From Peptococcaceae bacterium (GTDB lineage Bacteria > Bacillota > Desulfotomaculia > Desulfotomaculales > JACDOK01), in contig JACDOK010000017.1 in the NCBI GenBank assembly GCA_017656185.1, forward strand, positions 1-49,507: a stretch of 49,507 bases of DNA. Reading direction: 5' to 3'. Made by a program: the position numbers and the translations under genes. Shown in pieces: positions 1 to 49,507 of the stretch. Numbering within the stretch: the first letter of the stretch is position 1; every line of letters begins with the position of its first letter. The notes below the pieces were generated by a model. It had not been told where the DNA came from. It was given only the letters and a program-made list of their open reading frames with translations, and searched no databases.

Positions 1-120
1 CCTTTCCTTCTAATCAGGACATCTCTATTTTTACACCAGTTTACTGGACGTTACTGGATTATGACCCGCACTTGTAGTATCTATGAACAATCATAATTAT
101 AAAATTCCGGGAGGTCTACA

Positions 121-1086
121 ATGCGCCGTAAAATTTGTTCCAGTGTATTAGAAGCGATTGGCAACACGCCAATGGTAAATTTATCAAGGCTAGCTGCAGG
201 GTTGGAGGGTCAGATATTTGCCAAATTGGAGTATTTAAATCCCGGTTTCAGCAAGAAAGACAGAATAGCTTTACAGATCATAAAAGAGGCGGAGGAAAAT
301 GGAAGCTTGTCCCCCGGGCAAACAGTGGTGGAGCTGACAAGCGGCAACACAGGCACGGGACTTGCCATTGTTTGTGCCGTAAAAGGATACCCTTTTGTGG
401 CGGTAATGTCTAAAGGCAATTCTATGGAAAGAGCCCGTATGATGAAGGCTCTGGGGGCAGAAGTAGTGCTGGTTGACCAAGCACCCGGATCTCCTCCGGG
501 GCAGGTCTCGGGAGAAGACCTTGCTCTTGTTGAAAAAGAAGCCCAAAGAATTACTAAGGAAAGAAAAGCATTTCGGGCTGATCAATTTAACCGCCCCGGG
601 AATACCCACGCGCACGAATATTATACAGCCGCGGAAATGTGGGAACAGACAGAAGGCCGAATAGATGTCTTTGTTGATTTTGCCGGGACAGGAGGAACTT
701 TTGCCGGATGTGCCAAAGCATTGAAAAGGTATAAGAAAGATATCCGCTGCTATCTGATTGAACCGGCAACTGCACCATACCTTGCCAAAAAACCGTTAAC
801 CAATCTTAACCATAAAATTCAGGGCGGGGGATATGCTATGGACCTGCCTCTTGTAGATTCCGAGCTAATTGAAGATTATATCTTAATTTCTGATGAAGAA
901 GCCATCAATGCGGCAAGAGAGCTGGCCAAAAAAGAGGGTATTTTCGCCGGTTTTTCGTCAGGAGCCAATGTGGCAGCCGCTTTAAAACTTTTAAAGGAAA
1001 GAGAAAAGGGTGCCAATATAGTTTTAACCATTAATGATTCGGGATTAAAGTACTTAAGTACCGACTTATGGAAAGACAACTCTTAA
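121..1086 (+). CDS. Cysteine synthase family PLP-dependent enzyme
   Basis: 321 residues, of the beta-replacing fold-type II family (O-acetylserine sulfhydrylase/CysK-like). Visible motifs: the N-terminal IGNTPMV strand, the PLP-lysine segment NPGFSKKDR near residue 45 (usual form GGSVKDR, so this one is atypical), the substrate loop TSGNTGTG near residue 74, the phosphate loop GTGGTFAG near residue 190 and GFSSGA near residue 277. It would make cysteine from O-acetylserine and sulfide, but the altered lysine loop leaves a related beta-substitution reaction possible. GGGAGG sits 7 nt before the ATG. It stands alone and converges on a truncated response regulator; no cysE is visible. Family assignment firm, exact substrate uncertain. 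Confidence 0.85.
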   Translation: MRRKICSSVLEAIGNTPMVNLSRLAAGLEGQIFAKLEYLNPGFSKKDRIALQIIKEAEENGSLSPGQTVVELTSGNTGTGLAIVCAVKGYPFVAVMSKGNSMERARMMKALGAEVVLVDQAPGSPPGQVSGEDLALVEKEAQRITKERKAFRADQFNRPGNTHAHEYYTAAEMWEQTEGRIDVFVDFAGTGGTFAGCAKALKRYKKDIRCYLIEPATAPYLAKKPLTNLNHKIQGGGYAMDLPLVDSELIEDYILISDEEAINAARELAKKEGIFAGFSSGANVAAALKLLKEREKGANIVLTINDSGLKYLSTDLWKDNS

Positions 1087-1369
1087 GGTGAAAGAAAAGC
1101 GTTCTAAAAAAACCAGCAACCTCGTTACCGCGGGCGGTTAGAACGATTACCGGAATATTGCTCTCCTTCCGCAATTCACGCATAACTTCCCACCCGTCCA
1201 CCGAGGGCATCATCAAATCAAGCAATATCAGGTCCCAGTTTTCGTTCCGCGCCCTGGCCAGTGCGGCAGAACCGTTATCGGCTTCTCCCACCTCAAAGCC
1301 TTCCTGTACCAGGTATGACTTGATAACATTGCGAATTTTCCGTTCATCATCAACAACCAGAATACGCAT
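1031..1369 (-). pseudogene. Truncated response regulator (receiver domain fragment)
   Basis: Starts at an ATG with GAGGAG just upstream and encodes a standard CheY-like receiver: the acidic pocket VVDDE, the phospho-acceptor Asp in LLDLMMP near residue 52, and the switch Thr in VIVLTAR. Homology stops about 85 residues in, after the GNEV segment. The beta5 lysine (KPF), helix 5 and the whole DNA-binding output domain are missing. The reading frame then runs about 30 unrelated codons, partly antisense to the 3' end of the upstream-facing cysteine synthase gene. Without the conserved lysine it is unlikely to signal normally. It looks like the remnant of an OmpR/PhoB-type regulator cut by a deletion or rearrangement; no sensor kinase is nearby. 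Confidence 0.75.
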
Positions 1370-1422
1370 GGTTTCTCCTCTTTTATACCCGATTTCACAC
1401 AAGACAGATGTTTACAACGTTA

Positions 1423-2349
1423 TCAGGTTAACGCCAGCATAGCATCCAATGCCTTTTTAGCCTTCCGCCGGATTTCTTGGGGAACTGTGATTTCCGGTTC
1501 CAGTCTTTCCAAGCAGCGTGCTACTTTACGAAGAGTGGTGCGCTTCATATTGGGACATACGGCATTCCTGGATGCCGGAATAAAGCGTTTGGAAGGATTT
1601 TCTTTACGCAGGCGGTGCAAAATGCCCGTCTCGGTACCGACAATCAAGCTGGTAAAATCCTGCTCGGATGCAAAGCGACAGATACCACCCGTACTTAACA
1701 CCGCGTCGGCCATCGCCCTAACTTCCGGCCGGCACTCGGGGTGAACCACCACAGGGACACCAGGGTATTGTCTCTTCAGTTTTCTGATGTCTTCAGGGCC
1801 GATCCAGGAGTGCGTGGCACAGTAACCGGGCCACAATATAAGTTCCTGTCCCGTTGCCTCGCTCACATACTGGCCCAAGTAGCGGTCAGGGACAAAGATG
1901 ATACGCCGTCCCTTGTAAGCACGCATGACCTTTACAGCATTTGACGAAGTACAGCAGACATCACTTTCCGCTTTGATTTGAGCACTGGAGTTTACGTAAC
2001 AAACAACGACGGCATCAGGAAACTCCTTTTTGGCTTCCTTTAGTTCTTCTAGCGTAATCATATCCGCCATCGGGCAGCCGGCTTCAATGTCGGGAAGCAG
2101 TACCTTTTTTTCGGGAGAAAGAATGGCAGCCGTCTCAGCCATAAAATGGACGCCGCAGAAGACAATAACGTCAGCGTCCGTACGCGCAGCCCGTTGGCTC
2201 AATTCCAAAGAATCACCCACAAAATCAGCAATATCCTGTATCTCTCCACGCTGGTAGTTGTGCGCCAGGATCACAGCGTTATGATATCGTTTTAAATTTT
2301 TAATTCGTTCTATTAACTCATGATCCACGCCTAACTCCTCCCTCTCCAC
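1423..2349 (-). CDS. nadA: Quinolinate synthase NadA
   Basis: 308 residues, full length for the short NadA form. The enzyme condenses iminoaspartate with dihydroxyacetone phosphate to quinolinate in NAD synthesis and needs a [4Fe-4S] cluster. Three well-placed cysteines fit the cluster ligands: in AGCPMAD (about 92), in HPECRPE (about 205) and in AVCPNMK (about 276). AHNYQ near residue 30 and CGVHFMAET near 65 are typical. NadB and NadC are not beside it, so iminoaspartate must come from elsewhere. The ATG follows GGAGAGGGAGG-like sequence context. A plausible promoter lies upstream on the minus strand (TTGAAA at 2378-2383, 16 nt, TATGGT at 2356-2361). Confidence 0.96.
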   Translation of the reverse strand: MEREELGVDHELIERIKNLKRYHNAVILAHNYQRGEIQDIADFVGDSLELSQRAARTDADVIVFCGVHFMAETAAILSPEKKVLLPDIEAGCPMADMITLEELKEAKKEFPDAVVVCYVNSSAQIKAESDVCCTSSNAVKVMRAYKGRRIIFVPDRYLGQYVSEATGQELILWPGYCATHSWIGPEDIRKLKRQYPGVPVVVHPECRPEVRAMADAVLSTGGICRFASEQDFTSLIVGTETGILHRLRKENPSKRFIPASRNAVCPNMKRTTLRKVARCLERLEPEITVPQEIRRKAKKALDAMLALT

Positions 2350-2532
2350 TATTACACCATAACCGGTTAAAGCAGTTTTTCAACCAATCTTTACTATGTA
2401 ACTGGCAATAAGTATCTTGAGTAATTTAATTGAGTTTGTAACAATTTTAATACACGCTTTGATTTTGCGTCAACGTATTCCCTGCCTTTAGTAATGATTT
2501 GAAATAGTTAAAAACCTTGCAGCAGAAAATAA

Positions 2533-2559
2533 ATAGAGAACCCTATACGGGTTCTCTAT
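2533..2559 (-). terminator. Intrinsic terminator after the radical SAM gene
   Basis: Perfect 11-bp inverted repeat (ATAGAGAACCC, 5-nt loop, GGGTTCTCTAT). Read on the minus strand it is followed by a T-rich run (TTATTTTC). It lies about 30 bp past the stop of the minus-strand radical SAM gene. Confidence 0.8.
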
Positions 2560-2589
2560 CAGCGGTGGTATTTAACAGCACAGGTCTTC

Positions 2590-3966
2590 TTATTGATTGC
2601 CTGCCGCGGCCTCAGTTTGCCCGTGCTTTTTCCACCAGATCTCGTCGGCCACTTTGCCCCATTCTTCCGATCTCTTATCCAAGAACGCCCCGATTTCTCC
2701 GCCGAGCACCGTTTCGGCTCCTTCGTGCGTCGGATTCGCTCCCGACTCCGCTACAATGGCGCGGAGCGCCTCCGGGTTGTCAATGATGGGGCACGGCCGC
2801 AGGAGATTTTCGTTGAACGGCTGGCGCTTTTGATATGCCGTGAATAGAGGCGATTTCAGACACTCCACAAGACTCTTCTCCTTGATGTTATCCAAAGAGA
2901 AGTGGACAAAGGCGCAGGGTTCCACTTGCCCGGCGGCTGTAATGTGAAAATACTTGCGCCCTCCGGCAATGCATCCCCCGGTAAGTTCTCCGTCATTCCA
3001 AAAGTCGGCAATTTGAATAAGTTTATGAGTACGGATATAGCGGATACGGTCGATCAAATAGGCCCGCTGCTCGGGCAGAAGCATAAGGTCGGGGTCGGGA
3101 TTACGCCCTATCGGGATATAGTGGAAGGTCCAACCGTAACGGACCCCTTTATCCACCAGGAAGTCAATAAATTCATCACTGGTGACTTCATACACGTTGT
3201 GGCGGGTAATCGTGATCGAACAGCCAAAAATGGCCCCGCGTTCACGCAGTAGATCCATAGCCCGCATAATCTTATCAAAAACACCTTCACCACGGCGGTT
3301 GTCCGTGGCCTCGCGCCAGCCTTCGATGCTGATGGCAGGTGTAAAGTTCCCCACTTCAACAATGCGGTCGGCCATTTTCTCGTTGATCATAGTGCCGTTC
3401 GTGTAGGCCATAAAGGCCATATCGTGGTGTTTCTCACAGAGTTCCATCAACCGGGGATAAATCAGGGGCTCCCCGCCCGACATTACCACCCAATAAATGC
3501 CAAGCCGCTTTGCCTCCGTCAGAATCCGGTCCAACGTCTCAAATTCCAGAGTATCGCTCTTCTTGTATTTACCGGCCCAGCAGCCCTTACACTGTAAGTT
3601 GCACGCACTGGTAGGATCGAGCAGTATAAAATTGGGAATGTGTACGCCTAACTCCCGGCCTATTTGCTCCTGTTTAGGGATACCGAAAATCATAGCGTTG
3701 ACAAACCAGTTGAAAACCAAGCGATCTTTCACATTTTGATGCGTGTTCTCAAACAGGTCGTTGATATAAGCACGAATTACCGGGTTATTCTCGTAGGCAT
3801 CCAAAATCTTGACGGCGTGGCTTTGATGGTGTTCCTTCAGGGCGAAACGCCTGACCAAAAAGCAAATTTGGCCAAGGTTCTGCTCGGGATTCTTACCCAC
3901 GTAATGCATTAACTGTCTTAACACTTGTTCACCGACAAACCGCTTGGCAAACGAAAGATCCGGCAT
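2590..3966 (-). CDS. Radical SAM protein with SPASM-like C-terminus
   Basis: 458 residues from the ATG chosen because GGGAGGTGGGG lies just upstream; a longer frame starts 19 codons earlier without such a site. About 100 N-terminal residues of helical, unassigned sequence precede the radical SAM core, which has the cluster motif CNLQCKGC (CX3CX2C) near residue 120, the GGEP motif (SGGEPLIYP) near 160, and barrel strands. The C-terminal third has further cysteines (GGCIAGG, EPCAFVHFS, RPCPII) like the auxiliary-cluster SPASM/twitch region of peptide-modifying and anaerobic-maturation enzymes. No precursor peptide or target enzyme is adjacent, so the substrate is unknown. A terminator follows at 2533-2559. 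Confidence 0.85.
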   Translation of the reverse strand: MPDLSFAKRFVGEQVLRQLMHYVGKNPEQNLGQICFLVRRFALKEHHQSHAVKILDAYENNPVIRAYINDLFENTHQNVKDRLVFNWFVNAMIFGIPKQEQIGRELGVHIPNFILLDPTSACNLQCKGCWAGKYKKSDTLEFETLDRILTEAKRLGIYWVVMSGGEPLIYPRLMELCEKHHDMAFMAYTNGTMINEKMADRIVEVGNFTPAISIEGWREATDNRRGEGVFDKIMRAMDLLRERGAIFGCSITITRHNVYEVTSDEFIDFLVDKGVRYGWTFHYIPIGRNPDPDLMLLPEQRAYLIDRIRYIRTHKLIQIADFWNDGELTGGCIAGGRKYFHITAAGQVEPCAFVHFSLDNIKEKSLVECLKSPLFTAYQKRQPFNENLLRPCPIIDNPEALRAIVAESGANPTHEGAETVLGGEIGAFLDKRSEEWGKVADEIWWKKHGQTEAAAGNQ

Positions 3967-4389
3967 ACTAACCCCACCTCCCATTGAGAAATTATCGGTA
4001 TAAGGCCGCAATTTCCAGGACACGCTCCCAGCATACGCGTTAATTCATATCCTTGGAAATTGAAATAGGGGCTCTTATTCCATGTCGTTATACCTTTTTA
4101 TATTATAACTGTAAAGCTGCAAAAATACCGTAGTTATGGTGAGAAATTGTAGTGAAGATTTTTCCATTAAGAGAAGAAGAACGAGAAAAGTGGTAATACG
4201 ACCCGTAATAGTAAATCCTTATTCCAGCAGGAGCATGTCTTAAAACCGAAATAATAAAAATAATATTTTTACCTTATTTAAATATTTATTATATGTACAT
4301 CAACCTGCTAATGTCAAGTTAAACCATATATTCTAATATATCCCTTATAATAACCATTATATGCCACTGCTAATTTTAGGGTCAATAAA
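3967..4389. other. AT-rich intergenic region without a recognised gene
   Basis: About 420 bp between the radical SAM gene and the terminator of the HgdB-like gene. It is clearly richer in A and T than the flanking genes and should hold the promoter of the radical SAM gene. I see no convincing ORF, RNA motif or repeat. Confidence 0.5.
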
Positions 4390-4413
4390 AGAAAAAAGCG
4401 CCCTACAAGGCGC
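4387..4413 (-). terminator. Intrinsic terminator downstream of the HgdB-like gene
   Basis: GCGCC-ctacaa-GGCGC hairpin (4398-4413). Read on the minus strand it is followed directly by TTTTTTCTTTT, a classic intrinsic terminator. It sits about 130 bp past the stop of the minus-strand gene ending at 4542. Confidence 0.75.
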
Positions 4414-4541
4414 ATCTACCAAATTACCCTGCCCAGGCCTTCAGGCTTTAGCGCTCCGGCGCAGTTACCGCCCGGTAATTTGGCAGCCCATCCTGGTACG
4501 CAGCATCCAAAGAGCAAAGAGCACTATGGGAACCGTGGCGA

Positions 4542-5819
4542 TTATTTATTAGCGATAATCTCCAAGAAGGCCTCCACCCGGGTACGAATTTGCCCGGCAT
4601 CTTCCTGGCTGTAGTCAGTTTCAATCTTTAGACAGGGTATGCCCTCCGATTTAAGTCTTTTTTCTACCTGGTAAGATTCAACAGCATAAGGATCGCAGAA
4701 AGACAATACGTAATTTATAACCCCGTCCGCTTCATAATCCTTAACTATGTCCACGATCTTGTCCATCCGCCTCGTATTTGGAGTGAAACAGGCACAGTCT
4801 GCTTCCAGGTGCCGAGCGGCCACGTTCTCCAGTAAATCATCCAGCGAGTCACCTTCTTCCTCGGTTAAGGCATCAAAGTACCTTAAGCCGGTACACAATT
4901 CTTCCGCCACAATCACCCCGCCGCCGGATTCAACAATATAAGGCACCTTCCAATTGGGAATGGCCATTGGCGTTCCCGTCACCACTATGCGCGGGACATC
5001 CTTTGCAGCAATTCCGATCCCGCTCTCCACACGTTGTTCCAGTTCATCGCATAAAGCATTGACCTGGGAGGTAAAACGTTCTACATCATCGTAAAATGCA
5101 ATTTGACTAATCAGCAGGGCATCTCGACCACTTATCGGGGCAGGGGACAATCTGCGTAAATGACTCAACCTCTTCAAAGCGCGCCGCTTGGCGTTTACCT
5201 TTTTAATGCCGTCCCGCAGCGATTCTTTGGTCACCTTTTGACCGGTTAAATCCTCAAGACGCTGCCTAAGCTGCCTGATTTCCTCCAGCCAAAGCGCACG
5301 CCCGCTCACGCTCTTTTTCTGGGGAGTCTCCATAACGTAAACGGGAGCAAAATCACCAAGCACCTCAAAAGCCTTTTTTTTGCCGTCACAAGTCGTTTCC
5401 CCGACAAGCAGGTCGCAAGATTCGAAATACGGGCAAACACGGGCCAGTTTGAACCCCATAAAAGACTTGATAAGGGAGCAAATGTTTCTGGGTAGTACCG
5501 CTTCGGCCTCCGCCGAACCTATATCCAAACCGGAACAAAGACCCACATAAATCCCGCCGGCAGCAAGCACCAGTTCCTCGGGAACAAAAATACAAAACGT
5601 GCCGACGACCTTGCCGCCTTGATCACGAAAATCCTGCAGCTCCTTGACACGCTGCCCGTGAATCTCGTTAACTACAAAGTCGAAATACTCCATACCTTTG
5701 GGTCGATTTTCCTGCCGGAGATAAACATCGGCATAAGTCAGAGGCAGCGCCGCCATCAATTGATCGTGGGCCGCCAGGTTCAATCCTAACCTGTCCCACA
5801 TCTGCCTGTAACTGTCCAT
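4542..5819 (-). CDS. 2-hydroxyacyl-CoA dehydratase (HgdB/FldC) family, possible double-cubane cluster protein
   Basis: 425 residues with the family's two alpha/beta domains. Cysteines suited to bind Fe-S clusters occur in VVGTFCIF, PRNICSL, RVCPYFESCDLL, GETTCDGKK, AEELCTG, ADCACFT and LSFCDPY. In true dehydratases two such subunits form a heterodimer activated by an ATP-dependent BadF/HgdC-type archerase. Here only one subunit is present, with neither a partner nor an activator alongside and no CoA genes. That, and the cysteine-rich middle, fits the double-cubane cluster protein branch described from Carboxydothermus as well as or better than a dehydratase. The family call is firm; the branch is inference. 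Start at ATG after AGGAGAATCCC. Confidence 0.8.
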   Translation of the reverse strand: MDSYRQMWDRLGLNLAAHDQLMAALPLTYADVYLRQENRPKGMEYFDFVVNEIHGQRVKELQDFRDQGGKVVGTFCIFVPEELVLAAGGIYVGLCSGLDIGSAEAEAVLPRNICSLIKSFMGFKLARVCPYFESCDLLVGETTCDGKKKAFEVLGDFAPVYVMETPQKKSVSGRALWLEEIRQLRQRLEDLTGQKVTKESLRDGIKKVNAKRRALKRLSHLRRLSPAPISGRDALLISQIAFYDDVERFTSQVNALCDELEQRVESGIGIAAKDVPRIVVTGTPMAIPNWKVPYIVESGGGVIVAEELCTGLRYFDALTEEEGDSLDDLLENVAARHLEADCACFTPNTRRMDKIVDIVKDYEADGVINYVLSFCDPYAVESYQVEKRLKSEGIPCLKIETDYSQEDAGQIRTRVEAFLEIIANK

Positions 5820-5990
5820 AGGGATTCTCCTTTCAACCAGTTATCTTATTAATGTACTATATAATAACGTTATCTTATCTGTCTAATAACATATTGTAAT
5901 AGATAATGGAAAGATGTTGAGAATGTGCTGTATATTTACCAGGGTTGTTAATCATAATAGGCATGAATTGTACGAAAAGGAGAGTGGAAT

Positions 5991-6134
5991 ATGCCCGACG
6001 TCAAATGTAATGTTTCCGAATGCAGTTACAACTCTAACCTGAAATGTGCTGCTCCCATGATCGAAATAGCCAAAAATAATACGGCGGCAGCAAATAAATC
6101 TGACGAGACGAAATGTGAGACTTTTAAACGGTAG
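5991..6134 (+). CDS. DUF1540 cysteine-rich small protein
   Basis: 47 residues, too short for usual ORF cut-offs. The pattern of DUF1540 is plain: DVKCNVSECSYN near the start, LKCAAPMIEI in the middle and a final TKCETF. Four cysteines are spaced as a likely small metal-binding fold. AGGAGA precedes the ATG by 8 nt. Such peptides are common in spore-forming Clostridia and Bacilli and have no settled function. Its stop codon lies in the 5' arm of a strong hairpin. It is divergent from the HgdB-like gene. Confidence 0.85.
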   Translation: MPDVKCNVSECSYNSNLKCAAPMIEIAKNNTAAANKSDETKCETFKR

Positions 6135-6163
6135 AAGGCGGGCGTAAAAGCCCGCCTTCTACC
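6130..6163 (+). terminator. Strong hairpin at the end of the DUF1540 gene
   Basis: Perfect 14-bp stem, GGTAGAAGGCGGGC / GCCCGCCTTCTACC, with a 6-nt loop. The 5' arm includes the TAG stop. No long T-run follows on the plus strand, so termination may be weak or the hairpin may protect the 3' end of the message. Confidence 0.6.
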
Positions 6164-6243
6164 ATAGAATATACGATAAAATATCCAGTAGAGTATCCAA
6201 CGGAATATATGACTGTTGCGCCTGGGTATTCTTTACGGGTCCG

Positions 6244-6270
6244 GGAGGGTTACAAACCCTCCTTACTTTT
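6244..6270 (+). terminator. Hairpin with T-rich tail in the trkA leader
   Basis: GGAGGGTT-aca-AACCCTCC (8-bp stem, 6244-6262) followed by TTACTTTTTG. It resembles an intrinsic terminator and lies about 165 bp before trkA, so it is either a second terminator of the upstream unit or an attenuator in the trkA leader. I do not recognise the c-di-AMP (ydaO) riboswitch or any other known aptamer in front of it. Confidence 0.5.
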
Positions 6271-6430
6271 TGTATAAGTAACTTAGCCGGTGCAGGCCCG
6301 GCACTAATTTTCTTCCCATTTCGCCCTGATGTTGCACGTTATTATGCTACCCCTTGGAAGGTAATAAGAATAATAAGTCGAACACTACAAAAGCATAATT
6401 AACGAGTACTGGTAACGAGAGGCGATACCC

Positions 6431-7789
6431 GTGAAGATTACCGTAATAGGAGTCGGCAAAATTGGATCTGAAATTGCAAAACGGCTCAGTAAAGACGGTC
6501 ACGATATCATTGTCATAGATAGAAACGAAGACAGATTAACAAAATTGGGAGATAAGTTTGACGTCCTTACTATAAAGGGAAACGGTGCCAACGCCTTGCT
6601 TCTCAAAGACCCGGACATCATTGACAGCGATTTACTGGTGGCGGTTACCGATTCCGATGAGGTCAACATGATTGCCTGTTTGATGGCCAAGAAGTTGGGC
6701 ATTAAGCAAACTGTTGCCCGGGTCAGAGACCCAGTGTATGTAGAAAGTGATACAGTGCTGTCCACTGAAGAACTCGGGGTAGATCTTATCATCAATCCGG
6801 AATACTCTGCCGCAGCTGAGATTGCCCGGTTGTTGTCTCTACCGGTTCCCACTGAGCCCTTTGCAGGCGGGCGGGTACATATGGCGCGAATCACGCTGCA
6901 CGATAAAATCCCTGACTATACTTCCAAGAAGATCGCTGAAATCAAGCTTCCCAAGTCGTTGCTTATTGTCGCCATATCACGCCACGGCCAACTAATCATA
7001 CCCAGCGGTAACGACACCATTAAGGTAGGAGACACTTTATACTTTCTCGGATTTAAGGAAGCTATCTCCCAAATTTCAAAAATACTATTTAAAAAACCCC
7101 CGGGTAAAAAGGTATACCGCACCATGATCCTGGGAGGCGGTAAAATTGGGTATTATCTAGCACAAAGATTGTGCGCTAAAGGTTTGCAAGTAGTAATTGT
7201 GGAAAAAAATCACGATAAATGTGAGGAACTGGCTGAACGCCTTCCATCCAACGCTCTGGTGCTTGAAGGAGACGGTTCCGATATCGAACTACTCCAACGG
7301 GAGGGTATTGAACACACTGATGGATTTGTAACCGTCACTGGATTGGACGAGGCCAACTTGCTTCTGGCGCACCTTGCGAAGCAACTGGGGGCTAAACGGA
7401 CCATTGCCAAGATCAGTCGTCAGGCATATACTTCCCTAGTAGAGCAAATGGATATTGATGCCGCCATAAGTCCTCAAACAATTACGGCTAGTAAGGTTTT
7501 ACGGTACATCCGCGGCGGACGACTGCTTTCTCTGGTATTGTTGTTTAACGAACAAGCAGAAATTGTGGAGCTAATTGTACCGCAAGGGAGTAAGGTAACC
7601 GGTAAACCCCTAATGAAACTAAAATTACCTAAGGGCATTATTGTCGGAGCTATTCAGAGAGAAGACAAAACGGTCATCCCCACAGGTGAGGAGTCCATAG
7701 AGGAAGGAGACCGTATTGTCGTTTTTGCCCAGGGGCAATACAGCATTAGTAATATTGAGTCCTTATTCACCGGAGGTAGGGTACACTGA
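6431..7789 (+). CDS. trkA: Trk potassium uptake regulatory subunit TrkA
   Basis: 452 residues with two RCK repeats in tandem, as in full-length TrkA. The first Rossmann domain begins GVGKIGSEIAKRL with the nucleotide-binding acidic VIDRNEDRL; the second begins GGGKIGYYLAQRL near residue 234 with VIVEKNHDK. An RCK-C (TrkA-C) domain follows each. TrkA forms the cytosolic NAD(H)/nucleotide-binding ring that gates the TrkH pore. Start at GTG after GAGAGG. Its stop (TGA, 7787-7789) overlaps the CTG start of trkH as CTGA, so the two are translationally coupled. Confidence 0.95.
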   Translation: MKITVIGVGKIGSEIAKRLSKDGHDIIVIDRNEDRLTKLGDKFDVLTIKGNGANALLLKDPDIIDSDLLVAVTDSDEVNMIACLMAKKLGIKQTVARVRDPVYVESDTVLSTEELGVDLIINPEYSAAAEIARLLSLPVPTEPFAGGRVHMARITLHDKIPDYTSKKIAEIKLPKSLLIVAISRHGQLIIPSGNDTIKVGDTLYFLGFKEAISQISKILFKKPPGKKVYRTMILGGGKIGYYLAQRLCAKGLQVVIVEKNHDKCEELAERLPSNALVLEGDGSDIELLQREGIEHTDGFVTVTGLDEANLLLAHLAKQLGAKRTIAKISRQAYTSLVEQMDIDAAISPQTITASKVLRYIRGGRLLSLVLLFNEQAEIVELIVPQGSKVTGKPLMKLKLPKGIIVGAIQREDKTVIPTGEESIEEGDRIVVFAQGQYSISNIESLFTGGRVH

Positions 7790-9222
7790 ACCGAAAATTA
7801 ATATTAAATATCTTGGGCTTTCTGCTCTTGACAGAAGCAGGGGCCCTCTTAATTTGCACAGGGGTAGCCCTTTATTACGGTGAGGGATCGGCCCCCGGAC
7901 TTGCTATCACTGCGGCCCTCGCAGGCGGTATCGGTATCTTGTTGTCCCGCTTAAAGGCCAACTCGACAAAGGTTGGCTACCGGGAGGGGTTTGTAATCGC
8001 CACCCTGGGATGGTTAACAATGGCAGCCTTTGGGGCCCTGCCTTTCGTGATCTCAGGCTTCCTTTCGCCTATAGATGCGATCTTTGAAAGCATGTCTGGT
8101 TTTACCACGACGGGGGCATCAGTGATTACAAACGTCGAAGCACTGCCCAGGGGCATTATGTTCTGGCGCTGCTTTACCCAGTGGTTCGGCGGTATGGGAA
8201 CTATTGTATTAATCCTGGCCCTGGTGCCCTCTTTAAAGATTGCTGGTATGAGTCTTTTTCGGGCCGAAGTACCGGGTCCTACCAAGGATAAAGTGCTTCC
8301 GCAAATTACCCAGACTTCGCGGGAACTTTATAAGGTATATATAATTATTTCCGCCGCCGAAGTGGTGGCGCTCAAAATCGCGGGATTACCCTGGTATGAT
8401 TCCTTTATCCATACCTTTACCACCGTATCCACCGGCGGATTCTCCAACCAGGGGGCCAGCATCGCAAGCTATAACAGTGTCGCGGTCGACTTAATCATCG
8501 TATTCTTTATGGTAGTCGGGGGCATCAGCTTCGCTTTACACCATTACTGGCTGCACGGCAACTTTGCCCCCCTCTGGAAAGATTTCGAAACCAAGGTATA
8601 CTTGGGCATCCTTGGGGTCGGCACAATACTGATAGCCATTAACCTTATCCAATCGCTGGGCTACAACCCTGTGCAGGCCGCCCGCTATGCCCTTTTTCAA
8701 GTCGCATCGATTACCACAACCACCGGCTTTGCCACCGCAGATTTTGATGCCTGGCCTGATTTCAGCCGCCTGCTGCTTTTGCTTCTGATGTTCTTTGGTG
8801 GTTGTGCCGGTTCCACGGCCGGTTCTATTAAAATAGCCCGCATCATTATTCTGTTTAAATATGCTGTAAGACAAATGTCTAAGCTATTTCACCCTCGGGC
8901 TATAATTCCGGTACGATTGGGTAACAAAGTAGTCGATAAAGACGCTTTAGCTAATGTCCAGGCCTTTTTCTACACCTTTATCAGTATTTTTGCTCTAGGT
9001 GCCGTCATTATGACGGCCCTCGGATTGGATCTTATTACTTCCATATCGGCGGTAGCAGCGTGTATCACCAATGTGGGACCCGGATTAGCGCTGGTAGGAC
9101 CTATGGCCAACTATGCCGCGGTGCCAGATTTGGGTAAGCTCGTATTATCTTTCTGCATGCTGGTTGGTCGATTGGAACTGTTCACCGTACTCCTCTTGTT
9201 CACACCTCGCTTTTGGAAATAA
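7786..9222 (+). CDS. trkH: Trk potassium uptake protein TrkH (copy 1)
   Basis: 478 residues if translation starts at CTG 7786. The codons after it read NRKLILNILGFLL, a normal TrkH N-terminus, and GGAGGT at 7772-7777 lies 8 nt upstream; the first ATG/GTG/TTG start (TTG 7813) would cut the first helix. The product is the membrane pore of the Trk system, with four pore-loop repeats. Typical loops are visible: SGFTTTGAS near residue 104, FTTVSTGGFSNQGAS near 214, ITTTTGFATADFD near 308 and the P-loop around ITNVGPGLALVGP near 428. It works with TrkA immediately upstream. A second copy follows. Confidence 0.93.
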   Translation: MNRKLILNILGFLLLTEAGALLICTGVALYYGEGSAPGLAITAALAGGIGILLSRLKANSTKVGYREGFVIATLGWLTMAAFGALPFVISGFLSPIDAIFESMSGFTTTGASVITNVEALPRGIMFWRCFTQWFGGMGTIVLILALVPSLKIAGMSLFRAEVPGPTKDKVLPQITQTSRELYKVYIIISAAEVVALKIAGLPWYDSFIHTFTTVSTGGFSNQGASIASYNSVAVDLIIVFFMVVGGISFALHHYWLHGNFAPLWKDFETKVYLGILGVGTILIAINLIQSLGYNPVQAARYALFQVASITTTTGFATADFDAWPDFSRLLLLLLMFFGGCAGSTAGSIKIARIIILFKYAVRQMSKLFHPRAIIPVRLGNKVVDKDALANVQAFFYTFISIFALGAVIMTALGLDLITSISAVAACITNVGPGLALVGPMANYAAVPDLGKLVLSFCMLVGRLELFTVLLLFTPRFWK

Positions 9223-9259
9223 CCATGTGTCGCAAATTATATTAAAAAAATAGAAGGGG

Positions 9260-9375
9260 CATCCCTAAATGTTGATGAATCTTTAGAAAAAGTAACCGTA
9301 TTGCAGTTTTTGCCCAGGGCAAATCCTTCATAAGTGGATGCTAAATCCTTGTTCATACGGGGGTAAGATACACTG
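9260..9375 (+). pseudogene. Relic of the trkA 3' end before trkH copy 2
   Basis: This stretch aligns with the last ~115 nt of trkA (7675-7789). Shared blocks include a near-identical CCGTATTG..GTTTTTGCCCAGGG core, a related GTCCTTATTCACCGG/AATCCTTGTTCATACGG segment and the final ACACTGAAC junction. The trkA reading frame is not kept. It shows that the duplication that made trkH copy 2 included the end of trkA, and the relic still supplies a purine-rich site (GGGGGTAAG) for the CTG start of copy 2. Confidence 0.75.
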
Positions 9376-10809
9376 AACGGGAAACTTATACTGAACATCC
9401 TGGGCTTTCTACTTGTAACGGAAGCGGTAGCCCTTTTAATTTGTACAGGGTTGGCCCTGCATTTTGGAGAAGGCTCAGCTCCCGCCCTTGGCATCACGGC
9501 AGCCTTGGCAGGCTCTATTGGTATCGTTTTGTCCCTTTTGAAAGCGGATTCTACTAAGGTTGGCTACCGGGAAGGCTTTGTAATTGCCACTCTGGGGTAT
9601 TTGACCCTGGCAATCTTTGGGGCTTTGCCCTTCATAATCAGCGGTTTCCTTTCCCCTGTGGATGCCATCTTTGAAAGCATGTCCGGTTTTACCACTACCG
9701 GAGCATCCACTCTAACAGATGTTGAAGCACTGCCGAGGGGCATTCTTTTTTGGCGCAGTTTTACCCAGTGGCTAGGCGGTATGGGCTTCATTGTACTAGT
9801 GCTGGCCCTGATACCATCCTTAGAAATTGCCGGGATGAGTCTTTTCAGGGCCGAAGTGCCGGGCCCCACCAAGAACAAGGTGCTCCCCCGGATCACTCAA
9901 ACGGCACGAGAACTTTATAAGGTTTACGTAATCATTACGGCGGCAGAAGTGGTAGCACTTAAAATGGCAGGTCTCTCCTGGTATGATTCCTTTATACATA
10001 CTTTTACCTGTGTGTCCACCGCCGGTTTCTCCAACCAGAACGCCAGCATCGGTGCCTATAATAATGTTGCCGTAGAGTTGATAGTTGTCTTCTTTATGGT
10101 GCTCGGCGGCATTAACTTTGCCTTGCACTATCACTGGCTACATGGTAACTTTACTCCTCTTTGGAAAGACACGGAAACCAAAATATACTTGGGAGTCTTG
10201 GGGACCGCAACAATATTAATAGTCATTAATTTGATACAAGTACTGGGTTACAGTCCGGAACAAGCCCTCCGGTACGCCGTTTTTAATGTAACATCGGTAA
10301 CCACAACCACGGGCTACTCCACAACAAATTACGATGCGTGGCCCGATTTCTGCCGTGTGCTGCTTTTCTTTCTGATGTTTTTTGGTGGTTGCACCGGTTC
10401 TACTGCTGGCTCTATCAAAATAGCCCGGATCATCATTCTGTTTAAATACGCCATCAGACAAATGTCTAAATTATTTCATCCCCAGGCCGTTATTCCCGTT
10501 CGTTTAGGTGGTAACGTGGTGCATAAAGATGCGTTGGCCAACGTGCAGGCCTTTTTTTACACCTTTATCAGCATTTTTGCCGTAGTTACCATCATTATGA
10601 CGGCGCTGGGATTGGATTTTATTACGGCCATGTCGGCAGCGGCAGCTTGCATTACCAATGTGGGACCCGGCTTGGCACTGGTGGGGCCTATGGCCAACTA
10701 TGCCGCGGTGCCCGATTTGGGTAAGCTCGTATTATCTTTCTGCATGCTGGTTGGTCGATTGGAACTGTTCACCGTGCTGCTTTTATTCACACCACGTTTT
10801 TGGAAGTAG
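9373..10809 (+). CDS. trkH: Trk potassium uptake protein TrkH (copy 2)
   Basis: 478 residues from CTG 9373, exactly the length of copy 1 and starting in the same sequence context (LNGKLILNILGFLL); the next usual start, TTG 9451, would remove the first membrane helix. All four pore loops are kept (SGFTTTGAS, FTCVSTAGFSNQNAS, VTTTTGYSTTNYD, ITNVGPGLALVGP) with several substitutions near the filter compared with copy 1, such as TAG for TGG after VS. This could give different ion affinity while sharing one TrkA. The last ~110 nt overlap the antisense 3' end of comEC. The two copies are nearly identical near their 3' ends. Confidence 0.92.
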   Translation: MNGKLILNILGFLLVTEAVALLICTGLALHFGEGSAPALGITAALAGSIGIVLSLLKADSTKVGYREGFVIATLGYLTLAIFGALPFIISGFLSPVDAIFESMSGFTTTGASTLTDVEALPRGILFWRSFTQWLGGMGFIVLVLALIPSLEIAGMSLFRAEVPGPTKNKVLPRITQTARELYKVYVIITAAEVVALKMAGLSWYDSFIHTFTCVSTAGFSNQNASIGAYNNVAVELIVVFFMVLGGINFALHYHWLHGNFTPLWKDTETKIYLGVLGTATILIVINLIQVLGYSPEQALRYAVFNVTSVTTTTGYSTTNYDAWPDFCRVLLFFLMFFGGCTGSTAGSIKIARIIILFKYAIRQMSKLFHPQAVIPVRLGGNVVHKDALANVQAFFYTFISIFAVVTIIMTALGLDFITAMSAAAACITNVGPGLALVGPMANYAAVPDLGKLVLSFCMLVGRLELFTVLLLFTPRFWK

Positions 10810-13247
10810 GAGGCGTTGGAACGGTCGCGGCCGGTTATAATTTCCAATGTACGGCTGTCGCTCTTGATAATCACGGCGCCGTCCCGGTCAGTGCGGTAGA
10901 TCTCCGTTCCGATGGACCGGAGTTTATCAAGGGTGGAGGCCTTGGGCAGGCCGAACCGGTTATTATGGCCGACACTGATGACGGCGATTTTGGGCCGCAC
11001 GTTTTCCAAAAAGACAGGCACAAAAGCCCCGCTGCCGTGGTGCGGTACCTTTAAAACATCGCTTGTTAAATCCTGCCCGGACAAAACCAGCCGTGCTTGA
11101 GCTTCCTGTTCAATATCTCCCGTAAACAGAAAAGTATGGTGGCCGTATTCTAGCCTTAAAACCAGTGAATTGTTATTGAAATTATCCAGCAGCGGTTTGC
11201 GCGGTGCTAGAACCTCAAATATCAGTTCTCTATTAACCCTTAGTTTATCCCCGGCCCCCACTTGCCTCACGGAAATACCCTTTTCTTGCATCGTAGCCAA
11301 TAAGTCCAAGTACCCTTCCGCCGGAAATTCCTGCTGCGCGGGCCAATAATGCGGTGCCACCACCGCCATTTTCACGGGTATTTCCTCGACAACCGCCCTG
11401 GCACCACCGGCATGATCTTCGTGGGGATGTGTGAGAACCAGTATATCAATTTGATCAATTCCTAACCGGCGCAGGTAGGGTACGACCACTTTCTCACCCG
11501 CGCCCGGTTCGCCGGACAGTTCACCCGGCCACCCCCCCGCGTCAATTAAAACGTTTTGCCGACCGGTACGCACCAGGGTGCAGTCCCCCTGCCCCACGTC
11601 GATAAAATGCACTTCAAGCCTGTCAACCCCCGGACCGGGCCACAGGAAAAGTCCCGCCCCCACAACACAAAACAAAACGATAAAGGCCCAACCCCGGTAT
11701 TTTACAGGTACCCGCAACTTTATTTTTTCACCGGTCTTGCGCCACCATCCCGGCTCGCCCCACAGCTGCCCCACAAGAACCAACACGGCAAACCAGGCGG
11801 CAATTAACGGTACAGAAGGTGTGGCCACGTGAAGGTAAGCTCCGGGTAAGGAGGCAAACCACCCCACCAGTCCCAGAAAAATGTCCAGTAAAAATCCGGT
11901 GGCCGGCGCCGTCATCCAGGCTGCCAGCGGAAGTATCCAGCCCAATACAGCCGAAACCAAGCCAAGTATGAAAATGGCCACCACCAGGGGCATAACGAGG
12001 ATATTAACCAGCACGGCGACCGGAGAAACCAGGTTGTAGTAATAGGCCACCAGGGGGATAGTGCCCAACTGCGCGGCCAAAGGGGCGGCCACGACCCAAC
12101 CGCAGGCCGGAGGTAACGTTTTACCCCAGCGCGCAGAGAGAACTTGCAAACCATGTACAATCACGGGACCGAGATAGAGGATCCCCCAGGTGGCGGCAAA
12201 TGAGAGTTGAAACCCGGCGTCATACAGGGCCAGGGGATTGGCGAGCAGGATGATAAAAGCCGCCAGCGCCAAAGCCGTCGGCCAATCACGATTCCGCCCC
12301 AGTTGGTGAGCCAAAAGGAGGGTAATGGCCATCACGGTGGCACGGATCACCGAAGGTTTAGCCCCCACCATCAGGAGATAAAATATGAGAAGTGCTGTGG
12401 CCAGTACAATTTGCCAGTTACCCAGGCGTAAAACGCGACCCGTGAAAAGCGCCAAGCCCAGGACAAAACCCACGTGCAGGCCGCTTACACAGAGAATATG
12501 TACCACCCCGGTGGCAGTGAACGTATCGCGGGTCTTGTCGTCGATACCGCCACGAAGCCCAAAAGCGATACCACTGACCACTTGGGCGCGCTCATCCCCC
12601 AGGGCCTTATAAAGTCCATTGACTAACTGCTGTTTAATCCTTAAAGCAAAAGCAGTAACGGAATTATGGTGCCCGACACCGAGTTTTTCCGCTGTTTGTG
12701 GCCGCGCATACAAAATAACGCTGATGCCGTTGCGCTGAAGATAGGCCCGGTAATCAAAATCACCCGGGTTGCCCGGCCGGCGTGGCACCGTCAGTTTGCC
12801 CTGCACCCTGATAATGTCGCCGTACTGGTAAACAGTATTTACCTCCGGCATTCTTACCAGTAGGTATCCCGGCCGGCTTAATGTTTCCGATCCGGCCCGA
12901 GCATAGTCAACGTCCAGAACATACAAAACCTTGTCCTTGCGCAGGTCCGGTTCCCGCACCACTATGCCCCGAACGGTCACACTGCGACCGTCCCATGCCT
13001 GCAGCGGAGAAGAGGCTTCTTCTACGGCAACTTTTGCAGCTAAAACACCTAAAATGCCAAATAACACTAAAACGTAGATTTGCCGGTGCCGCCGGCCCCA
13101 GAAATATATAATGGCGGCCACAACAACAGCAGCCGCTGAGACAAACAGTACCTGTCTCCCGTCCAGTGACAGGTAAGGTGCCGCTAAAACGCCGCCAATG
13201 AAGAAAAAAACACAAGTAAAGAGCATTCTGCCTGTATTTCCAATCAA
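10698..13247 (-). CDS. comEC: DNA internalization/competence protein ComEC/Rec2
   Basis: 849 residues with the complete ComEC layout: N-terminal membrane segments and a DUF4131-type soluble domain (about 1-190), the polytopic Competence domain (about 210-510; CVSGLHVGFVLGL is typical), and a C-terminal metallo-beta-lactamase domain with LTHPHEDHAGG near residue 620. It forms the channel that takes single-stranded DNA into the cytosol. Start at TTG, 2 nt after the comEA stop, so coupled. The last ~37 codons are antisense to the 3' end of trkH copy 2 and have no resemblance to the family, which normally ends near the VIIKSDSRTLEI segment. Confidence 0.94.
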   Translation of the reverse strand: MIGNTGRMLFTCVFFFIGGVLAAPYLSLDGRQVLFVSAAAVVVAAIIYFWGRRHRQIYVLVLFGILGVLAAKVAVEEASSPLQAWDGRSVTVRGIVVREPDLRKDKVLYVLDVDYARAGSETLSRPGYLLVRMPEVNTVYQYGDIIRVQGKLTVPRRPGNPGDFDYRAYLQRNGISVILYARPQTAEKLGVGHHNSVTAFALRIKQQLVNGLYKALGDERAQVVSGIAFGLRGGIDDKTRDTFTATGVVHILCVSGLHVGFVLGLALFTGRVLRLGNWQIVLATALLIFYLLMVGAKPSVIRATVMAITLLLAHQLGRNRDWPTALALAAFIILLANPLALYDAGFQLSFAATWGILYLGPVIVHGLQVLSARWGKTLPPACGWVVAAPLAAQLGTIPLVAYYYNLVSPVAVLVNILVMPLVVAIFILGLVSAVLGWILPLAAWMTAPATGFLLDIFLGLVGWFASLPGAYLHVATPSVPLIAAWFAVLVLVGQLWGEPGWWRKTGEKIKLRVPVKYRGWAFIVLFCVVGAGLFLWPGPGVDRLEVHFIDVGQGDCTLVRTGRQNVLIDAGGWPGELSGEPGAGEKVVVPYLRRLGIDQIDILVLTHPHEDHAGGARAVVEEIPVKMAVVAPHYWPAQQEFPAEGYLDLLATMQEKGISVRQVGAGDKLRVNRELIFEVLAPRKPLLDNFNNNSLVLRLEYGHHTFLFTGDIEQEAQARLVLSGQDLTSDVLKVPHHGSGAFVPVFLENVRPKIAVISVGHNNRFGLPKASTLDKLRSIGTEIYRTDRDGAVIIKSDSRTLEIITGRDRSNASYFQKRGVNKSSTVNSSNRPTSMQKDNTSLPKSGTAA

Positions 13248-13249
13248 GA

Positions 13250-13879
13250 TCAGTACACCGTCACCTTATCGCGGAGATCAGCCAGAGTCTTTTCACCGAT
13301 TCCCCGCACATTAATCAATTCATCAACGGAAGAAAAAGGGCCGTTCTGCTGTCGGTAGGCAATAATGCGCCTGGCCAATGCGGGCCCGATACCCGGCAGT
13401 TGATCCAGTTCGGAAACGCCGGCTGTATTAATGTTAATACGACCATTTTGGGAAGAAGACGTGCTCACCATGGCGGTATAAGAATCCGATATGAAAGGAT
13501 TTTCACGCGCTGCTGGCGGTGTCGCTGAAACACCAGCGGGTACTTTGGCCGGAACTATGATTTTCCTGCCGTCTTCCAGAAGCGCCGCCAGGTTGAGCGC
13601 ATCCAAATCAGCATTGCTGGTAGGCTTAGCCAAATCAACGGCATCTACCACGCGTGAACCGGCATCAAGGCGGTAAACCCCCGGCGCCTCTACAGCACCA
13701 ACAACGTGTACCATGATCTGGGTAGTTTCTCCGGCATCACTACCGGAGGCCGGCTCCTGTGTAATCACAGGCGTCACCTCGTTCCGAGCCTGGATCTGGG
13801 CATACCTGTACCCGAGCCCAAAAACCAGGACTGCCGCTATCACCAACGCTACCAGCTGTTCCCGCCGCCCGAAGGTCAC
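13250..13879 (-). CDS. comEA: Competence DNA-binding protein ComEA
   Basis: 209 residues. One N-terminal membrane anchor (about residues 9-26), a SLBB domain (IMVHVVGAVEAPGVYRL, about 54-110), a low-complexity linker, and a C-terminal pair of helix-hairpin-helix motifs (ININTAGVSELDQLPGIG and FSSVDELINVRGIG) that bind double-stranded DNA without sequence preference. It is the surface DNA receptor that feeds ComEC, encoded 2 nt downstream. Length and domain order are those of Gram-positive ComEA. Confidence 0.95.
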   Translation of the reverse strand: MTFGRREQLVALVIAAVLVFGLGYRYAQIQARNEVTPVITQEPASGSDAGETTQIMVHVVGAVEAPGVYRLDAGSRVVDAVDLAKPTSNADLDALNLAALLEDGRKIIVPAKVPAGVSATPPAARENPFISDSYTAMVSTSSSQNGRININTAGVSELDQLPGIGPALARRIIAYRQQNGPFSSVDELINVRGIGEKTLADLRDKVTVY

Positions 13880-13910
13880 GCCTTACACGCCCACCTTCTA
13901 TTTTTTTGTG

Positions 13911-14588
13911 CTATTTTCTCGTTTTGGCGGCAGATTCCTGCCCCGGCACTTCCTTCAGTTGGAGCCACAACGAACCATCGGTATTAAGCATGGCCAGAAA
14001 AATATCCTTGGGGTGAAGCCCTTTTTCTTTCAGCCCATTTATGAAACTATGCGGTGCAAAACCCGCCCTCCTTATATTTTGATAATCAATTTCACCGTCT
14101 GATATCAGTATCCATGGGAAAGACCCGGGCTGTCCAGAACTCTGTTTTGGAATAACACTTAACTCGCCGGAAGTCTCCAGGACGGCGTAATCCACATTCT
14201 TTAGGTCGGGGTGGCCTGCCTGGCGCAGCTGGCTCATCAATTCATCGAGGTTATAGCGGGCACGGCGCATTTCGTCTAACCTGAGCCTACCTTTTTCTAT
14301 AACTACCTGCGGCAAACCGTTTAATACCCGCCGCAAAAAACTAAAGCGCATGGTCAAAAATGAAAACAATAACTCCAGAAATACCAAAACGGCCAGGGGC
14401 AGAAGACCTTGCCACAAAGGAATAGCCGTATTTTCCAGTGGGATAACGGCCAGTTCAGCCATTATCAGGGCCAAAACAAAGTCAAAAGGAGAAAGGTTGG
14501 CAATCTCCCGTTTGCCCATCACGCGCATAACCAGGATCAGGAAAAAATAGATAAAAACAGCCCGGAACACCAGGCTCAAGGCGGACAT
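13911..14588 (-). CDS. DUF421 (YetF-like) membrane protein
   Basis: 225 residues. Three N-terminal hydrophobic segments (about 8-25, 36-52 and 58-80) are followed by a cytosolic DUF421 domain with the usual LPQVVIEKGRL and the YAVLETSGELSVI signature near residue 135. Members are found widely in spore formers. The biochemical role is not established; some are linked to spore or envelope functions. It lies just upstream of comEA on the same strand with a short gap, but functional linkage is not implied. Start at ATG after GGGGTGG. Confidence 0.88.
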   Translation of the reverse strand: MSALSLVFRAVFIYFFLILVMRVMGKREIANLSPFDFVLALIMAELAVIPLENTAIPLWQGLLPLAVLVFLELLFSFLTMRFSFLRRVLNGLPQVVIEKGRLRLDEMRRARYNLDELMSQLRQAGHPDLKNVDYAVLETSGELSVIPKQSSGQPGSFPWILISDGEIDYQNIRRAGFAPHSFINGLKEKGLHPKDIFLAMLNTDGSLWLQLKEVPGQESAAKTRK

Positions 14589-14638
14589 TATCCACCCCCT
14601 TATAATTAGTCTGCTGTAACGGGCTGTAAAGTATACGA

Positions 14639-14662
14639 AAGGCGCCCGCTCAGGAGCGCCTT
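14639..14662 (-). terminator. Possible terminator of the zinc-ribbon gene
   Basis: AAGGCGC / GCGCCTT inverted repeat (7 bp, 10-nt loop). On the minus strand it is followed by only a short T-run (CTTTCG). It lies between the zinc-ribbon gene and the DUF421 gene. Weak. Confidence 0.4.
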
Positions 14663-14750
14663 GTATTCTGTATGTTATTTTACCAAGGTATAAGGTAAAT
14701 CAGGTTTATTCTACTCCTTACTCCTTACTGTTTCCTGTTTACTGTAATCA

Positions 14751-14921
14751 TTATCCTTTAAAAGCCCTAGTAATAGAAACATCCAACAGGCAATCCGGGC
14801 AGATGGTCTGGCCCGGCTCCAGAGGGCAGGCACATATTGGACAATAAGCTTTTTGGGGCTCAGATGCAGGCTTTTCGGCGGTACTGGTTTGGGATGACAT
14901 TAAAACGACAGCTGCAGGCAT
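14751..14921 (-). CDS. Small zinc-ribbon protein
   Basis: 56 residues. The C-terminal half has a compact zinc ribbon: YCPICACPLEPGQTICPDC, that is CX2C, about 10 residues, CX2C. The N-terminal half is Ser/Thr/Glu rich and likely disordered. AAAGGTGG lies 6 nt before the ATG; a second in-frame ATG 7 codons later lacks a clear site. Function unknown; similar short zinc ribbons are common near regulators in Clostridia. Confidence 0.65.
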   Translation of the reverse strand: MPAAVVLMSSQTSTAEKPASEPQKAYCPICACPLEPGQTICPDCLLDVSITRAFKG

Positions 14922-15302
14922 TTACATCCACCTTTCCTTGCAAGTAACTCACATTTAGGCATCTTAGGTAGACATTCGTCGTAATCGCCCGAACTCCTGC
15001 ACTATATCACCCTAAATTAACAATTTGGCCGTATACTCATTATTCCGGTCCAGATAAGCCTTTCCGGTTAACTGATCTATTGTATGGCAGACATCACAAA
15101 TGTGTTACCGGTGAAGGGAAATATAGCGCAAATTAGGAGAGGAAAAATAGGGCAGTTAGTTTCGAGAATACCAGTGCAGCATTATTCAAAAAAATAATGT
15201 CGGACCAGTATCGTTTTAGAGGGTTTTTGACATTTTCCATAGAAGACTTAGGTACTTTATTATATAAATTATATAAGTATAAAATTTGAAAGGAGCATTC
15301 TG
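14922..15302. other. Intergenic region upstream of the menaquinone operon
   Basis: About 380 bp with no convincing gene. Its right half is AT-rich and should hold the promoter of mqnD: a perfect TTGACA is present at 15227-15232, but no -10 box at the standard distance is clear (several TATA-like strings lie at 15258-15275). Confidence 0.45.
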
Positions 15303-16130
15303 TTGAAGATTCACGTAGCACATAGTCCTGATTCCGATGATGCATTTATGTTCTATGCCCTCAACCATAACAAGATAGACACAAAAGGATACAGGTTTAC
15401 AGACGTGTTGTCGGATATAGAGACTCTAAATAGAGAGGCACTAAAGGGAACCTACGAAGTAAGTGCTATTTCCATTCATGCTTTCCCGGAGGTTTCCGAC
15501 AAATATGCCCTGCTGTCAAGCGGTGCCAGTATGGGCGACAATTATGGTCCTATGGTGACGGCCAAAGAAAAATTTGACCCCAAAGATCTTAAGAATAAGA
15601 GAATTGCTGTACCAGGAACCTTAACGTCGGCCTTTTTGGCATTAAAACTCTATGAACCAAATTTTGACTATGTAGTCGTTCCTTTTGATCAGATCATTGA
15701 TGCTGTCAAGAACGGGGAAGTTGATGCCGGTCTTCTGATTCACGAAGGGCAGTTGACATACCAAGACGAAGGATTGGAACTCATAATTGACCTTGGCAAA
15801 TGGTGGTATGAGAAAACACAGGGTCTTCCCTTACCCCTGGGGGGGAACGTAATAAGAAAGGACCTGGGTATGAAGGTTATGGAGGAAGTCTCATCAATAT
15901 TGAAGGAAAGCATTAAGTACTCGTTGTCCCACCGGGAAGAGGCCTTGCATTACGCTTTGCAATTTGCACGGGACATGTCCAGAGAGAAAGCCGATAAATT
16001 TATCGGAATGTACGTTAATGATTTGACCGTTGACTACGGAGAGAGAGGTAAACGGGCTATTGAGGTTTTTTTGAAAGAGGCTTATGATCAGGGGTTAATC
16101 AAGAAGCTGCTGGACATAATTTTCGTCTAA
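15303..16130 (+). CDS. mqnD: 1,4-dihydroxy-6-naphthoate synthase MqnD
   Basis: 275 residues, of the MqnA/MqnD periplasmic-binding-like fold. Features pointing to MqnD are HSPDSDDAFMFYAL at the N-terminus, DIETLNREAL near residue 40, the loop SSGASMGDNYGPMV near 74, and GLLIHEGQLTY near 147, which carries the conserved His. It cleaves cyclic dehypoxanthine futalosine to the dihydroxynaphthoate precursor of menaquinone. Start at TTG with AAGGAG 9 nt upstream. First gene of mqnDEAC. Assignment to MqnD rather than MqnA is supported by a clear mqnA two genes on. Confidence 0.88.
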   Translation: MKIHVAHSPDSDDAFMFYALNHNKIDTKGYRFTDVLSDIETLNREALKGTYEVSAISIHAFPEVSDKYALLSSGASMGDNYGPMVTAKEKFDPKDLKNKRIAVPGTLTSAFLALKLYEPNFDYVVVPFDQIIDAVKNGEVDAGLLIHEGQLTYQDEGLELIIDLGKWWYEKTQGLPLPLGGNVIRKDLGMKVMEEVSSILKESIKYSLSHREEALHYALQFARDMSREKADKFIGMYVNDLTVDYGERGKRAIEVFLKEAYDQGLIKKLLDIIFV

Positions 16131-16171
16131 AAACGAAGAACCTTGCTGTGCTTCTCGCTGGGAGGCCATTC

Positions 16172-17275
16172 ATGGACCGTATTTTGCTCGACGATGGACT
16201 TAAGGATATTGCCGCCAAGGTCAGATCCGGGCAACAACTTGACAGGGATGACGCTATACGCCTTTTTGAAACCAAAAACCTGCTCGGTGTAGGGTATTTA
16301 GCCGATATTGTTAAGAAGCATAAACATCAGGATAACGTTTATTTTGTAGTTAACCGGCATATCACGTACACCAATATTTGTGTCAACCGCTGCAAGTTTT
16401 GTGCTTTCAGTAAAACAAAGGGTGAGAAGGGCAGTTACGTGCTATCCCTGGATGAGATCGAAGAAAAGGCACGTGCAGCAAAGGGGTTGAAAGTTTCCGA
16501 GCTGCACATCGTGGGCGGACTAAATCCTGACCTCGACCTGAACTACTACACCGAAATGATGTACCGGCTCCGGAAAGTCCTGCCGGGCACCGTTATCAAG
16601 GCTTTAACCGCCGTGGAGATCGCCTACTTGGCCGACAAGCACGGGCTGACCGTCGATAAGGTTCTCCGCAGGTTGCAGGCGGCCGGTTTAGAGTACCTAC
16701 CCGGAGGCGGGGCAGAGGTTTTTTCTCCCAGGGTACGCCGGCTTGTCTGCCCTGACAAAATCAGTGGTGAGCGTTGGCTGGAGGTACACGCTGCAGCCCA
16801 CCGCCTGGGCATACGCACTAATGCCACGATGCTGTACGGTCACGTGGAAACTACCGAAGAACGGGTCGATCATCTTTTGAAGTTAAGGGAGCTGCAAGAC
16901 CGGACGGAGGGATTTTTGTCTTTTATCCCCCTGGCCTTTCAACCTAAGAATACAGAACTCGCCGGTTCGGGTGCCCGGGAGACCACCGGCTATGATGATT
17001 TGAAGATGTTGGCCGTGGCACGCCTGGTACTGGACAATTTCGACCATATCAAGGCTTACTGGATCAACATCGGTCCCAAACTGGCGCAAATTTCTTTGGA
17101 TTTCGGCGTGGATGATATTCACGGTACAGTAATGGAAGAAAAGATATCGCACGCAGCCGGAGCCGGTACAAAACAAGTAATAACCAAAGAAGAGTTGGTA
17201 CGTCTGATTAAGGCGGCGGGGAAGGTCCCCGTAGAAAGAGATGCCCTGTACAATGTTGTCACGGAGGCTTTGTAG
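16172..17275 (+). CDS. mqnE: Aminofutalosine synthase MqnE (radical SAM)
   Basis: 367 residues from the ATG preceded by GGGAGG; the open frame extends 8 codons further without a site. Radical SAM cluster motif CVNRCKFC (CX3CX2C) near residue 71, then SELHIVGGLNPDL and the LPGGGAEVFSPRVR segment shared with MqnC and CofG/H. It joins a SAM-derived adenosyl radical to 3-(1-carboxyvinyloxy)benzoate, the MqnA product, to give aminofutalosine. The stop TAG abuts the ATG of mqnA. It pairs with mqnC, its paralogue downstream. Confidence 0.92.
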   Translation: MDRILLDDGLKDIAAKVRSGQQLDRDDAIRLFETKNLLGVGYLADIVKKHKHQDNVYFVVNRHITYTNICVNRCKFCAFSKTKGEKGSYVLSLDEIEEKARAAKGLKVSELHIVGGLNPDLDLNYYTEMMYRLRKVLPGTVIKALTAVEIAYLADKHGLTVDKVLRRLQAAGLEYLPGGGAEVFSPRVRRLVCPDKISGERWLEVHAAAHRLGIRTNATMLYGHVETTEERVDHLLKLRELQDRTEGFLSFIPLAFQPKNTELAGSGARETTGYDDLKMLAVARLVLDNFDHIKAYWINIGPKLAQISLDFGVDDIHGTVMEEKISHAAGAGTKQVITKEELVRLIKAAGKVPVERDALYNVVTEAL

Positions 17276-18115
17276 ATGGTGAAAGTCAGGCTGGGACAGG
17301 TGGACTACTTAAACTGCCTACCGATATATTATCCCATTGAAACCGATCGTGTCCCCATAAAGGCGACCCTGGTAAAAGGGGTACCTACAAGGTTGAATAG
17401 GCTGTTTTTCGCTGGTGAACTGGACATTACACCGGTCTCGTCTATCGAATATGCCCGTTACCCCGGTAATTGCCTTATCCTTCCCGATATGTCAATAAGC
17501 TCGGATGGACGTGTGGGTAGTATTTCCCTCTTTAGCCGCGTACCTGTAGCAGAATTGGATGGTAAGAAGGTGTGCCTACCTGATACTTCAGCCACTTCTG
17601 TGGCCCTCCTTAAAGTGTTGTTCCAACATTATTACCAAATTGAAGTCGCTTTCGAAACCACTCCTGATGATCTGGACCTGATGATGTCCAAGGCCGACGC
17701 CGGACTGCTCATTGGTGACAAGGCCCTGGCTGCCAATTACCAGGTTAAGGCTACCGGCCGGCCTTTGTTTGTTACCGACCTGGGCATGGTCTGGAAGGAT
17801 TTTACAGGGACACCAATGGTGTTTGCTCTATGGGTTATCAGGCGGGAGTTCGCGGAAGAGCACCCCCGGGAAACGGAAGAGATTGCCCATGCCTTTTTAC
17901 AGGCTAAAAAAATCGGGAATAGTAAATTGGAAACGCTAATTGATGTTGCCCACCGTAAAAACCGCCTTCCGCGAGAGGTTTTAGAGGATTACTTCGCCTT
18001 GATCAAGCACGATTTTGACGAGCGCTATCGCCGGGGATTGTTGAGCTTTTACGATTATGCATATAAAACCGGCCTGATAGAGGAACGGATGCAATTAGAT
18101 GTTTGGGGTGAATAG
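17276..18115 (+). CDS. mqnA: Chorismate dehydratase MqnA
   Basis: 279 residues. The N-terminal RLGQVDYLNCLPIYYPIE and the ELDITPVSSIEYARYP segment are hallmark MqnA; FTGTPMVFALWVIR near residue 180 is the second-lobe signature. It dehydrates chorismate to 3-[(1-carboxyvinyl)oxy]benzoate, the entry step of the futalosine pathway. Its ATG directly follows the mqnE stop and its stop lies 2 nt before the TTG of mqnC, so the genes are tightly coupled. Confidence 0.93.
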   Translation: MVKVRLGQVDYLNCLPIYYPIETDRVPIKATLVKGVPTRLNRLFFAGELDITPVSSIEYARYPGNCLILPDMSISSDGRVGSISLFSRVPVAELDGKKVCLPDTSATSVALLKVLFQHYYQIEVAFETTPDDLDLMMSKADAGLLIGDKALAANYQVKATGRPLFVTDLGMVWKDFTGTPMVFALWVIRREFAEEHPRETEEIAHAFLQAKKIGNSKLETLIDVAHRKNRLPREVLEDYFALIKHDFDERYRRGLLSFYDYAYKTGLIEERMQLDVWGE

Positions 18116-18117
18116 GT

Positions 18118-19185
18118 TTGGGTAAAGTTGCAGCAATTCTCGAAAAAGCGTTGGCCGGTACCCGCCTGACCCTGCAAGACGGGGTGACGCTTCTTGCGGA
18201 AGGAAACCTACACCTCCTTGGTAAGGCGGCCAACATTATCTGCCGGAGAAAACATCCGGAAGGAACGGTGTCCTTCGTAGTTGACCGGAACATCAACTAC
18301 ACCAACGTTTGCCGGTGTGGTTGTTTGTTTTGTGCCTTTTACCGCCGGGAATCTGATAGGGATGCTTATGTTTTATCCATAAAAGAAATCCTTGACAAGG
18401 TACAGGAACTGGTGGATGTAGGGGGTACGCAAGTATTAATCCAGGGGGGTATCCATCCCGGCCTCGGCATCGACTATTTTACGGAGATGTTCAAGGCCAT
18501 AAAGGAACGGTTTGACGTACAAATCCATTCTCTGTCACCGCCGGAAATTGTATACCTGGCCCAAAAATCAGGTTTATCAGTTCGTGAGATACTGGAGACG
18601 CTGCGGGATGCCGGTCTTGACTCCTTGCCGGGGGGAGGCGCGGAAATCCTGGCAGATCGGGTACGGCGCGTGATAAGCCCGGCGAAAATCAGCTGGCGAG
18701 AGTGGATGAATGTAATGCTTACCGCCCACGGTCTCGGCATGCGTACTACGGCCACTATGATGTTCGGCACGATAGAGACATTAGAGGAACGGGTTTTGCA
18801 CCTGCTGCGTATTCGTGACGCGCAGGACGAGACAGGCGGCTTTACGGCCTTTATCCCCTGGAGCTATCAGCCTGCTAATACGAAGCTTGGCGGCACGGGC
18901 GCTACAGCTGTAGAGTACCTGCGCTTGATCGCAGTAGCCAGGCTATTCTTGGACAATATACCCAATATCCAGGCGTCGTGGGTCACTCAGGGGGCCAAAG
19001 TGGGCCAACTGGCGCTGGCTTTTGGAGCCAACGATTTTGGTGGAACCATGTTGGAAGAAAACGTTGTACGGGCCGCCGGAGCATCCTACCGTGTTCCCCT
19101 TCAGGAAATCGTGCGGATCATCAAGGATGCCGGGTACACCCCGGCGCAACGCACTACCCTGTACGATATCATTCGCACGTTCTAG
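18118..19185 (+). CDS. mqnC: Cyclic dehypoxanthine futalosine synthase MqnC (radical SAM)
   Basis: 355 residues. Radical SAM motif CRCGCLFC (CX3CX2C) near residue 62, VLIQGGIHPGLGIDYF near 103, and LPGGGAEILADRVR near 176. It cyclises dehypoxanthine futalosine to the spiro compound used by MqnD. Start at TTG. The cluster has mqnA, C, D and E; the hydrolase step (MqnB or an MTA/SAH nucleosidase) and the later prenyltransferase steps are not in the window. It converges on gerW; a short ACCGTT/AACGGT repeat (19205-19226) between them could be a weak terminator. Confidence 0.93.
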   Translation: MGKVAAILEKALAGTRLTLQDGVTLLAEGNLHLLGKAANIICRRKHPEGTVSFVVDRNINYTNVCRCGCLFCAFYRRESDRDAYVLSIKEILDKVQELVDVGGTQVLIQGGIHPGLGIDYFTEMFKAIKERFDVQIHSLSPPEIVYLAQKSGLSVREILETLRDAGLDSLPGGGAEILADRVRRVISPAKISWREWMNVMLTAHGLGMRTTATMMFGTIETLEERVLHLLRIRDAQDETGGFTAFIPWSYQPANTKLGGTGATAVEYLRLIAVARLFLDNIPNIQASWVTQGAKVGQLALAFGANDFGGTMLEENVVRAAGASYRVPLQEIVRIIKDAGYTPAQRTTLYDIIRTF

Positions 19186-19218
19186 ATGTCTGCTTTATCC
19201 AACAACCGTTGATCCAAA

Positions 19219-19587
19219 CTAACGGTCTTTATCATCCCTGATCATTGACAATATGTCAGGCAGCAGATCGGCGATTTTATCGATGGCCGTACGGTTGCGG
19301 ATGGGGAAAACGTTAACCTCTTCGCCTTTAATGATAACAATCGCCTCCGGTTTCAAACCCAAGCCGCCACCGGCCCCCCCACCACCGTTTACCCCAGCAC
19401 CACCTGAACCGGCGCCAAAGGCTACCGCAGCGGTGACGACCGGGACGATTGTGACCTCACCCACTGTAACAGGATCGCCAATCACTGTTTTAGTGTTGAC
19501 TATTTCCCCGAGGTTGCGAGTAAGGGTCTCAAGGTCTTGGGAGAAATCCACGGACATCCCCTCGCGTTTAACATCACTTTTCCGCAT
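19219..19587 (-). CDS. gerW: Sporulation protein YtfJ/GerW family
   Basis: 122 residues. The family pattern is clear: NTKTVIGDPVTVGEVTIVPV, then a glycine-rich stretch (GAGSGGAGVNGGGGAGGGLG), then EAIVIIKGEEVNVFPI and a C-terminal helical DLLPDILSMI. GerW is a spore-associated germination/cortex factor in Bacillus; in Clostridia YtfJ-type proteins are typical sporulation markers. The start is uncertain: ATG 19587 overlaps the HIT gene end by 14 nt, and an ATG (11th codon) and GTG follow closely with GAGGGG upstream. Confidence 0.88.
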   Translation of the reverse strand: MRKSDVKREGMSVDFSQDLETLTRNLGEIVNTKTVIGDPVTVGEVTIVPVVTAAVAFGAGSGGAGVNGGGGAGGGLGLKPEAIVIIKGEEVNVFPIRNRTAIDKIADLLPDILSMIRDDKDR

Positions 19588-19963
19588 CAGATACTTTCAA
19601 GCTTGGCTTAACCCGGCGCACCCCGCCCCTGGGCTTGTCTACATCACCCACAAAACGCGGGATGACATGAAAATGCAGGTGCCATACAGTCTGCCCGGCA
19701 CAAGCACCGTTGTTTACCCCTATGTTATACCCATCAGGTTGGTATTTATTCTCAATTATGCCGCAGACATCCTTAATGAGGCGATACACGGCGGTAATCT
19801 CTTCTTCCGTGGCCTCGAAGAAGGTGGGGAAATGACGTTTGGGAATTACCAGCACGTGTCCCGGGTTTACCGGAAACTTGTCGTAAATCGCAAAAGCTAA
19901 ATCATTCTCACAAATGATAGCTTCCGGATTTTGCTGAATAGTACAGAAGAGGCATTGGTTCAT
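19574..19963 (-). CDS. HIT family nucleotide hydrolase/transferase
   Basis: 129 residues. N-terminal zinc-type CLFCTI (CX2C), INPGHVLVIPKRH-like strand (FPVNPGHVLVIPKRH near 30) and the histidine triad WHLHFHVIPR near residue 94. Such proteins hydrolyse AMP or phosphoramidate-linked nucleotides. Length is standard. AGGAGCG precedes the ATG. The 3' end overlaps the start of gerW, suggesting joint transcription. Confidence 0.92.
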   Translation of the reverse strand: MNQCLFCTIQQNPEAIICENDLAFAIYDKFPVNPGHVLVIPKRHFPTFFEATEEEITAVYRLIKDVCGIIENKYQPDGYNIGVNNGACAGQTVWHLHFHVIPRFVGDVDKPRGGVRRVKPSLKVSDAEK

Positions 19964-20033
19964 TCTTACGCTCCTTTCAGTCGCTGTGATACGCTCGTAC
20001 TTTCGTACTCGCTGAGATACGGCCCTGGCGGGC

Positions 20034-20096
20034 CTGTGATACGCTCAGCACTCAGTTGGGCGTGCATTTCCGGGCTTACTGAGTGCTGGGTGTAGG
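20034..20096. repeat. Dispersed intergenic repeat, copy A, with inverted repeat
   Basis: A 33-bp unit at 20034-20066 matches 23194-23226 at 31 of 33 positions. In this copy the CAGCACTCAGT part is mirrored by ACTGAGTGCTG 20 nt later, giving a perfect 11-bp inverted repeat (20047-20089). A shorter CTGTGATACGCTC unit also occurs at 19984-19996. Confidence 0.75.
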
Positions 20097-20209
20097 CTCC
20101 CAAGACCCATTAGAAATATCCCAAAGTCCTATATATGAAATTCCTGTAATTCTTATTAATCCCGTCTAAAAATAGGGACCCCAAAGAAATGCCCAAAATC
20201 CTGTCCATA

Positions 20210-20854
20210 TCAGGCCAGTAGAGCCGCTACGATGCCGACCAGAAAAATGCCGTCAAACACACCGGCGCCCCCAATACTGATTACCTGGGCTCCCAGCTGT
20301 TTAAACCGGGGGTAATTCAAAAGGTCGGCCCCGATCAGGGTTCCCCAGACGCCGGCGATATAAGCCACCGGGGCTGCGTTTTCGCCGGCCAAAAGCAGGG
20401 CTGCAACGGCTGCCACGATCGGAGGGATCAAGGCAGGCAGCCGGATACCGACACCCGGTACCGGGCGCGCCAGTGCTTTGGCCACCAGGGTTACCACGAC
20501 TGCAGCCAAAATTGTCGCCACAAGCGGAGCGCGCGGCAGCAAGTAAAGGCTGAACAACACCGGAATAACCGCGCCGCCGACGTTGACGGCTATGACCTGC
20601 TCACTTACCCGCGGCGGCATATAAAAGATAAAAGACATTATTTGGGACTGTTGGCCCTCAATAATAAACCTCTCACGGGATATGGGGATGTTAATCATAC
20701 CTCCTATTAATGACAAGAACAGCAACCAAAAGGCCCCTGCAGGAGATAATCCTAACTTGGTAAATGACAGTGCCGCCACGTTAAAATACAGCATGAAAAA
20801 CAAGAACGGCAGGGCCAGTATTAACATCATCAATGGAAAAGCACAACCGTACAT
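20210..20854 (-). CDS. DUF1614 membrane protein
   Basis: 214 residues, about six hydrophobic segments, no signal-cleavage site. The DUF1614 signature is visible: GGMINIPIS near residue 50, VAVNVGGAVIPVL-type strand (QVIAVNVGGAVIPVL) near 85, TLIGADLLN near 177 and ISIGGAGVFDGIFL near the C-terminus. Members occur in anaerobic Firmicutes and archaea; the conserved polar loops suggest a transport or enzymatic membrane role, but none is established. Confidence 0.85.
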   Translation of the reverse strand: MYGCAFPLMMLILALPFLFFMLYFNVAALSFTKLGLSPAGAFWLLFLSLIGGMINIPISRERFIIEGQQSQIMSFIFYMPPRVSEQVIAVNVGGAVIPVLFSLYLLPRAPLVATILAAVVVTLVAKALARPVPGVGIRLPALIPPIVAAVAALLLAGENAAPVAYIAGVWGTLIGADLLNYPRFKQLGAQVISIGGAGVFDGIFLVGIVAALLA

Positions 20855-21105
20855 TCTAATCCTTCTTTCCGTTTATACCTTTTCTAATCCTTTTGGGAGC
20901 GCCCTACTTCATATATCCTACGCCCTTAGCCCGGTACATACCCACTTGCGTTTCATGTAGACTATACCTTAATTACCATTATTTTTTAAGAGTCACAATC
21001 GATAATTTTTTCACAAAACACCTGGCGATCATGGATAATTTCCGGTACAATAAGTCGTGGGAAGGAATGTTAAAATTTTCGTATTTTGGTTGCGGAGGGG
21101 ATCAT

Positions 21106-21399
21106 ATGAACCACTGCCCGTCTTGTAATACCACGCTGCAAGAAAATACCCAGTATAGTATCCGTACTTACGTCTGCCCCAAATGCTGCGGGGTATGGCT
21201 GGATCGTGAACAAGCAGACAAAATGCTGGCTATGCTCCAACAATTTCGCCTCGATCACTATGAGCTTTATGAGGCGAGTTGTCGGGGGCATTTTGAAAGT
21301 GACTGGTATCAACATGACCGTGCATCCGGCAATTCTAACCAAAATGCGCAAAACAAACCCTGTGTTTTTGAAATAATGCAAGCAATACTCTCCCAATAG
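21106..21399 (+). CDS. TFIIB-type zinc-finger protein
   Basis: 97 residues from the ATG preceded by GGAGGGG; longer upstream codons have no site. The N-terminus holds a zf-TFIIB ribbon: CPSCNTTL and CPKCCGVWLDREQ, followed by a short helical region and a polar tail. The motif CxxCxGVWLD is the usual form in this small family, whose function is unknown. A terminator follows at 21453. Confidence 0.8.
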   Translation: MNHCPSCNTTLQENTQYSIRTYVCPKCCGVWLDREQADKMLAMLQQFRLDHYELYEASCRGHFESDWYQHDRASGNSNQNAQNKPCVFEIMQAILSQ

Positions 21400-21452
21400 A
21401 ACGATATGCTGTGATACGGTATACTTTAATTTTTGCTTTAATTAACTTTGCG

Positions 21453-21492
21453 AAAGAACTTAGAATTTATCTAGGTTCTTTTTCTTTTTTTT
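21453..21492 (+). terminator. Intrinsic terminator after the zinc-finger gene
   Basis: AAAGAACTTAGA / TCTAGGTTCTTT stem (12 bp with one G-T pair, 5-nt loop) followed by TTCTTTTTTTT. A textbook rho-independent terminator on the plus strand. Confidence 0.9.
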
Positions 21493-21607
21493 GGCTTGTA
21501 CATTTTGCATGATTTTGTAACCATTGGTAGTTATCTGGTAATATTTTTACGATACAATAAATGTAAGTAATATGATCGCACTCTGCCAGCTCACGGGAGG
21601 TTTTATC

Positions 21608-22534
21608 TTGCGTCGTCCCTTTATAGTGCTGCTTATTGTATCACTGGTACTTAACATATTTATGATTTACCGGCTGTTCACAACCCCTACCGGGTCCGGT
21701 AGCAACGACCGCCTTCAAAAATTAACCGAGGAAGTACTGGCCCTTGAAGAGGAAAATTGGCAGCTTAAAGAAACGATTAAGGCTCTGAAGGCCCAGAATG
21801 AATTACCTCCCGAAGATAATCCCGGCCTGCCTTCCGATGATCAAAACCGGGAGGTATGGTCCTGGTATTTTAAACCCAACCCGAGCCACACCCCGCCAGG
21901 TACCGACGACCGTTTTTTAAAACACCTGCAAGGCAAAGGCTATTATCTCGGCAATCCGCAGAGAAAAAAGATTTACCTCACGTTTGACGAGGGTTATGAA
22001 AACGGGCACACAAAACAGATACTTGATATATTAAAGAACAACAACGTTACGGCGGCCTTTTTCGTTACAGGGGACTACGTCCGCAGAAACCCGGCGTTGG
22101 TCCAGAGAATGGTAGCCGAAGGGCACATCGTAGGCAACCACACCGCAACCCACCCGTCTTTACCTACGCTGAGCAACGAAGAGATTAAGGAGGAAATAAT
22201 GGCCGTGCACCGTGCCGTGGAGGACTTAACCGGCTACCAGATGTCCTTTCTACGCCCGCCCAGGGGTGAATTCAACTCGCGCACTTTAGAGGTTGCCAAA
22301 AGCCTTGGCTATGATACCGTTTTCTGGAGCATGGCCTACCAGGATTGGGATGTCAACAGGCAACCGGGTAAAGAAGCCGCTTACCGCTACGTCGCTAACA
22401 ATATTCACAACGGTGCCGTAATTTTACTGCATGCCGTTTCAAAATCAAACACCGAGGCCCTGGATGATATTATCCACAAACTAAAAAGCCAAGGGTACGT
22501 TTTCGCATCTTTGGAGGAAATTAGAGATGATTAA
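21608..22534 (+). CDS. Polysaccharide deacetylase, PdaA-like
   Basis: 308 residues from a TTG with GGGAGG upstream. An N-terminal membrane anchor (about 4-24) and a coiled-coil-prone linker (about 38-70) precede a NodB-type CE4 domain. Motifs: LTFDEGYENGHT (the DE variant of the metal-binding TFDDG, as in PdaA), HTATHPS with the metal histidines, RPPRGEFNSRT, and a final ILLHAVS. PdaA-type enzymes remove the N-acetyl group of muramic acid on the way to muramic lactam in the spore cortex. The anchored form could act in the forespore space. Subfamily call is moderate; the sporulation role is from the family. Confidence 0.88.
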   Translation: MRRPFIVLLIVSLVLNIFMIYRLFTTPTGSGSNDRLQKLTEEVLALEEENWQLKETIKALKAQNELPPEDNPGLPSDDQNREVWSWYFKPNPSHTPPGTDDRFLKHLQGKGYYLGNPQRKKIYLTFDEGYENGHTKQILDILKNNNVTAAFFVTGDYVRRNPALVQRMVAEGHIVGNHTATHPSLPTLSNEEIKEEIMAVHRAVEDLTGYQMSFLRPPRGEFNSRTLEVAKSLGYDTVFWSMAYQDWDVNRQPGKEAAYRYVANNIHNGAVILLHAVSKSNTEALDDIIHKLKSQGYVFASLEEIRDD

Positions 22535-22564
22535 ATATTTAAGGCTTATCTGAATGCTGGGTCG

Positions 22565-22640
22565 CTGTCATTCGGGCCTCCGACCCTGTCATTCGCTCGT
22601 TTTACTTGCTGTCATTCGCTCACTTCGTTCGCTGCAAAGC
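22565..22640. repeat. Clustered CTGTCATTCG repeats
   Basis: Three exact copies of CTGTCATTCG at 22565-22574, 22586-22595 and 22609-22618, within a string of degenerate TCGCTC / CGTTCGCTG motifs. They are intergenic, just after the deacetylase gene. Confidence 0.6.
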
Positions 22641-22654
22641 ATCAATCCCGCAAC

Positions 22655-22837
22655 TTACAGGCTGCGCGCCATTTTGCCTCTGCCCACAGGCAGGCTGATA
22701 CCTGACCGGTTACGGAGATCGTTCCGTACACTCGTTATGTTTTCCCCGTGCGGTTTGAAGTACACCCGGTAGCATACCAACAAATACCCGACCAGGTAAA
22801 CTAACATCACGGCCATCCAAAGGTAGAAGTACTTCAT
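22655..22837 (-). CDS. Small single-pass membrane protein
   Basis: 60 residues from an ATG preceded by GGAGGTGA at 7 nt, an excellent ribosome site. One hydrophobic helix (MKYFYLWMAVMLVYLVGYLL) is followed by a basic tail. The last third of the frame runs toward the intergenic repeat region and may not be original. No family recognised. Confidence 0.6.
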   Translation of the reverse strand: MKYFYLWMAVMLVYLVGYLLVCYRVYFKPHGENITSVRNDLRNRSGISLPVGRGKMARSL

Positions 22838-23331
22838 CTGAATCACCTCCAAGATTTGGCCTTAATTTAATTGTATACAACATACGATTAAGTTCAACCC
22901 TTCACAAGATATTCGTACTTGAAAAATTATTCCAAATAGTTTGAAACTTTTGCAAACCCAGAAAAATGCTGCATTAATGATAATTGTGTTATACCGGAAA
23001 CACCTAAATTAACAGTGGGGATTACATCTCAGGGGTTTAAAAAGCACTTCTCCCGGAAGTACCACAAACCTAATAATGACCGCTTAATTTCGATAATGTT
23101 TCCCTACTTTTTGTCACTCACCAGGGATTGTTATCTATTTCACATATCTTTAATGCGCTCGCTCAGCTCACTGTGATACGCTCACTACGTTTGCTGTGAT
23201 ACGCCCAGCACTCAGTTTGGCGTGCACCAATCACCCAAGCTAACCGTACATCACCGGACAAAACTACCGGTTCAACGCGGGGAAAACTTAAGAACGCAGC
23301 AAATACCTTTATTACGCCTCACTCTTACTCC
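22838..23331. other. Long intergenic region with repeats
   Basis: About 490 bp without a supportable gene. The part left of about 23150 is AT-rich. From 23160 to 23226 it carries CTGTGATACGCTC-type repeats, including the second copy of the dispersed 33-bp unit. Confidence 0.5.
23171..23226. repeat. Dispersed intergenic repeat, copy B
   Basis: CTGTGATACGCTC at 23171-23183 followed by the 33-bp unit at 23194-23226, which matches copy A (20034-20066) except at two positions. Confidence 0.75.
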
Positions 23332-24081
23332 TCACCGTTCAATCAACTGGTGTGCCGGGGTAAATAAAGCAGGATAGACCAAAAAGCTCAGGATGATGCT
23401 CGTGAAAGCCATTACGGCAGCCAGGGCAAACATGATCAACAACTGGTAACGTACCGCATCAATGGGGCTGGCACCACCGATGATGAGCCCGGTCATCATC
23501 CCCGGAAGCTGTACCAATCCCACCGTTTTAAGACCGTCCACAATAGGGATCGAACTTGCCCGTACGGCCCGGCGCAAACTTTCGGAAACGGCTTGACGGG
23601 CCGTAGCACCCAGGGAAAGCGCCACTATAATTTCAGCCCGGTGGGAAATAATCTCGCGGCGAAGACTGTTAAGTAACAGGCTCGACGCAACCATGGCATT
23701 GCCGATGAACATACCGCTTAAGGGAATGACAAACTGCGGCGTGGGCTCTACAATGCCCAAACCTAACGTTAAACCCAAGGCCATAATCTCCGCAGCGCCA
23801 ATAGCCACTAAAACCTTGATAAATATGGCCGGTAATTCCCTTCCCCGCCGGGAAGCATTGTAGGCAGCCACAACTGTCATTACCCCAATCATCAGGACCA
23901 TGAAAGGCCAATCTTTTAAGTTAAAAACGAGCTGAAGTACATACCCGACTGCCAGCAGTTGTACCGTAGCCCGCAGCGTACCGACAACCAGATCGCGTTC
24001 CAAACCCAAGCGCTGCCACGTAGACAACATCATGGCCAGTACCACAAAGCTGTAAGTCATCAAGAGTGCCGTGGTACTCAA
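23332..24081 (-). CDS. fetB: UPF0014/FetB-type ABC transporter permease
   Basis: 249 residues, about six or seven hydrophobic segments. Family marks: RLGLERDLVVGTLRATVQLLAVG near the N-terminus, SGMFIGNAMVASSL near residue 123, and the permease EAA-like region with VQLPGMMTGLIIGGASP near 190. FetAB in Escherichia coli is an iron exporter that eases oxidative stress; homologues may export other metals or organics. The first 4 nt overlap the fetA stop, and the trio padR-fetA-fetB reads as one operon. Confidence 0.9.
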   Translation of the reverse strand: MSTTALLMTYSFVVLAMMLSTWQRLGLERDLVVGTLRATVQLLAVGYVLQLVFNLKDWPFMVLMIGVMTVVAAYNASRRGRELPAIFIKVLVAIGAAEIMALGLTLGLGIVEPTPQFVIPLSGMFIGNAMVASSLLLNSLRREIISHRAEIIVALSLGATARQAVSESLRRAVRASSIPIVDGLKTVGLVQLPGMMTGLIIGGASPIDAVRYQLLIMFALAAVMAFTSIILSFLVYPALFTPAHQLIER

Positions 24082-24833
24082 TGTTCTTCAACTCCTTCCA
24101 ATTTACCGGATATATAGGCACCGGCAAGCGCATTTTGCGGGTGCAAAAAGACACCGGGTAATGTTCCTGCTTCTACCAGTTTCCCGTCGACCAAAATCCA
24201 GGCTTCGCGCCCCACGCGTAATGCCTGTTTCAAATTATGGGTCACCCATAAAACGGTAATGTTTTTTTCCCTGTTCAGCCGTATAATCAGATTTTCGATC
24301 CTGGCCGTTGATTGGGGATCAAGAGAAGATGTCACTTCATCGAGCAGCAGTACCCGCGGCCTATTGGCCAGGGTTCGTGCCAGCGCTACCCGCTGCCGCT
24401 GACCCCCGGAGAGTTTGCCCGCATCGCGGTCTAACAGTGACGGGGAAAGCCCGACATCCGACAGCAACTGGGCGGCATCGACTTCCCGCTCGCCCGCCCC
24501 CTTGAGACGAGGCCCGTACAAGATGTTATCCTTCACCGTCCCGGGCAGCATCACCGGCTGCTGCAGCACTAACCCCACTTCCCGGCGCAAGCCCAAAACG
24601 TCAATTTCCTTTATTGAACGCCCCCGCAACCGGATTTCACCGCGGTCGGGATCTTCCAAGCGATTTAACAACCACAGCAGGGTACTCTTCCCTGCTCCCG
24701 AAGGTCCAACCAGGGTAATTAGACTACCGTTTTCTACGGAAGCCGAGATCTGCTGCAGCGTGGGAACCGTACCGCTCTCCAGGTGCCGGTATTTCCAAAC
24801 ATCTATAAGCTCAATCAGCGGTTTCCCACTCAC
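24078..24833 (-). CDS. fetA: ABC transporter ATP-binding protein, FetA-like
   Basis: 251 residues. Walker A GPSGAGKST near residue 43, Q-loop LVLQQPV, signature LSGGQRQR near 141, Walker B VLLLDEVTSSLD near 162 and the switch His in WVTHN. Its partner is the UPF0014 permease immediately downstream, which identifies the transporter type. The start overlaps the 3' end of padR by about 20 nt. Confidence 0.92.
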   Translation of the reverse strand: MSGKPLIELIDVWKYRHLESGTVPTLQQISASVENGSLITLVGPSGAGKSTLLWLLNRLEDPDRGEIRLRGRSIKEIDVLGLRREVGLVLQQPVMLPGTVKDNILYGPRLKGAGEREVDAAQLLSDVGLSPSLLDRDAGKLSGGQRQRVALARTLANRPRVLLLDEVTSSLDPQSTARIENLIIRLNREKNITVLWVTHNLKQALRVGREAWILVDGKLVEAGTLPGVFLHPQNALAGAYISGKLEGVEEH

Positions 24834-25128
24834 GTCCCAGCACCTCCTTTACCAGCTCGGCGATTTTACCTTTCGCCTCGTTGAGAGCGCGACGTCCCTT
24901 AGCAGTTAAATAATAGTATTTACGCCGTTTCCCCCCCACCAGCCTTTCCCGGCACACCAGGTAGCCCGACTTTTCCATCTGGTGCAGGATAGGATAAAGC
25001 GTACCGGGGCTGACCCGGTAACCGTGCCGGGCCAGTTCATCCATTAAACCCGCCCCATAGACACCTTCCTGCGCCGCGTGATGAAGAATATGAATCTTGA
25101 TAAAACCCAGAAAAAAATCTCTCAGCAT
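24811..25128 (-). CDS. PadR family transcriptional regulator
   Basis: 105 residues, the short PadR form. Winged-helix features: HHAAQEGVYGAGLMDELARHGY, then SPGTLYPILHQMEKSGYL, the recognition helix signature, and a basic wing with KRRKYYYLTAKG. As first gene of the padR-fetA-fetB operon it probably represses its own operon and is released by a ligand of the exporter. A promoter and a palindrome lie just upstream (25144-25186). Confidence 0.92.
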   Translation of the reverse strand: MLRDFFLGFIKIHILHHAAQEGVYGAGLMDELARHGYRVSPGTLYPILHQMEKSGYLVCRERLVGGKRRKYYYLTAKGRRALNEAKGKIAELVKEVLGREWETAD

Positions 25129-25143
25129 ATTATCGTCTCCCGT

Positions 25144-25186
25144 TATCGGATAGCGATATTATAAAACGAAACAACTCCCCCGACAA
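25144..25186 (-). promoter_or_regulatory. Promoter and candidate operator of padR-fetAB
   Basis: On the minus strand: TTGTCG (25181-25186), a 17-nt spacer, then a perfect TATAAT (25158-25163). Directly after the -10 box comes TATCG-gatag-CGATA (25144-25158), a palindrome covering the likely transcription start, well placed for PadR autorepression. Confidence 0.6.
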
Positions 25187-25255
25187 TGGCCGTTTTATAC
25201 AAACTTTCGTCTTTTGATAAGCAATCTGTAGTATAATGTCACGTAGGGTGTTGAA

Positions 25256-26248
25256 ATGTCCAGGTCTTTTATATATGCCTTCACAACCCTTACCTTCGTT
25301 TTGGTAACAAGCACTGCCATCCTTACCCGGGTGGAAGGCTGGTCTTTCTTAGATACGTTATGGCTGGTCGTGGTCAGCATCACTACGGTAGGATACGGGG
25401 ACTTGGTTCCCCAGACCATCATTGGCCGGATAACCACCCTTTTTTTAATCCTCAGCGGGGTCGGTCTTTTTACTTACGTGCTCAGTAACATACTGATCAT
25501 AGTTATTGAAGGGCGCATTAAGGATTTCTTTGGGGGGAGAAGAATGGAACGCCAAATCGCTGAACTTCGTAATCACATTATTGTTTGCGGCTTGGGACGA
25601 GTGGGGGCAGCGGTCGCCAAGCGCCTGGAGCAGGAAAGGGTTCCCTTCGTCGGTATCGAGAGAGACCCCAGCCGTCTTCAGGAGTTTCAACAGCAAGGTT
25701 TATTGGTAATAGCGGGTGATGCCACCGAAGATGAGATACTGCAGAAGGCAGGCGTTTCACGCGCACGAGCCGTGATAACAACCCTGCCGGACGATGCCGG
25801 CAACGTATTTATCACCATCACCTGCAAAGATCTGAATCCTAATATCAAGGTCATTACACGCTCCCAAAAAACCAAAGGGGCTGAAAAACTATACCGCGCC
25901 GGAGCCGATACCGTAATTTCCCCCGCCGCTATGGCTGGTAACCGCATGGTGCTCACAGCCCTAAAGCCGTCCAGCGTAGAGTTTATCAAAACCTTAGTCG
26001 GCAAGAACGAGTTGGTGTTGGAAGAAATACGGGTCAGCCCTACATCGTACTTAGTTGGCAAACCACTGAAAGAATCGCGTTTGCGTGAAGATTTTGCAGC
26101 CCAGCTGCTGGTAATCAAAAGGGGTGATCAAAACATCTTGGCAATCACCCCGGAAGAAGTTATCCAAGCCGGCGACATACTAATCTTGTTTGGCACATCT
26201 GACAAGCTCTCGGAACTCAAAAAGGCCGTAACCAATCATGCTACTTAA
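25256..26248 (+). CDS. Potassium channel with RCK (TrkA-N/TrkA-C) domain
   Basis: 330 residues. Membrane helix, pore helix with the selectivity filter TVGYGD at residues 44-49, second helix, then a cytosolic RCK domain beginning IIVCGLGRVGAAVAKRL near residue 108 with the ligand-binding GIERDP, and a C-terminal TrkA-C domain. This is the two-helix MthK-type architecture: a ligand-gated potassium efflux channel. GTG and ATG codons nearby; the ATG at 25256 follows a GTAGGGTG stretch. It converges on the first UspA gene, overlapping by 8 nt. Confidence 0.93.
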   Translation: MSRSFIYAFTTLTFVLVTSTAILTRVEGWSFLDTLWLVVVSITTVGYGDLVPQTIIGRITTLFLILSGVGLFTYVLSNILIIVIEGRIKDFFGGRRMERQIAELRNHIIVCGLGRVGAAVAKRLEQERVPFVGIERDPSRLQEFQQQGLLVIAGDATEDEILQKAGVSRARAVITTLPDDAGNVFITITCKDLNPNIKVITRSQKTKGAEKLYRAGADTVISPAAMAGNRMVLTALKPSSVEFIKTLVGKNELVLEEIRVSPTSYLVGKPLKESRLREDFAAQLLVIKRGDQNILAITPEEVIQAGDILILFGTSDKLSELKKAVTNHAT

Positions 26249-26672
26249 CCACCGTTACCGAACACGGTGCCATCTTGACCACCCTGCGGGCCACGCTCCC
26301 GAAAACAATTTCGCTCAAGCTGCCGGCACCGCGATGTCCAATGACGATATGGTCAAAGTTGTATTTCTTGGCATACCGGCAAATCTCACGGCCCGGGTCA
26401 CCCGTACAGTAATCGGTTTCTACCTCAAATCCGGCATCCCTGAAAATCTGTGCCGTATTTTCGGCGATGATATGGGCTCCCTTGGCAATCGTATCCACGA
26501 TATCGGTTTCGGGCGTATCTATGACGGCAAACTCCGGCAGAATACGATAAACCTTCAGTACCGTCACATGGCGATTCGGGTTTTCACGCAGCAGCTCCAG
26601 TACAAATCTCGCGGCCCGCATGGAATACTCGGAACCGTCCGTTGGCAGAAGTATTTTATTAAACATAACCAC
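26241..26672 (-). CDS. Universal stress protein UspA family (1)
   Basis: 143 residues. MFNKILLPTDGSEYSMRAARF at the N-terminus and the ATP-binding loop IGHRGAGSLSEIVFGSVARRV near residue 110 (GX2GX9GS pattern) mark an ATP-binding Usp. It is 40-50% alike by eye to the next gene and the two are probably a tandem duplication. Good GGGGAGGGG site before the ATG. Confidence 0.92.
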   Translation of the reverse strand: MVMFNKILLPTDGSEYSMRAARFVLELLRENPNRHVTVLKVYRILPEFAVIDTPETDIVDTIAKGAHIIAENTAQIFRDAGFEVETDYCTGDPGREICRYAKKYNFDHIVIGHRGAGSLSEIVFGSVARRVVKMAPCSVTVVK

Positions 26673-26681
26673 CCCTCCCCG

Positions 26682-27110
26682 CTATTTCACTACGGCAACG
26701 GGACACGACGCCAAGTGGACCACCTTCTCAGCCACACTCCCGAAAAGTAATTCCGCCAAACCGGACCCGCGCGCTCCGATCACAATGTGATCGTAACCGT
26801 GTTTCTTTGCATAATCACAGATAACGCGCCCTGGTTCCCCCTCCGCCGTAATGGTCTCTACCTTAACACCGGCCTCCTGTAATATCTTGGCGGTATTATC
26901 GAGAATCTGGCGGGATTTTTCCTCGATAAACTTTTCTAATGACGGCAGGAACGGTGCCTCCGGCGGAACAGAAGTATAGGGCGTTACGGAATAAACATGA
27001 ATTAACGCCACCTTTGCTTCCGGCTGCAAACGCCACAACTCCAGCGCAAATCGTGCCGCTCGTAACGCGTTTTCGGAGCCGTCAGTCGCCACCAGGATTT
27101 TGTGAAACAC
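26682..27110 (-). CDS. Universal stress protein UspA family (2)
   Basis: 142 residues. MFHKILVATDGSENALRAARF and the nucleotide loop IGARGSGLAELLFGSVAEKV near 112. It lies 9 nt upstream of the other Usp on the same strand, so the two are co-transcribed. ATP-binding Usp proteins gate potassium and chloride transporters in some bacteria, which fits the facing potassium channel, but that link is inference. Confidence 0.92.
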   Translation of the reverse strand: MFHKILVATDGSENALRAARFALELWRLQPEAKVALIHVYSVTPYTSVPPEAPFLPSLEKFIEEKSRQILDNTAKILQEAGVKVETITAEGEPGRVICDYAKKHGYDHIVIGARGSGLAELLFGSVAEKVVHLASCPVAVVK

Positions 27111-27143
27111 TGTTACGCCCTCCTTTTAAAGCGATAAAGTGCT

Positions 27144-27533
27144 CTATATGCGGTCGATAAACTCTCCTATCAAAGCATACCGGAACTCTTTACCCATTAA
27201 AGCCCGTACGGCACCGTAAATACCGTAGCCGACAACTGCCAGGCAAAGAAGTCCCCAAAAACCGAAAACACCCATAAACGAAGGTAGGGCGGCTTGGGGA
27301 GCCATCATCATTCCACCCATCATGCCGCCCGCTGTGAAGAGCCCGAGGACAAAAAATAAAACAGCGGCTGCCAACTGGTAACCCAAAGCTTGCTTGGCAT
27401 GATGGGAAGCAAAGCCGGATTTATCCTTCTGAAGCAAGAAAATTGTCAGTGCTATTATGATACCGACCCACGAAAACAGGATACCAAAATGGGCCACAGC
27501 TCCCAATACCTTTTCCTCGCTAGTTAAAGACAT
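27144..27533 (-). CDS. DUF4870 (Tic20-like) membrane protein
   Basis: 129 residues with three or four hydrophobic segments. The N-terminal VLGAVAHFGILFSWVGIIIALTIFL and the SGFASHHAKQALGYQL segment with its His-His are the DUF4870 signature. Function unknown. A methionine-glycine-rich loop (GGMMGGMMMAP) stands between the second and third segments. Clear GGGAAAAGGG-type purine tract before the ATG. Confidence 0.85.
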   Translation of the reverse strand: MSLTSEEKVLGAVAHFGILFSWVGIIIALTIFLLQKDKSGFASHHAKQALGYQLAAAVLFFVLGLFTAGGMMGGMMMAPQAALPSFMGVFGFWGLLCLAVVGYGIYGAVRALMGKEFRYALIGEFIDRI

Positions 27534-27802
27534 ACCCTTTTCCCTCTCTCAAAAAAAGTTATATTTTGTGTATTACTATGATACACCTGTTTTTCCTGTC
27601 TGTGCAGTGTTAAACCCCAAACTTTTATCACGAACATATACCGCTGATACAGCATACGATCCGGGTCAACCAAATTATAGCCCGTTATGGGTTAGTTATT
27701 ATGAAGGTGAATACATCTCGTGGCACGAACTATTTTTAGCCGGGACAGAATCGTTCTTTAGCATCCATAACTCTGAGCTTGTTTCAAGGGGTGATAAAGC
27801 AA

Positions 27803-28225
27803 GTGGATATCTTAGCACTGGTCAGAGACAGGGTGCACCATTATTACTGGGAACACGAATATAACTGAGCCACCGTGGTCCTAAAGATCCTCGGTGAGGT
27901 CTTCAACGTCGATATTCACCCTCAGGTTTACGACTGTGCCGTCGGGATGCATGGCGCCGGGCAGTACGGCGCCCAGTGCGGCTTGGTGGAAGGAGCCCTC
28001 ATGTTTCTGGGCCTGCGTTATGCCCAACAAAAAGGGGCCGAGAAAACCGCCGCGCTGTGCAAACAACTGGCGACCAACTTTGAAAGGCGGTTCGGTTCCT
28101 TGCTGTGCCGCGAACTGCGCCCGGAAGGGTTTAAAAAAGATAACCCGCCGCACCTCTGCGAACCCCGCACGGTGGAAGCCGTCCTTTTTCATATTGAGTT
28201 TATCACCAATCTGGAAAACAGGTGA
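27803..28225 (+). CDS. C_GCAxxG_C_C family redox protein, probable selenoprotein (TGA = Sec22)
   Basis: 140 residues if the TGA at 27866-27868 is read as selenocysteine. The start is GTG 27803, with AAGGGGTGAT 7 nt upstream, a near-perfect anti-SD match that only makes sense for the frame entering the TGA. Upstream codons give VHHYYWEHEYN, and downstream ones ATVVLKILGEVF; in this family the position between them is the first conserved Cys (NCA). The other family cysteines are present: GAQCGLVEG, SLLCRELRP and PHLCE. From 27884 the message can fold as AAGA-(bulged U)-CCUC-GGU-GAGG-UCUU, with the apical GGU 24 nt past the TGA, like the bacterial SECIS. Length equals the family norm. A thiol/selenol redox role is from the family. 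Confidence 0.8.
27884..27903 (+). promoter_or_regulatory. Candidate bacterial SECIS element of the small selenoprotein
   Basis: 8-bp stem (AAGA and CCUC pairing with GAGG and UCUU) with a single bulged U at 27888 and an apical GGU triloop at 27893-27895. The bulged U four pairs below a GGU loop is the arrangement that SelB reads in the fdhF SECIS. Distance from the TGA fits the usual 16-37 nt. Confidence 0.65.
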
Positions 28226-28226
28226 T

Positions 28227-29302
28227 CTATTCGACCAGGCGGCAGCCGGAAATCGCCACGCTGGTTAAGGCCGCATCATTACCTTGAATGCTGATATTAT
28301 TACCGCTAAACCGCACCGTATTACCTATAACGCGGCCTTCAACAGTGATGTCGTTGCCGCTAAACCTGATCTCACCGTCTGGAGCGTAAAGAATACCTAC
28401 AATTTTTATATTGTTACCATTGATTTGGATATCACCCTGGGAATAAATGCATATCTCATCCCCCGCTACAGCATACAGGGTATTGCCGTTGAGGTGAACG
28501 TCGCCGGTAGCTAGAATAACCCCGGTGCCGTTAATGTGATTACCGTTCATATGAATATCACCGTCAACATATATACCCCCGTCCACATCTATGTAGTTGC
28601 CATTCCAGTGCTGATTACTGATTACTGTAATATACTGCCCCGGCTTGTTGTGCCTGCGTTCTGATCGTTTCTGAAAAATCAGGCATGTCAACGTATGGAG
28701 CGTCAGGGTAAAGCACCCTGAGGTCAATATTATTCCCGGGACCGGATCGTCCCGCAGGCTTCGCTCACGCGAGTCACGATGATATGGTTGCCGCTCACCC
28801 TAAAGTTGTGGTTGGTATGAACACTTCCATCCACCGTCAGGCCGTTTCCGCTAAAGCGTAATTCTTCTGAAGCACTTCCGGAAAAAAGTGAATAAGCGAA
28901 TACGTGCGGCGCAACACCTGCACGCGCCGCCCCTCGGCTTCCTACCCTGAGATTGTCAATACCAAAAAGAGGCATAAAGTACGGTTTAATATCTTGATGA
29001 GCCGAAACCGTAACCTGCCTGTTGTTATCGCTGAATTCAAGGGTTAACGTTGATGGATCAAGCCCGTTGGCTGCCGCATATTCTCTCGCTTTCTGGGCGG
29101 CCATCCCGGTATCAGGCAGTTCCTGTGCAGCAGCCAGGCAAGCGGCATCGACGGCAGTCTGGATTTTGTATTTACTAATTTCCAGGTAACCAATATCAAT
29201 AGCCAAACCAGCAAATCCAGTAGCCACTACTATGAATAAAGCCATTATCACCGCCGCCGCACCGTCTTGTTCCTTTAACAGGCGAGCAACTTTTTTACGC
29301 AT
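28227..29302 (-). pseudogene. TadG-like pilus/surface protein, interrupted by two frameshifts
   Basis: The N-terminal part starts at ATG 29302 after GGGGTGGA and has the TadG/TadE-like opening LLKEQDGAAAVIMALFIVVATGFAGLAIDIG with one membrane segment, then a domain with TAVDAACLAAAQELP. The rest is a repetitive region rich in SGNxI/NGNxI units (GNGLTVDGSV, GNHINGTGV, GNTLYAVAGD, GNDITVEGRV), likely a beta-helix. The frame breaks near 28745 and again near 28620. Between them a third frame reads GPGNNIDLRVLYPDAP and on to VYYSNQ, joining the two parts smoothly. The second break is a 7-bp tandem duplication (28613-28626). Two breaks make a pseudogene the simplest reading; phase variation is possible. 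Confidence 0.75.
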
Positions 29303-29415
29303 GGCTCCACCCCGCTGATCTTTTCTTAAACATAACACATCCAATAGTTGTAAATAAGAAGACCCAAGGCCTAACTAGTTAAATCAAAAGTCCTAAACTT
29401 ATTTGCACACGCCCT

Positions 29416-29437
29416 CGCCTTATAAAAAGATAAGGCG
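29416..29437. promoter_or_regulatory. Hairpin in the leader of the formate operon
   Basis: CGCCTTAT-aaaaag-ATAAGGCG, a perfect 8-bp inverted repeat about 100 bp before the transporter gene. It could be a terminator for plus-strand transcripts or an operator; no T-run follows. Confidence 0.4.
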
Positions 29438-29533
29438 CCACACATACTTAGTGTAACGTTAAGAAAAAACACTCATTATATCCCCGAAATGTTGGCAAAA
29501 TAAATGAGTAAGGTCTTATGTCGGAGGCCAGTT

Positions 29534-30385
29534 ATGAGTGACCAAAAACTTACGGTGGATATCCTGACGCCCGATGCGGTAACTGAAAAAGCCGAAAGTA
29601 CAGGGGTTAAGAAGGCCAAGTATCCACTCAGGACCACCGTAATGCTGGGTATTTTGGCCGGCGTCTTTATTGCCCTGGCGGGAGAATTTTATACTATGGT
29701 AGTCTTTGAGGCCCAAACGGGTTACAGCATAGCCAGGTTGTTAGGAGGCCTCGCATTTTCCCTGGGCTTGATTTTGGTCGTTATCACCGGCGCGGAATTA
29801 TTCACCGGCAACACTCTGCTGGTCATAGCCTATATGACCAAGAAAATTACCTTAAAAGATTTGCTGCGGAACTGGTTGTTAGTATATACCGGTAATTTTA
29901 TCGGCTCCATAGCCGTAGTATTGCTGGTTTATTATTCCCACCAGTGGGTCCTGAAAGAATATTCTTTCGCCGTACAAGCGGTACAAATCGGTATAGGCAA
30001 GGTTAGCAACGATTTTTTTACCGCCATGGTACGGGGTGTTTTGGCCAACACCCTGGTGGTCCTGGCAGTATGGATGAGTTACAGCGGCCGCACCTTGACG
30101 GACAAATTGCTGGCCGTAATTTTCCCCATATCGGCCTTTGTGGCTTCGGGTTTTGAACACAGCATTGCCAATATGTATTTCATCCCCATGGCTTTAATGT
30201 TAAAAGGCAACGAAGCGGTGCAACAGGCCCTGCTGGCGGCTGCTCCCCATGCGGATATTTCTCTTCTAACCGTACAAACTTTTATTACCAGGAACCTTAT
30301 CCCGGTAACCATAGGAAATATTATCGGAGGCGCTGTTTTCGTAGGTTTGGCCTATTGGTTCGTATATCTGTACAAGCGGGCCTAG
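29534..30385 (+). CDS. Formate/nitrite transporter (FNT/FocA family)
   Basis: 283 residues from the ATG with GGAGG 8 nt upstream; an earlier ATG (29504) lacks one. Six hydrophobic segments after a polar N-terminus. FNT marks: GILAGVFIALAGEFY near residue 40, ITGAELFTGNTLL near 95 (omega-loop), the GVLANTLVVLAVWMS segment near 163 and GFEHSIANMYFIP near 205 with the central His. A pentameric channel for formate. First gene of a unit with three formate dehydrogenase subunits, which points to formate over nitrite. Confidence 0.92.
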   Translation: MSDQKLTVDILTPDAVTEKAESTGVKKAKYPLRTTVMLGILAGVFIALAGEFYTMVVFEAQTGYSIARLLGGLAFSLGLILVVITGAELFTGNTLLVIAYMTKKITLKDLLRNWLLVYTGNFIGSIAVVLLVYYSHQWVLKEYSFAVQAVQIGIGKVSNDFFTAMVRGVLANTLVVLAVWMSYSGRTLTDKLLAVIFPISAFVASGFEHSIANMYFIPMALMLKGNEAVQQALLAAAPHADISLLTVQTFITRNLIPVTIGNIIGGAVFVGLAYWFVYLYKRA

Positions 30386-30406
30386 ACGGGTGGAGGGATG
30401 ATCAAA

Positions 30407-30877
30407 ATGTCTTCCGATATCGATGAATTAATAGAAAAGTACCGCCAAGCACGAGGCGGGCTCATTCCTCTGCTGCAGGAAACCCAGGAATTAAAGGGTT
30501 TTCTGTCCAGGGAAACTTTGGAGAAGATTGCATCGGGTATGAATTTATCCCTGGCCAAGGTAGTCGGGGTAGCGACCTTCTACCACCAGTTCCACCTTGA
30601 GCCCAGAGGCAAGTACATCATCAGGGTCTGCATGGGTACCGCGTGCCACGTACGCGGAGCGGCAGACATCTTGGCTGCGATGGAAAAAGAATTGGGCGTC
30701 AGGGTCGGTGATACTACCCCGGATCTGACCTTCACGTTGGAACAGGTAGCCTGTTTGGGAGCTTGCGGTTTGGCCCCGGTAATAATGATCAACGAAGACA
30801 CGCATGGCAAGCTTACTCCCGATCAAGTACCGGAGATTTTAGCCAAATACAGGCAGAAAACGGCGGTGATCCATTGA
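30407..30877 (+). CDS. NuoE-like [2Fe-2S] subunit of NAD-linked formate dehydrogenase
   Basis: 156 residues from the second ATG, which sits better behind GTGGAGGG than the one three codons earlier. An N-terminal helical bundle is followed by a thioredoxin-like [2Fe-2S] domain with cysteines in RVCMGTACH (CX4C) and ACLGACGLAP (CX3C). The HQFHLEPRGKY segment is typical of NuoE/HndA/HydA-C type subunits. It passes electrons between the flavin of the NuoF-like partner and the rest of the complex. The stop overlaps the next start as TTGA. Confidence 0.92.
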   Translation: MSSDIDELIEKYRQARGGLIPLLQETQELKGFLSRETLEKIASGMNLSLAKVVGVATFYHQFHLEPRGKYIIRVCMGTACHVRGAADILAAMEKELGVRVGDTTPDLTFTLEQVACLGACGLAPVIMINEDTHGKLTPDQVPEILAKYRQKTAVIH

Positions 30878-32754
30878 AAAGAAGTATACTTGTCTGCGGC
30901 GGAACCGGTTGTGTTTCTTCTCATTCCCGGTTAGTTCACGACGCTTTGGAAAAAGAATTAAGGACCCGGGGACTGGATAAACAATTTGAGCTGAAATATA
31001 CCGGCTGCCACGGTTTTTGTGAACAGGGGCCGATCATTACAGTTGAGCCGGAAGGGTATTTCTACTGTCAGGTTACGGATGAACACGTTCCCAAACTGGT
31101 CGACAGCCTGCGGGAAGGAAGCGTATATGAAGACCTCTTATATAAAGACCCTGAAACTCAGGAACGGGTAAAAACCAGGGACGAAGTGCCGTTCTATAAA
31201 AAGCAGAAACGGCTGGTGCTGAAAAACTGCGGCAGAATCAACCCCGAAAATATAGAAGATTATCTCAAGACCGGCGGCTACCAAACCCTAGACAAGGTGT
31301 TCAATATGCCGCCGGAAGCCGTCATCGAGGAGGTTAAAGCTTCCGGCCTGAGGGGCCGCGGTGGGGGTGGTTTCCCCACAGGGTTGAAATGGGCGTACGC
31401 GCGCGAGGCCCGGGGTGATAAGAAATATCTTATTTGCAACGCCGACGAGGGAGACCCGGGGGCTTTTATGGACCGCAGCATTTTGGAGGGCGACCCCCAC
31501 CGGGTCTTGGAAGGCATGCTCATCGCCGGTTACGCCATCGGGGCGAGCGAAGGTTTTGTTTATATCCGGGCCGAGTATCCCCTGGCGGTAAAAAGGCTGG
31601 CCATGGCCATCAGGCAGGCCCGGGAAAAAGGCTACCTGGGCAATAATATCCTGGGCAGCGGGTTTAATTTTAACATTCATATCAGCCAGGGGGCCGGCGC
31701 CTTTGTCTGCGGCGAGGAAACGGCTTTAATTGCATCCCTGCAGGGAAACCGGGGCATGCCCCGGCCACGACCGCCTTTTCCGGCAACCAAGGGCCTGTGG
31801 GACCGGCCCACTGTTGTCAACAACGTCGAAACTCTGGCCAACCTGCCGGTGATTCTCAACATGGGGGCCGGGGCCTATGCTTCCATCGGAACGAAACAGA
31901 GCAAGGGTACCAAAATCTTTGCCCTGACGGGCAAGATTAAAAATACCGGGCTGGTCGAAGTACCCATGGGCATCACTTTGAGGGAGATAATATTTGACAT
32001 CGGTGGGGGCATACGGAACGGCAAGAAATTTAAGGCCGTCCAAATCGGCGGGCCATCCGGCGGGTGTTTGGGCGAAGAACACCTGGATTTGCCCATTGAC
32101 TATGATTCACTGATTGAAGCGGGGGCCATGATGGGGTCCGGCGGCCTGGTGGTCATGGACGAAGACACCTGCATGGTCGAACTGGCCCGCTTTTTCCTTT
32201 CCTTTACCAGGATGGAGGCCTGCGGCAAGTGCACTCCCTGCCGGGAAGGAAACACCAGGCTGCTGGAAATACTGAACAGGATCGTGGAAGGCAAAGGGGA
32301 GCCGCGAGACCTGGACCTGTTGGAAACTTTGGGCCGCAATATTATTGACACTTCTCTCTGCGGCCTGGGCCAGTCGGCGCCCAACCCGGTGCTCAGTGCC
32401 TTAAGGTATTTCCGGCCCGAATACGAGATGCACGTAAAGCAAAAGATATGTCCGGCCGGTGTCTGCAAAGACCTGCTGTCTTACCGGATTATAGAAGAAA
32501 AATGCAAGGCCTGCGGCCTGTGCTTGAAACACTGTCCGGTCGGGGCCATAACCGGTGCAAAGGGGCAGCCCCACCGCATTGATCCGGAGATGTGCGAAAA
32601 ATGCGGCGAGTGTCTGAAAAAGTGTCCTTTTGGCGCCATTGTAACGGCAGGAGGTGACCGCATTGGAAAAAATAAAAATGACTATCAATGGGACCACGTA
32701 CCACGTACCCGCGAATTACACGATCTTGAAAGCGGCAGAAGAGAACGGTATTGA
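30874..32754 (+). CDS. NuoF-like NAD(P)H- and ferredoxin-linked subunit of formate dehydrogenase
   Basis: 626 residues starting at TTG 30874, which overlaps the previous stop. Domains: N-terminal thioredoxin-like [2Fe-2S] (CGGTGC near 8, TGCHGFC near 45), NuoF Rossmann core with the FMN/NADH loops GRGGGGFPTG near 155 and CNADEGDPGAFMDR near 185, SLBB domain, the NuoF [4Fe-4S] site CGKCTPC near 450, and two C-terminal ferredoxin clusters CKACGLCLKHCP and CEKCGECLKKCP. This architecture is that of the flavin subunit in electron-bifurcating hydrogenases and formate dehydrogenases. The 3' end overlaps fdhA by about 90 nt. Confidence 0.93.
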   Translation: MKRSILVCGGTGCVSSHSRLVHDALEKELRTRGLDKQFELKYTGCHGFCEQGPIITVEPEGYFYCQVTDEHVPKLVDSLREGSVYEDLLYKDPETQERVKTRDEVPFYKKQKRLVLKNCGRINPENIEDYLKTGGYQTLDKVFNMPPEAVIEEVKASGLRGRGGGGFPTGLKWAYAREARGDKKYLICNADEGDPGAFMDRSILEGDPHRVLEGMLIAGYAIGASEGFVYIRAEYPLAVKRLAMAIRQAREKGYLGNNILGSGFNFNIHISQGAGAFVCGEETALIASLQGNRGMPRPRPPFPATKGLWDRPTVVNNVETLANLPVILNMGAGAYASIGTKQSKGTKIFALTGKIKNTGLVEVPMGITLREIIFDIGGGIRNGKKFKAVQIGGPSGGCLGEEHLDLPIDYDSLIEAGAMMGSGGLVVMDEDTCMVELARFFLSFTRMEACGKCTPCREGNTRLLEILNRIVEGKGEPRDLDLLETLGRNIIDTSLCGLGQSAPNPVLSALRYFRPEYEMHVKQKICPAGVCKDLLSYRIIEEKCKACGLCLKHCPVGAITGAKGQPHRIDPEMCEKCGECLKKCPFGAIVTAGGDRIGKNKNDYQWDHVPRTRELHDLESGRRERY

Positions 32755-35401
32755 CATTCCTACGCTGTGTTATGATGAAAGGTTGACTGTTACCGGTGCC
32801 TGCCGCATGTGTGTCGTGGAAGTAAAGGGTGCTCGCAAGTTAATGGCGGCCTGTGCCACGCCGGTCAGCGACGGCATGGAAGTCTTAACCGAGTCGGACC
32901 GGGTGGTGGAAGCCCGGCGGGAAATCCTCCGGCTGCTGATCGCCAACCACGACCTGCGGTGTCTTACCTGCGAGCGCAACGGGGACTGCCGGCTGCAAGA
33001 TTACTGCTACCGGTATAAGGTGGAAGATACCCCCTATAAAGGCGCGGTCATAGAATATCCTGTTGATACCGATAACCCGTTTTTCATCCGGGATTACAGC
33101 AAGTGTATCAGGTGCGGCAAGTGCGTAACACTTTGTGCCGAAATAAACGGGGCTCACGTATATGACTTCATGCACCGCGGCTTTGACACCAAGGTTACAT
33201 CGGCATATGATGACACCCTGCAGGAAACCACCTGTACCTTTTGCGGTATGTGCATCAATGTTTGCCCGGTAGCGGCGCTGGTGGAAAAATCGACCCTTTG
33301 GGAAGGCCGGCCCTGGGAAGTGAAAAAAGTTACCACCACCTGCCCCTACTGCGGCGTAGGCTGCCAGCTCAAATTAAAAGTTAAAGACAACCGCATTATC
33401 GGGGTAACGGCAGACAGATCAGGCTCCAACCTGGGAGACCTGTGCGGCAAAGGCCAGTTCGGATGGGCGTACGTGCATTCTCCCGACAGGCTCACCGGCC
33501 CGCTGATTAAAAGGAACAGCGCATTTGTAAAGGTCAGCTGGGAAGAAGCGCTCAACTATGTGGCCGCCAGGTTCACAGACATCTTGAACCGGCGGGGCGG
33601 TCAAGCTTTCGCGGGGTTGTCTTCCGCCAAGGCCACCAACGAAGAAAACTACTTGTTCCAAAAATTTATGCGGACGGTACTGCAAACCAACAACGTAGAT
33701 CACTGCGCCCGCCTCTGACACAGTTCCACGGTTGCCGGTCTGGCAACAGCTTTTGGCAGCGGGGCAATGACTAATTCCATAAACGAAATACTGGAAACAG
33801 ATGTAATATTGGTCATCGGGTCTAACACTACCGAAGCCCATCCGGTGACAGGATACCGGATTAAACAGGCCGTGCGGAACGGTAAACAATTGATTGTGGC
33901 TGACCCCAGAAGAATTGAACTGGTCAAGTATGCCGATATATGGCTGCGGCACCGGCCGGGAACCGATATCGCCCTGTTAAATGGCCTGGCCCACGTAATT
34001 TTGCGGGATGATTTATGGGACAAGGAATTCGTAGCTGAACGATGCGAGGGGTTTGAAGAATTCGAAAAGACCGCCGCCAAATACACCCCCGAACGGGTAG
34101 CGGAAATTACCGGAGTAGATGCTGAATTAATTGAGCAGGCCGCCCACTTATACGGCGAGGCCGAAAAAGCCACCATTATCTATGCCATGGGTATTACCCA
34201 GCATACGTCAGGTACTCATAATGTAATGGCCGTGGCCAACCTGGCCATTTTGACCGGTAATGTGGGGCGGCGGGGCACGGGAGTGGCCCCCCTGCGCGGG
34301 CAAAACAACGTCCAGGGTGCTTGTGACATGGGCTGTCTGCCCAATTACTATCCTTCCTACCAGCCGGTGGAAGACCCGGCCGCCCGCAGCAAATTCGAAC
34401 GGTTCTGGCAGGTAAAACTGCCGGAAAAACCCGGCCTGACGGTAACCGAGATGACGGATGCCGCCCGGCGGGGTAAACTAAAATGTATGTACATTATGGG
34501 TGAAAATCCCGTGTTATCAGACCCGGACGGCAATCATGTGGTTGAAGCGCTGCAGAACCTGGAATTTTTGGTAGTACAGGATATATTTTTAACCGAGACG
34601 GCTCAACTGGCGGAAGTGGTGCTGCCCGCGGTCACCTTTGCCGAGAAAGACGGCACTTTTACCAATACGGAGCGCCGTATCCAGATGGTAAGAAAAGCAA
34701 TCGACACAGAGAGCAAGGCTAAACCCGACTGGCAGATCATCACAGAACTGGCGCAGAAAATGGGGCACCCCTGGCAGTACCCCGGGGGACCGGCACAAAT
34801 AATGGGGGAAATAGCTCAGTGTGCGCCCCTCTATGGCGGCATAAGCCACCAGCGGCTGGAACAAGAAGGAGGCCTGCATTGGCCCTGCCCCACACCCAGC
34901 CATCCCGGAACGCTTTACTTACACGCAGATGGTTTCGCCAGGGGCAAGGGCAGATTTCACAGCGTAGAATACCTGCCGCCGGCGGAAGAACCGGATGAGG
35001 AATACCCGCTGATCTTAACCACCGGCAGAACACTGTACCAATTCCACACAGGTACTATGAGCAGGCGTTCCCGGTTGGAGGAACTGCGGTCAGAAGAACT
35101 GGCGATGATACACCCGAAAGACGCCGAAATTTACGGTATCAGGGATAAAGATACCATATCGGTGGAGTCCAGGCGCGGTAAGGTAACGACCAAAGTCCAG
35201 GTCACCGACCAGGTACCCCCGGGGATTGTGTTTATGACTTTCCATTTCAAAGAAACCCCAACCAACGTCCTAACCATTGCGTCCACCGATCCCGTTTGCA
35301 GAATACCCGAATTGAAGGTATGCGCCGTCAGGGTGGAAAAAATTATAAGCAACCCGCCTGTTGATGAAAGGGATAACTACGTCGGAGTTTACAAACAGTG
35401 A
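32663..35401 (+). CDS. fdhA: Formate dehydrogenase catalytic subunit, selenocysteine-containing (TGA = Sec352)
   Basis: 912 residues with the TGA at 33716-33718 read as selenocysteine in VDHCARL-U-HSSTVAGL, the strict FdhA active-site motif. Start at TTG 32663, 5 nt after GGAGGTGA; GTG 32654 is an alternative inside the site. Domains: plant-type [2Fe-2S] (CYDERL..GACRMC), His-Cys cluster (CLTCERNGDC), two ferredoxin clusters (CIRCGKCVTLC, CTFCGMCINVCP), the molybdopterin-oxidoreductase [4Fe-4S] (CPYCGVGC), the bis-MGD core and a C-terminal molydopterin-binding domain. It interconverts formate and CO2 using W or Mo. With the two partners it fits an NAD- and ferredoxin-linked, probably bifurcating, enzyme. 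Confidence 0.96.
33731..33747 (+). promoter_or_regulatory. SECIS element of fdhA
   Basis: GUUGCC-GGUCU-GGCAAC hairpin 12 nt after the TGA. The GGUC apical loop on a G/C stem is nearly the fdhF SECIS of Escherichia coli. Confidence 0.85.
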
Positions 35402-35413
35402 GCAGTAAAGATA

Positions 35414-35422
35414 TGTTATAAT
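35414..35422 (+). promoter_or_regulatory. Extended -10 promoter of thrC
   Basis: TGTTATAAT, an extended -10 (TGnTATAAT), 50 bp before the thrC ATG. No good -35 is needed for this type; none is clear. Confidence 0.5.
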
Positions 35423-35473
35423 GCGGTTTAACAGTTGGGAAAATCCATAACATTCAATCGGGAGGCCATTATA

Positions 35474-36985
35474 ATGCAGTACGTGAGTACCAGAGGCGGG
35501 TTTGGCCCTGTCAGCGCCGCCGAGGCCATCAAGCGCGGGATTGCGCCGGACGGGGGCCTGTTTGTCCCCAATAAACCGGTAACGATACCTGCCGAAGACA
35601 TTATTGCCATGACCGGTATGACCTACCACCAGCGCGCCGCATACCTTCTTGAACATTTCCTTACCGACTTCTCCAGTGACGAGATACGGGAATGTGTCGA
35701 TAAAGCCTATTCCCCGAATAGTTTTGACACTCCGGAAATCGCGCCGGTTAAAAAATTGAATGAGAGTACTTTCATCCTGGAACTGTGGCATGGGCCGACC
35801 TGTGCCTTTAAGGACATGGCACTGCAGATTCTGCCGCATTTGCTGCGCAAGGCCACCGACAAAACGGGAGAACAGGACGGCATTCTCATCCTGGTCGCCA
35901 CGTCGGGCGACACCGGCAAAGCCGCTCTGGAGGGTTTCAAAGACGTTCCCGGTACCAAAATCATCGTTTTTTACCCGGACCAGGGCGTCAGCGAAGTGCA
36001 GAAAAGGCAGATGGCGACACAGGAAGGCAATAACGTGGCGGTTTTCGCCGTGCGGGGCAACTTTGACGACGCCCAGACCGGCGTCAAAGCCATTTTCACC
36101 GACCCGGAAATCAACAGCCGCCTGCAGCAGTACCATTACAAGTTTTCTTCCGCCAATTCCATTAACTGGGGACGCCTCGTGCCGCAGATCGTATACTACT
36201 TCTCGGCCTACGCCGGCCTCCTGGCGCGTGGTGAAATAGTGTTCGGGGATAAGATAAACTTTGTGGTTCCCACCGGCAATTTCGGCAACATCCTGGCCGC
36301 CTATTACGCCCGCAAGATGGGACTCCCGGTGCAGCGGCTGATCTGTGCCGCCAATGCCAATAACGTGCTCACCGATTTTATCCGCACGGGGACCTACGAC
36401 AAAAACCGGCCGTTTCACAAAACCCTGTCACCGTCGATGGATATCCTGGTCTCCAGCAATCTCGAACGCCTGTTGTACGAAATCACCGGGCATGATACCG
36501 ACCGTATCCGGCAGTGGATGGAGGCGTTAAAGAGCAAAGGCCGGTACGAGGTAGACCAGGCAGCAAAATCGGAAATTCAAAGTATCTTCTGGTCCGATTG
36601 GGCCGGTGATGAAGATACCCTGGCTATGATAAAGCAGACCTACCAAGAATACAGGTATGTTCTGGACACCCACACTGCGGTAGGCAAAGCTGTTTATAAT
36701 CGCTACCGCCGGGAAACCGGCGATACCGCCAAGACGGTGATCGCGTCGACGGCCAGTCCCTTCAAATTCAACCTCAGCGTGGCCCGGGCGCTATTAGGAG
36801 AACAAAATATAAAAGGCCACAGCGAATTCGCCTTACTTGAAAAGCTGTCCGAATATACCGGATGGCCGGTTCCACAAGGTTTAAAAGACCTGGATAAGAA
36901 ACCGGTACGGCATAACAAAGTCGTTGCCAGGGAGGAAATGGCCCAGGCCGTACTGGAGGCGGTACGGCAGACCGTTAATTCTTAG
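35474..36985 (+). CDS. thrC: Threonine synthase
   Basis: 503 residues from the ATG preceded by GGGAGG; the open frame extends upstream without a site. The long ThrC form: N-terminal MQYVSTRGGFGPVSAAEAIKRG type, PLP-lysine in GPTCAFKDMALQ near residue 112, LVATSGDTGKAALEG near 145 and VPTGNFGNILAAYYA near 265 (phosphate loop). Converts O-phosphohomoserine to threonine. No hom or thrB in the window. Not linked to the formate operon by spacing: it has its own promoter. Confidence 0.95.
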   Translation: MQYVSTRGGFGPVSAAEAIKRGIAPDGGLFVPNKPVTIPAEDIIAMTGMTYHQRAAYLLEHFLTDFSSDEIRECVDKAYSPNSFDTPEIAPVKKLNESTFILELWHGPTCAFKDMALQILPHLLRKATDKTGEQDGILILVATSGDTGKAALEGFKDVPGTKIIVFYPDQGVSEVQKRQMATQEGNNVAVFAVRGNFDDAQTGVKAIFTDPEINSRLQQYHYKFSSANSINWGRLVPQIVYYFSAYAGLLARGEIVFGDKINFVVPTGNFGNILAAYYARKMGLPVQRLICAANANNVLTDFIRTGTYDKNRPFHKTLSPSMDILVSSNLERLLYEITGHDTDRIRQWMEALKSKGRYEVDQAAKSEIQSIFWSDWAGDEDTLAMIKQTYQEYRYVLDTHTAVGKAVYNRYRRETGDTAKTVIASTASPFKFNLSVARALLGEQNIKGHSEFALLEKLSEYTGWPVPQGLKDLDKKPVRHNKVVAREEMAQAVLEAVRQTVNS

Positions 36986-37631
36986 TCGGGCGAATCCAGG
37001 AGAGGATTTCCAGGACCTCTTTACGCCCCGGAGCAGCGGGGACCCCTTCAGGCAGGCCTACCGGAACAACCATGACAATTTCCTCTGCGGCTTTCAGGCC
37101 CAGGTACTTTTTCAGTTCTTCCCCCGCTAAAATGCCGGGCAGGCTCATCGGGCAGGCACCGTAACCAAGAGCGTGAGCAGCAAGGAGCAGGTTTTGCACC
37201 GCAAAACAAACGCTCTTGACGTTCTCCAACTGCCATGCCTCCTGAGCCAGCTTGAGCGGTTCAAAAATCTCCCTGGTGAACCGTGAACGGTAGGGTTCGG
37301 CCACACACACTATAACCAGGGGAGCATTCTTGAAGAAGGTGGCGTAATGCCCGAATGCCTTGAGCTTTAAGGCCGCGTCTTGCTGACCGCCGGCGACAGC
37401 CTGGTCTGCGATGGCCTCAATTCGCGCTGCGATGATCCTTTCCAGCGCCTCGACGGACTCCCGCCTGGTAACCGCTATGAACCGCCACGGCTGCCGGTTG
37501 GTGGCGCTGGGCGCCCAGCGGGCACATTCAATCAGAAGGTGTACAATGCTCTCCGGTACGGGCTCCTCGCGGAACTTGCGTACCGAACGCCTGGTCTTTA
37601 TGATCTGCTCCAGTACCTGATACCTGTCCAT
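36975..37631 (-). CDS. Nitroreductase family protein
   Basis: 218 residues from ATG 37631, which follows GTGGAG. FMN-binding TRRSVRKFREEPV near residue 15, WAPSATNRQPWRF near 42, and the C-terminal LGYGACPMSLPGI with VPVGLPEG. NAD(P)H-dependent flavin reductase type; substrate unknown. The 3' end overlaps that of thrC by 11 nt in convergent orientation. Confidence 0.9.
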   Translation of the reverse strand: MDRYQVLEQIIKTRRSVRKFREEPVPESIVHLLIECARWAPSATNRQPWRFIAVTRRESVEALERIIAARIEAIADQAVAGGQQDAALKLKAFGHYATFFKNAPLVIVCVAEPYRSRFTREIFEPLKLAQEAWQLENVKSVCFAVQNLLLAAHALGYGACPMSLPGILAGEELKKYLGLKAAEEIVMVVPVGLPEGVPAAPGRKEVLEILSWIRPTKN

Positions 37632-37683
37632 CTTCTTCTCCACCGCTTTCCCAGTTTACCACTTATCACCTGTTTTAGCCATC

Positions 37684-38775
37684 TTACACATTAAACCGCA
37701 CGTTAATAATATCGCCGTCCCGCACAACATAGTCCTTCCCTTCCACACGCAGCAGGCCTTTCTCTTTGACCTTGGCCGGCGACCCAAGTTCACGCAAATC
37801 CTCGTAATTAAAAACTTCCGCCCTTATAAAACCGCGTTCCAAGTCAGAATGGATTTTGCCGGCCGCTTCCGGAGCCGTGGCGCCCTTCCTTACCGTCCAG
37901 GCACGCACCTCATCTTCACCAACGGTAAAGAAAGAAATCAGGCCCAGACAATCGTAAGCGGCGCGTGCCAGCCTGGCTATACCGGACTCTTTAATGCCGA
38001 GATCCTGCATAAACTCCTTACGGTCTTCTTCCGGAAGTTCGTTAATTTCCGCCTCAATTTGCGCGCAGATTTCAACTACGGGCATCTGTTTTTCCCGGGC
38101 AAAGTCTGCAATCTCTTCTTTCCCGGGGTAACCGTTCCTAAATTGGTTCTCGTCCACATTAACGGCCAGAATGACCGGTTTTTCGGTTAAGAAGTTATAG
38201 TTAACCATAATCCGGCGTTCCTCGTCGGACAAATTAAGGCTGCTAAGAGGTTGTTCACTCTCCAGGGCCTCCAGGTAGCGTTCCAGTATGCCCAGTTCCG
38301 CCTGCTGTTCCTTTTTGATCTTTTTGCCGCCCTTAATGCGCTCGATGCGCTTTTCCACAAGTTCCATATCGGCCAGCAAGAGTTCATCCATAAAGTCGCG
38401 CGCATCACGGTAGGGATCAATGCTCTCCAGTACATGAGATACATCCTTATTCTCAAAAGCCCGCACCACGTGCACCAATACCTCGGCACTACGTACTTCC
38501 TCCAGCAGTTTAGCCGCCATAGCCCTTGTCATACCTTCGCTGTGCACGCCGGGAATATCTTTGAACTGAATGCGGGCGTAAATGGTCTTTCTTGGCTTAT
38601 ACAGCTTGGAAAGAAAATCTACCCGCTCATCGGGCACAACGGCGCTGGCCGTATGGACCTCGGTAGAAGCCCCTAAAAAGGAAGCCACCGGTGCTCCCGC
38701 TCCCGTAAGCAGGTTAAAAAAAGTGGTCTTGCCCACCAGAGGCAACCCGACAAGGCCAATCTGCAATCTCATCAC
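37684..38775 (-). CDS. ychF: Obg-like GTPase/ATPase YchF
   Basis: 363 residues. Walker A GLPLVGKTTFFN near 10, switch region KDIPGVHSEG (in place of DxPG), an NVDE motif where NKxD of GTPases would be (VILAVNVDENQF), an inserted coiled-coil (about 125-190), and a C-terminal TGS domain. The N-x-D-E variant matches the change to ATP use known for YchF. It is a ribosome-associated ATPase of the OLA1 group. An M-M start leaves the first codon uncertain. Confidence 0.93.
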   Translation of the reverse strand: MMRLQIGLVGLPLVGKTTFFNLLTGAGAPVASFLGASTEVHTASAVVPDERVDFLSKLYKPRKTIYARIQFKDIPGVHSEGMTRAMAAKLLEEVRSAEVLVHVVRAFENKDVSHVLESIDPYRDARDFMDELLLADMELVEKRIERIKGGKKIKKEQQAELGILERYLEALESEQPLSSLNLSDEERRIMVNYNFLTEKPVILAVNVDENQFRNGYPGKEEIADFAREKQMPVVEICAQIEAEINELPEEDRKEFMQDLGIKESGIARLARAAYDCLGLISFFTVGEDEVRAWTVRKGATAPEAAGKIHSDLERGFIRAEVFNYEDLRELGSPAKVKEKGLLRVEGKDYVVRDGDIINVRFNV

Positions 38776-38784
38776 TCCATTCTT

Positions 38785-39171
38785 CTATTCCCGATAACTC
38801 TTCACGTAGTATTTTAAAAAAGTATGAATCTCTTTGACCAGTTTTCCCTGCCGGTAAGCACCATAACCGGCCGTAATGGCCAGCGGAAAAAAGGCAAAAA
38901 ATCCTACCGTCCCGGCCAGTGCTTTGTCACCCCACTTGGCAGTGCCGGACTCGACCTCCAATCGACCGTCATTACGGATACGCAGCATTACAGTAAGAGC
39001 TTGTGCCATACCGGCAACGTTAGACAAGGTACCACCCTTGCGCGCCTGCACAATCACGTTTTTCTCATTGCCGAAGCGCTGGGTTTCAAAGCCGCGCTTT
39101 TTAAGCCAAACTTCGGCTGCCATCCCCAGTTCTTCCAAGGGTACAAGAGCCGGTAGTACTGATTTCGCCAA
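38785..39171 (-). CDS. Hypothetical protein with C-terminal membrane segment
   Basis: 128 residues; no family recognised with confidence. The first ~75 residues form an alpha/beta domain of repeated strand pairs (VIVQARKGGTLSNV, LTVMLRIRNDGRLEVESG). A hydrophobic segment (about 90-106, GTVGFFAFFPLAITAGYGA) and a basic tail follow. It looks like a small membrane-tethered protein. It sits 9 nt upstream of ychF on the same strand. Confidence 0.7.
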   Translation of the reverse strand: MAKSVLPALVPLEELGMAAEVWLKKRGFETQRFGNEKNVIVQARKGGTLSNVAGMAQALTVMLRIRNDGRLEVESGTAKWGDKALAGTVGFFAFFPLAITAGYGAYRQGKLVKEIHTFLKYYVKSYRE

Positions 39172-39476
39172 ACTCTAAACCCCCTGTTTTCGATTAGATT
39201 CTTAATTCATGGTTAAAAAGCTAAAACCTGCATCTTTTTTAGACAGGATTAACAGGATTTAACAGGATTAATTAGGAAGGGCGGTTATCTCCAGCGAGCG
39301 AACCTTTTAGAAGTTGGAACTCGGATAATGGAACTTGGAATTGCGATATCCCCGGTTCGCGCGGAGGAAACCCCCCGTGGGAAAATATCAGTAACACGGA
39401 GACACCGAGAGCGAGCGGAAATAACCGGCCAGAAAAAGGATACCTTAAACTACGAGGTGAAACTTTTATAGGAAAG
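39172..39476. repeat. Intergenic region with short tandem repeats
   Basis: About 300 bp with no supportable gene. At 39243-39270 there are three near-identical units, ACAGGATTA, ACAGGATTTA, ACAGGATTA. Further right come short G/A-rich strings without pattern. Confidence 0.5.
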
Positions 39477-39587
39477 ATGGAGGTGAAAACCATTAAAAGG
39501 ATTAATCCCACCTTTAAATGGGCCTTGCGCATCGCCTTTATCATTGTGGTTGTATTGTGGTTAATGAAAAACGGCTTGCCGCAATAA
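39477..39587 (+). CDS. Possible 36-residue single-pass membrane peptide
   Basis: One hydrophobic helix (WALRIAFIIVVVLWLM) after a basic N-terminus, ending NGLPQ. GGAGGTGA lies inside the frame at codon 2, so either ATG 39477 with a weak site or a rare ATT start 15 nt later after the strong site. Too short to be certain. Confidence 0.4.
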   Translation: MEVKTIKRINPTFKWALRIAFIIVVVLWLMKNGLPQ

Positions 39588-39679
39588 CACCTGTTTCCAA
39601 CCTCAAATACGGCAAAGTTTCCTTTTTACCGCTCCCGGCATAGGATAGAGAAACACCGTTCGGGGAGTGGTAAAGCTTC

Positions 39680-40507
39680 ATGGCTTTAGAGGTTATTGGC
39701 TTTTATGCCTGGCGGGGCAACTGGCTGAAATTATTCGGGGCCCCGTTTCCTCATACCGACGCAACCAAAGGCGTGGCCGGTCTGGTGTCGCGCGTGGCTC
39801 CGGTTTGGCTTTCCGTCGACGGCCAAGGGCGGACTACAACCCAAAACGCTTATGCCTACCGGCCCCGCGGCTGGGAAAAGGTCATCGGGGAATGCCGCGT
39901 CCGGGATATTGCCGTGGACTTGACAGTGGCTCACCTGGAAGGCAACTTTCTGGAAAAAGCCTTGGCCGACCATAACTGGACCGCTAAAGTCATAGAAGGC
40001 ATCATATACGAAGCACAGCCTTATCAGGGAGTTAACATTGACTTTGAAGGTTTGGGCAATAAAGCGAAGCACGATGACAAGAGTTTATTGCCCATACGTG
40101 CTAATTTTTCCCGCTTTATCAAAATGCTGGCCGCAAGAGTACAGGTCCGGGGCCAAAAGCTTTATCTCTGTTTACACCCGTTAAACAGCTGGTTCCAAGG
40201 TTATGATTATCCATCTCTGAGCCTGACAGCCGACGGGTTGATTATTATGGCGTATCATTACGGTCCCACTCCCGAGCCTGAAGATAAAGTGGAAGAAGCC
40301 ATTTACATGGCTTTGGAAAGTGGGGTCCCCCCGGGTAAACTGGTGCTTGGCATCTTAATGAAATGTCCCTACGAAACCCCGGAAAGTTTTGCTGCTAAAA
40401 TAAGGCTGGCCAACAAATACGGGTTACATGGTATCTCCATCTGGACCCTGGCCTTTTTTGATGAAGAGTATAGGAAGGTGCTTGCTTCGGCGCTGGCGCG
40501 CCTGTGA
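39680..40507 (+). CDS. Glycoside hydrolase family 18 protein (spore-type)
   Basis: 275 residues, a single TIM-barrel without LysM. The catalytic strand reads YQGVNIDFEG near residue 115, the DxxDxE-type GH18 motif in the NxDxE form found in spore cortex glycosylases such as YaaH/YdhD. MAYHYGPTPEPEDKVEEAIYMAL near 190 and the terminal GISIWTLAFFDEEY are typical. No signal peptide, so it would act in the mother cell or forespore cytosol or need another route. ATG after GGGGAGTGG. Confidence 0.82.
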   Translation: MALEVIGFYAWRGNWLKLFGAPFPHTDATKGVAGLVSRVAPVWLSVDGQGRTTTQNAYAYRPRGWEKVIGECRVRDIAVDLTVAHLEGNFLEKALADHNWTAKVIEGIIYEAQPYQGVNIDFEGLGNKAKHDDKSLLPIRANFSRFIKMLAARVQVRGQKLYLCLHPLNSWFQGYDYPSLSLTADGLIIMAYHYGPTPEPEDKVEEAIYMALESGVPPGKLVLGILMKCPYETPESFAAKIRLANKYGLHGISIWTLAFFDEEYRKVLASALARL

Positions 40508-40561
40508 TAGGGAGTCTTAGATTTCAGACAGCGTTCAAATGTCCCTCTCCCTGCTCCCTGC

Positions 40562-42664
40562 TTACCTCCATTCTATGGACCCCGGATTATCGGGTCGCTG
40601 GTGCGTCTCCCCGGGCCGCGGCGGGCTGTTTGGGGGGCCTACCATAAAACTGCTTATCCATCCGGGGGTTCCCGGAACCTCACCGTTTTGAACTATCCTG
40701 CGCCATTCGTCCACCGCCAGCCGGTACGATGCTTTGCGGGGAAACTCATAATACGACAAAACGACACCCCGCCCCAGGTACAAACGTCCCGCTGCCGGAA
40801 ACACCACAAAAATCTCCTGGGCCCTTCCTACCCCTTCGTACTGAGCATACCCCCCGGCGGTAAAGGCGCTTCCAATCGCCGCCATGTCGTTTTCCGCCTC
40901 CGAGGGCAGACCGTACCGCCCCAACCCTTCTCCCTCCGCGCAAAACATTAACAAAGACCGCAGCGTGATCCCGTAATACCGAATCCTGTTCCATTCACGC
41001 TCGGACAGTTCCCAGCCTTCGAGTTCTTTCTCCGCAACGCGCTGCAAAAAGTCCAACAACCCTTCCAGGCGGTGAAAGCGCTCGGCCAGAGCCTCGTCCA
41101 GCAAGGCCCGGCTGTCCAATTCTTCACGGGTATGCCGGACTAAAAAGGCCAGGCGGGCGTAAAAACATACTGCCGGTTCCACGTATCCCGCAATCGCGGG
41201 AGAAGCCGCTTCCCCGTCCTCCGGTTCTTTGAACTTTCCCCGCAGGACCGTATGCTGCCGCGACAGGGCCCAAGCTGCCAGGGCCGTATAAAGGTTCTTG
41301 TCCTGCCAGGCCGTGTTCCGCATAAAGGAGGGGTATCCCTCCCCGTATTCCTCCAACAAGGGCTGCAGGGCCCACAACTCGCCGTGACGCAAATCGGAGT
41401 GCCAGGCAGTTAAGTCGTACTGCTCCAGGCGTTTACGATATTCAAGCAGGTTTTTAACGTAATCATCCTCGTATCCCGGGTCCCTGGAAAGTATATCACA
41501 GGCCCGGTCCGAGCCCAGGGCCGCCATCAGCTCCAAGCCCTTGGGCAGAGGCCGTTCGGTAAAGGAAAACGCCCGCAAAAAGTGATCATCGGGGCGCTCC
41601 GGGGGGGCGAAAAAGTAAAAGCTGGCGTTTTCAGATATTTGCTGCCACCCTGACGACAGTTTATCTGTTAATTCCCTGTTTGCCAAATCGGCGGCACCGG
41701 CCTCATCTCCGAAAATGCGCTGCATGGTACCGTAAAGCTCACCGGGAAGTAAAACTTCCTTTTGCCCTTCAAAAAGTGTCAGCACATGATCACATTGCCG
41801 CCACAATTCTTCTGCAGGTGTCCCTTTTTCTTCAGTATTATGCAGCGCTATCGCCAGCAGGGCAGCCGGCAGGATATTTTCACCCACCCGACCCAGCGGG
41901 AGGCGGTACCAGGTCAACGCCCGGAATAAACGTTGACTTTTGTCATCTTCCAGGTTGTACCCCTGCGGGCAAAACCGCCGGTAGTCAATACAGTAAGGCA
42001 GGATACCGGAGGCCTGTTGTCTATCGTGGGCCTCAATTAAGCCCGTTTCCCGCTTCACCTTTTCCCGTATTTCCTCAGGAACGTCCAAGGGTAAATCCAG
42101 CAGGTGCGCCGCCACGGCAAAATAAGCAGCATTATGCAATGCCGCGGCTTTAACTTTCGCATCGGCTATCTCCTTATGCTGCCGGAGGGAAGCAGCAAAC
42201 ATTTGCCGGGTAAGGTCCATTAACACAGGGTAAAGAACATCCTTCTCCACCCAGCGCACGGCATAATTTCGCAAAACATAATACGCATACGCCACTGAGT
42301 CGGCGGTGATAAAGTTGGGGTAGTTAAAACGGCGATTATCTTCATAAATGTAATACATCTGTCCGGCCGTACCCGGCGTAACCAAAAACCCGTTGCCTGC
42401 CAGTACTTTTCGCTGCCTTTCCGTAAAAGCACCAAAGTCATTGATATTTGTAACGTTACTAAGATCAGGCGCTATCTCGTACGGGGGCAGTGCAGCTTCA
42501 AAGTCAGGAGGTTCCCAGGGCGAGGTCGCCGGTATACTTGCGATAACTTCCTGGTTCTTCTCACCGATTGTAACTTTTTTGGTAACAACAAATACCAGGG
42601 TATAAACGGTAAACAAAAAAAGAATGGTAACAAGGACCACCGCACCCCGCCATTTGTATGACAA
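40562..42664 (-). CDS. DUF3160 domain protein, membrane anchored
   Basis: 700 residues from TTG 42664, which has GAGAGGAGG 7 nt upstream; an ATG 13 codons earlier does not. N-terminal anchor (about 6-24), then a long helical extracytoplasmic domain. DUF3160 hallmarks: ERQRKVLAGNGFLVTP near 80, PNFITADSVAYAYYVLRNYAV near 115 and the second half with YGITLRSLLMFCAEGEG and EIFVVFPAAGRLYLGRGVVLSYYEF. Such proteins are common in Clostridia and planctomycetes with no known activity. Confidence 0.85.
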   Translation of the reverse strand: MSYKWRGAVVLVTILFLFTVYTLVFVVTKKVTIGEKNQEVIASIPATSPWEPPDFEAALPPYEIAPDLSNVTNINDFGAFTERQRKVLAGNGFLVTPGTAGQMYYIYEDNRRFNYPNFITADSVAYAYYVLRNYAVRWVEKDVLYPVLMDLTRQMFAASLRQHKEIADAKVKAAALHNAAYFAVAAHLLDLPLDVPEEIREKVKRETGLIEAHDRQQASGILPYCIDYRRFCPQGYNLEDDKSQRLFRALTWYRLPLGRVGENILPAALLAIALHNTEEKGTPAEELWRQCDHVLTLFEGQKEVLLPGELYGTMQRIFGDEAGAADLANRELTDKLSSGWQQISENASFYFFAPPERPDDHFLRAFSFTERPLPKGLELMAALGSDRACDILSRDPGYEDDYVKNLLEYRKRLEQYDLTAWHSDLRHGELWALQPLLEEYGEGYPSFMRNTAWQDKNLYTALAAWALSRQHTVLRGKFKEPEDGEAASPAIAGYVEPAVCFYARLAFLVRHTREELDSRALLDEALAERFHRLEGLLDFLQRVAEKELEGWELSEREWNRIRYYGITLRSLLMFCAEGEGLGRYGLPSEAENDMAAIGSAFTAGGYAQYEGVGRAQEIFVVFPAAGRLYLGRGVVLSYYEFPRKASYRLAVDEWRRIVQNGEVPGTPGWISSFMVGPPNSPPRPGETHQRPDNPGSIEWR

Positions 42665-42917
42665 AAAGTTTCCTCCTCTCACCGTTATCAGGCCATTTGC
42701 CAAGATATATGATAAATCCCAGTAATAAATTACTTACCAGTCAATTGACAAGCCAAAAACCTTAAAGTAGGATTATTAAAAGTGATGTGGATGAACCTGG
42801 GCGAAAGTACTGGCAAATAATCGCACAAAAGATCCCACACCTTTTTTGGCACCAATAACGGCACTTATGCCGCATCCTTTTTAAAATTGCATAGAATAAT
42901 GGGAGGTAGAGACGAGT

Positions 42918-43925
42918 ATGAGAAGACTAGTCGCAGTGTTGTTGGTTGTGCTGGCCGGGCTGTTGGCCGGTTGTGGCGGGGGCCAAACCGAAACGCCCGG
43001 TACCAGCGAAGGCGGAGAAGGAGCGGAAAAACAGGTTAAATTAGGCATCATCCAGATTGTAGAGCACCCGGCTCTTGATGCCGCGCGGCAAGGTTTCCTT
43101 GACGTCCTGGCTGAAAACGGCTACAAGGACGGCGAAAACTTGGAGGTCGATTTCCGGAACGCCCAGAACGAACAGGCCACTTTACAGGCTATTGCAGATA
43201 AGTTTGCCAACGACCCCAAGGACTTGATTCTGGCTATTGCCACTCCTTCGGCTCAGGCCGCAGCGGACAAAACGTCCGATATTCCCATTCTGATCACTGC
43301 CGTGACCGACCCGGTGGCTGCCAAGCTGGTAAAAAGCATGGAAAAGCCGGGTACTAACGTTACCGGTACCACTGACATGAACCCCATTAAAGAGCAACTG
43401 GAATTAATCACGAAAATTGTACCCGATGCCAAAAAGATCGGTGTAATTTACAACTCCAGTGAAGTTAACTCTCAGGTGCAGGTCAACATTTGTAAAGAAG
43501 TAGCTCCGGAGTTGGGATTGGAAATAGTCGAAGCCCCCATTACCGCCAGCAGCGAAGTGATGCAGGGCGCGCAATCCCTGGTAGGCAAGGTTGACGCCAT
43601 TTACATTCCTACCGACAACACAGTGGTCTCGGCCTGCGCCAGTGTTATTAAAGTTGGCGAAGAAAACCAGATTCCGGTATTCGCCGGGGAAGGAAACACC
43701 GTTAAATCAGGTGCCATCGCCACTCTCGGTATTGATTACTACAAGCTCGGGCGGCAGACCGGGGAAATGGCTCTCCGTGTGTTAGACGGTGCCAACCCCG
43801 CGGAAATGCCAATTGAAAGCCAAAAGGATCTGAAACTTACCATTAACCCCGCAGCCGCGGAGCGGATGGGCGTAACCATTCCTGAGGAGCTTATTACGGA
43901 AGATACCGAAATTATTAAAGAATAA
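42918..43925 (+). CDS. ABC transporter substrate-binding lipoprotein (COG2984 type)
   Basis: 335 residues. Lipoprotein signal peptide with lipobox LLAGC (Cys near 19) followed by a short flexible linker. Periplasmic-binding fold type I: GIIQIVEHPALDAARQGF, AIATPSAQAAADKTSDIPILITAVTDPVAAKLV, and the hinge-end GIDYYKLGRQTGEMALRVL. This family (often called TrpX or YtlA-like) binds tryptophan or other small aromatic or amino-acid ligands in Firmicutes. No T-box or other riboswitch is seen in the 250-bp leader, so the ligand is open. Permease and ATPase follow. Confidence 0.9.
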   Translation: MRRLVAVLLVVLAGLLAGCGGGQTETPGTSEGGEGAEKQVKLGIIQIVEHPALDAARQGFLDVLAENGYKDGENLEVDFRNAQNEQATLQAIADKFANDPKDLILAIATPSAQAAADKTSDIPILITAVTDPVAAKLVKSMEKPGTNVTGTTDMNPIKEQLELITKIVPDAKKIGVIYNSSEVNSQVQVNICKEVAPELGLEIVEAPITASSEVMQGAQSLVGKVDAIYIPTDNTVVSACASVIKVGEENQIPVFAGEGNTVKSGAIATLGIDYYKLGRQTGEMALRVLDGANPAEMPIESQKDLKLTINPAAAERMGVTIPEELITEDTEIIKE

Positions 43926-43955
43926 TTCGGAAAGCAAGAATTTGGAGGAAGTACT

Positions 43956-44870
43956 GTGTCACTAGCGTTCTTACCCGGGGCCCTGGAGCAAGGTTTGCTC
44001 TGGGGCCCCATGGTGCTTGGCGTTTACCTAACCTTTCGGGTACTGGACTTTCCCGACCTGACGGTGGACGGGTGTTTCACGCTTGGAGCGGCTACTGCAG
44101 CCCGCCTTATTCTAATGGACCAGGACCCGCTGCTGGCCACGTTGGTAGCCGTACTTGTGGGCGCCCTGGCAGGTTTGATCACAGGGTTCTTGCATACCCA
44201 GCTTAAGATTGCCCCTCTTTTGGCCGGTATCCTTACTATGATCGGCCTTTATTCCATAAACCTGCGGGTTATGGGCGCCGCTAACCTGTCTCTACTGCGC
44301 ATAGATACGACCATTACCAAAATTGAAAACGCAGGACTGCCCGAACAATTTGCAGCCGGTGTTCTCGGTATTGCTGTGTGTCTTCTGGTATTGTTTCTAC
44401 TATATATTTTCCTCCAAACCGAGCTCGGACTGGCCATACGTGCTACCGGTGATAACGAACAGATGATCCGCAGCCTCGGAGTCAACACCAATACCACCAA
44501 AATGATCGGTTTGGCTCTGGCCAATGCCTTGTGTGCCCTGTCAGGGGCACTGGTAGCACAATACCAAAGTTACGCCGACATCGGAATGGGAATAGGTATG
44601 ATTATTGTAGGGTTGGCCTCTGTCATTATCGGTGAGACCTTAATTGGCAACCCTACCCTACTGCGGGCTTTGATCGCTGCCATCATCGGTTCGATAATCT
44701 ACCGGGTGGTAATCGCCACCGTACTGCAAATGGGTCTTCCGTCCACCGACCTTAAGTTATTAACAGCCTTGATCGTTACGGTAGCCCTGGCCTTCCCGGT
44801 CATCCGGAGCCGGTACAGCAGCTCACTGCCGTTCCTGGGAAAGGGTGAAGTACGTGCTCGACGTCAATAA
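43956..44870 (+). CDS. ABC transporter permease (COG4120 type)
   Basis: 304 residues, eight or nine hydrophobic segments, of the branched-chain/BPD_transp_2 permease group. FRVLDFPDLTVDGCFTLGAA near 28 and AIRATGDNEQMIRSLGVN near 165 (the ATPase-contact loop) are typical. Start GTG or TTG is not needed: GTG at 43956 follows TTGGAGG. The 3' end overlaps the ATPase start by about 17-26 nt. Confidence 0.9.
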   Translation: MSLAFLPGALEQGLLWGPMVLGVYLTFRVLDFPDLTVDGCFTLGAATAARLILMDQDPLLATLVAVLVGALAGLITGFLHTQLKIAPLLAGILTMIGLYSINLRVMGAANLSLLRIDTTITKIENAGLPEQFAAGVLGIAVCLLVLFLLYIFLQTELGLAIRATGDNEQMIRSLGVNTNTTKMIGLALANALCALSGALVAQYQSYADIGMGIGMIIVGLASVIIGETLIGNPTLLRALIAAIIGSIIYRVVIATVLQMGLPSTDLKLLTALIVTVALAFPVIRSRYSSSLPFLGKGEVRARRQ

Positions 44871-45651
44871 CGTAACTAAAATATTTAACCGGGGCAACAT
44901 TAATGAAAAAGTGGCACTAACCGGCCTTTCCCTTCACCTTGATCCGGGAGACGTGGTTACGATCATTGGCAGCAACGGTGCCGGTAAATCGACTCTACTA
45001 AACGTAGTTGCCGGTGTGTTCCCCATTGACAAAGGCGAAATTCTGATTGAAGGGCGCGCCGTACATAAAGAACCTGAACACGTCCGCGCCGCCTACATCG
45101 GCCGGGTTTTTCAGGACCCCAATCTCGGTACGGCTGCCAGTATGACCATTGAGGAAAACCTTGCCCTGGCCTTACGACGGGGAAACAGGCTGGGACTGCG
45201 GCGCGGCACGGGTAAAAAACGCCGTGAACTTTTCCGGGAACGCCTCAAACTACTGGGGTTGGGACTGGAAGACCGGCTGACAACCAAAGTCGGGCTTCTT
45301 TCCGGCGGCCAGCGGCAGGCCCTCACCGTCATTATGGCTACCATTGCCGCCCCAAAATTGCTGCTGCTTGACGAGCATACGGCCGCCCTGGATCCAAAAA
45401 CGGCCCAAACAGTACTGGAACTAACGGAACAGGTTATCGCACAGGAGCAGCTAACCACGCTGATGGTAACCCACAATATGGAGCAGGCTCTCCGCGTGGG
45501 TAACCGCACCATTATGATGCACGAAGGGCGTATCATCCTGGACATTAAAGGGGCCAAGCGGCAGAATATGAAAGTAAGTGACCTGCTCCAGATGTTTGAA
45601 AAGGCCAGCGGTAAAACGTTCGCCAACGATCGCATGCTGCTAAGTAATTAA
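44854..45651 (+). CDS. ABC transporter ATP-binding protein (COG1101 type)
   Basis: 265 residues from GTG 44854, 5 nt after AAGGGTGA; GTG 44845 is an alternative. Walker A GSNGAGKST, Q-loop RVFQDPNLGTA, signature LSGGQRQA, Walker B LLLLDEHTAALDP and switch MVTHNMEQAL. Third gene of the importer; the lipoprotein-permease-ATPase order and overlaps fit one operon. Confidence 0.92.
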   Translation: MLDVNNVTKIFNRGNINEKVALTGLSLHLDPGDVVTIIGSNGAGKSTLLNVVAGVFPIDKGEILIEGRAVHKEPEHVRAAYIGRVFQDPNLGTAASMTIEENLALALRRGNRLGLRRGTGKKRRELFRERLKLLGLGLEDRLTTKVGLLSGGQRQALTVIMATIAAPKLLLLDEHTAALDPKTAQTVLELTEQVIAQEQLTTLMVTHNMEQALRVGNRTIMMHEGRIILDIKGAKRQNMKVSDLLQMFEKASGKTFANDRMLLSN

Positions 45652-45698
45652 TGCCACAGATAAAACACACCTAATAGCCGGGACAAAAGTCGCGCTGG

Positions 45699-47717
45699 CT
45701 ACTCCCCGCTTAATAATTTCCGTCCTCCTTCCGGCCATATGATCTCGATACGGTCCCCCTCTTTAAGAGGGTCCGTAAACGCCGCTTCAGCTCCATTCAA
45801 AATAAGCGTGGGAGTACCGTTGCCCTCTTTCAGGTCTAAATTGACGCACTTAAAAACGTCCAGGAAAATAGGTTCCTTTTCTTGCAATATAACCGTTTCT
45901 CCGTTTACCGTCACACATACCCCTGCCTTATCGCCTGCTGCCGCGCCGGGAAGTGTTTTCACTTCATCATCACGATGAAGTTCTATGCGGTCACCGTTAT
46001 TAATAACGTAATCAGGATCTGCCTGCCGCTCGTTGACCCACACGGTGCGGCCATTAAGATCCAATTCTTCCTGCCGGGCCAGATCTTTTACCGTCACACG
46101 GGCACTTTTAATGGTGACGCGGTCACCGTTGCGTACCGGCGTGTCGGGTGCCGCCGGGAGGTCATTGACCGCAGCGGTGGGAGGCAGCTCCACCCGCCTG
46201 CCGTCCAAATAAGCGTAAATAAAATATGACGCCATTAAATCTCCGACCGTAGCCGCGGCATCCTTACCGTTTTCCGCCTTAATAACGGTAATCTCATCCC
46301 CGTCGTGCACTGGGGTCTGCAGGGAGGCAGGTGTTCCATTGACCAGGATTTGTGCCGGGCGGCTGAGCCCTCCGTATAGCACTTGCTGCTGCCCATTAAG
46401 GGTAAATTTCAGGTCATGCCCGTTACGCGCAAAAAGATCCCGCGGCTCAATATCACTTACACTGAGCGCATCCGAGACCTTGACGCCCTTAGAATTGAAC
46501 ACCCGGTACTCCCGGCCGTTGACTTTGACGTTGATAAGTACGAAACCCATTTTACGCAGCGCCGCAACGGCAATACCCACTACCGTAACCCCCTGGGGAC
46601 CGGATAATTCGTCTTCTTCCGGGGGCACAAAATGATCCAGCGCGTCCCTACCGCGTACGGCCACACGATGCGGCTCCAATTGCAGTCGTTCGGCAATTTT
46701 TTCAGTCAACTTGGGAATTTGGGCCCCGCCACCAACACACAACACGGATTTGGGCGCTTCCTCGTTATTCAACACCAAGATGCGGTCGACAATATCATCC
46801 GCCAACCGGTTCAGTACCGGGTCGATGGCTCTCATAATCTCTTCATAGCCAACCACGTTTTCAACCCCGATGATGTCCCGGTACCGGATTTCCTTCCGGT
46901 GTACCAGCTGGCGTTTCATCCATTCGGCAGTATCAAAATCCACCACGTAGTCCGACATAATGATCTCGGTAATTTCGTCACCGGCCACCGGTACCATTCC
47001 GAAAGCCACTACCGAACCTCCCCTGGTAATGGCAATGTCGGAAGTCCCGGCCCCGATATCCACCAGCGCCAGGTTCAAAAGGCGCATCCTTTCCGGTACC
47101 GCTACTTCAACGGCCGCGATGGGTTCCAGGGTAAGGTTTAAAGGCTGCAGCCCCACTCTCTGCAGCACCGCCAGCAAACCGTTGATGACCGATGCCGGTA
47201 AAAACGTAGCCACAATTTCGGTGCTGATAACCTTCCCGCGATGGCCCTGAAGGTTGGCCAAAGGGTATCCATCAAGTTCGAAAGCGATCACACTGTGGCC
47301 TACGTAGAAAAATTGTTCGGCTAAACGGTGCTCGTCCAAATCCTCGTAAGCCCGCCGCAGAGCCTCCAATTCCAGGGCCCTGATCATAGGCTGGTCGATC
47401 TCGGCATATTCCTCGACTTCCATTTCACCCCGGCTGCGTACGGTGCGCAGTGAACGCCCCGCAGCAGCAATGGCGGCGTACTTTAATTCTATCCCTACTT
47501 TTTCTTCCAGGGCCGCCTTGATTTGCGAAACCAGGGTGGCAACCTTGGGAATGTCGTGGATCTGGCCGTCCTGCATCGCACGCACACCGTGTTCCAGCAT
47601 TTCCTGGGCCAGAATGCGGAATCGGTTTTGCTCAACAACCCCGACGATACCGATTACCGTACGGGTGCCGATGTCCAGAGCAAAAATCACGTCTTTCTCA
47701 TTGAGCGGCTGCGTCAT
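45699..47717 (-). CDS. FtsA/PilM-like actin-fold ATPase with C-terminal beta-grasp-like repeats
   Basis: 672 residues. The first ~390 form an FtsA-type ATPase: phosphate 1 FALDIGTRTVIGIVG near 12, inserted SHS2-like domain (about 85-165), phosphate 2 LALVDIGAGTSDIAI near 215 and adenosine motif VLCVGGGAQIPKL near 320. The rest (about 400-672) has at least four repeats with a turn of the form (D/N/E)GD(E/R)(I/V): HDGDEITVIKA, RNGDRVTIKSA, NNGDRIELHRD and KEGDRIEIIWP, each after an NG-containing hairpin, resembling ThiS/SLBB-type beta-grasp domains. FtsA itself ends near 420 with a membrane helix, absent here. Not in a division cluster. A role in pilus or envelope assembly is inference. Confidence 0.82.
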   Translation of the reverse strand: MTQPLNEKDVIFALDIGTRTVIGIVGVVEQNRFRILAQEMLEHGVRAMQDGQIHDIPKVATLVSQIKAALEEKVGIELKYAAIAAAGRSLRTVRSRGEMEVEEYAEIDQPMIRALELEALRRAYEDLDEHRLAEQFFYVGHSVIAFELDGYPLANLQGHRGKVISTEIVATFLPASVINGLLAVLQRVGLQPLNLTLEPIAAVEVAVPERMRLLNLALVDIGAGTSDIAITRGGSVVAFGMVPVAGDEITEIIMSDYVVDFDTAEWMKRQLVHRKEIRYRDIIGVENVVGYEEIMRAIDPVLNRLADDIVDRILVLNNEEAPKSVLCVGGGAQIPKLTEKIAERLQLEPHRVAVRGRDALDHFVPPEEDELSGPQGVTVVGIAVAALRKMGFVLINVKVNGREYRVFNSKGVKVSDALSVSDIEPRDLFARNGHDLKFTLNGQQQVLYGGLSRPAQILVNGTPASLQTPVHDGDEITVIKAENGKDAAATVGDLMASYFIYAYLDGRRVELPPTAAVNDLPAAPDTPVRNGDRVTIKSARVTVKDLARQEELDLNGRTVWVNERQADPDYVINNGDRIELHRDDEVKTLPGAAAGDKAGVCVTVNGETVILQEKEPIFLDVFKCVNLDLKEGNGTPTLILNGAEAAFTDPLKEGDRIEIIWPEGGRKLLSGE

Positions 47718-47827
47718 AACAACAGACCTCTCCGATGCACGAACATCCGTGCCGTTTTGTCAAATTATACTCCACCCTTGCCCTACCGCTCAAGGCATGG
47801 TCATTCGTTCCCCTTACGCCTCACTCT

Positions 47828-48619
47828 CTACAATGGAATATCCAATACGGGATACTTGCGGGCGTCAGGGGCGTCAAAATGCCACCACTCGAAGGCCAGA
47901 GGGACGAAACCCGCTCTTCGCATGGCCGCTTCAAGGATAATACTGTTCTGGTGTGCTTCTTGCTCCATGGAAAGAAGCCAGCGGTGAGCATTCCTGTTAA
48001 AACTGTCAAATCTGGAGGGCATGGGAAGTTCCTCGCCTTTCAAATTAACCAGGGTGCAGTCCACCGCCGCCCCCCGGTTGTGATTGGAACCGTAACGGGG
48101 ATCAGCGATGAATCTTTTGTCAGAAGCAGCTTTCCATAACTCCCGCTGCACGGAAAGCGGCCGGTAGCCGTCCCATATCTTTAAGCCCAAGCCCTGAAGG
48201 CGCAGGTATTTTTGGACCTTCGCCAACCGCAGGGCCACGTCTTTTTGCAGGTAGCAGCGGGAAGACCGGTACAGGGGTCGCCCGGTAAAATTATCGGAAG
48301 TGGCATACTTCAGTTCGACAAGAATGGTAGGGTCGATTTCTTGAATATCCACCAGGCCGGCAGCGCGTAAGGCGGCGTCAGTGGAGGGAATACCCGAGCC
48401 AGAAAGCGCACCCGTTTCTGATTCCGGTGGGTCCTCCTCATACAATGTTGACGTGTCAGAGCTCTCTGCTTCAGCCGCAGAAACGTGCGCCTGCACAGTC
48501 CGGTACATATGCTCTAAATTACCTATCCACCCCACCCAATCAACTGTGTTGAGAGGAATAAAACAAAAAAGCAATGTCATAATCCAGGCGGCTGTGGCTA
48601 CCCGTAAATATCGTAACAC
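47828..48619 (-). CDS. D-alanyl-D-alanine dipeptidase (VanX/DdpX, M15D)
   Basis: 263 residues. An N-terminal anchor (about 8-24) and an acidic, Ser/Thr-rich linker (about 45-80) precede the zinc peptidase: KYATSDNFTGRPLYRSSRCYL, KIWDGYRPLSVQRELW, the zinc motif SNHNRGAAVDCTLV (SxHxxGxAxD) near 170, and the C-terminal FEWWHFD with catalytic Glu and zinc His. It would act outside the membrane on D-Ala-D-Ala; no vanHA genes nearby, so a cell-wall recycling or spore role is likelier than glycopeptide resistance. Confidence 0.9.
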   Translation of the reverse strand: MLRYLRVATAAWIMTLLFCFIPLNTVDWVGWIGNLEHMYRTVQAHVSAAEAESSDTSTLYEEDPPESETGALSGSGIPSTDAALRAAGLVDIQEIDPTILVELKYATSDNFTGRPLYRSSRCYLQKDVALRLAKVQKYLRLQGLGLKIWDGYRPLSVQRELWKAASDKRFIADPRYGSNHNRGAAVDCTLVNLKGEELPMPSRFDSFNRNAHRWLLSMEQEAHQNSIILEAAMRRAGFVPLAFEWWHFDAPDARKYPVLDIPL

Positions 48620-48843
48620 CTGTTATTCCCCGCTTTGCACAACTTCACGGCGCGATCGATGGTTAACTTCATAAGAACACCGATGAGACTAAATTGACAG
48701 ATGTTAGCAGTGTGGCTAGACTGAATTATGCAATTAGAAGTTATTCATTAACCCAGGAATACCCTGCAATGATTAAGGGAAAAAACAACGCTAACCTCTT
48801 CCCCAAGAACTGCCTTAGATTTGGACTTCCGTCGCATACTAAT

Positions 48844-48875
48844 AAGCCCTCACCTGTAATGGTGGGGGCTTTTTA
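48844..48875 (+). terminator. Intrinsic terminator
   Basis: AAGCCCTCACC-tgtaat-GGTGGGGGCTT with one T-G pair, followed by TTTTTA. Strong on the plus strand, yet no gene is seen ending just before it, so it may serve a short RNA or a lost gene. Confidence 0.8.
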
Positions 48876-49094
48876 CTTGTAAGAAATTCTTTAACCGGGT
48901 CAACCATAATATCCTCATGGCGAGAGTGGCACGGAAAATGGATGACAAACGTCCCGTCTCATCGGTAGGGGAATTTATGGATAATGATGATAAATTTTGC
49001 AGGAGTTTAATAATTTATGTGGAAAAAGCAAAGAAATTGGCAAACTTAGGAAGATTAAGACTATTCTCCGAATACAGCACAAAAGGAGCATATC

Positions 49095-49229
49095 ACGGCT
49101 CGAATTACCATTGAAACTGGCAGACACGGAATGGTTATTGTCCGTATACCTTATGATCCTGAACTCGTTATATCCAGGAGTTACTCGGGCACAAAAGTTC
49201 GAAAACAACTGAAATTTACACCCGCGTAA
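49095..49229 (+). pseudogene. Fragment resembling the N-terminus of a tyrosine recombinase
   Basis: 44 codons: ITIETGRHGMVIVRIPYDPELV, then a degraded tail and a stop. The first part resembles the N-terminal segment of some XerD-like integrases (GxxxVxIPYDPELV). AAAGGAG is positioned for a start now reading ACG, as if an ATG had mutated. Weakly supported. Confidence 0.35.
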
Positions 49230-49317
49230 GTAAGCGTGATATAAGAAGGATTCAAAGTCCACTAGACCGTTTGATTTCTCAACATAAACAAGAATAGATT
49301 TTTCTATAGACGGATTT

Positions 49318-49380
49318 CACGAAATACTTCGTGTAACATGCTTAAATTGGCAGTATTTACGAACCTAACAGTTCGTAAAT
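49318..49380. repeat. Two adjacent palindromes
   Basis: CACGAA-atac-TTCGTG (49318-49333) and ATTTACGAAC-ctaaca-GTTCGTAAAT (49355-49380, perfect 10-bp arms). The two share the core ACGAA/TTCGT. They could be operators of the gene starting at 49476 or structure-forming attachment sites. Confidence 0.6.
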
Positions 49381-49475
49381 TTATAAGTTAGGCGAAACCC
49401 AGCTGCTGAGAAAAGAGAAAAAAGCGCATCGAAGAAATAAAAACTTCAATTAACAATATTAAGGAGATAGCTTGA

Positions 49476-49507
49476 ATGAATGCAATTAAATCTTTAATTT
49501 CAAATGG
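49476..49507 (+). CDS. Start of a gene cut by the window edge
   Basis: ATG with AAGGAGAT 8 nt upstream; ten codons are visible (MNAIKSLISN). Nothing more can be said. Confidence 0.5.
   Translation, partial: MNAIKSLISN

Follow-up and report, generated by a model that had tools for sequence, protein, structure and literature searches.

A predicted C-GCAxxG-C-C family selenoprotein with UGA at the first conserved cysteine position in a Peptococcaceae bacterium

The window analysed here, a stretch of 49,507 nucleotides from a Peptococcaceae bacterium, very probably harbors a selenoprotein gene of the C-GCAxxG-C-C family at positions 27803 to 28225 of the forward strand, with UGA codon 22 being decoded as selenocysteine (Sec). 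A previous sequence-only reading of the window had already interpreted the gene in this way. This interpretation is now supported by the family match of the read-through product, the alignment of the in-frame TGA with a conserved cysteine, a SECIS-like stem downstream of it, the sel genes of the same genome and two other members of the family in which TGA occupies the equivalent position (loci L133 and L134), from which we infer the actual insertion of Sec.

The predicted gene starts with GTG at 27803, ends with TGA and encodes 140 amino acids when the internal TGA is translated as U. A ribosome-binding site, AAGGGGTGAT, can be read in the sequence at 27786 to 27795 of the forward strand, separated by 7 nt from the GTG, which is in line with the near-perfect site reported earlier. 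From GTG 27803, the frame continues for 20 codons up to the in-frame TGA at 27866 to 27868, the proposed Sec codon of residue 22, and for another 118 codons up to the terminal TGA at 28223 to 28225 (VDILALVRDRVHHYYWEHEYN-TGA-ATVVLKILGE...). Thus, as claimed before, it leads through the TGA into the family body with only one internal stop. In the table-11 ORF list, by comparison, the start is placed at GTG 27875, and hence the N-terminus is missing without read-through, just as had been pointed out; standard gene finders clip the start because the proposed Sec codon (TGA) occupies the cysteine position of the relatives. Residues 1 to 21 nevertheless represent genuine coding sequence, for which homologues display MENVKKMIDDRVHKYYWNNDYNC, MEPIEFIQKKVKEYYWNDDINC and MEDIKFIQEKVKEYYWNDDINC, and the GTG at 27803 matches the start positions of these homologues.

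For a closer comparison, 12 distinct close homologues from two phyla were considered, comprising L002-L004 (Syntrophomonas sp., Desulfobulbaceae and Desulfocapsa) as well as nine sequences from the phylum of the window (L085-L093). They share 43-58% identity over nearly the full protein and likewise contain the upstream stretch around RVHxYYWxxDxNC together with the same start position. Opposite the TGA at 27866 to 27868, all 12 carry a cysteine codon, either TGT or TGC, which bears out the earlier statement that the TGA stands for the first conserved cysteine of the family. Cysteine is also present at this position in about 60 remoter members of the family, drawn from the same order or phylum, the exceptions being L133 and L134 with TGA.

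Membership of the read-through product in the C-GCAxxG-C-C family is indicated by scores above both curated cut-offs, with 65.9 bits against Pfam PF09719 (cut-off 27) and 51.9 bits against TIGR01909 (cut-off 47.4), and by the alignment of Sec22, Cys59, Cys102 and Cys119 with the four conserved Cys/Sec columns of the family. While G(C)xCGAxxG is common in this family, the protein of the window belongs to a rare and patchily distributed subclade with the hallmark GMHGAGxYGAQCGLVEG. Here, the CGAxxG motif takes the form CGLVEG (residues 59-64, encoded at 27977 to 27994 of the forward strand according to the alignment); alanine is replaced by leucine in all subclade members, whereas the cysteine and the first and last glycine are retained in nearly all of them. 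All other subclade members found have cysteine at the TGA position, and searches of other genomes yielded no second Sec-bearing member. Further subclade members were not found among 113 genomes searched in the class of the window, nor were relatives of the subclade found in viral contigs. Additionally, residues 17-112 match the N-terminal part of the HUGP/GUXX-star fusion selenoprotein NF045501 with 34 bits; an identity with NF045501 was rejected, as its cut-off is 325 and no GUXX-star domain is fused to the protein of the window. Separately, G000:C4:54850-55050 matches the GUXX-star portion of NF045501 and has no in-frame stop; this is perhaps a protein of the UXX-star type in its Cys form.

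The sequence-only reading had suggested searching the genome for selA, selB, selC and selD, and all of them were found. SelA (1.3e-158) is encoded next to SelB (1.2e-119), SelD is present as well (9.2e-116), and a tRNA-Sec gene (selC) is detected with 75.7 bits at a gathering threshold of 47. The selD gene (L050, G000:C4:12930-13856) has an in-frame TGA of its own (SSG-U-AAKIG). In the window, fdhA, coding for formate dehydrogenase, contains a Sec codon at 33716 to 33718 of the forward strand (VDHCARL-TGA) with a GGU-loop hairpin downstream, which serves as supporting evidence only; this second selenoprotein gene had been noted before at a distance of about 5 kb, and its TGA lies approximately 5.8 kb from the TGA at 27866. 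Considering selA, selB, selC and selD along with the TGA codons in selD and fdhA, the organism is therefore expected to decode UGA as Sec. As side observations, selD of this organism is, judged by its in-frame TGA, itself a selenoprotein gene; at positions 29504-35401 of the window, a formate transporter precedes a set for NAD-linked formate dehydrogenase (NuoE-like and NuoF-like) with a Sec-type FdhA; and a second match to the tRNA-Sec model (L038, G000:C2:36417-36507; 52.6 bits, above gathering) is perhaps a serine tRNA.

At the RNA level, UGA codon 22 would be read as Sec by SelB together with Sec-tRNA, aided by a stem-loop downstream. Such a SECIS-like stem is located at 27884 to 27903 of the forward strand and consists of AAGA, a bulged U (27888), CCUC, the loop GGU (27893-27895), GAGG and UCUU, exactly as described in the earlier reading with its bulged U, four pairs and GGU loop. 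The stem begins 15 nt past the UGA, and its loop 24 nt past it. The E. coli fdhF SECIS features a bulged U and four upper pairs. The stem of the window resembles it in these elements and shares with the fdhF and fdhA SECIS the short GGU-loop stem after the UGA; compared with fdhA of the window, where the loop follows at 18 nt and the hairpin reaches -9.1 kcal/mol, its loop lies farther from the UGA (24 nt) and its hairpin is weaker (-6.4 kcal/mol). According to the bSECIS model, a loop of 3-9 nt with G in one of its first two positions, an upper stem of at least 4 bp, a distance of 16-37 nt between loop and UGA and an energy of at most -7.5 kcal/mol are required (PMC13188914). A bSECIS search had been proposed previously. 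Compared with the model, the GGU loop, the 4+4 bp and the spacing of 24 nt satisfy the loop, stem and distance terms, but the isolated hairpin with -6.4 kcal/mol falls short of the energy limit, and the segment optimum of -14.0 kcal/mol belongs to another fold in which the UGA itself is paired.

How rare such a stem is was assessed in several ways. The strict bulged-U GGU architecture is found downstream of only 2-3 of the 1356 TGA triplets on both strands of the window; a second strict match at 3521 on the minus strand was dismissed as chance, since its frame is full of stops. Judged solely by its energy, the hairpin does not stand out, ranking 125th among these 1356 triplets. When the peptide is recoded synonymously with the codon usage of the window, 0.44% of the sequences form the stem in place and 0.59% form any bulged-U GGU stem, and the same stem test was negative for all 12 Cys homologues. 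A scan of the window against Rfam gave no matches. In the isolated 42-nt RNA, the preferred fold (-14.0 kcal/mol versus -6.4 kcal/mol for the SECIS-like stem) pairs bases of the UGA and of the nucleotides immediately 3' of it, and this fold would come apart during reading of the UGA by the ribosome. Upon removal of the first 9 nt including the UGA, the SECIS-like stem becomes the optimum fold, while after removal of 12-18 nt it is outcompeted by other local folds with energies between -7.3 and -9.3 kcal/mol. The SECIS evidence is thus supportive of the Sec reading, not decisive.

Searching the phylum with NF045501 yielded family domains with in-frame TGA, which were then read out individually. 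Two of them, both from the phylum of the window, carry TGA at the first conserved cysteine: L133 (G300:C287) with AGYS-U-AEAVFLGAREAL (AGYS-U-AEAV) and L134 (G145:C66) with NGFN-U-AESVLHGVKDVL (NGFN-U-AESV). L134 exhibits a strong hairpin of -9.7 kcal/mol with its GGU loop 18 nt past the UGA, a spacing equal to that of fdhA in the window; the hairpin of L133 is weaker and has the loop CGGGA. Although the TGA affects the same cysteine as in the gene of the window, both are distant from it and belong to another part of the family tree. Since L133 and L134 also have TGA there, Sec at the first cysteine appears to recur in the C-GCAxxG-C-C family. When 36 family members are placed in a tree, three label changes are required to account for the three rows labelled Sec, and well-supported branches force at least two of these changes, with gains and losses being indistinguishable. 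Other candidates were discarded, namely L135 (G378:C1:2043200-2044100), where the TGA lies in a non-conserved stretch (LVHYHLS-TGA-SKFRYREL) off the family cysteines, perhaps in a pseudogene, L119 and L137, where it is found at the domain end, and L136 (G218:C22:106200-107100, minus strand), which is frameshifted and still has cysteine at the first position. The latter is probably a decayed copy of the subclade of the window, and its genome also holds an intact Cys copy (L089).

With this evidence at hand, three alternatives to a selenoprotein can be weighed. The most probable of them, itself improbable, is a pseudogene, a decaying gene whose former Cys22 codon would have turned into a genuine stop. 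The same TGA indeed occurs in no close relative, and the decayed, frameshifted copy L136 in another genome illustrates that copies of the subclade do get lost, but neither the start and ribosome-binding site nor the remaining frame show any damage, and the genome has the Sec machinery as well as a fitting stem behind the TGA; moreover, a random nonsense mutation would hit this cysteine as TGA in only about one of 50 cases, counted over all single-base nonsense changes possible in the gene. Even less probable is a sequencing or assembly error in a TGC or TGT codon: although TGA is just one base away from both, the error would have to strike precisely that family cysteine which is replaced by TGA in two other genomes (L133 and L134), and this in a Sec-decoding organism and ahead of a SECIS-like stem missing from the 12 Cys homologues. 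Finally, a genuine stop at the TGA, with a 116-residue protein starting at GTG 27875 as the ORF finder lists it, is hardly credible, since the first conserved cysteine and the conserved RVHxYYWxxxYN stretch would be lost, while the ribosome-binding site precedes 27803 and the homologue starts agree with 27803.

For the selenoprotein favored here, an AlphaFold2 model (pLDDT 88.5, pTM 0.86) predicts an all-helical structure in which residues 22, 60 and 102 each begin a helix, coinciding with or adjoining Sec22, Cys59 and Cys102. In the PDB, sequence comparison gave no relative (only 3ial, E 0.095), and no entry matched the model by fold (best E 0.79). Thiols at helix starts usually have a lowered pKa, and Sec is found in place of a catalytic cysteine much more often than in place of a structural one. 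Both points fit a role of Sec22, at the start of its helix, as attacking selenolate in a thiol/selenol redox reaction, in which one of the cysteines would act as resolving partner. A redox role of this small, predicted all-helical protein is likely, the main functional alternative being metal binding by the Sec/Cys set. The neighborhood of the gene (DUF4870, two Usp, pilus-like genes and a formate transporter) offers no clear functional clue, and the gene neighborhoods of L002-L004 have nothing obvious in common with the window and suggest no function.

Sec forms of the family as such are not without precedent. The NCBIfam title of TIGR01909 reads 'C-GCAxxG-C-C family (seleno)protein', a 2026 review lists two C-GCAxxG-C-C Sec forms, MGD8741185.1 and WP_012158890.1 (PMC13188914), and C-GCAxxG-C-C selenoproteins are also listed in another review (PMC9312934). 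The remark in the sequence-only reading that the family had been flagged for Sec variants was therefore right, while its suggestion that the present form may be new holds for the subclade only. Sec in the rare GMHGAG subclade appears to be new, the two published forms being compared here by their listing. The novelty is modest and lies in the subclade and in its Sec standing apart from the L133 and L134 cases.

Read-through of the TGA mends a truncated gene call. On balance, Cys would have been replaced by Sec independently in this rare subclade, from which Sec forms had not been recorded earlier, and the gene, together with L133 and L134, would mark the first cysteine of the family as catalytic. 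Since Sec mostly replaces catalytic cysteines, its recurrence at one cysteine in separate branches points to the active residue, and it may hence give a testable handle on the chemistry of a widespread, uncharacterised protein family.
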